This document shows, piece by piece, positions 1 to 32,907 of a DNA stretch of 32,907 nt. Location: NCBI RefSeq assembly GCF_024055795.1, contig NZ_JAMXMY010000039.1:1-32907 (forward strand), given 5' to 3'. Source of the DNA: Actinoallomurus purpureus (GTDB taxonomy: Bacteria > Actinomycetota > Actinomycetes > Streptosporangiales > Streptosporangiaceae). Position 1 is the stretch's first letter. Each line of letters starts with the position of its first letter. The position numbers were made by a program, and so were the translations under genes. Under the pieces are notes generated by a model, which was not told the origin of the DNA, did not search any database, and saw only the letters and a program-made list of their open reading frames with translations.

Positions 1-23
1 GATCCATGGAGATCTCATAAGAT
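1..23 (+). promoter_or_regulatory. Promoter P1 (truncated copy of the AGATCT promoter)
   Basis: The -10 hexamer TAAGAT lies at 18-23 and an AGATCT box at 10-15. Two other copies in this window (3866 and 7056) have TTGAGA exactly 17 bases before TAAGAT. By analogy the -35 hexamer of this copy would lie just outside the left edge. It would drive the small-gene operon starting at 49. The -35 is inferred, not seen. Confidence 0.55.
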
Positions 24-48
24 CAGCCTCCTGATTCACGGAGGCCCG

Positions 49-144
49 ATGAGGTCGAACCATCTCCGCGGTGGCGCGCTGCAGCCGATGCTCGCGAACT
101 ACCCGGCGCACGCGCCCGGATTCGACGGGTGGTGGCGGTTCTGA
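49..144 (+). CDS. Short 31-aa leader protein
   Basis: This small frame begins at ATG 49, with GGAGG at 40-44 as a good ribosome binding site. It ends at TGA 142-144, whose last base is the first base of the next ATG. The product starts MRSNHL and ends in an aromatic cluster (FDGWWRF). I recognise no family. Position directly after P1, a strong binding site and a TGATG junction make it a credible coupling or leader gene. The two other AGATCT promoters also precede a short first gene. Confidence 0.5.
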   Translation: MRSNHLRGGALQPMLANYPAHAPGFDGWWRF

Positions 145-614
145 TGCCTGCTGACGACCTGCGCGACCAGCTCACCGCCGCGATCCGCGAGATCCCCGGC
201 CCGACTGCCACTGGAGCCGTCGACGCCGCCCTAGCCGTGTTCGCGACCAAACTCGCCGAACTCGAACAGCAGATCACCGAATACCGGAACACCCAGACCG
301 GTCTCCTGAACGAGCGCGAGGAACAGACCCGTCGCGCCGTCGCCGCCGAGACCGAACGGGACCTCCTGCGTGAAACGCTTGCCGAGACCGACCTCGGCGC
401 GCTCACCCTCGCGCAGTGGGAAGCGATAGCCGACGCCGACGCCGACCGCGACCGCCTCGAAACCGAACGAGACGCGCTCAAAGCCGCTATACGCCATCAC
501 GCGGCCGAAGCGCACCGCCGGAAGTGGGCGCACCAGAGCACCAGCCCCGCCGCCTTCGACGAGCTGCACCGGCTCGGCAACGAGTTGCTCGACCCCCCGG
601 CCGGCGCGTCATGA
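144..614 (+). CDS. Coiled-coil hypothetical protein
   Basis: The product is 156 residues if it starts at ATG 144, which overlaps the stop of the 31-aa gene in a TGATG junction. A GTG at 129 in the same frame is the alternative, but it has no binding site and would overlap the leader gene. Residues from about 30 to 125 are rich in E, A, L, R and Q with heptad-like spacing, suggesting a long coiled coil. The C-terminus is more basic (HRRKW). No catalytic motif is visible. It is the second gene of the P1 operon and is coupled to the next gene by an ATGA overlap. Function unknown. Confidence 0.8.
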   Translation: MPADDLRDQLTAAIREIPGPTATGAVDAALAVFATKLAELEQQITEYRNTQTGLLNEREEQTRRAVAAETERDLLRETLAETDLGALTLAQWEAIADADADRDRLETERDALKAAIRHHAAEAHRRKWAHQSTSPAAFDELHRLGNELLDPPAGAS

Positions 615-904
615 ACTACCCCGAACCGCCAGTCGCGCCAATCATCAAGCTCCAACGCACCTGCCAGCCCTGCCGCGACGCACGCCACGACATCTGCGAA
701 CAGTGGATCGGCGAACTCTTCGACGAACCCCACCACGACTGCCCGTGCGGCTGCCGCACCCCCGGCGAGCGGCTCACGCAGCAGGCCCTCGTCGAGATGA
801 TGCGGACCGACCCCATACGCACCGCCCGGCATGTGGTTGTCGCTGAGGCGTTCAACCGGGGCTCGTTCGACCTCCACCAGCGCATGCGGGGACGGATCCG
901 ATGA
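611..904 (+). CDS. Small zinc-binding hypothetical protein
   Basis: Ninety-seven residues starting at ATG 611, which overlaps the previous stop (ATGA). Cysteines and histidines are grouped as CQPC near residue 20, then C at about 32 and HHDCPCGC at about 47-54, so a structural zinc site is likely. The remainder (TPGERLTQQALVEMM onward) looks helical. Small Cys-rich proteins of this sort are common in actinophage early regions. The specific role is unknown. The stop overlaps the next ATG at 901. Confidence 0.8.
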   Translation: MNYPEPPVAPIIKLQRTCQPCRDARHDICEQWIGELFDEPHHDCPCGCRTPGERLTQQALVEMMRTDPIRTARHVVVAEAFNRGSFDLHQRMRGRIR

Positions 905-1161
905 GCACCCAAATCGAGATCCCCGACGTACCGCCGCTGTCCCACCAGGACATCACGATCATGCGCTGCACCATCTGCGGCGCCATCGTCCCCGGCAACT
1001 GGCGGGTCAGCCGAAAAACGAAGCGGGCCGGGATCGACCACGTCCTCGACCGGCACCGCGCAGACCTGATCGCCGGACGGCTCCGGCCGCCGCTGTTCAT
1101 GAACTGCGCCATCCAGGACCCGTTCTGGTTCGACGAGCGAATCGCCGAGGACGCAGCATGA
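901..1161 (+). CDS. C2H2-like zinc finger protein
   Basis: An 86-residue product starting at ATG 901 in an ATGA overlap. CTIC near residues 23-26 and the histidines of DHVLDRH near residues 46-52 match the spacing of a C2H2 zinc finger. Such proteins usually bind nucleic acid, but this is inferred from one motif. It is translationally coupled on both sides within the P1 operon. Confidence 0.8.
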   Translation: MSTQIEIPDVPPLSHQDITIMRCTICGAIVPGNWRVSRKTKRAGIDHVLDRHRADLIAGRLRPPLFMNCAIQDPFWFDERIAEDAA

Positions 1162-1622
1162 GCGCCGCCGCCACGGTCGTCTGCGAGTTCACGAAGTTCG
1201 CTGGCACCACCTGCGACAGCCCCTCAGCCGCCACCGCCACCTACGGGTGCATCCACGAGCACTTCAAGACCACGGCCCTGTGCGCCTACCACCTGGATCG
1301 CCTCGAAGCGCGGACCTTCGCCTGCCACGCCTGCTGGCTCGGGCCCGAAGGTCACTGGTGCATAGCGATCGGCCGGGCGGACGTCATGAACGACACCCGG
1401 CGAAGGTCCCCGATTACGGGCTGTGCAGCCACTAGGCTGCCGCTCGACCAGACCCCCACGGTCACCAGGAGGACCCCAGACAAACGAAAAGCGGCCCTGC
1501 CAGGGGCCGCTCTCCCAAACTTCAAATCGCCTAGCGCCACCGTCTCGCAGCTCTCCGGTTTTCCAGGCCCACGGAGCTCGCGAGGTGTGAACGCGCCTTA
1601 TTCACGTCGGAGCCCAAGATAG
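1158..1622 (+). CDS. Cys/His-rich hypothetical protein with doubtful C-terminus
   Basis: Starts at ATG 1158 in an ATGA overlap and stays open to TAG 1620-1622 (154 residues). The first 75 residues look real: C9, C19, C31, the histidines of IHEH, CAYH and CHAC form a likely zinc-binding core. From about 1400 onward the codon usage loses its GC-rich third positions, and the frame runs through a strong hairpin at 1490-1511. The true protein may be shorter, with an ancestral stop lost, or its tail may take part in a shift into the downstream frame, which is open from 1535. Confidence 0.6.
   Translation: MSAAATVVCEFTKFAGTTCDSPSAATATYGCIHEHFKTTALCAYHLDRLEARTFACHACWLGPEGHWCIAIGRADVMNDTRRRSPITGCAATRLPLDQTPTVTRRTPDKRKAALPGAALPNFKSPSATVSQLSGFPGPRSSRGVNAPYSRRSPR
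1490..1511. terminator. Hairpin terminator, possibly bidirectional
   Basis: AGCGGCCC at 1490-1497 pairs perfectly with GGGCCGCT at 1504-1511 around a 6-base loop. An A-rich run (AAACGAAAA) precedes it, so the minus-strand transcript would have a U-rich tail. On the plus strand it has no T run, as is frequent in high-GC bacteria. It lies inside the open tail of the 1158-1622 frame, which argues that the tail is not real coding sequence. Confidence 0.55.
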
Positions 1623-1951
1623 CACCGCTCACCGACGTCGGCGAAGCACGCCCAACTTCGGGCGCGTCGCCCACGTCCACACGCCACCGGCACACCGCCG
1701 CCCACCGCCGCGCACGCCGGACCCGCCGCGCCACCGAACGCGCACGCGCGCAGCGCCGCGCTCGAGCCCGCGCAGCCACCCAGCCGCCCCGCCGCATCGA
1801 CATTCACAAGGCCATCCCCGACGGCTCACGGCGCGCCAGATCGCAGCCCGCGGCCCTCCGCGCGCTCGAGCACCGCATCGCCGAAGAGGCGGATCTCGGC
1901 CGGCTCCGCGCCGACGCCGAACGCAACGCCCTCAAAGTCGCCCGCGCCCTC

Positions 1952-2923
1952 GTGTTCTCCGCCCACTGGCGCACGATGGTCGCCCGGCCCGGCTGGCAGA
2001 CGCTCATGGACCGCACCGGCCTGAAGCGCTCGACCATCGCGAGGTATCTCGCCCTGTTCAACTCCTGGGGGCTCCTCGGCCGCGTCCGCCGAGGATCGAC
2101 CTGGCGGACGCGTGGCTGCGACATCGACGACAAGACCGGGAACCTCGCCGGCGAGTACGTCATCTGCGTCCCTGAGCAGGTAGAGCATCACTCCACCATC
2201 TCGGGAAGTGATGCCGAGCAGCCTGTGGAAGAAACTCGGACCCCTTCTCTGGCTTCCCGTAGGGAGCCAGAGAAGCCCCTCACGCACGCACGCGAGACCA
2301 GCGACCCAGAGCCGACCACGAACCTGTGGCCCATCGGCCGAGCCCCGCAGACGAGGAGGGACCAGCTCCACGCGTCGAAACGACTCATCGACCAGCTGCC
2401 CGTCTTCCGTGACCGCACCGCCCGGTACGTCCGGAGCATCTTCCGCGACGTCTACGCAGCCGGATGGTCACCCGCGCAGATCGCTCACGCCCTCGACCAC
2501 ACCCCCGCCGGCGTTGCGTACTGGCACACCGAGCAGGTCCGCCACCCCGCCGCCTGGGCCAAGAACCGGCTCAACGCATGGCAGCGCGAAGACGGTATGT
2601 GGGTCACTCCCCCGGTCAAGCTCGGTGCCGGCCGGACGACCGACCTCGAGCACCAGGACGTCGCCGAGCTCGCTCAAGCGCCCCGCCTTGAGGCCGAGCA
2701 GACCACCGCGCACGCCAGCGTCGCCCGCCAGGCGCTTGCCACCGTACGAGCCCGCCTCACCCGCAAGCAGTCCGAGTGGGTCGGGCTCGGCGTCAGCCTG
2801 CCCGATGCCAATGGGCGCATCACAGCTACCACCGAGGCGCCCGATACCTACCAGGCCGCGGGCTCAAGCGGTGATGACTGGCTACTGCGGAACGCCGCCG
2901 CTGCGGCGAGGGGGGTCGCATGA
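1952..2923 (+). CDS. Winged-helix replication-initiator-like protein, 5' end unresolved
   Basis: From GTG 1952 the product is 323 residues. An HTH/winged-helix stretch lies at about residues 10-45 (WQTLMDRTGLKRSTIARYLALF then GLLGRV), resembling N-terminal domains of actinobacterial plasmid replication initiators. The rest has a long polar linker, then a region rich in W, R and A (about 140-215). The same frame is open upstream back to 1535 with typical GC-rich codons, and the sequence just before GTG 1952 (EEADLGRLRADAERNALKV) looks like genuine helix. No ATG, GTG or TTG occurs in that frame between 1535 and 1952. The annotated start is therefore only the first canonical codon. A replication role is inferred. 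Confidence 0.65.
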   Translation: MFSAHWRTMVARPGWQTLMDRTGLKRSTIARYLALFNSWGLLGRVRRGSTWRTRGCDIDDKTGNLAGEYVICVPEQVEHHSTISGSDAEQPVEETRTPSLASRREPEKPLTHARETSDPEPTTNLWPIGRAPQTRRDQLHASKRLIDQLPVFRDRTARYVRSIFRDVYAAGWSPAQIAHALDHTPAGVAYWHTEQVRHPAAWAKNRLNAWQREDGMWVTPPVKLGAGRTTDLEHQDVAELAQAPRLEAEQTTAHASVARQALATVRARLTRKQSEWVGLGVSLPDANGRITATTEAPDTYQAAGSSGDDWLLRNAAAAARGVA

Positions 2924-2946
2924 TGGTTACCGACCGGCCGCGGCCC

Positions 2947-3591
2947 TCACAGCGTCATGATCGTGGGCTTAAACGACGACGGCTGAGCCGGAACCGGATC
3001 TTCATAGCCGCTGAGCAGCCAACCATCGCCGGGAGCCTGCGGCGGCAAAGCCAGATTCAGCACCTGGTCGTCATCCATGATGACGACGCCGTGCATGTGC
3101 AGCTCATGGACGAACTGCGGCACCATGCCGGCCTCGATCGGCCTGAGCTGCTCCGGAAGCTGAATCTCGGGGTTCTCCTCACGGAACGCGCGGTAGAACT
3201 CCGGATCGGAGAGCTGGTCAACGAGAGCGTCCAACGAGTACGGAGCGCACAGGCCAGGGCTGTCCGGGACGCCGAAGGCCACCGTCCCCCGGCTCATCTG
3301 GTCGTCGAGGTACAGCGCGGCCGTCGGCACACGTCCCTGGTACAGCGGGCCGAGCTTGATCACCGTCGTGACGAACTTCCGCATCTCAGCGTCCAGCCGA
3401 GGGTCGCGGCTGGCGCGATGATCGCCGAAGTCCTTAATGTGCGCGGGCACCGTGATCCACTCGCTGTACGCCTCGAACGGTGGCCGCAGCTCGAAGAGCG
3501 GGCACTTCGGTGCCCTGGCTTCGCGGCGCGCACGCTCGCGGGCCAACCTCTTGTCACGGGCAGAGCGGTTCTTCGCCGGCTTCTTCGTCAC
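2947..3591 (-). CDS. Hypothetical protein, lone minus-strand gene
   Basis: A 214-residue product starting at GTG 3591 on the minus strand, with AAGGA seven bases upstream. The N-terminal 30 residues are strongly basic (TKKPAKNRSARDKRLARER). The remainder has a balanced globular composition. The plus-strand frame opposite is arginine-rich and looks like its shadow. It is the only minus-strand gene in the first 18 kb and could be an independently expressed insertion (moron). No family recognised. Confidence 0.75.
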   Translation of the reverse strand: MTKKPAKNRSARDKRLARERARREARAPKCPLFELRPPFEAYSEWITVPAHIKDFGDHRASRDPRLDAEMRKFVTTVIKLGPLYQGRVPTAALYLDDQMSRGTVAFGVPDSPGLCAPYSLDALVDQLSDPEFYRAFREENPEIQLPEQLRPIEAGMVPQFVHELHMHGVVIMDDDQVLNLALPPQAPGDGWLLSGYEDPVPAQPSSFKPTIMTL

Positions 3592-3668
3592 GCCCAGTTC
3601 CTTGCGCTGCGGTGGCGTCGTCGAGGCGAGCGTAGCCCGGCGGATCCGGCCATGGCGGGAGGTGCCGC

Positions 3669-3860
3669 GTGAGCTTCTTCAAGCAGGTCCCCCTCACCGA
3701 GCTCGAGCAGCCTTGCGGCCGACGGCGTGTGACTGCCGGGCGCGGATCAGCGTGGTCGTACGGCGGGTTGCGTGATCGTCTCCGGATACAGATCGCCACA
3801 GGTCTTTACAGGGTAAAGGCGTCTGCCCTGGTGGCTACGGCCCCCTATCTCCCGCATTAG
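3669..3860 (+). CDS. Small hypothetical protein
   Basis: GTG 3669 is preceded by GGGAGG six bases upstream, which is the main support. The 63-residue product (MSFFKQVPL...) has no recognisable motif, and codon usage in its second half is less GC-biased than in neighbours. It ends just before promoter P2. It may be a remnant of a gene disrupted by the minus-strand insertion at 2947-3591. Confidence 0.35.
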   Translation: MSFFKQVPLTELEQPCGRRRVTAGRGSAWSYGGLRDRLRIQIATGLYRVKASALVATAPYLPH

Positions 3861-3865
3861 ATCTC

Positions 3866-3894
3866 TTGAGATCTATACAGGAAAGACGTAAGAT
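3866..3894 (+). promoter_or_regulatory. Promoter P2 with AGATCT operator-like boxes
   Basis: TTGAGA at 3866-3871 and TAAGAT at 3889-3894 are separated by exactly 17 bases. AGATCT occurs at 3859-3864, overlapping the -35 region at 3869-3874, and at 3891-3896 over the -10, and AGATC recurs at 3901. The boxes look like binding sites for a dimeric regulator acting on the promoter. The spacing and hexamers match P3 at 7056. It would drive the RNA-repair operon starting at 3921. Confidence 0.75.
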
Positions 3895-3920
3895 CTGTAT
3901 AGATCCACGGGAGAGAGGGA

Positions 3921-4157
3921 GTGGCCGTGACACCGGCAGGCAACCCGCGTATCTGGCGCAAGAACCGACGCAAAGCCGACAGGGGCATCCCGGCCGGCCG
4001 CCGCACCACACACCGAGCCAAGACCGAAGAGCCCACCCCGGGCTCGACCTGGATGCGCCGCCACCCCGGCGAGCTTCCGCCGTACATCCTCCGCCGCCAC
4101 CCCGGCGCGCTCAAGACGTGGGAAGCCCTCCGCGCCCTCCGTCCGGACGGCGCCTGA
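3921..4157 (+). CDS. Small basic hypothetical protein
   Basis: Starts at GTG 3921 after a purine-rich binding site (GGGAGAGAGGGA). The 78-residue product is very basic and proline-rich, with two RRHPG repeats (about residues 46-50 and 59-63). Basic charge suggests nucleic-acid binding, but no fold is recognised. It is the first gene of the P2 operon. Its stop overlaps the next ATG (TGATG). Confidence 0.7.
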   Translation: MAVTPAGNPRIWRKNRRKADRGIPAGRRTTHRAKTEEPTPGSTWMRRHPGELPPYILRRHPGALKTWEALRALRPDGA

Positions 4158-4534
4158 TGGCCGCTGCAGTGGACACCGACAAGGTCACGCAGGTGATGCG
4201 GCAGTTCGATCGCGGCGGACGCGACTGGTGCGGCTGGAAGATCCACGGCTCAACAGAGGACCCCAGCCACGTCCTGATCACCTGCGACGTCCCCGACGAC
4301 TGGGCCCGCACGATGCCCGGTCCCGCCACCCAGCAAGGCATCGCCCGGCACCTGCACAGATTCGCCGACGCGCTATCTGACGCCGGGTTCGGGATCGCGA
4401 TGTGGAAATGGCGTGGCATGGCCGACGTGCTCATCGTCGCCGCCAACCAGGCCACCACCGATGAAATCGCGCCCCGCATCCGGGCGCACCTGACCGGCCT
4501 GAACCCCGAGCCGGCAGCGCCCACCACCCGATAG
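4157..4534 (+). CDS. Hypothetical protein
   Basis: ATG 4157 shares its first base with the preceding stop. The 125-residue product shows alternating hydrophobic strands and helices (CGWKIHG, HVLITCDV, FGIAMWKW, ADVLIVAAN), suggesting a small alpha/beta domain. No catalytic signature is seen. It sits between the basic P2 leader gene and the RNA ligase and may belong functionally with RNA repair, but this is inference from position. Confidence 0.75.
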   Translation: MAAAVDTDKVTQVMRQFDRGGRDWCGWKIHGSTEDPSHVLITCDVPDDWARTMPGPATQQGIARHLHRFADALSDAGFGIAMWKWRGMADVLIVAANQATTDEIAPRIRAHLTGLNPEPAAPTTR

Positions 4535-4562
4535 CCCCCGCCCCCAACAGAACGGCTCCCTC

Positions 4563-5651
4563 ATGACGGCACCGAAGGTCCACCTCGGCGACCTGTTTGA
4601 CCTCGGCGAACTCGCCGAGATGCTCGACGCCGGGTACATCCGCCAGCAGATCCACCCGGACCTCCCGCTGACGATCCTCAACTACACCGAGAAGGCACAG
4701 TACGAGCGGGTCTGGACCGACGTGACCCGCCAGTGCCGCGGCCTCATCGTCCGGGACGGCTCCTACGTCGTCGCCCGGCCGTGGGCGAAGTTCTTCAACT
4801 ACGGCGAGCACCCCGACGGCGCCCTCGACCTGGCCGCGCCGGCCGAGGTCACCGACAAGCAGGACGGCAGCCTCGGCATCCTCTACCTCGGCACAGACGG
4901 CTGGATGATCGCCACCCGTGGATCGTTCACCAGCGACCAGGCGCTCCACGCGACCACTATCTTCCGTCGGCGGTACGGCGACTTCGAGCCCCCGGACGGC
5001 ATGACCGCCCTCTTCGAGATCGTCTACCCGGCGAACCGCATCGTCTTGGACTACGGCAATACCGACGATCTGATCCTTCTCGGCGCCGTCGACATCGCGA
5101 CGGGCGAAGCGGTCGGCCCGGACTGGGTGTCCGGCTGGTACGGCCCGATGGCCGAGACCTTCCCGGCCCGCACCCTCGGCGAAGCGCTCGCGCTACCGCC
5201 GCGGCCGAACGCCGAAGGCGTCGTCGTCCGCCTCATCGACACCGGCCTGATGGTGAAGTTGAAACAGGAAGACTACGTTCAGCTCCACCGCATCGTCACC
5301 GGCCTGAACGCCCGCGTCGTCTGGGAACAGCTCGGTGCCGGCAAGACCGTCGCGGACACCTGCGAGCCGCTCCCCGACGAGCTCCACGACTGGGTGAAGG
5401 ACCTCGCCGCGGACCTGACCGGCAAGGCCCTCGCGATGCTCACCGCCGCCCGCGAAGAGCACGAGACGATCCTCGCCGGCCTGCCGGACGGCTGGACACG
5501 CAAGGACTACGCGGCCATCGCCGGGCGCTCCACGAACCGGGCGTGGCTGTTCCTGCTCCTGGACGGCAAGGACCCGTCACCGAAGATCTGGCGGACGCTC
5601 CGCCCTTCCGGCGACGACAGGCCGCTGAACATCACCGAGGACGTGGCGTAA
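4563..5651 (+). CDS. T4 Rnl1-type RNA ligase
   Basis: This 362-residue protein carries the nucleotidyltransferase motifs of ATP-dependent RNA ligases. Motif I is KQDGS with the predicted AMP-accepting lysine at residue 99, the position it also holds in T4 Rnl1. Motif III is FEIVY (151-155), motif IV EGVVVR (218-223) and motif V VKLK (231-234). The C-terminal third is helical, as in Rnl1. The family seals 5'-phosphate to 3'-OH RNA ends, classically to repair tRNA cut by host anticodon nucleases. Its stop overlaps the start of the Pnkp gene (TAATG), so the two repair enzymes are co-translated. Start at ATG 4563; the binding site is weak. Confidence 0.93.
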   Translation: MTAPKVHLGDLFDLGELAEMLDAGYIRQQIHPDLPLTILNYTEKAQYERVWTDVTRQCRGLIVRDGSYVVARPWAKFFNYGEHPDGALDLAAPAEVTDKQDGSLGILYLGTDGWMIATRGSFTSDQALHATTIFRRRYGDFEPPDGMTALFEIVYPANRIVLDYGNTDDLILLGAVDIATGEAVGPDWVSGWYGPMAETFPARTLGEALALPPRPNAEGVVVRLIDTGLMVKLKQEDYVQLHRIVTGLNARVVWEQLGAGKTVADTCEPLPDELHDWVKDLAADLTGKALAMLTAAREEHETILAGLPDGWTRKDYAAIAGRSTNRAWLFLLLDGKDPSPKIWRTLRPSGDDRPLNITEDVA

Positions 5652-6559
5652 TGGGCACCCTCCACATCACTCGCGGCCTGCCCGGTAGCGGCAAGACCAC
5701 CTGGGCCCACCAATGGACCGCGCAGAACACCGACCGCCGGGTCCGCGTCAATCGCGACGACCTGCGGGGGATGCTCGACGACAGCCGCTGGATCAAAGGC
5801 GTCACCGAAGGGCGGATGCTCGCCGCCCGTGACGCCGCCGTCCTGGCCCTGCTCCGCCTCGGCCTGGACGTCGCCTGTGACGACACGAACCTGCCGAATC
5901 ACGCCGTCCGCGCCCTGGCCAAGCTCGCCCGGCAGGCCGGCGCGGAGCTCGAGGTCCACGACTTCACCGACGTGCCGCTGGAGACCTGCATCGCCCGCGA
6001 CGCGGCACGGGACCGGACGGTCGGCGAGGCGGTCATCCGGGACATGCACGCCCGGTTCCTGAACGGCCGGCCGCGGCCACTGCCCCTCCCGGCCGATCTG
6101 ACGCCCATCGTCGCGGGACCTCGGCCGTACGAGCCGAAGCCCGGCACCCGCCGGGCCGCGCTCGTCGACATCGACGGCACCGTCGCCCTCATGGGCGCCC
6201 GATCGCCCTACGACGAGACCAGCGTCAGCGACGACCAGCCGAACCGGCCGGTGATCGAGGTCGCCCGCGCGCTGCGCGGTGACGGGTGCCGGATCGTGTT
6301 CCTGTCCGGCCGCACCGAGACCTGCCGCGAGGCCACCACCGCCTGGCTCCACCGACACGTCGGCGGCCAGTTCGACGGCCCGTTCATGCGCAAGGCCGGC
6401 GACACCCGCCGGGACTCGATCGTCAAGGCCGAGCTCTTCGACCGGCACGTCCGCGACACCTACGACGTGAGGTGCGTCCTGGATGACCGCAACCAGGTCG
6501 TCGAGATGTGGCGGTCGCTGGGCCTGACGGTCCTGCAGGTTGCGGAAGGAGATTTCTGA
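5651..6559 (+). CDS. pnkp: Polynucleotide 5'-kinase/3'-phosphatase (T4 Pnkp type)
   Basis: The 302-residue product is essentially the length of T4 Pnkp (301). The kinase P-loop GLPGSGKT spans 9-16 with K15 and T16. The acylphosphatase (DxDGT) motif DIDGT is at 173-177, followed by FLSGR (217-221) and LDDRNQVVEMWR (277-288). These enzymes remove 2',3'-cyclic or 3' phosphate and phosphorylate the 5'-OH, preparing RNA ends for the ligase encoded just upstream. GAGGA precedes ATG 5651, which overlaps the ligase stop. Some mycobacteriophages also carry Rnl1 and Pnkp. The antidefence role is inferred. Confidence 0.95.
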   Translation: MGTLHITRGLPGSGKTTWAHQWTAQNTDRRVRVNRDDLRGMLDDSRWIKGVTEGRMLAARDAAVLALLRLGLDVACDDTNLPNHAVRALAKLARQAGAELEVHDFTDVPLETCIARDAARDRTVGEAVIRDMHARFLNGRPRPLPLPADLTPIVAGPRPYEPKPGTRRAALVDIDGTVALMGARSPYDETSVSDDQPNRPVIEVARALRGDGCRIVFLSGRTETCREATTAWLHRHVGGQFDGPFMRKAGDTRRDSIVKAELFDRHVRDTYDVRCVLDDRNQVVEMWRSLGLTVLQVAEGDF

Positions 6560-6562
6560 CGC

Positions 6563-7009
6563 ATGAAGCCGGCGCTGGCCATGGCGGAACCGTCGGAGCC
6601 CGGGTCGTCAGCGGGGACGAGCGAGCCGCCTGAATGTGGTTCGTACGCCGGATACAGAGCGCACATCAATCGCGACGAGGACCCCTGCGACCGGTGCAAG
6701 GTCGCCAACGCCGCCTACATGCGCAGCTGGCGAGCCAGCCAGGAAGAACGACCGTGTGCCTGCTGTGGCCTTCCCGGCCGCATCGTCTCCCGTGGTTGGC
6801 GGCAAGCGTGCTACGAGCGCTGGAACAGCGCCGGGCGTCCCGCCGGCGGACCGCCTCCCCCACGCATGTCGCGCGCTCAGGCACTCATCGAGTACCGGGC
6901 GATCCGCGGCACGTCGACCGATGAGGTGATCGCTGAGCGACTCGGCGTCGGCATCAAGACGATCCGCCGGTACGAGGCGGCGCTGAGGCAGGCGGGGCTC
7001 GTCTGGTGA
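6563..7009 (+). CDS. Zinc-ribbon and helix-turn-helix protein
   Basis: A 148-residue product starting at ATG 6563, downstream of AAGGAG. Residues 25-52 hold a pattern common in actinophage DNA-binding proteins: CGSYAGYRAH, then CDRCK and NAAYMR. A second Cys cluster (CACCG) lies near 65-69. The C-terminus (about 118-145) is a clear HTH: STDEVIAERLGVGIKTIRRY. It is the last gene of the P2 operon, just before P3, so it may regulate one of the AGATCT promoters. That link is inferred. Confidence 0.85.
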   Translation: MKPALAMAEPSEPGSSAGTSEPPECGSYAGYRAHINRDEDPCDRCKVANAAYMRSWRASQEERPCACCGLPGRIVSRGWRQACYERWNSAGRPAGGPPPPRMSRAQALIEYRAIRGTSTDEVIAERLGVGIKTIRRYEAALRQAGLVW

Positions 7010-7055
7010 GCACCGCCCACCCGACAGATTCCTGCGACCGGATCACTGAGAAACC

Positions 7056-7084
7056 TTGAGATCTATAGAGATCTCACTTAAGAT
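7056..7084 (+). promoter_or_regulatory. Promoter P3 with AGATCT operator-like boxes
   Basis: TTGAGA at 7056-7061 and TAAGAT at 7079-7084 are 17 bases apart. AGATCT occurs three times: overlapping the -35 (7059), in the spacer (7069) and over the -10 (7081). Compared with P2, the -35 box, the following TCTATA, and the -10 with its downstream CTGTA are identical. It drives the gene at 7113 and the DNA-modification operon after it. Confidence 0.78.
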
Positions 7085-7112
7085 CTGTACATAAGCGATC
7101 TCGGGAGGGGCC

Positions 7113-7274
7113 ATGGTGAACGGACTGCCGGTACTGCACAAGACCGACCTGGCTGCCTACCGCTTCACCGTTCCCCAGCTCCTCGGCCTCGCCGAGACCT
7201 ACTTCGAGGACAAGGACACCCTCGCTCTCATCGCTGCCGAACTCGAAGACCGCGGTCTCGACCCCTACGCCTAG
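7113..7274 (+). CDS. 53-aa leader protein of the modification operon
   Basis: ATG 7113 follows GGGAGGGG by two to seven bases, about 30 bases below the P3 -10 box. The 53-residue product (MVNGLPVLHK start, LDPYA end) is acidic and helical in its second half (LAETYFEDKDTLALIAAEL). Codon usage is strongly GC-biased, which supports it. It ends eight bases before the methyltransferase start. No family recognised. Confidence 0.75.
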   Translation: MVNGLPVLHKTDLAAYRFTVPQLLGLAETYFEDKDTLALIAAELEDRGLDPYA

Positions 7275-7282
7275 GAGCTTCG

Positions 7283-8716
7283 GTGACCTCCACCCCGCAG
7301 CAAGGAGGCGGCAGCGTGACCGGCATCAAACGCGGTCAGGAGCTCGCGGCACAGGTCGCACGGTCGGTCGATGACCGGCTGGCGGTCGCCTGGGTCCACA
7401 CGGCCGCGCTCGTTCAGCATGCGGCAAGACTCGGCCTCATCCCCGCCCAACAGGACATGCCCGGCAGCACCGTCGACAGCATTCGGGCTGGCGTTGAGCA
7501 GATCGCCGCTGTCCACCCGGGCCTCGCGGACCTGACCGATCCCCGCGTCACCCCGATCTGGGACCAGAAACCAGACGAAGATGACGCTGCTGCGATCGTC
7601 GCGGCCTGGCGTGACACGGACCTGAACCCGCTGCGTCACCGCCCCGACGGATACCTCCTCGGCGACCTGTACCAGGGCTTGTCGGTTGAGGCACGCAAAG
7701 GCCGGGCGCTCTGCCAGACCCCGCAGTTCATCACCGACCTGCTGCTGGACATCTCCTACGACCACGCCTACCGCGAGCACGGCCCTCACATTCGGATGAT
7801 CGACCCGTCCTGCGGGACCGGGCACATCCTCGTTGAGTCGCTGATCCGCGGTCACATCCGGCAACGGCACGGGTTCGGCCGCGCTGAGGCTCCGGCGATC
7901 CCGTGGCGGACACCCGCCCTCGAGCGGGTCGCGGCCGCGCTGGAGACGGTGCATGGCGTTGATCTCGACCCCTACGCCGTCCTGCTTGCCCGCTACCGGC
8001 TGCTCGTCATGGCCCGTGCGCTGTTGCGCGGCGACCGCGCGACACCCACCGCCAGCGAGCTGGCGGCGCTGCCGCTGAACGTCGCCGCAGCTGACTCGCT
8101 TCTCGCCACGGACGAGCCGCTGCTGACCCGCGGCGCCTACCACGCGGTGGTCGCGAACCCGCCGTACATCACCTGCAAGGACAAGGCCACCAACGAAGCG
8201 ATTCGGGCCCGCTACCCGGAGGTCTGCCACAGCAAGTTCTCGCTCGCCCTGCCGTTCCACGCGCTGATGACAGAGCTGTTGGTGCCGGGCGGCTGGTGCG
8301 CCCAGCTCACCGCGAACAGCTTCATGAAGCGTGAGTTCGGCAAACGCTACGTCGAGCAGTGGCTGACCAGACTGGACCTGCGCTGGGTCATCGACACGTC
8401 CGGTGCGTACATTCCCGGGCACGGCACGCCGACGGTGATCCTCGTCAACCGGAACCAGCCGCCCGCGGCCGAGACGGTCCACGCGGTCTTGGGTGTCCGT
8501 GGTGAACCGAGCCGTCCGGCCGATCCTGCGCAGGGTGTGGTGTGGCGGGCGATCGCCAGCGCGGTCCGGGAGAAGGAAGCGTTCATCAAGCTTGCTGCAG
8601 CACTCAACCCGATCGAGCCAGCGCCTGTTCCGGGCTCAGTACCCGTTCTGCCGGATCCGGGTGCCACGTCATTTGAGCAGCCCAGCCTCTTTGACCTGCT
8701 GGAGAGTGCCGCATGA
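7283..8716 (+). CDS. N6-adenine DNA methyltransferase
   Basis: The 477-residue protein has the S-adenosylmethionine motif I DPSCGTG at 174-180 and the catalytic NPPY at 292-295, the signature of amino-methyltransferases acting on adenine. Further matches are GVDLDPYA (225-232) and a late hydrophobic region ending GTPTVILVN. Size and layout resemble the methylase part of type IIG or PglX-like enzymes, but no nuclease motif is evident. It starts at GTG 7283 with AGGAG upstream. In a phage it probably protects DNA from restriction. Its stop overlaps the next ATG, linking it to the DpdA-like gene. Confidence 0.9.
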   Translation: MTSTPQQGGGSVTGIKRGQELAAQVARSVDDRLAVAWVHTAALVQHAARLGLIPAQQDMPGSTVDSIRAGVEQIAAVHPGLADLTDPRVTPIWDQKPDEDDAAAIVAAWRDTDLNPLRHRPDGYLLGDLYQGLSVEARKGRALCQTPQFITDLLLDISYDHAYREHGPHIRMIDPSCGTGHILVESLIRGHIRQRHGFGRAEAPAIPWRTPALERVAAALETVHGVDLDPYAVLLARYRLLVMARALLRGDRATPTASELAALPLNVAAADSLLATDEPLLTRGAYHAVVANPPYITCKDKATNEAIRARYPEVCHSKFSLALPFHALMTELLVPGGWCAQLTANSFMKREFGKRYVEQWLTRLDLRWVIDTSGAYIPGHGTPTVILVNRNQPPAAETVHAVLGVRGEPSRPADPAQGVVWRAIASAVREKEAFIKLAAALNPIEPAPVPGSVPVLPDPGATSFEQPSLFDLLESAA

Positions 8717-8982
8717 TCATCCAGGCCAACACCGAGACTCGTCGGTGTCGCTGCGGCGAGACCATCACCCCGTCCGGTTCCGGCTGGATCGGCGACGACG
8801 GCTGGGAGACCTGCGCCGACACCGACAACTTCCACGAGCCCGCCCACCGCTGCCCCGCCTGCGGCGAATTCCTCGGCGAAGACGAGGTCCTCAGCTGGGT
8901 GCACTGGCTCACCGATGGCACCAAGACCCCGTTCTGCCAGGCCCGCCCGGACACTGTCCCGACACCGGGCGGTGCCGCGTGA
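8713..8982 (+). CDS. Small zinc-ribbon-like protein
   Basis: Eighty-nine residues from ATG 8713, overlapping the methylase stop (ATGA). CRCG (12-15), C34, CPAC (47-50) and a late C near 74 suggest one zinc site. It lies between two DNA-modification enzymes and is coupled to both (ATGA before, GTGA after). A role in the modification pathway is possible but not shown. Confidence 0.8.
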   Translation: MIIQANTETRRCRCGETITPSGSGWIGDDGWETCADTDNFHEPAHRCPACGEFLGEDEVLSWVHWLTDGTKTPFCQARPDTVPTPGGAA

Positions 8983-10151
8983 CCGCCCTCATGACGCTCC
9001 CCGCAGCCGGTGAACAGCCCCCGCTGCGGGGAGTAACCACCCTGCCGCCAGCACTCAGCAGAGAGCCCGCAGCCGACCGCCCGGCCCGTTCGCCCCTGAC
9101 GTTCTACCTCGGCATCAGCGAACCGTCCTGGGTGGGCGAGGACTCTCCGCTCCCCGACCACATCCCGGTCTGCCTGTCCTGCTACCGGATCCGGGACCGC
9201 AAGAGCCTCCCGCGCGCCACCCGCCCGGTGCTGCTCGACTCCGGCGGGTTCTCCGTCCTCAGCAAGAAGCGCGCCGACGGCAGCCCGGCCCGCTGGGATC
9301 TCACCCCGCAGCAGTTCGTGAAACGGGTCCGGTGGATCATCCGCCAGCTGGGCCGCATGCCGGACGCGATCGCCATCATGGACTGGATGTGCGAGCAGTT
9401 CATGCTCGCCCGCACCGGCCTGACCGTCGAAGAACACCGGCGCCGCACCGTCATCTCCGCCCTGGAGCTGATGTGGATCGCCCCGGACCTGCCGTGGATG
9501 TTCGTCCTGCAGGGCAACGCCGAAGACGGGCCTGACGACCACCTGCGCTGCGCCGACATGTACGAGCAGGCCGGCATCGACCTGGCCAAGGCACCGATGG
9601 TCGGAGTCGGGTCCGTGTGCCGCCTGCAGGCCACCGACCAGATCATCACCCTGTTCGCCGCCCTCGATGAGCGGTTCGCCGGCCAGGACGTCCGGCTGCA
9701 CGGCTTGGGCATGAAGAAGCTCGCCTACGTCGTCGCGCCCGCCGCGCACTCCTGGGACTCCCAGGGCTGGTCACTGCGGGGCCGTAACGCCGGGCCCTGC
9801 CAGCACGGCCTCGGGCACGTCCACGAAGGGAACTGCCCGTACTTCGCCGTCGAGTGGTACGACCAGGTGCTCACCGCGGCCGCCCGCGTCACCCCAGAGC
9901 AGTGGCGCCGGACAGTCCGGGCCCGCACCGTCCGACGCAACCAGCAGACGCTGTTCGCCCCGCCCGCGCCGCACATGCCCACGCTCGGCCAGTCGCTCGC
10001 CCGCGCGGCCCGCGTGTTCCTGCCCGACAACGGCGACCCCGAGCAGACCGAGCTCGCTGCGGCCCTCGACGCCTTCCGTGCCCAGGTGACCGCCCCACAG
10101 CCCTCCTCCGCTTCCCAGCTCCACCGACCCGAAGGGAATCCTCATGAGTGA
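8979..10151 (+). CDS. dpdA: DpdA-like 7-deazaguanine DNA transglycosylase
   Basis: The 390-residue product resembles the TGT-like DpdA family, which exchanges guanine in DNA for a 7-deazaguanine such as preQ0. Features seen include FYLGISEPSW (42-51), LDSGGFS (86-92), DWMCEQFM (135-142), VLQGN, the VGVGSVCR segment typical of the family, and LHGLGMKK. A Cys/His cluster near the C-terminus (CQHG, HVH, NC) fits the TGT zinc site. GTG 8979 overlaps the previous stop; ATG 8991 is an alternative. No queuosine-pathway genes (folE, queC, queD, queE) are in this window, so the base would come from the host or from elsewhere in the phage. The exact modified base cannot be read from sequence. Confidence 0.85.
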   Translation: MTALMTLPAAGEQPPLRGVTTLPPALSREPAADRPARSPLTFYLGISEPSWVGEDSPLPDHIPVCLSCYRIRDRKSLPRATRPVLLDSGGFSVLSKKRADGSPARWDLTPQQFVKRVRWIIRQLGRMPDAIAIMDWMCEQFMLARTGLTVEEHRRRTVISALELMWIAPDLPWMFVLQGNAEDGPDDHLRCADMYEQAGIDLAKAPMVGVGSVCRLQATDQIITLFAALDERFAGQDVRLHGLGMKKLAYVVAPAAHSWDSQGWSLRGRNAGPCQHGLGHVHEGNCPYFAVEWYDQVLTAAARVTPEQWRRTVRARTVRRNQQTLFAPPAPHMPTLGQSLARAARVFLPDNGDPEQTELAAALDAFRAQVTAPQPSSASQLHRPEGNPHE

Positions 10152-10500
10152 TAGAACGATCGGCTGCCTTACCGTCGGCTGCCTTGGCCTCGTGATCGGC
10201 GGCATCGTCGTCGAAGGTGTCGCCTCCTCCACCTACAACGAGCACTGGCGGACCTGCACCGTCCTGTCGAAGGACCGCGGCGCCGACCACGACGGCAACT
10301 CCCACTACCGGATCTACACCCGCGACTGCGGGGTCCTCGGCGACGAGGACTCCCTGGTGCGCGGCAAGACCAACAGCGCGGACATCTACAGCCAGATCCA
10401 GCCCGGTAAGACCTACCGGCTCCGCGTCGTCGGCTTCCGCCTCGGGCTCACCTCCGACTTCCCGAACATCCTCGCTGTCCAGGAGGTGTCGTCGCGATGA
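10144..10500 (+). CDS. Membrane-anchored small protein
   Basis: A 118-residue protein starting at ATG 10144, eight bases inside the DpdA-like gene, with GAAGGGA upstream. Residues 7-25 form one hydrophobic segment (CLTVGCLGLVIGGIVVEGV), followed by a polar domain with CTV and DCG cysteines that could form a disulfide. It is likely a single-pass protein with the domain outside the membrane. Similar anchored proteins are common in actinophages, but I cannot assign a function. Confidence 0.8.
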   Translation: MSDRTIGCLTVGCLGLVIGGIVVEGVASSTYNEHWRTCTVLSKDRGADHDGNSHYRIYTRDCGVLGDEDSLVRGKTNSADIYSQIQPGKTYRLRVVGFRLGLTSDFPNILAVQEVSSR

Positions 10501-11048
10501 CGACCCCGCAGACGCCCACCGAGGCGCCCGCCACGGTCAGCCTCACCGACCCGATCAGCGTCTTCGGGTTCAGCCCCCGCGTGCACAGCCTCCTCGAACG
10601 CTGGGGTATCACCACTGTCGGGCACCTCCTCGCCTGCGACGGCTGGTACCTCCTCGACATTCGCAGCTTCGGCCACGAATCCCTCGACGAGGTCATCCAG
10701 ACCCTCGCCCGGCACGGCCTGGAACTGAAGAAGCCCACCACTCCCCTCCCGGTCCCGCGCCGCACCACCGCCAAGGCGGAGGTGTCGGCGCAGCAGGCCC
10801 GCGTCGACTTCGCCCGGCTTCTGCGCGACGCTGAGTACGGCCAGCCCACCGTCATCACCCGGTACGGCGAACCCGTCGCCAAGCTCATCCCCGCCGGCGG
10901 CGTCCGCCCGCACCCCCAGGTATGGGCGGACGCCCGGGTCGCGCTCGAGGACGCCCAGGCCGCCTACGACGACGCGCCCGCCGCCACCCGCCGTGCGATC
11001 GACGCGCTCGGAACCCTGCTCAGCACCTACCAGGGCGGTGAGCAGTGA
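10497..11048 (+). CDS. RNA polymerase alpha-CTD / Phd-YefM antitoxin fusion protein
   Basis: The 183-residue protein combines two domains. Residues 20-77 resemble the C-terminal domain of the bacterial RNA polymerase alpha subunit (helix-hairpin-helix): FSPRVHSLLERWGITTVGHLL followed by LLDIRSFGHESLDEV. Residues 95-133 match Phd/YefM antitoxins: VSAQQARVDFARLLRDAE, then PTVITRYGEPVAKLIP. The C-terminal 45 residues are helical. Phd domains bind operator DNA as dimers and normally neutralise a toxin through their C-terminus. No toxin is adjacent, so a transcription factor role is more likely than a toxin-antitoxin role. Starts at ATG 10497 in an ATGA overlap and ends in a GTGA overlap. Confidence 0.85.
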   Translation: MTTPQTPTEAPATVSLTDPISVFGFSPRVHSLLERWGITTVGHLLACDGWYLLDIRSFGHESLDEVIQTLARHGLELKKPTTPLPVPRRTTAKAEVSAQQARVDFARLLRDAEYGQPTVITRYGEPVAKLIPAGGVRPHPQVWADARVALEDAQAAYDDAPAATRRAIDALGTLLSTYQGGEQ

Positions 11049-11437
11049 CCCCCGAACGGCTCGCCGAGATCAAGGAACGCGCAGCCCGCCACCATGCCTG
11101 CCAGGCACCGCCCAAGGGCGCTCTCCCCTCGCTCGTCGACCTGTCCCGCCTCCTGGACGAGGACCTCCCCGCGCTGCTCGAGGAGTTCGGCCAGCTGCAG
11201 ACGGCGAAGGAGAACGCGCTCCGCCAGGCCCGCATCGAGGTCGCCCAGGAACTGCGGAACGCCAGCGAGGCCATCAACGCCAGCCACGGCGAGAACGATG
11301 ACCCGCTCGCCGACCACCTCTGGGACACCTGCCACCGCTCCCCCGAGGACCCGGCGATCCTCGACGACCCCCGCACCCTCGCCCAGGCCGCCTACACCCA
11401 CCTCGCCGACCGCATCACCCAGGCGGCAACGCGATGA
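11045..11437 (+). CDS. Helical hypothetical protein
   Basis: A 130-residue product starting at GTG 11045, which overlaps the previous stop. It is rich in L, A, E and R with a probable coiled coil at about 30-75. No Doc, RelE or PIN toxin motif is visible, so it does not look like a partner toxin for the upstream Phd-domain protein. Coupled to the next gene by ATGA. Confidence 0.8.
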   Translation: MTPERLAEIKERAARHHACQAPPKGALPSLVDLSRLLDEDLPALLEEFGQLQTAKENALRQARIEVAQELRNASEAINASHGENDDPLADHLWDTCHRSPEDPAILDDPRTLAQAAYTHLADRITQAATR

Positions 11438-11832
11438 CCCCGGCAGCCCGCTCCGCAGCCCTCGCCGCCGCCTCCCACACGATCCGTCACGGCGGCGGCC
11501 CGGACATGCTCCGCGACCTGCTGTACGCCCTCGGCATCCTGTCCGACCCGGACGCCGCCCGGAACCACGAACTGGCGACCATCGCGAACAGTCGCCCGCT
11601 CGTCGACGACCAGCTGCGCGCCGATGTGCGCGACATGCTCCTCGCGGGCCGTACGCCCAAGCAGATCGCGGTCGCGATCGGCCGCAGCCTCCAGGTCACG
11701 AACCGGATCCTCACCGACGCGTTCACCGCGCCGAGCGGCTACATCGCCGACCCGGCCGCCCGCGCCGCGTGGATGCTCACCAACGCCCCCGACTACATCA
11801 CCACCACCACGATCACGACTCAAGCAGCCTGA
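11434..11832 (+). CDS. Helix-turn-helix hypothetical protein
   Basis: A 132-residue product from ATG 11434 (ATGA overlap). Residues 64-90 (VRDMLLAGRTPKQIAVAIG then LQVTNRIL) read as an HTH similar to resolvase or sigma-type recognition helices. The C-terminus carries a threonine run (ITTTTITT). A DNA-binding role is inferred from the HTH alone. Confidence 0.78.
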   Translation: MTPAARSAALAAASHTIRHGGGPDMLRDLLYALGILSDPDAARNHELATIANSRPLVDDQLRADVRDMLLAGRTPKQIAVAIGRSLQVTNRILTDAFTAPSGYIADPAARAAWMLTNAPDYITTTTITTQAA

Positions 11833-11875
11833 ACCGCTCACCCGCGGCCAGCCGGATCGAGAGGACACCGACCCC

Positions 11876-12535
11876 ATGCTCGAGTTCACCATCGAGACCA
11901 AGGCGTTCCGCAAGGCGCTGCGCACCGCGCTGGCGTTCGCCTCCGACGACGACACCCAGCCGATGCTCAGCGTCGTACGCCTCGAACCGGCCGGTGACGG
12001 CAAGGTCGAGGTCGTCGCCACCGACCGGTACGCGATGTCGATGGAGACCCTGCCCGCGGGCGGCGAGGCCTTCGGCGTCAGCATCCCCCGCGACGTCGCC
12101 GGGCACCTGCTGAACCTGCGTACCCCGAACCGGGGCAACGGCAGCCTCACCGTCATCACCACGACCCCCGACGACAGCGGCGACGACCAGATCATGATCC
12201 GGATCGCCGGTGACGTCAGCATCACCGGCCAGACCGTCGACACGTCGGTGTCCTTCACCGACGCCGGGTTCGAGTTCGTGAACTACCGGCAGCTGCTCGC
12301 CAAGATCGAAGCCGAAGCGGAACCGCCGGCCGAGCTGGTGGGCTTCACCCCCCGATTCCTCGGCAAGGTCTGCGAGGCGTTTGCGGCCCGCGCCTGGGAC
12401 AAAGAGGTGATGCGGATGGCGTTCCGCGGCGCCCACACGGGCGTGTCCGTGGAGATGGGCACGCTGCGCGCCCTCGTGATGCCCGCGAACCTCGAGGCGG
12501 CCGGTCGGCTCGCCTCCGAGATGGCCAACACCTGA
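11876..12535 (+). CDS. dnaN: DNA polymerase III beta-like sliding clamp
   Basis: A 219-residue protein starting at ATG 11876 after GAGAGGA. The N-terminal pattern LEFTIETKAFRKALRTALAFAS, then VRLEP, VVATDRYAMSMET, is that of a beta-clamp domain. It is much shorter than cellular beta subunits (about 370 residues), as phage versions often are. It would encircle DNA and tether a polymerase. Upstream genes end at 11832 and a hairpin follows its stop, so it is the last gene of its transcription block. Confidence 0.82.
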   Translation: MLEFTIETKAFRKALRTALAFASDDDTQPMLSVVRLEPAGDGKVEVVATDRYAMSMETLPAGGEAFGVSIPRDVAGHLLNLRTPNRGNGSLTVITTTPDDSGDDQIMIRIAGDVSITGQTVDTSVSFTDAGFEFVNYRQLLAKIEAEAEPPAELVGFTPRFLGKVCEAFAARAWDKEVMRMAFRGAHTGVSVEMGTLRALVMPANLEAAGRLASEMANT

Positions 12536-12547
12536 CCGCCCACCCGT

Positions 12548-12573
12548 GCGGGGCGGCCGTGGTGTCGCCCCGC
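12548..12573 (+). terminator. Hairpin terminator after the sliding clamp gene
   Basis: GCGGGGCG (12548-12555) pairs perfectly with CGCCCCGC (12566-12573) around a 10-base loop, 12 bases after the clamp stop codon. There is no T run, as is usual for high-GC terminators. Confidence 0.65.
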
Positions 12574-12604
12574 TGACTCCCCACAGACAGGAGACCAATC
12601 CCCG

Positions 12605-13024
12605 ATGACGCTCACCCCGGAACAGCTCGACGAGATGGAGCACCGAGACATCTACTCTCTCCGCCCGGAAGCTCCGCTCAACCCGGATGTCTGGATACTC
12701 AAATCGGACCGTGACGTGTTGCTTGCCGAAGTGCGCCGGCTGGCCGTTGACTCCGGAGATAGGGAAGGTCAGCCCAAGGGCATCACTTTGGGTGCTGCGG
12801 TCAGTCCCGTGACCAGCCGCACGGCTCTGTTGACCGTCCCGGAGTTTGCGACCGAGATCCGCGTCGCGCCGTCCACCGCGTGGGCGATGGTCGCCTCCGG
12901 CGAGATCGAATCCATCGTCCTAGGCGCCAGGAAATCCCGCCGCATCCCCCGCCAGGCCCTCGACGAGTACATTGCCGCCCGCCGTGCTGAGGCCAAGGCG
13001 CCTCTCAGCGAGGAGACCGTCTGA
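12605..13024 (+). CDS. Excisionase-like HTH protein
   Basis: A 139-residue product from ATG 12605, with CAGGAGA upstream. Residues 75-128 fit the excisionase/MerR-type winged helix: LLTVPEFATEIRVAPSTAWAM, SGEIESIVLGARKSRRIP, then ALDEYIAARR. The first 70 residues are an acidic extension. It could be the directionality factor for the integrase at 22483-23424, although it lies 10 kb away. Many such proteins are plain regulators. Its stop overlaps the next ATG (TGATG). Confidence 0.78.
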   Translation: MTLTPEQLDEMEHRDIYSLRPEAPLNPDVWILKSDRDVLLAEVRRLAVDSGDREGQPKGITLGAAVSPVTSRTALLTVPEFATEIRVAPSTAWAMVASGEIESIVLGARKSRRIPRQALDEYIAARRAEAKAPLSEETV

Positions 13025-13554
13025 TGGCCGGCACTGACCTCGCCGCGATGCTCGCCGAGGAACAGAAACGCCTCGCTGCCATTCCCGCCGAGTTGGCCGC
13101 GATGCTCGGTGAGCGAATGTACGACGACGCCCACGAAGGCTGCGACGAGGGCGGCTGCGCGGGTGGCGACCGGGCGTCCTTCGAGGAGTACGCGCGGGTT
13201 CTCCTCGCCGACCTCCTGCCCGAGCACGAGCGCATGGTCCGCGAGCAGAACGCCAAGGAACTACCCGCCCTGAAGCGCGCCGTCCGTCCCCACGTCGACC
13301 TGTCCGGGGAGCGCCCCGGCAACACGGCTGAGGGGCTTATGCGGGACGTTCTCCGGCTCGTCCGCGACCATCCGGACGTGATCGTCCGCACCACCGTCCA
13401 TGACGGCGACGTCGGCGACATGCGCCCGTTCTACGTCGTCCCTCAGGACCTCATGCGGCAGATCCTCGCCGCCGCCGGCATCGACTACCGGGACATCCCA
13501 AACCACCGCGACCGCGCGGACCTGACCCTAATCACCAAGGAGAAGAACCAGTGA
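13024..13554 (+). CDS. Hypothetical protein
   Basis: A 176-residue product from ATG 13024. A Cys-rich patch (CDEGGC near residues 40-45) interrupts a helical N-terminus; the centre is charged, and the C-terminus contains hydrophobic strands (PFYVVPQDLM). No family recognised. It overlaps the next gene by GTGA. Confidence 0.8.
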   Translation: MAGTDLAAMLAEEQKRLAAIPAELAAMLGERMYDDAHEGCDEGGCAGGDRASFEEYARVLLADLLPEHERMVREQNAKELPALKRAVRPHVDLSGERPGNTAEGLMRDVLRLVRDHPDVIVRTTVHDGDVGDMRPFYVVPQDLMRQILAAAGIDYRDIPNHRDRADLTLITKEKNQ

Positions 13555-13940
13555 CCGAGACCACCATCGAGACACAGACACCCGCCGACGAGCTGCGGGA
13601 CGCCGCAAAGGCGCTCCGCTGCGACCACTCGTTCCCTTGCCAGCCGCCCCACGGCTCCATCGCCCGACCGGGCGACTGCTCCAAGTGCGGCGTCCCCTAC
13701 GACTACAGCGAGCCCGTCACCGACGACGCGCGCGACCTGGCGAAGAAGCTCGCGGACCTGTTCGACCACATGGCCAACGACCTGGAAAGCAGCGAAGCCG
13801 TCGAGCAGGAGCACAGGCTCGACGACGGCCGGCGGCGGAAGTTCGTCCACCCGACCGTGGACGTCCAGAGCGTCGGCCCGGACTTCGTCTGGACGGCGGC
13901 CCTGAAGGTCGCCCGCTCCATCCACGGAAAGGCGGCCTGA
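13551..13940 (+). CDS. Small zinc-binding hypothetical protein
   Basis: A 129-residue product from GTG 13551 (GTGA overlap). C24, H26, C30, then CSKC (about 43-46) suggest a zinc site near the N-terminus; the remainder is helical and charged. The gene ends with codons for KAA and the string GGAAAGGCGGCCTGACATG, in which the last codons also supply the binding site for the next gene. The same tail recurs at the next two junctions. Confidence 0.8.
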   Translation: MTETTIETQTPADELRDAAKALRCDHSFPCQPPHGSIARPGDCSKCGVPYDYSEPVTDDARDLAKKLADLFDHMANDLESSEAVEQEHRLDDGRRRKFVHPTVDVQSVGPDFVWTAALKVARSIHGKAA

Positions 13941-13941
13941 C

Positions 13942-14481
13942 ATGAGGATCTACATGGACTGGGAGTTCTTGGAGGACGGCGAGACGATCGCCCCGATCTC
14001 CGTCGCACTCGTGCGCGAGGACGGCCGCGAGTACTACGCCGTCAACGCGGACATGCCCTGGAGCCGGATCATGCGGCACGACTGGTTGCGCGCGAACGTC
14101 GTCCCGTCGCTCCCGATCGTCAAGCACGACGGGATCCGCCCGTTCCGGAAGCCGTTCCTCGACCGAACCCACCCGGACGTGAAGCACATCGACCAGATCG
14201 CCGCCGAGGTCCACCGCTTCATCGTGGACACGCCGAGCGTTGAGCTGTGGGGCTGGTACTCCGCCTACGACCACGTCTGCTTGGCCTGGCTGTACGGGCC
14301 GATGAGTGACCTGCCGACCGGGATCCCGATGTGGACGAACGACGTCCGGCAAGAGCACCTCCGGCTCGGCGAGCCACAGATGCCCGAGCAGGAGAGCGGT
14401 GTCCACAACGCTCTCGCCGATGCCCGCCACATCAAGGTCATGGCGGAGTTCCTCGCGGACCACGAACGGAAGGCGGCCTGA
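13942..14481 (+). CDS. DEDDh 3'-5' exonuclease (exoribonuclease-like)
   Basis: The 179-residue product has all five residues expected for a DEDDh nuclease: D6 and E8 (YMDWEF), D110 (YSAYDHV), H155 and D160 (VHNALADAR). The family removes nucleotides from 3' ends using two metal ions. Short phage members of this type are usually described as 3'-5' exoribonucleases. A role in RNA turnover is likely but the substrate cannot be read from sequence. Start at ATG 13942, one base after the previous stop. Confidence 0.85.
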   Translation: MRIYMDWEFLEDGETIAPISVALVREDGREYYAVNADMPWSRIMRHDWLRANVVPSLPIVKHDGIRPFRKPFLDRTHPDVKHIDQIAAEVHRFIVDTPSVELWGWYSAYDHVCLAWLYGPMSDLPTGIPMWTNDVRQEHLRLGEPQMPEQESGVHNALADARHIKVMAEFLADHERKAA

Positions 14482-14482
14482 C

Positions 14483-15112
14483 ATGGCGGCAGGCGACACC
14501 CAGATCACGATCTGCGTGTCCGAGGGCTGCGACAGGCCGGCCGAGAAGCGGAAGATGTGCAACCGCCACTACCTCCGCTGGTGGAAGTCCACGCCGAAGG
14601 AGGAGCGACCGCCGCCCACAGTGGAGGAACGCTTCTGGGCGAAGGTCAAGAAGACCCCGCGATGCTGGGAATGGCAGGGCGCCCGGAGGGCCTCCGGTCA
14701 CGGCATGTTCATCGCCGAGAACGGACGGGCTGTGTCCGCGCACGCCTTCGCGCTCGAGCTCGAACTCGGCTATCCGACCCCGGAGGGCAAGGAAGCTTGC
14801 CACCGCTGCGACAACCCGCCCTGCGTGAACCCGTTGCACATCTACTACGGCACCCGAAAAGAGAACATCGCCGACGGGTGGGCCCGCGGGCACTTCCCGG
14901 TCGGCAGCGAACGGTCTGCAGCCAGGCTCACCGAAGACCAGGTCATCGAACTTCGCGAGCGGTACGCCGCGGGCGGAGACGCGAAGGCCCTCGCCGCTGA
15001 GTACGGAATCAAGGTGACGTCGCTACGTCATATCGTCCTCGGCCTCAAGTGGAAGCACGTCGGCGGCCCCATCACCAGGCGCCGCCCGAAGAGAACCGGA
15101 AAGGCAGCCTAA
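14483..15112 (+). CDS. HNH homing-type endonuclease inserted before ssb
   Basis: The 209-residue protein has an N-terminal zinc knuckle (C11, C16, C26, H29). An HNH core follows, with AHAFALELE (H87) and [14 protein letters not shown], containing H107, N116 and H119. The typical trailing segment [15 protein letters not shown] is present. A C-terminal HTH (about 149-190: [29 protein letters not shown]) probably helps target recognition. Its first ten codons mimic those of ssb: [10 protein letters not shown] against [10 protein letters not shown]. Free-standing HNH genes of this kind are usually mobile. It ends overlapping the ssb ATG. Confidence 0.88.
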
Positions 15113-15657
15113 TGGCAGCAGGAGATGTCCAATTGACGATCGTCGGCAACCTCGTCGCCGACCCTGAACTGCGCTTCACCCCCAACGGCCAGGCCGTCGC
15201 GACCTTCCGCGTCGCTTCCACCCCCCGGTACCGTGACCAGCAGTCCGGTGAGTGGAAGGACGGCGAGAGCCTCTTCCTCACCTGCAACGTCTGGCGGCAG
15301 GCGGCGGAGAACGTCGCCGAGAGCCTCCAGCGCGGCATGCGGGTCATCGTCCAGGGCCGCCTGAAGCAGCGGTCGTACGAGACCCGTGAGGGCGAGAAGC
15401 GCACCGTCTTCGAGGTCGAGGCCGACGACGTCGGCCCGTCCCTGAAGAACGCCACCGCCAAGGTGAACAAGAGCCAGCGCCAGGGCGGCGGTGGCGGACA
15501 GCGCAACCCGTACGGCGGGCAGGGCCAGGACGGCTTCGGCAACGGCCGGAGCGGACCGGGCGGCCAGGGCAGCGGAGGCGGTGCCACGGCCGATGACCCC
15601 TGGGCCACCAACAGCGGCGGCCAGCAGGGCGGCTTCTCCGACGACCCCCCGTTCTAA
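15112..15657 (+). CDS. ssb: Single-stranded DNA-binding protein
   Basis: The 181-residue protein has the SSB OB-fold in residues 1-115: [60 protein letters not shown] Gly/Gln-rich linker follows, ending in the acidic tip DDPPF. That tip in cellular SSB recruits replication and repair proteins. ATG 15112 shares its first base with the HNH stop, so ssb now depends on coupling to the HNH gene. Confidence 0.95.
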
Positions 15658-15702
15658 GGACCCTCCCGCCGAGCCACTCCGATACGACACCTGGAGACCA
15701 CC

Positions 15703-16245
15703 ATGGAACACGCCACCGTCGACGCAGCGAGCCCGGCCGCCTTCGCCGATCGCGTCGTCACCCACCTCGCCGCCAACTTCCCCGCCGACCAACTCCCCCA
15801 CCAGCAGATCTTCTGCCTCGCCGAGGAAGCCGGCGAGTTCGTCGGCGCCTACCGGCGCTGGGCCGGCATGGCACGCCGCCGCGGCCCCTGGGACGACGTC
15901 CGGATGGAACTCGCCGACGTCGTCCTCACCGCCCACGTCGCCGCACTGGTTCTCGACATCGCCCCGGACGCCCTCGCGAACGCGCGGGACTCCCTGGGGA
16001 ACCCCGCCACCTACGACGACGGCCGCCAGGTCCGCGCGGTCTTCCGCGCCGCCGCGCAGGTCGTCGAGGCGTACGACCGTCCGGTCCCGAGCACGAGCCT
16101 GCTCGTCACCCGGATCGCCGTCGTCCTCAACGTCGCGTACGCCACCGCGAAGGTCCTGAACATCGACCTCGACGAGGCGATCCGGCACAAGGCCTACGTC
16201 ATCTCCACCCGCGGCTGGCGCGACCCCGCGCCAGCCACCGCCTGA
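15703..16245 (+). CDS. MazG-like nucleotide pyrophosphohydrolase
   Basis: A 180-residue product from ATG 15703 after CTGGAG. The metal-binding helix pair of the all-alpha NTP-PPase family is visible as EEAGE (41-45) and ELAD (69-72). The C-terminal segment ends HKAYVISTRGWR, which fits the K...RGW ending of MazG-like proteins. A second helical block (about 100-150) makes it longer than the minimal fold. Phage MazG-like enzymes hydrolyse nucleoside triphosphates or alarmone-type nucleotides; the substrate here is unknown. Confidence 0.8.
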   Translation: MEHATVDAASPAAFADRVVTHLAANFPADQLPHQQIFCLAEEAGEFVGAYRRWAGMARRRGPWDDVRMELADVVLTAHVAALVLDIAPDALANARDSLGNPATYDDGRQVRAVFRAAAQVVEAYDRPVPSTSLLVTRIAVVLNVAYATAKVLNIDLDEAIRHKAYVISTRGWRDPAPATA

Positions 16246-16283
16246 CCCACCACGACACCACCACGACCACCCCGGAGAGAACC

Positions 16284-16664
16284 ATGGGATACGCGCGCTA
16301 CACCGTCTACCGGCGCGGTGAGTAGATCGAAGCCGGCTACGACGTCCCCGACACCTGTAACACCGAAGGCTGCACCACGGAGATCGACCGCGGCCTCGGC
16401 CACCTATGCGGCGAGACGCCAGGCGGCGACGAGCACGGCTGCGGCGGCTACTTCTGCGGCGAGCACCTGTTCGGCGGCCACCCGCAGCTGTGCCCCACCT
16501 GCAAGCCCAAGGCCGACGCGCGGCGGCGCGAGGAGTTCTGCGATCAGCTCGCCGAGACCATCAAGGCCATGGACGGCGTCAAGGACGCAGGCGTCCTGCT
16601 CGACAAGCCGGAGATCCTCGTCGATCTGGCGAACGGCCAGCAGTTCATCCTGACGGTGTCCTGA
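16284..16664 (+). pseudogene. Zinc-rich protein gene interrupted by an in-frame amber codon
   Basis: ATG 16284 has GGAGAGA upstream and starts MGYARYTVYRRGE. Codon 14 is TAG (16323-16325), then the same frame continues cleanly as IEAGYDVPDTCNTEGC to TGA 16664, 126 codons in total. The continuation has a dense Cys/His set (CNTEGC, LCGE, HGCGGYFCGEH, CPTC) and high-GC third positions throughout. No good restart codon follows the TAG. A single-base change (for example CAG or GAG to TAG) or a sequencing error would explain it. TAG is used as a normal stop elsewhere in the window, which argues against reassignment. Confidence 0.75.
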
Positions 16665-16676
16665 CCCCGCCCGGAG

Positions 16677-16707
16677 CGCCCCGTCACCGCGACCCGGTGG
16701 CGGGGCG
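16677..16707 (+). terminator. Strong hairpin terminator
   Basis: A 13-bp stem (CGCCCCGTCACCG at 16677-16689 with CGGTGGCGGGGCG at 16695-16707, one G-T pair) closes on a 5-base loop, 12 bases after the interrupted gene. It would end transcription of the P3 block ahead of parA. Confidence 0.75.
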
Positions 16708-16756
16708 TTCGCATGCCCACTGCGAGACACGCGGCCCGCGCCCGGCTACGGTGACA

Positions 16757-16792
16757 GGCGCCGCCCCACACCACCACGCACGGGGCGGCGCC
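16757..16792. promoter_or_regulatory. Perfect 11-bp inverted repeat upstream of parA
   Basis: GGCGCCGCCCC (16757-16767) and GGGGCGGCGCC (16782-16792) are perfect inverted repeats around a 14-base spacer. They begin 65 bases before the parA start. A TACGGT -10-like box lies just upstream at about 16747-16752. The repeat could be an operator for parA autoregulation, a centromere-like site, or a second terminator or attenuator. Sequence alone does not decide. Confidence 0.5.
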
Positions 16793-16821
16793 GACTCAGT
16801 CACCACGAAGGAAGGTAGCCG

Positions 16822-17652
16822 ATGGCGCAACCCATAGGCAGCGCGCAGTACTCCGAGAAAGGCGGCGTCGGGAAGACCAGCGACACCGACGGCCTCGCGG
16901 CCGTCGCCGCCGAACGCGGACTCAACGTCGGCGTCGTCGACGGAGACCCCCGCGCGACCGCCACCGCAGAACTCGGCGTCGAGGTCAACGACGACACCCT
17001 CACCCTCAATGATCTTCTGGTCATCCCGGCGAAGGGCGACCCACCGGACCCGGCCGAGGTCGTCCAAGACGTCCTCCAGCCGGCCGGGAAGGCATGGCCG
17101 TCGAACATCCGCGTCATCCCGGCCGAGCGGAACCTCGCGCACCGGGAGTCCGACCCGGCGCCGATCGAGACCCGGCTCGCCCGCGCGATCCTCGGAGCTC
17201 CCGAAATCGACATATGGTTTTTTGATCTGCCGCCTCGCCCCGGCGGGAAGCTCATCACGACCCTGCTGGCCGCAGCGACGACCGTACTGATCCCCGCGAC
17301 TCTCACGACGGACGGGTTCATCGGCGTTGAACAGGCCCGGCGATCGATCAGGCTCATCCGTCAGGGCATGAACCCCGGTCTCGGGTACACGGGAATCATC
17401 CGCAGCATCGTCCCCAAGGACAGCGAACGCCGCGGTGTCCACGACGAGGTCGACGCCGCGCTGGCCGACACCTACCCCGGAGAGGTCCTCGACGTTCAGA
17501 TCACCGAGTACGCCATCCGGGAGGAGGCCCGCCTCGCCTGCGTGCCGATCACGTCGGCGCCTGGGCGCGAGGCTAAGATCCTCATCGGCAAGTACGGCGA
17601 GCTCCTGGACCACCTGCTCACGAGGAGGTCGCTGTGGCCGGCAGCCGCCTGA
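16822..17652 (+). CDS. parA: ParA-type partition ATPase
   Basis: The 276-residue protein carries the deviant Walker A of ParA/MinD ATPases, KGGVGKT at 13-19 with both signature lysines (K13, K18). It then has VVDGDPRATATAEL (38-51) and a Walker-B-like segment IWFFDLPPRPGG. Residues after the P-loop (SDTDG) differ from the usual TTxA, so activity should not be assumed. ParA proteins move plasmid or phage DNA over the nucleoid in partnership with a centromere-binding protein. GGAAGG precedes ATG 16822. The ParB-like gene starts inside its 3' end. Confidence 0.88.
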   Translation: MAQPIGSAQYSEKGGVGKTSDTDGLAAVAAERGLNVGVVDGDPRATATAELGVEVNDDTLTLNDLLVIPAKGDPPDPAEVVQDVLQPAGKAWPSNIRVIPAERNLAHRESDPAPIETRLARAILGAPEIDIWFFDLPPRPGGKLITTLLAAATTVLIPATLTTDGFIGVEQARRSIRLIRQGMNPGLGYTGIIRSIVPKDSERRGVHDEVDAALADTYPGEVLDVQITEYAIREEARLACVPITSAPGREAKILIGKYGELLDHLLTRRSLWPAAA

Positions 17653-18446
17653 CGAAGGAGGGCGGGGCGAAGCTCCGCAAGACGCGTGAGCCGGACCCGG
17701 CCGCGGTTCCCGTGAAGTTCCAGCCGCCAGAGGTGCAAGCCGTGACCGGTCGGGTGGTTCCCGCTCTGCGGATACCCGATCCGCAGGACCCGGAGACCGA
17801 CGACGACACCCTCACCGACGCGGAACAGAAACGCCTCGAGGCGTACGAGGCAGTCTTCGAGCGGCACCGCGAAGCGTTCTGGGAGGAAGGCAAGGCGCTG
17901 GCGGGCATCGTCAAAGGGCATCTGCACCGGCGGGACTACCCGTCGCTCGAGGCATACCTTGAGGCCCGGTGGGGGGGCATGTCCCGGACGGTGGCGTACC
18001 GGCGGATCGAGTTGTGGCAGGTCGGCGAGAGACTGTCCCCCATGGGGGACATCAACGAGCGGCAGGCGCGGGCCTTGAAGCCGTACGCGGACAAGCACGG
18101 CTTCGACGCGATGGAGACCGTGTACCGGACGATCGTAGAGACCGACGGCGTGAAGGTCACAGCAAAACTCGTCGAAGACGCCGTCGGTGCTCTTCCCGAT
18201 GGGGAGTTCAACGAGAAGAAGACCGTTGAACGCGTCCGCGCGTTCCTCGCCGGGAAAGTGAAGCCTGCCATCCCAGGACCGGCGCCGGCCGAGCTACCGT
18301 CACCGGGGGAGCAGGTCGAGAAGTTCCGGGCCGTGATCCGCCGCATTCGGGTCGACCGGCTCCGCGCCGCCGACCCGGCCGCGCGGCAAGAGCTCGCGGA
18401 CGAACTGCGCCAGCTGCTCGCGGCACTGGAGAACGTGGGGGAGTAG
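17634..18446 (+). CDS. ParB-like centromere-binding protein
   Basis: Starts at GTG 17634 with AGGAGG upstream, overlapping parA by 19 bases. The 270-residue product lacks the N-terminal ParB CTPase motifs (no GERR). It has an HTH-like region at about 95-140 (YLEARWGGMSRTVAYRRIELW, then LSPMGDINERQARAL) and helical flanks, as in Spo0J/KorB-type DNA-binding cores. The ParB call comes mainly from this HTH plus its coupling to parA. It ends at a strong terminator. Confidence 0.75.
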   Translation: MAGSRLTKEGGAKLRKTREPDPAAVPVKFQPPEVQAVTGRVVPALRIPDPQDPETDDDTLTDAEQKRLEAYEAVFERHREAFWEEGKALAGIVKGHLHRRDYPSLEAYLEARWGGMSRTVAYRRIELWQVGERLSPMGDINERQARALKPYADKHGFDAMETVYRTIVETDGVKVTAKLVEDAVGALPDGEFNEKKTVERVRAFLAGKVKPAIPGPAPAELPSPGEQVEKFRAVIRRIRVDRLRAADPAARQELADELRQLLAALENVGE

Positions 18447-18456
18447 CCCCGACAGC

Positions 18457-18492
18457 AGCGAGGCCCCCGCCACGAACGGCGGGGGCTTCGCT
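18457..18492 (+). terminator. Terminator after the par operon
   Basis: A 15-bp stem (18457-18471 with 18478-18492, one G-T pair, core GCCCCCGCC/GGCGGGGGC) encloses the 6-base loop ACGAAC. It separates the plus-strand par operon from the convergent minus-strand operon whose last gene ends at 18503, and probably works in both directions. Confidence 0.85.
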
Positions 18493-18502
18493 GTACTCGG
18501 CG

Positions 18503-18793
18503 TCACCCGGACCAGGGATGCTGCTCCGCGTTGTCGAGCATGCTCAGCGCCTCCCGGAGATGCTGCCGCATCGGCTCCGTCCACCGACGGATGTCTGGCC
18601 GTGGGTCCTGGAACGGATCGATCCACTCATCGTCAGGCTCCCACTCACCGGGGCCAGGCCCGACGCGGTGGCGCTTCTCAGACTCGAGGTACTTCATGTC
18701 GTCCGGTTCGAACCGGTACCAGTTCGGATCGTCGTCCCATTTGATCGCGACGGAGTGCTCGTACCGGCTGATGCGGATCTGTGGCGGTTCCAT
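18503..18793 (-). CDS. Small acidic hypothetical protein
   Basis: A 96-residue product starting at ATG 18793 on the minus strand. It is acidic and tryptophan-rich (IKWDDDPNWYRFEPDDMKYL, EWEPDDEWIDPFQDP), with a helical C-terminus. No family recognised. It is the last gene of the leftward integrase operon. Confidence 0.72.
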   Translation of the reverse strand: MEPPQIRISRYEHSVAIKWDDDPNWYRFEPDDMKYLESEKRHRVGPGPGEWEPDDEWIDPFQDPRPDIRRWTEPMRQHLREALSMLDNAEQHPWSG

Positions 18794-18838
18794 GGCGGGC
18801 AGCGTCCCACACCGCCATCCGGCACGGTCCCTGGGTTC

Positions 18839-19219
18839 TCAAGCGCGGCCGACGATGATGTACGACAGCGCCGCCGGGTGCCGCTCCACCGCGAACCCGT
18901 GCACCCGCAGCACCTCCGCGACCGCCCCGAGCATGATGTCGACCGTGCGATAGTCCGCGGCGTCCGACATTCCCCACGCCACCATCACCGCCCGCCGACC
19001 GTCCACGTCGGTGATCTCCATACCGACCCCGGTCGGCGACCAGCTGCCGGACGTCACCGTCGTGGGGGAGCGGACGGCGAGCGTCAACCCCGCCCGGACG
19101 AGGACCGTGGCCGCGTCGACGAGAAGCGCCGCCGTCTGGTCGCCGTGCTCCAGCCGATCGAACACGCCAGTGTCGATGCCCCGGTTGAGCTGTTCGTGCA
19201 GGAACGCATCGAGCGTCAT
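18839..19219 (-). CDS. Hypothetical protein
   Basis: A 126-residue product from ATG 19219, three bases after the previous gene. Helices (LLVDAATVLVRAGL, VDIMLGAVAEVLRVHGF) flank strand-like segments (VGMEITDV, RRAVMVAWG), suggesting a small alpha/beta fold. No known motif. Confidence 0.78.
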   Translation of the reverse strand: MTLDAFLHEQLNRGIDTGVFDRLEHGDQTAALLVDAATVLVRAGLTLAVRSPTTVTSGSWSPTGVGMEITDVDGRRAVMVAWGMSDAADYRTVDIMLGAVAEVLRVHGFAVERHPAALSYIIVGRA

Positions 19220-19222
19220 GGG

Positions 19223-19801
19223 TCAGTCCTCGCTCTCAGCGTCCGCGACCGCCCGCCCCGCCAGGGTGGCCAGCCGCCCGGCGACCGCCCGCAGCGCCTC
19301 CGACTCCTGGAGGACCTCGGCGTGCACGTCGCCCCCGCTACGCAGGTAGCCGGACGCCTCGCCGAGATCACCCGCCAGGCCCTCGAGGACCTGGCGGGCA
19401 GCGGCGAAGAACCCACGCAGATTCGCCTCCGCCAGCTGATGCAGGGCCCGCTCATACGGATCGACCGGCCACGTCTTCTCCGGCAGCGGCGCACCGGCGC
19501 CAGGGACGAGGCACACGCTGAGCTCGACGGCCGGAACCGCCTCATCGCCCCGCACCTCGAAGTCGGAGCGCGCGGCGATCCGCGGCACCCACCCCTCCGC
19601 CGGCTCAACGCCGTGCTCGGACAGCAGGGCCGTGTCGATGTGCACCGGCGTCTCAGCCGGCAGCGCAGTCGTCACCGCGGCGAGCTGGCCGGCGGTCGAG
19701 ACTTCCCGGCCACCGCCGAGAAGATCCCGGACCGGCGCGAACCGCGCGTCCTGCTCGGCCAGCGCAGCCGCCTGGCCCGCCTCCTCGTCTATGTGATCCA
19801 T
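19223..19801 (-). CDS. Hypothetical protein with helical C-terminus
   Basis: A 192-residue product from ATG 19801. The N-terminal half resembles small phage proteins in which a strand-rich core carries a target-value pattern (LPAETPVHIDTALL, VELSVCLVPG). The C-terminal 80 residues are one long Ala/Leu/Glu-rich helical region, probably a coiled coil. No function can be assigned. Confidence 0.78.
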   Translation of the reverse strand: MDHIDEEAGQAAALAEQDARFAPVRDLLGGGREVSTAGQLAAVTTALPAETPVHIDTALLSEHGVEPAEGWVPRIAARSDFEVRGDEAVPAVELSVCLVPGAGAPLPEKTWPVDPYERALHQLAEANLRGFFAAARQVLEGLAGDLGEASGYLRSGGDVHAEVLQESEALRAVAGRLATLAGRAVADAESED

Positions 19802-19804
19802 GGG

Positions 19805-20530
19805 TCACTCCGGTTTGATGGTGTGAAGGAGAGCGGGCACCCACGTGCCGTGCGTGACGTACACGACCGCCGCGATCCCCACGTAAAGCGCTGGTACGAC
19901 GACCCAGCGTTCCACAGACTTGCCGGTGTCGATGGAAGCGATGCGGAACCGTCGCCGATCCGGCCACAGCCAGTTCACGCCCGACTCGGTCATGCTGTCG
20001 CCCGCCAGGTGCACGAAGTAGCCGACGCCGACGGCGACCGGCACGACCCACAGATCGATCCCGGCGTGCGTCAACCGGAAGGCGATGAAGAACGCGACGG
20101 CCGCGTGGACCAGGCCCGCGACATCCCGGTAGTCCAGCCGGCCGTTCGGCCGGTTCGGCGGGCGCCGCCACAGCGCACGGACACCGAGACCCATGCACAG
20201 CCAGATGAGCACGGTGAGCGCCCAGACATTGAACGACGCGGCCACCGCACCGGCGGTGAACACCGCCAAGCCAACCAGGGAATGGGTAGCGTGCCGGTGC
20301 CCACCGGACACCGCGCAGACGATCCGAGCGGCGGTCTGAGAGATCGGCCCGAACGCCCGGGCGGGGGAGGCCGACGGATGGTCGAGGTCCGGCAGCAGCC
20401 CGGCCCCCGCGGCGACGATCGTGCCGACGGCGGCCGGGAGCGGACCGAGGTGATGCACGTAATGCGAGATCGGGAAGCTCACAGCGAGGAACACGCCGGC
20501 CGCCGACAGGGCGTGCGTCGGACCCATCAT
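19805..20530 (-). CDS. YdjM/DUF457-like membrane-bound metal-dependent hydrolase
   Basis: The 241-residue protein starts MMGPTHALSA with its conserved early histidine. It then shows LLPDLDHPSAS and GGHRHATHSL, the histidine/aspartate pattern of the DUF457 (YdjM) family of predicted membrane-bound hydrolases. Several hydrophobic segments (about 7-22, 30-45, 84-120, 135-150, 160-185, 215-230) indicate a multi-pass protein. The substrate is not established for the family. ATG 20530 overlaps the previous stop (ATGA). Confidence 0.82.
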   Translation of the reverse strand: MMGPTHALSAAGVFLAVSFPISHYVHHLGPLPAAVGTIVAAGAGLLPDLDHPSASPARAFGPISQTAARIVCAVSGGHRHATHSLVGLAVFTAGAVAASFNVWALTVLIWLCMGLGVRALWRRPPNRPNGRLDYRDVAGLVHAAVAFFIAFRLTHAGIDLWVVPVAVGVGYFVHLAGDSMTESGVNWLWPDRRRFRIASIDTGKSVERWVVVPALYVGIAAVVYVTHGTWVPALLHTIKPE

Positions 20531-20859
20531 GCCGCGACCGCCACTTCGATGAGGTGCACCCGGTAGGCGTCCTTGATCTGCCCGAGCGTGCTCTGCCCCA
20601 CCGTCAGCGCACTCCCGCAGGAGCGCACCCCGGAGAGCGTCTCCCGGTCGAGGGCGGGGCAGTGCGGTCCTCCGCCGGACGGGTCATCTCCTAACGTCAG
20701 GGGGACATGACGGCCGCACATGTCCAGGCCGAACGTCGGATGCATCCGCCACCCGGGCGCACTGGCCTTCCCTTCCATGACGGCAAGCGCGTCGTAGAGA
20801 TCAGGGCAGGACGGCCAGTCGCACAGACGGTCGGTCGTACCCATGGGGCCGTAACTCAT
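20527..20859 (-). CDS. Cys-rich hypothetical protein
   Basis: A 110-residue product taken from ATG 20859, which overlaps the previous stop (ATGA); frames extending further upstream run into the preceding gene. CDWPSC (about 12-17), C46, H49, C66 and C79 suggest a metal site. Function unknown. Confidence 0.72.
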   Translation of the reverse strand: MSYGPMGTTDRLCDWPSCPDLYDALAVMEGKASAPGWRMHPTFGLDMCGRHVPLTLGDDPSGGGPHCPALDRETLSGVRSCGSALTVGQSTLGQIKDAYRVHLIEVAVAA

Positions 20860-21128
20860 CCGGTCGTCTCCGTTCCGTTGATTCGATGCAACTCCTCGAC
20901 GAGCAACGTCTCGTCGAAGTCGGCCAGGTCGGGGGAGCGCCACAGCCCGTACCAGTTCATCTCTTTCCAGACGGTCACCTCACCCTCAACCGCCGAGATG
21001 GTGATCATGTCGTCGCTGTCGGGCTCGGTCACCGAGACGACGTTGAGAACCCAGGCAGGCGTCTCGCAGCCGAGCGGGTTATTGATCGACTGGCCGGGGA
21101 GCTCCCGCCACGTCATGACGGGTCTCAT
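20856..21128 (-). CDS. Hypothetical protein
   Basis: A 90-residue product from ATG 21128 (MRPVMTWREL), chosen because it overlaps the previous stop. The middle is strand-rich (AWVLNVVSV, MITISAVEGEVTVW), the end helical (DFDETLLVEELHRI). No family recognised. Confidence 0.72.
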   Translation of the reverse strand: MRPVMTWRELPGQSINNPLGCETPAWVLNVVSVTEPDSDDMITISAVEGEVTVWKEMNWYGLWRSPDLADFDETLLVEELHRINGTETTG

Positions 21129-21391
21129 CCGCTCGTCTCCGTTCGGGCGCGGAGGTCGGGCGGCAGCAGCTTGAACGAGACGGTGAACGGATCCTCGACC
21201 TCCGGCACGTCTCGAAGCCCCGCCCTGCTGACCAGGAAGACCCCGAGGCAACGCTGGCAGAACCGACGCGGGGGCTTCCCGGCCGGCGCGGCATGCTCGC
21301 CCGTCAGCTCGACGTCAGCATCGCGTTCGCGGCAGAACCCGCAGTCGTTGCGAGCGTGCGGGTAAGGCAGCACAGGGATCGGGTCAGCCAT
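21125..21391 (-). CDS. Small zinc-ribbon protein
   Basis: An 88-residue product from ATG 21391. CGFC (about 17-20) and CQRC (45-48) form a CxxC...CxxC zinc ribbon. The start lies 8 bases inside the previous gene. Its role is unknown. Confidence 0.75.
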   Translation of the reverse strand: MADPIPVLPYPHARNDCGFCRERDADVELTGEHAAPAGKPPRRFCQRCLGVFLVSRAGLRDVPEVEDPFTVSFKLLPPDLRARTETSG

Positions 21392-21779
21392 CGCTCGTTT
21401 CCGTTCCGGCCAGTGAGGCGTCCAGGAGCACGCCCCAGACCGTGACCTCGATCCCCTCGAACGTCGCCGTCGTCTCCAGCTCGGCGCCCGGCTCCCCGGG
21501 GATCCCCCGCTCCACTTCACGCGGTTCGCTACCGCCCAGCGCCTTCGCATACAACGCCACGATCCGCCGGGTCTCCGCGTCGTCGTAGTCCGTGGCGGCA
21601 TACCCGGTGGTGTTCCATGTCGGGTCGTTGGAGAACCCGCCACCGGCACTCCAGGCCAGCGGAGGCAGGTCAGGGTGTGCGGCGGCGATTGCATCGCCGA
21701 TGACCTTCCCGGCTGCCGTGCGGGCGGCTTCCATCGAGGCGAGGCTCATCTTGCGGACGAGATCGGACTGGTCAGGCAT
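21384..21779 (-). CDS. Hypothetical protein
   Basis: A 131-residue product from ATG 21779. The N-terminus is helical (LVRKMSLASMEAARTAAGKV) and the C-terminus strand-like (TATFEGIEVTVWGVLLDA). Its start lies within the tiny 16-codon frame at 21772-21822, so it is probably translated by reinitiation. No family recognised. Confidence 0.75.
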   Translation of the reverse strand: MPDQSDLVRKMSLASMEAARTAAGKVIGDAIAAAHPDLPPLAWSAGGGFSNDPTWNTTGYAATDYDDAETRRIVALYAKALGGSEPREVERGIPGEPGAELETTATFEGIEVTVWGVLLDASLAGTETSDG

Positions 21780-21822
21780 CGGCGGTCTCCGATCGGGCGA
21801 GGTCTTCGGGGCGGGGGGTCAC
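21772..21822 (-). CDS. 16-aa coupling ORF
   Basis: GTG 21822 overlaps the stop of the 209-residue gene (GTGA), and its own stop overlaps the ATG of the next gene. The peptide (VTPRPEDLARSETADA) is unlikely to have a function of its own. It bridges a 39-base gap so ribosomes can pass from one gene to the next without stopping. Real translation is inferred from the two overlaps. Confidence 0.4.
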   Translation of the reverse strand: MTPRPEDLARSETADA

Positions 21823-22448
21823 GTAAGGCTCCGGCGAGCACGAGTCCGGACGAACAGCCGGATGCGATCCGAACCGTACGGCCACCGGGCGACACCCCGC
21901 ATGCGCATCAGGTGCTCGAACGTCTTGCTCGCATGCGTCGTACCGATCTCCAGCGGAACCCGCCCAGGCGGGGCCGTCGCGACCTTCAGCAGTGGCGCCT
22001 CCTCTCCAGTGGCGAGATCGATGTACGGAACACCCATGGACTGCTCCACCTGGATCGGCTCGGTCCATTCCAGCCACCCGTCACCGATCACATCGGTTCC
22101 CTGGCCGGGATCGACGGTCGCGACGAACGGGCCCAGGAGGTCGTCGAGGCGGCGTTGGTTCTCGCTGCGGTTCTCATCGGCGGCCGGCTGCCCTGCGGTG
22201 CTGATTTGGACCTGGCTGATCTCGCCGGCCATGAGCATGCTGTGCACCCTTGCGAAGGCGTACATCTGCTCCATCGGCCAGCGGCTGCTGTCGAGGAGTG
22301 AGTCTTGCCCGATCGCGTTGACGTAGGCGGCCGGCCATTGCCCGGCTTTGAGTCCGGCGATGTAGGTCCGCATCGCCCTGGCCCCGGCCGGGTCGCTTGC
22401 GAAGTCGAGTACGGCGGACGCAGCGGCTTCCTGGTGAGCGGTCGTCAT
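21819..22448 (-). CDS. Hypothetical protein
   Basis: A 209-residue product from ATG 22448, with GAGGAG upstream. The N-terminal 75 residues are helical (SAVLDFASDPAGARAMRTYI, EQMYAFARVHSMLM). The C-terminal end is basic (RIRLFVRTRARRSLT). It is encoded 34 bases after the integrase. Function unknown. Confidence 0.78.
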   Translation of the reverse strand: MTTAHQEAAASAVLDFASDPAGARAMRTYIAGLKAGQWPAAYVNAIGQDSLLDSSRWPMEQMYAFARVHSMLMAGEISQVQISTAGQPAADENRSENQRRLDDLLGPFVATVDPGQGTDVIGDGWLEWTEPIQVEQSMGVPYIDLATGEEAPLLKVATAPPGRVPLEIGTTHASKTFEHLMRMRGVARWPYGSDRIRLFVRTRARRSLT

Positions 22449-22482
22449 TCGGTCTCCTCGGGTGCGAGTTCTTCGGGGCGGA

Positions 22483-23424
22483 TCACACGCCGAGGTAGGC
22501 GGCGACCTTGTACGAGGCGGACCGGTCGAGGTTCTCTCGGGCCCGGTCGTAGCGGCGGGTGGTGCGCGGGTCGGCGTGCCCGAGGAGGTCCTGGACGTCG
22601 CGCAGCGGCGCGCCCGCGTCGAGGGCGAGCGTCGCGCAGGTGTGCCGGAGCCCGTGCGGGGTGACCTTCACACCAACCTTCTCTCCGATGCGCCGGACGG
22701 TGCGGAACACCTCCGAGTGCGCCATGGGCTGGCCGGTGCGGGTCGTGACGATTGGCCCTTCGGTGCGGTCGCCGATGAGCTCGTCGATGGCGCGGGCGAC
22801 ACCGACCGGTAGAGCCATCCGCTGGCGGCGTCCGCCTTTGCGGGTGACGGTCAGGGTGCGGTGGCCTCGGTCTTCGCCGAGATCTTCGATGCGGGCGCGG
22901 TCGACGTCGGAAGCGCGGAAGCCGACTTCGAGCATGAGGCGGACGATGACGGCGGTGCGTTTCCTGTCAGCGTCGGCGGCGCGGATCATGTCGCGGGCTT
23001 GGTCGGCGGTGAGCCCCGCAGTCTCGGAGTGGTCGCGGTCGACGTACGGGCGTTCGACTTCGGCGGCAGGGTTGACGGTGGCGGTGATGCCGTAGTTCTT
23101 GCCTTGCCGGATCGCGTACCGGTAGAAGGAGCCCACGCAGGAGATCTTGCGGGCGATCGTGGCGGGGGAGAGGTCGATGGTGAGCATCGACTCGGACCAT
23201 CCGTCGACGTGTGCCTGGTAGGCCTCGAACGGGCCGACGCCGCATTCGTCGAGCCAGGCGAACCATTGGGTGATGTCGCGGGCGTAGGCGCGGCGGGTGT
23301 GTTTGGACTTGGCGCGGCCGGTGGCGAGGATCCATGCGGTGACGAGTTGGCGGAGTGCGTCGATGGGCACCCCGGCGGGTGCCAGGGTGCCGTCGATCGG
23401 CTGAAGCTCGCGGGACTCGGTCAC
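22483..23424 (-). CDS. int: Tyrosine integrase
   Basis: The 313-residue protein has the complete tyrosine recombinase set: R170 (GFRASDVDRARIED), K196, H257-x-x-R260 (HGLRHTCATLALDAG), H283 (LGHADPRTTRRY) and nucleophile Y292. The N-terminal half (about 25-125) is a SAM-like core-binding domain. The usual arm-binding domain is short or absent, giving a XerC/D-like length. It starts at GTG 23424, just after the 71-aa gene, with GAGGA upstream. It integrates the phage genome; the attachment site is not identified with certainty. Confidence 0.93.
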   Translation of the reverse strand: MTESRELQPIDGTLAPAGVPIDALRQLVTAWILATGRAKSKHTRRAYARDITQWFAWLDECGVGPFEAYQAHVDGWSESMLTIDLSPATIARKISCVGSFYRYAIRQGKNYGITATVNPAAEVERPYVDRDHSETAGLTADQARDMIRAADADRKRTAVIVRLMLEVGFRASDVDRARIEDLGEDRGHRTLTVTRKGGRRQRMALPVGVARAIDELIGDRTEGPIVTTRTGQPMAHSEVFRTVRRIGEKVGVKVTPHGLRHTCATLALDAGAPLRDVQDLLGHADPRTTRRYDRARENLDRSASYKVAAYLGV

Positions 23425-23427
23425 GCG

Positions 23428-23643
23428 TCAGTCCTCAATCGGGTTGGCCCAAGCGCTCACGGTGTCGTCGATCGCGCCCTGGGCGTATTCATCGAGAACC
23501 TTCTCGCGCTCCTCTTCGCTCATGGCATCCCACTCGGAGCGGGGGATCTCGGTGTCGATCTCGTACTCGCGAGTGCTGTTCGCGATGTAGCCAACCTGAA
23601 GGCCGACGTTGAGCTTGACGGTCGGTTCGGTCGCGGCACTCAT
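23428..23643 (-). CDS. 71-aa acidic protein upstream of integrase
   Basis: ATG 23643 has GGGAGG nine bases upstream, so this start is preferred to in-frame codons further up. The product has a strand-rich N-terminus (VKLNVGLQVGYIANS), and an acidic helix (SEEEREKVLDEYAQGAIDDTV). It resembles small phage proteins of unknown role. It is the first gene of the leftward operon and could act in regulation or excision. Confidence 0.8.
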   Translation of the reverse strand: MSAATEPTVKLNVGLQVGYIANSTREYEIDTEIPRSEWDAMSEEEREKVLDEYAQGAIDDTVSAWANPIED

Positions 23644-23670
23644 GGTCGCCTCCCGGGGGTCTCGGTATCC

Positions 23671-23696
23671 CACACGATAACGTGCATTATCGTGTG
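23671..23696 (-). promoter_or_regulatory. Operator-promoter palindrome of the integrase operon
   Basis: CACACGATAA (23671-23680) and TTATCGTGTG (23687-23696) are a perfect inverted repeat around 6 bases. On the minus strand TAGACA and TATCGT flank a 17-base spacer across the repeat, so a repressor bound here would cover the promoter. The start codon of the first gene lies 28 bases downstream. Promoter assignment is tentative; the palindrome is unambiguous. Confidence 0.65.
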
Positions 23697-23699
23697 TGT

Positions 23700-23951
23700 C
23701 TACGCTGACACGAACCCCTCGAAATCCGAACGGCGTTCTGACCTGGAATGTAACAATCTGTATTCGTCATCACGCTCTGTAATGCAAGCGGAGGGATCGT
23801 AAGGGTGATCACGGAAAGTGGCAGAATTCCCACTTCCTTCCCCAACGTCAGGGATGCCTGACGGTATCCATAGGATTTCCCTTGACGGCGTCAGGATTCC
23901 CTGGCAGTCTTGCATGTCAAGAAACCCTGACACGTGAACGGAGCGAGCGCA
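23700..23951. promoter_or_regulatory. Divergent control region with four GTCAGG boxes
   Basis: This non-coding stretch is more AT-rich than the rest of the window. GTCAGG occurs at 23847-23852 and 23890-23895, and in reverse at 23857-23862 and 23926-23931. The first two form a perfect CGTCAGG/CCTGACG inverted repeat. On the minus strand a consensus TTGACA lies at 23915-23920. The boxes may be operators, or binding sites for integrase or excisionase near attP. I see no gene here. Confidence 0.5.
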
Positions 23952-24500
23952 GTGAGTTGGCAGACCGATGACGGCAAGCACGAGATGTGGATCGCCGCCG
24001 AGTTCCCGGGCGGCTGGTTCTCCGTTGGCTCGACGGCTGACGGCGCGATGGTGGAGCGGCCCGGCCCCGATGGCCGGTTCCACACCGCAGGCGACGCCGG
24101 CGTGCTGGATGGCCGCCAGGCGATCGGCTGGCGGGGCGTCTGCGAGTGCGGATGGCGCGGGTCCCTATGGCAGCGCGTGGATGACCCCGCCGCCCACGAC
24201 CCGGCCGAGTATCGGATCTACGATCCCGACCCGAGCCGGCACGGCGACGCGCCACAGGAGGTCGAAGACGCAGTCTGGCGCGAATGGAAGGACCAGGACC
24301 TGGAGCCAGAAACGATTGCCGACGTCCGCAGAGCCGCCGACGACGTCCGCGCCGCCCAGGCCCGCCTCGACGCGGCCGTCCGCGCCGCCCGCCGCGACGG
24401 CCGTTCCTGGGCCGACATCGGCACCGCTGCCGGAATCAGCCGCCAGTCCGCGCACGAGCGGTGGGCCAGAAGCGACCTCGCGAACGACGTCGCACAGTAG
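23952..24500 (+). CDS. HTH regulator divergent from integrase
   Basis: A 182-residue product from GTG 23952, eight bases after GGAG; GTG 23934 is an alternative. The N-terminal 80 residues are aromatic-rich with CECGWRG (about 64-70), a pattern seen in proteins of actinobacterial mobile elements. The C-terminal 50 residues contain a helix and an HTH (DGRSWADIGTAAGISRQSAH). Divergent from the integrase across the GTCAGG region, it is a candidate for the lysogeny regulator. That role is inferred from location. Confidence 0.75.
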   Translation: MSWQTDDGKHEMWIAAEFPGGWFSVGSTADGAMVERPGPDGRFHTAGDAGVLDGRQAIGWRGVCECGWRGSLWQRVDDPAAHDPAEYRIYDPDPSRHGDAPQEVEDAVWREWKDQDLEPETIADVRRAADDVRAAQARLDAAVRAARRDGRSWADIGTAAGISRQSAHERWARSDLANDVAQ

Positions 24501-24735
24501 GTAGCAAGATGAGCGCAAGGCAGCCTTACGGCAGTCGAGCACCGATTGTCGGCGGCCTGTTGTACAGTCCGGTGCACCGGCTGAGCGCCAGCCGATCCGG
24601 AGTCTCCGCCAGGCCCACGCCGCGCGGGGACCGCGATGGAAAAGACGTCCCAGACTCAGCGCCCTTCTCTCTCATCTGGCATGCGAGCCGTCGGTGAGGA
24701 GCGCGTGGGCCGCCCCTCGCCAGAGACGAGACACC

Positions 24736-25113
24736 ATGCCCAGCGACACCCGAGCCCTGACCCGCGCCGCCCGCACCCGCGCGAAGACTGAGGACATCCC
24801 CTACACCGCCGCCCGGGAGACCGAGCTGGCCATCCGCGAGCGGATGGACGCCGACGGGGAGTCCTACGAGGAGGCGGAGGCCTTCGTCACCGACCCCGGC
24901 AACCAGTTGCTGTGCGAGAAGTGCGGCTGGACCGTGGGCATGGTCTGCCCCGAGTGCCCCGGGTGCGGCTGCTACAACCACTCCTGCACGGGCTGGCGGC
25001 ACCGGGAGTACATGCACCCGGACGAGCGCGCCGAGCTGGAGGCGGCCGAGGCCGAGTGTCCCGAGTGCGGTGGCGACACCCGCACCGGCTACGACTGCAC
25101 CTGCGACCGATGA
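24736..25113 (+). CDS. Zinc-rich hypothetical protein
   Basis: A 125-residue product from ATG 24736. CEKCGW, CPECPGCGCYNHSC and CPECGG then CTC make at least two zinc sites. The 235 bases before it hold a weak frame (24509-24697) that I do not call. Its stop overlaps the primase-polymerase start (ATGA), so the two are co-translated. Confidence 0.8.
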   Translation: MPSDTRALTRAARTRAKTEDIPYTAARETELAIRERMDADGESYEEAEAFVTDPGNQLLCEKCGWTVGMVCPECPGCGCYNHSCTGWRHREYMHPDERAELEAAEAECPECGGDTRTGYDCTCDR

Positions 25114-25871
25114 CCGGCCCGTACGTTCCGGACCCGATCCCGGTCGCCGCGCGCGGCCTGGCCGTCTTCCCCCTGCCCGCCGGCGGCAAGGCGCCGGCCC
25201 CGCGCGGCTGGGCTCAGGATGCGACCGCCGACACCGGCCGGATCCGCGCCAACTGGCCGCCCGCCGCCAACATCGGGGTGGGCTGCTGGCGGTCCGGCGT
25301 GGTGGTGCTGGACCTGGACGTGCCCGGGTCCGGGCACCGCACCCGCGTACGCGGAGCCGACAGCCTCGCCGCCGCATGTGCCGCCCGTGGCGAGCCGTGG
25401 CCCGACACCTTCACCGTCGGCACGCCGTCCGGCGGAAGCCACCTGTACTTCACCGCGCCAGCGGGCGTGGTCATCGGGTCCACCTCGGGCGGCACGACCC
25501 CGCTCGGCGAAGGGGTCGACACCCGCGGCCCCGGCCGAGGCGGACGTGGCGGCTACGTCGTCGGGCCCGGCTCGCTCGTCGACGGCCGCGCCTACGAGGT
25601 CACCCGGGACGCGGCGATCGCGCCGCTCCCGGACTGGATCAGCGCCGTCCTGGCCCTGCCCGTCGACCCCGACCCGATCAACCTCGCGCTGATCGGGGCC
25701 ATGGCCGGAGTGGGCCGGGCCGCCGTCGCCAACTGGCGGCGCCGCCATCCCGACTTCCCCGCCCCGACCGGCGGAACCGACACCAGCCCCACGTTCGAGC
25801 TGGCGGCGGTCCGCGCCTGGCTCACCGCGTACCACCTGCCCGGCGGGAACACCGAGGTCGCCACGGACTGA
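25110..25871 (+). CDS. Primase-polymerase (AEP/Prim-Pol domain)
   Basis: The 253-residue protein matches the bifunctional primase/polymerase N-terminal domain. The catalytic DLD (68-70) follows VVVL, SGGSH with H111 is the conserved nucleotide-binding stretch, and GVDTRG (D137) precedes GGYVVGPGS. A short C-terminal HTH-like tail (about 187-245: IGAMAGVGRAAVANWRRRHPDFP) could bind an origin. No helicase is fused. Prim-Pol proteins act in replication of many actinobacterial mobile elements. ATG 25110 overlaps the previous stop. Confidence 0.88.
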   Translation: MTGPYVPDPIPVAARGLAVFPLPAGGKAPAPRGWAQDATADTGRIRANWPPAANIGVGCWRSGVVVLDLDVPGSGHRTRVRGADSLAAACAARGEPWPDTFTVGTPSGGSHLYFTAPAGVVIGSTSGGTTPLGEGVDTRGPGRGGRGGYVVGPGSLVDGRAYEVTRDAAIAPLPDWISAVLALPVDPDPINLALIGAMAGVGRAAVANWRRRHPDFPAPTGGTDTSPTFELAAVRAWLTAYHLPGGNTEVATD

Positions 25872-26019
25872 CCCGCGATCCCATTGCACCGGCTCCGCGT
25901 CGCCTACGGCGCGGGGCCGACCGCTGTTCGGACCCGGTGCGCCCCGTCCGGAGCGTCTGCGGGTTGCGGTGAGGTGAAGTTGGACATCGCCGGTTCCCGC
26001 GCGCCCTACGGTGAACGCC

Positions 26020-26610
26020 ATGTCTTCTTCGGTTCCTCCCGCCCCGACGGCCGCGTCGATCTCGGCCGCGCTTGCCGCGCTGGGCGCCTATGCCAAACCG
26101 CCCACCGACACCGAGCTCGCCGCCCAGGCCGAAGCCGCTGGTGGCGAGCACGTCCTGGCCGCCGTCTTGGCCAACGCACTGTACGGCGCCGCGATCGGCG
26201 CGGGGATGCTCGCCGAGGGGCACATGCTCGCCAAGGGCGCCGGTGCCAGGGAGATGACCCTGGCCCGCAACCAGGTGATCAAAGCTTCCGGCGCGGCCGG
26301 CCCCGGCGTGACCGGCATGCTGCACTGGCAGGCCTCCCAGATCGCCGAGCCGCTGAGGGCCTGGACGCGCAAGGCAGACCTCGGGCCGACCGGGAACGCG
26401 GCCGCTGACATCGCCTGGGCGCTGGTCATCCTGCTGCAGGCCACGACCGTCACCGACCCGGGCGACCCGCGCTTCGCCACCCTAGGCCAGAACATCACCG
26501 AGACCATCGACTACCTCAACACCGCCGTCGCCCGGCTGACCTCCCTCAAGGACGCCGCTGGCGACCTGGCAGCCATGCTCGCCGCCTTCGGCCACCACGG
26601 CACCGAGTAG
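26020..26610 (+). CDS. Alanine-rich helical hypothetical protein
   Basis: A 196-residue product from ATG 26020. A TACGGT -10-like box at 26007-26012 would place the transcription start about at the ATG, so the mRNA may be leaderless; no Shine-Dalgarno is present. The protein is helical and alanine-rich, with a hydrophobic stretch at about 50-70 (VLAAVLANALYGAAIGAGML) and another at about 128-145. No family recognised. Confidence 0.72.
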   Translation: MSSSVPPAPTAASISAALAALGAYAKPPTDTELAAQAEAAGGEHVLAAVLANALYGAAIGAGMLAEGHMLAKGAGAREMTLARNQVIKASGAAGPGVTGMLHWQASQIAEPLRAWTRKADLGPTGNAAADIAWALVILLQATTVTDPGDPRFATLGQNITETIDYLNTAVARLTSLKDAAGDLAAMLAAFGHHGTE

Positions 26611-26647
26611 CCCTCTAAGCCGCGTCCACGTCCCTTGCGCTGCGATG

Positions 26648-26669
26648 CCAGCGCGTTCATTCGCGCTGG
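26648..26669. terminator. Terminator between convergent genes
   Basis: CCAGCGCG (26648-26655) and CGCGCTGG (26662-26669) form a perfect 8-bp stem with a 6-base loop. It lies between the plus-strand gene ending at 26610 and the minus-strand gene whose stop falls in the loop. Confidence 0.6.
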
Positions 26670-27019
26670 TGTCGGCGGTGCGGCCCGTAGTAGTCGCGGA
26701 GGATGATCAGGGCGCACGCGGCCGCCTCGCCGAAGAGGATCGATATCGCGTCCGCGGTGCGGTGGGCGTACAGCAGCACGCCGATCAGCGCGGACATCAC
26801 CATGAACGGCCAGGCCACCGAGGCGCGGAACCTCCGCATGCTGGCTTCGACGATCGGTGCCGCGGCGTCGGCGATGAATTGCTCGACGCTCTTCTTCGAG
26901 CTGGGGGTTTGGATCCAGGACGTGAGGACTTGCAGGCCGGCGTCTTGGAGGGCCTCGTAGGCGTGTTGGCGGGTTTCTTCGTCGGCGTCGGGGATTTCGA
27001 GGATGAGCCTGCCCTTCAT
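26657..27019 (-). CDS. Small membrane-associated protein
   Basis: A 120-residue product from ATG 27019 (MKGRLILEIPDADEE). Residues 70-90 (VAWPFMVMSALIGVLLYAH) and about 95-110 (ISILFGEAAACALIIL) are hydrophobic and probably span the membrane. The N-terminal domain is a small helical unit and would face the cytoplasm. No family recognised. Confidence 0.7.
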   Translation of the reverse strand: MKGRLILEIPDADEETRQHAYEALQDAGLQVLTSWIQTPSSKKSVEQFIADAAAPIVEASMRRFRASVAWPFMVMSALIGVLLYAHRTADAISILFGEAAACALIILRDYYGPHRRHQRE

Positions 27020-27059
27020 CCCGACATGGTGGCCTCTGGGGTCGCTGGTGTGAAGGGGG

Positions 27060-27299
27060 TCAGAAGTCCGGTTCTTCGATGCGGCGGGGGACCTGGCGGT
27101 AGTTCTCGCCGGGGACGGGCTCGAGGTCGGCGGCGCGCATCCAGACGTCGACCCCACGCCAGAGGACGTATTCGCGGGTGAGCCATGCGACGTGGGCGTG
27201 CCAGGTGCCGCGTTTGTCGCGCGCCCAGGCGAGGAGGAAGACGTGCCGGCCGGTTGCGCGGATGCGCACGACGGGAGCGTGCGTCTCCTGAGCCTTCAC
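27060..27299 (-). CDS. Small hypothetical protein
   Basis: A 79-residue product from GTG 27299 (MKAQETHAPVVRIRATGRHV). Strand-rich and aromatic (VFLLAWARDKRGTWHAHVAWL, EYVLWRG), compatible with a small beta-barrel. No clear Shine-Dalgarno. It begins directly beside the CRISPR-like region, behind the terminator at 27323-27346. Function unknown. Confidence 0.68.
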   Translation of the reverse strand: MKAQETHAPVVRIRATGRHVFLLAWARDKRGTWHAHVAWLTREYVLWRGVDVWMRAADLEPVPGENYRQVPRRIEEPDF

Positions 27300-27322
27300 G
27301 GTTCGAACAGAGTAACGACGAA

Positions 27323-27346
27323 GCCCCGCCCGGTGATGGGCGGGGC
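27323..27346. terminator. Bidirectional terminator beside CRISPR-like repeats
   Basis: GCCCCGCCC (27323-27331) and GGGCGGGGC (27338-27346) form a perfect 9-bp stem on a 6-base loop, followed by TTT on the plus strand. A leftward transcript through the repeats at 27349-27502 would stop here, before the next gene. Confidence 0.75.
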
Positions 27347-27348
27347 TT

Positions 27349-27502
27349 TCGTTCCCCCACGTGGGTGGGGAGAGCGGCGCTTCTCCTTGGAGATAGCCCG
27401 CTGGCGCCGGTTCACCCCACTGGTGTGGGGATCCCCGCCGGAGCGGGGCCGACTGTCCGCCGGAGAACAGCTACGGATCATCCCCGCATGCGCGGGGAGC
27501 AC
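27349..27502 (-). CRISPR. Cas-less type I-E-like mini-array of three diverging repeats
   Basis: The right-hand repeat (27475-27502) reads on the minus strand GTGCTCCCCGC, GCAT, then GCGGGGATGATCC, close to actinobacterial type I-E repeats. Repeat 2 (27409-27435) keeps the layout with stem CCCCAC/GTGGGG and end TGAACC on the minus strand, but is one base shorter. Repeat 1 (about 27349-27375) has the same stem and loop GTGG. The stems begin at 27482, 27415 and 27355. Intervening stretches are 33 bases (27376-27408) and 39 bases (27436-27474); the first fits a type I-E spacer. Decay increases toward the left, as at the trailer end of arrays. No cas gene is in the window. Confidence 0.7.
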
Positions 27503-27565
27503 GTGAAGCAGGGTAGCGCCCGGCGGCATGGTGGCAGTCCGGTGGCAGGATCCGGCCATCCCAGG

Positions 27566-27620
27566 GATTTCCGATACCGCTTATCCCGTGAGTGTGCTTG
27601 AATAAGCGGTATCGGAAATC
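27566..27620. repeat. Perfect 19-bp inverted repeat with 17-bp spacer
   Basis: GATTTCCGATACCGCTTAT (27566-27584) is repeated exactly in reverse complement at 27602-27620, around the spacer 27585-27601. It is the longest perfect inverted repeat I found. It lies 17 bases before the start of the downstream gene and 63 bases from the nearest CRISPR-like repeat. It may be an operator, an origin element, a recombination site, or a 5' leader hairpin. Confidence 0.9.
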
Positions 27621-27637
27621 GAGTGATGGAGCCACCG

Positions 27638-28348
27638 ATGGGCGACGTGAAGATCGAGACCACCGAAGGCCGCACCTACCTGACCAGCCCCTACAACCCC
27701 GCCGTGCCCGCGAAAGCCAAGGCCATCGGCGGCCGGTGGGACGGCGGGCGCAAGGCGTGGCACTTCGATGCTCGCGACGAAGACCGCGTCGCCGCCCTCG
27801 CCCGCGAGATCTACGGCACCGACGGACGCGCCCCCGAAGGCGACCTCGTCACCGTCCGCGTCAAGCTCGTCGACCACGAAGGCAGCAAGTGGGACAACCA
27901 CGTCGAGTTCGCCGGCCGTCGCATCGCCGAACGCCCCGGCCGCGACATGCCCGTCCGCTTCGCCGCGAACGTCGTCCTCGTCGAAGGCACCCTGCCCAGC
28001 TCAGGCGGGTCGATGCGCTACCCGAACATCGACGCTGGCGACGACGCGATCGTGGAAATCCGCGACCTGCCCCGCTCCGCACTGTCCGTCGAAAGCGAAA
28101 ACTCCTACGAGATCGTCGACCAGGCCGTCGACGTCGATGCGCTTCTGGCCGAGCGTGAGCGGCTCCTCGCCCGTGTCGCTGAGATCGACGCCCTGCTGCC
28201 CGAGCCGGAGGGCACCGAGATCACCACCCGCGAGGCCGCCGCCGCGCTCGGCGTCTCGGTCCGCACCGTCCAGCGATGGGCCGCCGCCGGCAAGGTCCAG
28301 GCCCACAAGGACGACGCTGGCCGCTGGGTCATCACCATCACCATCTGA
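27638..28348 (+). CDS. Protein with aromatic N-terminal domain and excisionase-type HTH
   Basis: The 236-residue product is taken from ATG 27638, with GGAG six bases upstream; GTG 27623 and ATG 27626 are alternatives. The N-terminal 55 residues (SPYNPAVPAKAKAIGGRWDGG, KAWHF) match a pattern seen in phage and plasmid proteins of unknown role. The middle has an OB-like strand set. The C-terminus (about 188-236) is an excisionase/MerR-type HTH (ITTREAAAALGVSVRTVQRW, then HKDDAGRWVI). It could bind the 19-bp inverted repeat immediately upstream; that is inference. Confidence 0.82.
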   Translation: MGDVKIETTEGRTYLTSPYNPAVPAKAKAIGGRWDGGRKAWHFDARDEDRVAALAREIYGTDGRAPEGDLVTVRVKLVDHEGSKWDNHVEFAGRRIAERPGRDMPVRFAANVVLVEGTLPSSGGSMRYPNIDAGDDAIVEIRDLPRSALSVESENSYEIVDQAVDVDALLAERERLLARVAEIDALLPEPEGTEITTREAAAALGVSVRTVQRWAAAGKVQAHKDDAGRWVITITI

Positions 28349-28358
28349 GAGGAACGAC

Positions 28359-28829
28359 ATGAAGCGCATCGTCATCAGCGAGACCGACGAGTACAGCGGC
28401 GAGACCACCGTCGTCGGCCACTTCGACCTCGACAAGGCCGAGAAGTTCGAGGAAGACACCGAGTGGGACGGCAACAACATGGTCAGCGTCCACAACGTCG
28501 GCCAGTACGGCCACCAGATGCTGCTCCGCACCGCGGGCGGCCGGTGGATCCTGAACTCCTGGTCCCAATGGGAGGGCTCCAAGGACATCTACGGGTACGT
28601 CAGCGACGAGCGCGCCCGCGACTGGCTGATGGTCAACAAGGACTACGACGTCATCGAGAAGTACCTCGGCGAGATCGAGGAAGAGAAGGGCCCCGGCCGC
28701 CCCGAGGTCGGCCCGCCCACGAACCTCCGCCTCGGCGAGGACCTGACCGCGAAGGTCGACGCCGCTCGCCATGAGGGCGAGTCCCGCGCCGCCGCGATCC
28801 GCCGCCTGCTGACCGAGGCCCTGGCCTGA
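28359..28829 (+). CDS. Hypothetical protein with possible ribbon-helix-helix C-terminus
   Basis: A 156-residue product from ATG 28359 after GAGAGGA. The N-terminal 100 residues are strand-rich and acidic (IVISETDEYSGETTVVGHFDL, GGRWILNSWSQWEG). After a GPGRPEVGPP linker, the last 40 residues (NLRLGEDLTAKVDAARHEGE, SRAAAIRRLLTEAL) resemble a ribbon-helix-helix DNA-binding domain. It is co-transcribed with the previous gene. Confidence 0.8.
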   Translation: MKRIVISETDEYSGETTVVGHFDLDKAEKFEEDTEWDGNNMVSVHNVGQYGHQMLLRTAGGRWILNSWSQWEGSKDIYGYVSDERARDWLMVNKDYDVIEKYLGEIEEEKGPGRPEVGPPTNLRLGEDLTAKVDAARHEGESRAAAIRRLLTEALA

Positions 28830-28889
28830 CCCCAGACAGCAGAACGCCCCGCCCTACCGATGCGACGGCACGTCCCGGACAGCACGAAA

Positions 28890-28919
28890 CCGCCCGCCCT
28901 CCGGATGGAGAGCGGGCGG
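28890..28919 (+). terminator. Terminator after the plus-strand pair
   Basis: CCGCCCGC (28890-28897) pairs with GCGGGCGG (28912-28919), with an inner CTCC/GGAG pairing, 60 bases after the last stop. It ends the 27638-28829 operon. Confidence 0.75.
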
Positions 28920-29049
28920 CGTTCGCTTGGACACAGACCCTCAAAGGGCGATGAGTAATGCTCCTGAACGGCATCCGAGGAGGAAACCGGTCTGTTGCGA
29001 CCCCTGCGGGGCGATGACATCGAAGCCTGCGGCCAGCGTACAGAGAAAC

Positions 29050-29084
29050 GCCCCGCCTTACCGGTCCTACCGGCGAGGCGGGGC
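29050..29084 (-). terminator. Terminator of the lysis operon
   Basis: GCCCCGCCT (29050-29058) and AGGCGGGGC (29076-29084) form a 9-bp stem with a 17-base loop. On the minus strand the hairpin is followed by GTTTCTCT, so it probably ends the leftward lysis transcript after the holin-like gene. Confidence 0.72.
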
Positions 29085-29196
29085 ATTCCCGGGACCCACG
29101 GCCGAAGCCGCCCCGGGTGGCAGCGCCAGGCTACCTCCGGAGGTTCCTCCTACACCATGCTCGTGAGCTTGCTAGCTCGCATGGTCGTGAGCATGG

Positions 29197-29589
29197 TCAG
29201 GCGGCGAGGCGGAACAACCCCCGCTTCGGCACCCGCTGGCCGTGTGCGTTGACCGCGGCATGCACCTGTGTGTGCGTGAAGGCCGCGATCAGCGGCGTGG
29301 CGATCGCCGCGAGCAGCGCCAGCGCCGTGCTCACCTGCTGATCGGTCAGGTGCAGTCCGAACGCGATGAGGAGGTCGAACGCGGCCTGGGCGAACGCCAG
29401 GATCGCGGGCAGCAGCCGATCCTGGGCGACGAGCGCCGCCGTGGCGAGGCCGAACGCGGCCGCGACGATCGCGTTGATCACGCCGACCTGACCGTCGGAC
29501 AGATGCAGGCCGTACGCGACGAGCACCTGGAGGAACGTGGAGATGGCGCCGGTGATCGCGGCGGCGTACCGCAGGATGAAATTCTGCAT
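29197..29589 (-). CDS. Holin-like membrane protein with internal duplication
   Basis: A 130-residue product from ATG 29589 (MQNFILRYAAA), with GAGGGGA upstream. Two similar hydrophobic units occur: LQVLVAYGLHLSDGQVGVI (about 21-39) and FDLLIAFGLHLTDQQVSTA (about 71-89). Each is followed by a further hydrophobic stretch, suggesting a duplicated two-helix module. The C-terminus is basic (HGQRVPKRGLFR), as in many holins. It is the last gene of an operon containing cell-wall hydrolases, so a role in membrane permeabilisation at lysis is likely. The holin call rests on topology and context. Confidence 0.75.
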   Translation of the reverse strand: MQNFILRYAAAITGAISTFLQVLVAYGLHLSDGQVGVINAIVAAAFGLATAALVAQDRLLPAILAFAQAAFDLLIAFGLHLTDQQVSTALALLAAIATPLIAAFTHTQVHAAVNAHGQRVPKRGLFRLAA

Positions 29590-29674
29590 GGATGGTCCCC
29601 TCATTCGAGGTGGGAAAAGAGGAAGCGCCTACGCGGACGCGCAGGTCACAGGCCCTTCGCGGCGAGCCAGGCCT

Positions 29675-30481
29675 TCAGATCGCGGGCCACGTTTCGCCGG
29701 TCAGCTCGGTGAACGCCTCACCGAGCGCTGCCGCGTCGATCCCTTCCGGGTTGTGGCCCTGCGCGTCGTACCACTCCGGCGTGATGACGACCCAGGCCTC
29801 TTCGACGTAGCGATCCCAGAACGCCGGCGTCATCTCCTGCACGCGGCCCCACGTGATGATCCGGTAGTTCCCGTTCGCGGCCCGGCCGACGAGCTGCGGC
29901 GGGTCGCCGAGGACGTACCCGAGGTCGATGGCGTGGCCGCCCTCGATCCCGCCGTCGTTCGTCACGACGTCCCACGGCTGCCCGGCGTCGAACTGGTCCA
30001 TCGCCACGGCGGGGAAGTTGATGCCGAGCTGCAGGTGCCCGAACAGCCACAGCGCCGCGTCAACCTCAGCCGCGTCGTGGATGTCGACCTGCGCGAACGC
30101 CAGGATCTTGTGCCCGCCGACACCGGTCCGCCGCCAGTAGTCCAGGGCGTCCTGAATGACGGTGCCCTGGTCGGTGGACGGGTCAGCCGGGTCGAAGCCC
30201 GTGACGTCGCTGTAGCCGCGCAGTACGTCGGCCTCGGAGACCTTCACCGTGCGGCCCTGCCCGTACGCGGTGGCCGCCTCGATGGTGTGGCCGATCATCG
30301 CCCACACGCAGTCGCCCCACTGGTCGTTGCCGTACATCGGCCACTCATCGACCGCGCTGACGTAGTCGACCTTCGTCGGCGGCTTCGGGTACGTCCCGGT
30401 GAGGAACGACCCGAGATGCAGCCGCGGCCGGGCGTCCTCCGGGTGTGGCGGCCGGCGGCCACCGCGGAACGTGATGCTCAT
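29675..30481 (-). CDS. Papain-like (C39/C1-type) peptidase-fold protein
   Basis: The 268-residue product starts at ATG 30481. A cysteine peptidase pattern is visible: WGDCVWAMIGH with C58, and GGHAIDLGYV with H183, followed by a W-G-R-V-Q segment near 211-215. The ending FWDRYVEEAWVVITPEW resembles proteins annotated near lysis or tail genes of actinophages. It may cleave peptide cross-links or process a phage protein; I cannot tell which. It lies between an attenuator-like hairpin and the holin-like gene. Confidence 0.72.
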   Translation of the reverse strand: MSITFRGGRRPPHPEDARPRLHLGSFLTGTYPKPPTKVDYVSAVDEWPMYGNDQWGDCVWAMIGHTIEAATAYGQGRTVKVSEADVLRGYSDVTGFDPADPSTDQGTVIQDALDYWRRTGVGGHKILAFAQVDIHDAAEVDAALWLFGHLQLGINFPAVAMDQFDAGQPWDVVTNDGGIEGGHAIDLGYVLGDPPQLVGRAANGNYRIITWGRVQEMTPAFWDRYVEEAWVVITPEWYDAQGHNPEGIDAAALGEAFTELTGETWPAI

Positions 30482-30501
30482 CTGGCTCCAGAAATGCGAG
30501 A

Positions 30502-30521
30502 GCCCCGCGCGCTGGCGGGGC
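30502..30521 (-). terminator. Attenuator or terminator within the lysis operon
   Basis: GCCCCGC (30502-30508) and GCGGGGC (30515-30521) form a perfect 7-bp stem on a 6-base loop, between the genes ending at 30542 and starting at 30481. On the minus strand it is followed by TCTCGCATTTCT. It may separate the hydrolase genes from the two genes beyond. Confidence 0.62.
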
Positions 30522-30541
30522 CGAGGAGATGGGGGCGGTGG

Positions 30542-30970
30542 TCAGAGCGAGCCGTACCAGTCGCCGGGGCCTTTCCATATGGCCTCGACGACATTGCGGG
30601 TGCGGTGCTCATCGCACAGCGGCTCGAGGAAAGGGAACGACCGGATCTCCGCGAATCCCTTCGTCGGAACGTCGCAGCGGCCATCGCCGACCGGCGCGCG
30701 GCACCCAGACCAGTTGGAGGAGCGGCCGTCGAGACGCAGCTCGCCGAGCAGAACCTGCCTCATGTGCGCGTAAGCGTCCTCCGCCGTCTCATGACCGATC
30801 CGCTCCCAGGCGGGCGAGTTGTCGCGCTGCTCGGCGGGCGTCTGCATGACTTCCAGCCACGCTTCGTTGCAGCACTCGACGTACCGCCCCACGCGCCGGT
30901 TCCCGCCCGCGTAGACGTACTTCCCGGCGCGTGGTCCCTTGTCGAGCTGTTCGACGGTGTGGTGCTGCAT
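30542..30970 (-). CDS. Hypothetical protein in lysis operon
   Basis: A 142-residue product from ATG 30970, whose first base is the last of the lysozyme stop (TGATG). Cysteines at about 33-34, 90, 99 and 119 and a conserved-looking GKYVYAGGN are visible. The helical middle contains AWERIGHETAEDAYAHM. No signal peptide or hydrolase motif is seen. Function unknown. Confidence 0.78.
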   Translation of the reverse strand: MQHHTVEQLDKGPRAGKYVYAGGNRRVGRYVECCNEAWLEVMQTPAEQRDNSPAWERIGHETAEDAYAHMRQVLLGELRLDGRSSNWSGCRAPVGDGRCDVPTKGFAEIRSFPFLEPLCDEHRTRNVVEAIWKGPGDWYGSL

Positions 30971-31878
30971 CAGCTCATGTCCCAGCCGACCGGCCGAGTG
31001 CCGTCGTCGAGGCGCGTGAAGCTCGCGTAGTCGACATCGGAGGCGTTGGTCAGCGACACGACCTGCTTCGGCGAGTGGTCCTTCCCGCCGTCCGCGCTGC
31101 CGACCTTCACCGTGCCGGTCTGCCACGACCCGGACGCGTGATGGAACGCGTACCGGATCTCCGCCTGCGGTTCCGCCTTGATGACGTCCGCCAGCTCGAG
31201 GGAGTTGTCGTATACGAATCCGGCGGCCTTCGGGAAGCCCTTCGGGAACGAGACGTTGACCTGCTCGCCCTTCCCGGCCGGGATCTGTCCTGCGAACGGC
31301 ATGTCTTCCTCCTGCTGCTGTGGTTGTCCGAGCGCACGCCAGGCGGCGGCGTCTCCGTTGAACACGTCGCGGTCGATGCCGCCGGTCTCGCTGTACTGAT
31401 GCAGGGCCCACGTCTTCCACGGGCCCGGCACCCGCGGCCGCCCGGCCGGCCGGGACGGGTCGGCGATCCACAGCGGATAGCCGCCCAGGCCCGCGCACCG
31501 GCCCTCCTGCGCGAACGACAGGAACGTGTAGACGATCGGCCGGATCCCGGTCTTCGCCTCCACGCGCTGAAGCCACAGCCGCGCCCACGACGCGTCATGA
31601 GGCGGGCTCGGCCCGCGCGTCTCGTGATCCAGGACCAGGACGTCACCGGGCAGCAGACGGCCGGCCACGACGCTCAGGAAGTGGTCGGCTTCGATGACCG
31701 GATCGTTGGAGGGGTGCGCGAAGTGGTACGCCCCGCGGAGCTTCCCATCGAGGGATTTCCACCAGGCCGCGAAGCGCGAGTCGTTGATGGTGATGCCCTC
31801 GGTGGCCTTCAGGACCACGAAGCCCTGCCCGGCCGGGATCGCGGACTGGTAGCTCGAGATGTCGACGCCGCTCAGCAT
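30970..31878 (-). CDS. GH25 lysozyme-type endolysin
   Basis: The 302-residue protein starts at ATG 31878, chosen because it overlaps the CHAP gene stop (TGATG); an upstream ATG at 31893 would overlap it more. Residues 1-185 are a GH25 muramidase domain: GVDISSYQ with D6, VVLKATEG, GAYHFAHP and the catalytic LVLDHE with D84 and E86. It would cut the glycan backbone of peptidoglycan. The C-terminal 110 residues form an unrecognised strand-rich domain, perhaps for cell-wall binding. Confidence 0.92.
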   Translation of the reverse strand: MLSGVDISSYQSAIPAGQGFVVLKATEGITINDSRFAAWWKSLDGKLRGAYHFAHPSNDPVIEADHFLSVVAGRLLPGDVLVLDHETRGPSPPHDASWARLWLQRVEAKTGIRPIVYTFLSFAQEGRCAGLGGYPLWIADPSRPAGRPRVPGPWKTWALHQYSETGGIDRDVFNGDAAAWRALGQPQQQEEDMPFAGQIPAGKGEQVNVSFPKGFPKAAGFVYDNSLELADVIKAEPQAEIRYAFHHASGSWQTGTVKVGSADGGKDHSPKQVVSLTNASDVDYASFTRLDDGTRPVGWDMS

Positions 31879-32381
31879 CAGGCGATCCAGCACGAGTCAT
31901 CGGCGGCCACCGGGGCCGGGCTGGCAGGCCACGCCGGGTCGCCGAAGCCGAGCACGTCGGAGCGGTTCCTGGTGCGGATCGCGCACTGGCCACCGAGGGT
32001 GTTGTACTCGATCGTCTCGATCGTGCCGTCGCCGTTGTCCTGAAGGCAGGCGCCGACGTGCTCCGGGGAGTCCGTGTGGTTGAAGTCGAAGAACACGATC
32101 CGGCCGCGCGCCGGCTTGCTCGTCGACCGGCCGATGTCCTGCCAGTGCTTCCACCAGGACGGCACCCACGCCCACTCGCGGTGGACGCCGCCGAGCGTGT
32201 CGAGCTGGCCGACCTGGTTGGCGGTCCACAGCAGGCCCATCGCGCAGAAGTCGCCCTTGGCGTACGCGGAGTCGCCGACGAGCTTGCCGAACCAGTCCCC
32301 GTACTTCGTGGTGCCGTCGGCGTGCACGCACGGGCCGCGCTCGGCCAGCGCTGCGGCGACGAAGTCTTCCCGAACGCTCAC
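31878..32381 (-). CDS. CHAP-domain peptidoglycan hydrolase
   Basis: A 167-residue product from GTG 32381 (GTGA overlap with the upstream gene). The CHAP pattern is clear: DFCAMGLLW with C46, RIVFFDF, then EHVG with H108 and IEYN with N127. Such enzymes cleave peptide stem bonds or the amide link of peptidoglycan. Encoded directly before the GH25 lysozyme, it gives the phage two complementary wall-cutting activities on separate polypeptides. Confidence 0.85.
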   Translation of the reverse strand: MSVREDFVAAALAERGPCVHADGTTKYGDWFGKLVGDSAYAKGDFCAMGLLWTANQVGQLDTLGGVHREWAWVPSWWKHWQDIGRSTSKPARGRIVFFDFNHTDSPEHVGACLQDNGDGTIETIEYNTLGGQCAIRTRNRSDVLGFGDPAWPASPAPVAADDSCWIA

Positions 32382-32848
32382 CTGGATCCTCCGATCGTGA
32401 TGCCGCACCGAGGGAGCACCCCGAGCGGCAGCCGAATGGACACCGCGCCGTCGCAACTGGCAGGCCGGACTGCGGGCGCCGACGTCGATGGGGCGGGTGC
32501 CGGCCGTGGGGCCGTGCTCGAGCTGCCGCCGCGGGGCCTTGGGCTCTTCGCCGTACGGCCGCCGTTCCCGCCCGGGGCCGCCCGGCCTGCGGGCGCGGCT
32601 GCGACGGCCGCACGCTCCGACGCCGTACGCGACGGCCGTGGTGAAGATGCCGGGGCCGGGGTCGCCTTCGCCGCGGTGGCTGTCACGGTGACCGTCGGCT
32701 GCGGGGCAGGCTGAGCGGCTTGGGCGCGCAGCTGGTCGCGTTCGTGGACAACGTCGCCGACCGCCCAGGCGGCCAGGCCGGCGCCGAGGACGATGGCGGT
32801 GATGGTGCCGACGATCCCGGCGTCGTGGGCGATCTGTCTGCCGGTCAA
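32378..32848 (-). CDS. Membrane-anchored Ala/Pro-rich protein
   Basis: A 156-residue product from TTG 32848, which overlaps the previous stop. Residues 10-30 are one hydrophobic segment (AGIVGTITAIVLGAGLAAWAV). A long low-complexity A/P/S/R/T region follows (about 45-130). The C-terminus has two cysteines (C131 and C147). It is probably a single-pass protein exposed outside the membrane. A spanin-like or wall-associated role is possible; not recognised. Confidence 0.7.
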   Translation of the reverse strand: MTGRQIAHDAGIVGTITAIVLGAGLAAWAVGDVVHERDQLRAQAAQPAPQPTVTVTATAAKATPAPASSPRPSRTASERAAVAAAPAGRAAPGGNGGRTAKSPRPRGGSSSTAPRPAPAPSTSAPAVRPASCDGAVSIRLPLGVLPRCGITIGGSR

Positions 32849-32907
32849 TGACCTGTTCCCTTCATCGCGCCGAGGATGATCGCGCCGAGGACCGTGGCGA
32901 CGACTGC
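32845..32907 (-). CDS. C-terminus of a small membrane protein (partial)
   Basis: The right edge cuts this gene. The last 20 codons are hydrophobic (AVVATVLGAIILGAMKGTGH) and end at TGA 32845-32847, overlapping the next start by three bases. A small membrane protein at the head of the visible lysis operon could be a second holin, but most of it is missing. Confidence 0.55.
   Translation of the reverse strand, partial: AVVATVLGAIILGAMKGTGH

What the first reader, a model, noticed from the sequence alone, without database searches (positions are those of the whole stretch)
27349..27502. Cas-less type I-E-like repeats in a phage: a mini-array or an RNA anti-CRISPR
Three units with 16-nt hairpins (6-bp stem, 4-nt loop) share the type I-E repeat layout. 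The stem changes are compensatory (CCCCGC/GCGGGG becomes CCCCAC/GTGGGG), so structure is kept while sequence drifts. The right unit is nearly canonical and the left ones more decayed. One interval is 33 bases, typical of type I-E; the other is 39. An extra hairpin of the same class (CCCCGC, CGGA, GCGGGG at 27433-27448) overlaps repeat 2. A terminator lies at the expected 3' end of a leftward RNA, and no cas genes are seen. Phage repeat mimics that hijack Cas proteins (RNA-based anti-CRISPRs) and phage mini-arrays aimed at rivals are both known concepts. This could be either, using compact, structure-conserved repeats.
Basis: partly seen in the sequence, partly recalled or inferred. Interest (0 to 1): 0.9.

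Follow-up and report, generated by a model that had tools for sequence, protein, structure and literature searches.

The report
Phage CRISPR-repeat RNA with short spacers
A bacterial virus carries a small RNA-gene-like locus made of copies of its hosts' CRISPR repeats set unusually close together; many other viruses carry the same design, which probably jams or misdirects the bacterial CRISPR immune machine.

Summary
The repeats are real. R1 (27475-27502, minus strand) differs by one loop base from type I-E repeats of long arrays in cas regions. The same R1-20-R2 unit sits in another genus near a homologue of the window's neighbouring gene.

This spacing is a recurrent class. In IMG/VR, of 82 type I-E hairpin pairs 36-56 nt apart, 55 are at 49/50. 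Spacers of 14, 20, 26 and 32 nt fit L=6N-4 for N Cas7 subunits. The arrays often have a -10-like box before and a terminator after. Short spacers match neither their own phage nor cas promoters above chance.

Best explanation: a multi-repeat RNA anti-CRISPR whose truncated crRNAs tie up host Cascade. Some prophage arrays instead carry guides resembling the host's own cas-regulating RNA (two Pantoea prophages and two others). Ten literature searches found neither described. There are no RNA or binding data, and this genome shows no Cas6e or Cse1.

The parts
27532..27537 (-). -35-like hexamer CTGCCA (4 of 6 to TTGACA)
   Evidence: weak, consensus match only
27510..27515 (-). -10-like TACCCT, 18 nt before the R1 stem, 16 nt after the -35-like box
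   Evidence: TANNNT at 9-20 nt upstream in 18 of 56 arrays, random mean 1.5
27475..27502 (-). R1, complete type I-E repeat GTGCTCCCCGCGCATGCGGGGATGATCC (stem 27497-27482, 8-nt handle 27481-27474)
   Evidence: one mismatch to array repeats in cas regions
27454..27473 (-). 20-nt spacer TAGCTGTTCTCCGGCGGACA; folds as a hairpin (CTGTTC/GGACAG)
27433..27453 (-). R2: GTCGG + stem CCCCGCTCCGGCGGGG; normal handle lost (ATCCCCAC)
   Evidence: same core in L027
27407..27430 (-). R3: stem CCCCACACCAGTGGGG with handle-like TGAACCGG
   Evidence: CCCCAC/GTGGGG units also follow viral arrays (e.g. L090, L127) and L239
27376..27406 (-). 31-nt spacer of R3-R4, folds as a stable hairpin
27355..27375 (-). R4: GCTCT + stem CCCCACCCACGTGGGG, last unit, handle degenerate
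27321..27348 (.). 11-bp inverted repeat, possible terminator of the RNA (or of the opposite strand)
   Evidence: not flagged

Best explanation
The locus is a small-RNA gene of a temperate phage, read on the minus strand, whose transcript imitates a type I-E pre-crRNA. Host Cas6e would cut behind the R1 and R2 stems and give a truncated crRNA: 8-nt handle, 20-nt spacer, R2 hairpin. Cascade would assemble on it with four Cas7 instead of six. As the spacer has no detectable target and folds on itself, these complexes would be idle and draw Cas proteins from real crRNAs: a multi-repeat RNA anti-CRISPR with shortened spacers. Shown: repeat identity; four-unit layout; the same R1-20-R2 unit in a second genus; a viral class with quantised spacing, conserved internal handles, promoter-like and terminator context; no targets above chance for the short class. 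Inferred: transcription, Cas6e cutting, four-Cas7 assembly, sequestration. R3-R4 (step 60) may be a second unit of the same RNA; its role is open.
For: R1 is 27 of 28 bases of repeats in cas-region arrays. R1-20-R2-terminator in L027 with identical R2 flank. Viral hairpin pairs: 55 of 82 at 49/50 nt; deduplicated 62 of 94 in viral mini-arrays against 11 of 49 in long arrays of the genome scan. One permuted-stem control pattern: 1 stretch against 59. 14/20/26/32-nt spacers fit L=6N-4 (PMC7296934 passage). Handle position 7, not fixed by the search pattern, is C in 102 of 102 internal and 27 of 57 last viral units. TANNNT upstream 18 of 56, terminator downstream 27 of 56. No own-phage target, no cas-promoter excess for 49/50 spacers (4 of 64, shuffled 4.1). 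Short spacers fold more than host spacers (mean z -0.59, n=61, against -0.08, n=120). Two solitary type I-E repeats are published inhibitors of a type I-E system (passage).
Against: No RNA, cutting or binding data. This genome has no detectable Cas6e or Cse1, so no matching target in the isolate itself. R2 overlaps R3, and the R3-R4 step is near-canonical. Cas-adjacent regulatory units and two Pantoea prophage units with the same 49/50 step clearly look like guides, so a short spacer does not by itself mean decoy. Structure and handle-pairing signals are modest; no alignable covariation in the linker. A site with AAG and two mismatches to the window spacer exists in the same genome; the reversed control pattern gave one hit at up to three mismatches.
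Confidence: 0.5

Rival explanations
1. It is a guide RNA of the CreR/CreA kind: the phage supplies a crRNA-like RNA that steers host Cascade onto a host promoter (cas operon or a Cascade-repressed toxin) and silences it; a 20-nt spacer allows binding without cutting.
For: Cas-adjacent mini-arrays with the same step: 7 of 8 have a PAM-flanked site upstream of cas3 or cse1 (0 of 300 shuffles as good). Prophage units do the same: L168 and L491 in Pantoea, L129/L246, L114/L204. In type I-B, 20-24-nt spacers repress without interference (PMC10989794 passages).
Against: No cas-promoter seed above chance for either window spacer; 49/50 spacers as a class show none (4 of 64, shuffled 4.1); the excess is in 60-62 spacers (6 of 27), a split made after seeing the top hits. 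L139/L027 has none in its own host (p 0.59). The window host's own cas genes are not there to test.
Confidence: 0.25
2. It is a relic: a fragment of a host array carried by the phage and decaying, without function.
For: R2-R4 are less canonical; the same genome has a solitary repeat on C11 (L002) and a degenerate three-repeat remnant on C6.
Against: Same 49-nt unit kept in another genus; 49/50 peak in viruses not seen in odd intervals of long arrays; promoter and terminator context of the class; intact stems.
Confidence: 0.12
3. It is a phage mini-array aimed at rival phages or plasmids.
For: Viral mini-arrays of this kind are published for archaeal viruses (review passage).
Against: No phage match to the spacers better than E=2; the one plasmid hit looked at was a repeat of an ordinary long array, the other plasmid rows were not looked at; 20-nt spacers are poor for interference in tested type I systems.
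Confidence: 0.08
4. They are ordinary regulatory or terminator hairpins in a GC-rich genome.
For: Intergenic position between two diverging ORFs; another stem at 27321-27348.
Against: 27 of 28 bases of a real repeat; four units where 0.43 are expected; no shuffle matches the R1 core; the permuted-stem pattern is nearly absent in viruses.
Confidence: 0.03

Closest known systems
Racr, RNA anti-CRISPRs from solitary repeat units (PMC10651486; abstract and passages seen)
   Same: Repeat mimic in a phage, intergenic, no cas genes; type I-E examples (RacrIE1, RacrIE2) inhibit a type I-E system.
   Different: Two to several repeats with shortened spacers, not solitary. The published finder discards full matches within 100 bp and units with similar flanks, so loci like this fall outside that survey.
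CreR/CreA, crRNA-like RNAs that make Cascade repress cas or toxin genes (review PMC12737573 and PMC9458426, passages; the primary CreR paper was not available)
   Same: Two repeats around a spacer; cas-adjacent units found here share the 49/50 step; some prophage units carry matching guides.
   Different: Window locus is not cas-linked and no target was found for its spacers.
Viral CRISPR mini-arrays in inter-virus conflict (PMC6858448 listing only; review passage)
   Same: Cas-less arrays of few repeats in viruses.
   Different: Those spacers target related viruses; here none found, and the spacer is 12 nt short.
Artificial short-spacer Cascades (PMC7296934, PMC10989794; passages)
   Same: 20 nt fits four Cas7 (type I-F); 20-24 nt repress without interference (type I-B).
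   Different: Laboratory constructs in other subtypes; here the lengths occur as a natural viral design with type I-E repeats.

Membership tests
Racr | Sequence mimic of a CRISPR repeat in a mobile element, outside coding genes and away from cas | tested here: met
   no cas hit in scanned window proteins
Racr | Repeat unit is solitary (no other repeat within 100 bp) | tested here: not met
   R2 49 nt from R1; criterion from PMC10651486 passages
Racr | Host carries CRISPR-Cas of the matching subtype | tested here: not met
   No Cas6e or Cse1 in this draft; relatives in the family have Cse1. In the paper about 90% of prophages, not all, meet this
Racr | Expressed as small RNA, bound by Cas proteins, inhibits interference | not testable with these tools
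   -10-like box only
CreR/CreA | Spacer partly complementary, with PAM, to a cas or toxin promoter | tested here: not met
   best seeds 7 and 6 among 3,276 PAM sites of other species' cas promoters, chance level; own-host cas absent
CreR/CreA | Linked to a cas locus | tested here: not met
   no cas in scanned window proteins
Viral mini-array against rivals | Spacers match related viruses or plasmids | tested here: not met
   nothing better than E=2 in phages; plasmid hits only checked for one record, an ordinary array
Short-spacer viral type I-E array (class described here) | Type I-E hairpins 49/50 nt apart, first one with TG..CC handle, last with degenerate handle | tested here: met
   window R1-R2; class

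The most novel reading that the evidence does not exclude
Phages of several bacterial phyla carry composite type I-E RNA loci with two jobs. Units with spacers cut by whole Cas7 footprints (14, 20 or 26 nt) load Cascade into truncated, mostly idle complexes. Other units resemble the guide of the host's own CreR/CreA and turn Cascade against its cas promoter, or keep a Cascade-guarded toxin silent while CRISPR is being disabled. The window locus would be such a composite: a short unit (R1-R2) and a near-full-length unit (R3-R4) whose host target is still unknown.
Probability: 0.3. Interest if true: 0.93.

Novelty: new variant of a known kind. Interest (0 to 1): 0.8.

Why it matters
RNA anti-CRISPRs were surveyed as solitary repeats with a filter that discards loci like this one, so a sizeable class may have been passed over. 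The 6-nt ladder of natural viral spacing is a sign, readable from genomes alone, that Cascade assembly is what is selected. Prophage guides matching the host's own CreR/CreA sites would be a further counter-defence: using the host's autoregulation to shut off cas genes, or to stop a Cascade-guarded toxin from firing. Both can be tested directly, and cultivated Streptomyces phages (Ignacio and relatives) carry such an array.

Tried and rejected
Rfam: no match at gathering score in the window; 12 sub-threshold matches in 27200-27700, none a repeat RNA. tRNA: none. Obligatory coupling to the HTH/DUF5710 gene: rejected; L029 has that gene (72%) and no such hairpin in its 6.7 kb, and in L027 the pair lies some 670 nt beyond the gene's other end. 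Exact scans of viral contigs with the R1 core or R2 with flank: no hit; the class came out only through the spacing pattern.

Cas-promoter guidance as the job of the whole viral class: favoured for a time, then dropped. 117 viral spacers against 85 cas regions gave no excess over shuffled or reversed ones; over 153 promoter segments all spacers together gave 10 at seed >=8 against a shuffled mean of 6.1, maximum 10. Only 60-62 spacers show an excess (6 of 27; shuffled mean 1.65, none of 60 sets reached 6), a split made after seeing the top hits, so exploratory. Own-host test: of 12 loci not linked to cas, only L246 (62-nt unit) was beaten by 0 of 300 shuffles; L239 (p 0.02) and the L246 49-nt unit (p 0.04) are borderline and uncorrected; for L204 the cas3 start was not found there, and its site came out only. 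L177, cas-adjacent, shows no site. L232's spacer matches codons that I read as the cas7e LNRDDT motif (recalled, no call) with AAC PAM in several cas regions; possibly coincidence, not used. Handle-spacer pairing: 11 of 61 against 3.9 with swapped handles (maximum 9 of 200), but host arrays are slightly raised too (82 of 757 against 63.5). Linker covariation: none alignable; in L078, L087 and L143 the minimum-energy fold pairs R1 with R2 rather than forming the repeat hairpins.

Control patterns: one search is the permuted-stem control (1 stretch); (0 stretches) is not a permuted control but the same stem lengthened by a G-C pair, and says little. Rows dropped: duplicates removed before the counts; arrays near locus ends dropped; intervals outside 40-62 or 42-62 left out; 120 of 757 host segments sampled; the genome scan and second viral scan stopped at 120 rows, and one search was not used for counts. 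L143 not held. I fetched cas regions for the first part of the list, 60 regions, not all.

Full report
What is there. The window is the whole of contig C32 of a 9.25-Mb draft genome. It is phage-like: integrase, two lysins, a ParA-like protein, RNA ligase, polynucleotide kinase and DpdA. Between a leftward ORF that starts at 27299 and a rightward HTH/DUF5710 gene that starts at 27623 lie four hairpins of the type I-E repeat layout, the only ones of that motif in 32,907 nt; a Markov model expects 0.43, and none of 200 simulations had four within 150 nt. On the minus strand they are R1 to R4 with steps of 49, 18 and 60 nt. R1 is complete and differs by one loop base from repeats of arrays in cas regions. 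R2 begins GTCGG, as array repeats of many members of the family do. R1 keeps a full handle, R3 one that is a base short, R2 and R4 none.

Related locus. A genome of another genus in the family (G095; the same unit appears under Planomonospora sp. ID67723) has a homologue of the HTH/DUF5710 gene (66%) and some 670 nt away the same unit: R1, 20-nt spacer, R2, then a terminator-like stem. Both share GACAGTCGGCCCCGCTC and GGCGGGGAT around R2; the spacers differ, and each folds as a hairpin. L029, a viral contig with the gene (72%), has no such hairpin.

A class. I scanned IMG/VR for two type I-E hairpins 36-56 nt apart, leaving out the canonical 61 by design. 59 contigs gave 82 pairs: 55 at 49 or 50 nt, 6 at 43, 6 at 55/56, the rest scattered. 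A permuted-stem pattern gave 1 stretch. Without duplicates, 62 of 94 such intervals in viral mini-arrays are 49/50, against 11 of 49 odd intervals in long arrays of the genome scan and 32 of 70 in its mini-arrays. With a 29-nt repeat, periods of 43, 49, 55 and 61 mean spacers of 14, 20, 26 and 32 nt, which satisfy L=6N-4 for N Cas7 as stated for a type I-F system (PMC7296934, passage); that Cas7e also covers 6 nt is general knowledge. Cultivated Streptomyces phages carry such an array: Ignacio has six hairpins with steps 61, 60, 58, 49, 51 in an unannotated stretch, and 12 phage records of that group match R1.

Signs of a transcript made of units. Of 56 arrays (viral ones plus window, L027 and Ignacio) 18 have TANNNT 9-20 nt before the first hairpin (random mean 1.5, maximum 5 of 200) and 27 a terminator within 100 nt after the last (random mean 0.45, maximum 3 of 20). 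Handle position 7, which the search pattern did not fix, is C in 102 of 102 internal viral units and 27 of 57 last ones, as expected if a unit is handle, spacer and next hairpin.

Do the spacers guide? Viral spacers show no self-target in their flanks (of 124 tested, 4 at seed >=8 against 4.65 shuffled, none at >=10). Short ones show no excess in cas promoters (4 of 64 against 4.1). They fold more than host spacers. The window's spacers have no phage match better than E=2, no cas-promoter match above chance, and one site with AAG and two mismatches in G000 that I did not resolve.

Some units do guide. Eight genome mini-arrays with this step lie within the cas region; seven have a PAM-flanked site upstream of cas3 or cse1 that none of 300 shuffles equals, in several cases with mismatches mainly at the sixth positions. 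These look like CreR. L168 is not in the cas region: it lies in a lambdoid prophage of Pantoea sp. BAV 3049, and a second unit with nearly the same guide lies among phage replication, head and tail genes of that genome. Against the host cas-promoter site with AAG, the first guide differs at positions 17 and 20 of 21, the second at 12 and 20, and the host's own cas-adjacent unit, also with a 50-nt step, at 9, 12 and 20. Prophage L129/L246 (integrase, capsid, lysin) has a 62-nt unit that differs from a site upstream of cse1 in its host only at 6 and 12 over 14 nt; the host has its own 60-nt unit there. L114/L204 has a 61-nt unit that differs at 6 and 12 over 12 nt from a site in front of a PIN-domain gene followed by cas3, again beside a host guide. 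These last two were the best hits of all 124 spacers tested, and both fall in the own host among cas regions of many species.

Reading. For the window locus I favour the decoy: complete R1 handle, 20-nt self-folding spacer, R2 hairpin, no target found. It works like a Racr but fails the solitary-repeat criterion and its isolate has no matching cas genes, so I call it a variant, not a member. The published finder removes full matches within 100 bp and units with similar flanks (PMC10651486, passages). The guide reading stays the main rival because it holds for other prophages, two of them with short spacers.

Limits. No expression or binding data. No Cas6e or Cse1 in this draft genome. Of 34 genomes searched (G000, G095 and 32 picked from the list of 49/50-nt units) 21 have Cse1, against 75 of 393 in the class; but the 34 span several phyla and eight of their units are cas-adjacent. 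IMG/VR may contain host DNA. Ten searches of open-licence PubMed Central papers found neither short-spacer viral type I-E arrays nor phage copies of CreR guides; preprints and most subscription papers, including the primary CreR paper, were not held.

Noticed in passing
G348:C3 about 4073990 (L168) and 5147729 (L491); target L378:11505: Two prophage regions of one Pantoea genome each carry a 50-nt two-repeat unit whose guide matches, with AAG, a site upstream of cse1, like the host's own cas-adjacent unit. In L168 the last hairpin is followed by TTTTTGCTTTT and may double as terminator.
   Followed up: partly
L129/L246 (62-nt unit), target in L384 upstream of cse1: Prophage guide differs from the host site only at positions 6 and 12 over 14 nt; the host has its own unit there.
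   Followed up: partly
L114/L204 (61-nt unit), target L379:5766: Guide matches a site in front of a PIN-domain gene followed by cas3 in the same genome, next to a host guide; looks like a Cascade-guarded toxin.
   Followed up: partly
L482:1081-1375 (Streptomyces phage Ignacio) and its relatives: Unannotated six-hairpin type I-E array in cultivated phages, steps 61, 60, 58, 49, 51.
   Followed up: partly
L133, L171, L187, L198, L199, L221, L233 (cas-adjacent); L177 without a site: Cas-adjacent two-repeat units with 49/50-nt step and a PAM-flanked site upstream of cas3 or cse1.
   Followed up: yes
L002 (G000:C11:212945-212972): A lone, perfect-looking type I-E repeat elsewhere in the same genome; context not examined.
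   Followed up: no
L023:3670-3814 (G000:C6): Three degenerate type I-E repeats with 61-nt step, no cas genes found in this genome by Cas6e or Cse1 search.
   Followed up: no
window 27566-27620: Perfect 19-bp inverted repeat with 17-nt loop in front of the HTH/DUF5710 gene; GGTATCGGAAATC recurs at the same place in L029, so perhaps an operator.
   Followed up: partly
window 4563-6559 and 8493-10151: RNA ligase, polynucleotide kinase and DpdA genes: possible RNA repair and DNA base modification, both plausible counter-defences.
   Followed up: no
L232 spacer against L365, L369, L370, L379, L380, L386: Spacer matches a cas-region coding stretch (read by me as the cas7e LNRDDT codons) with AAC before it.
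   Followed up: no
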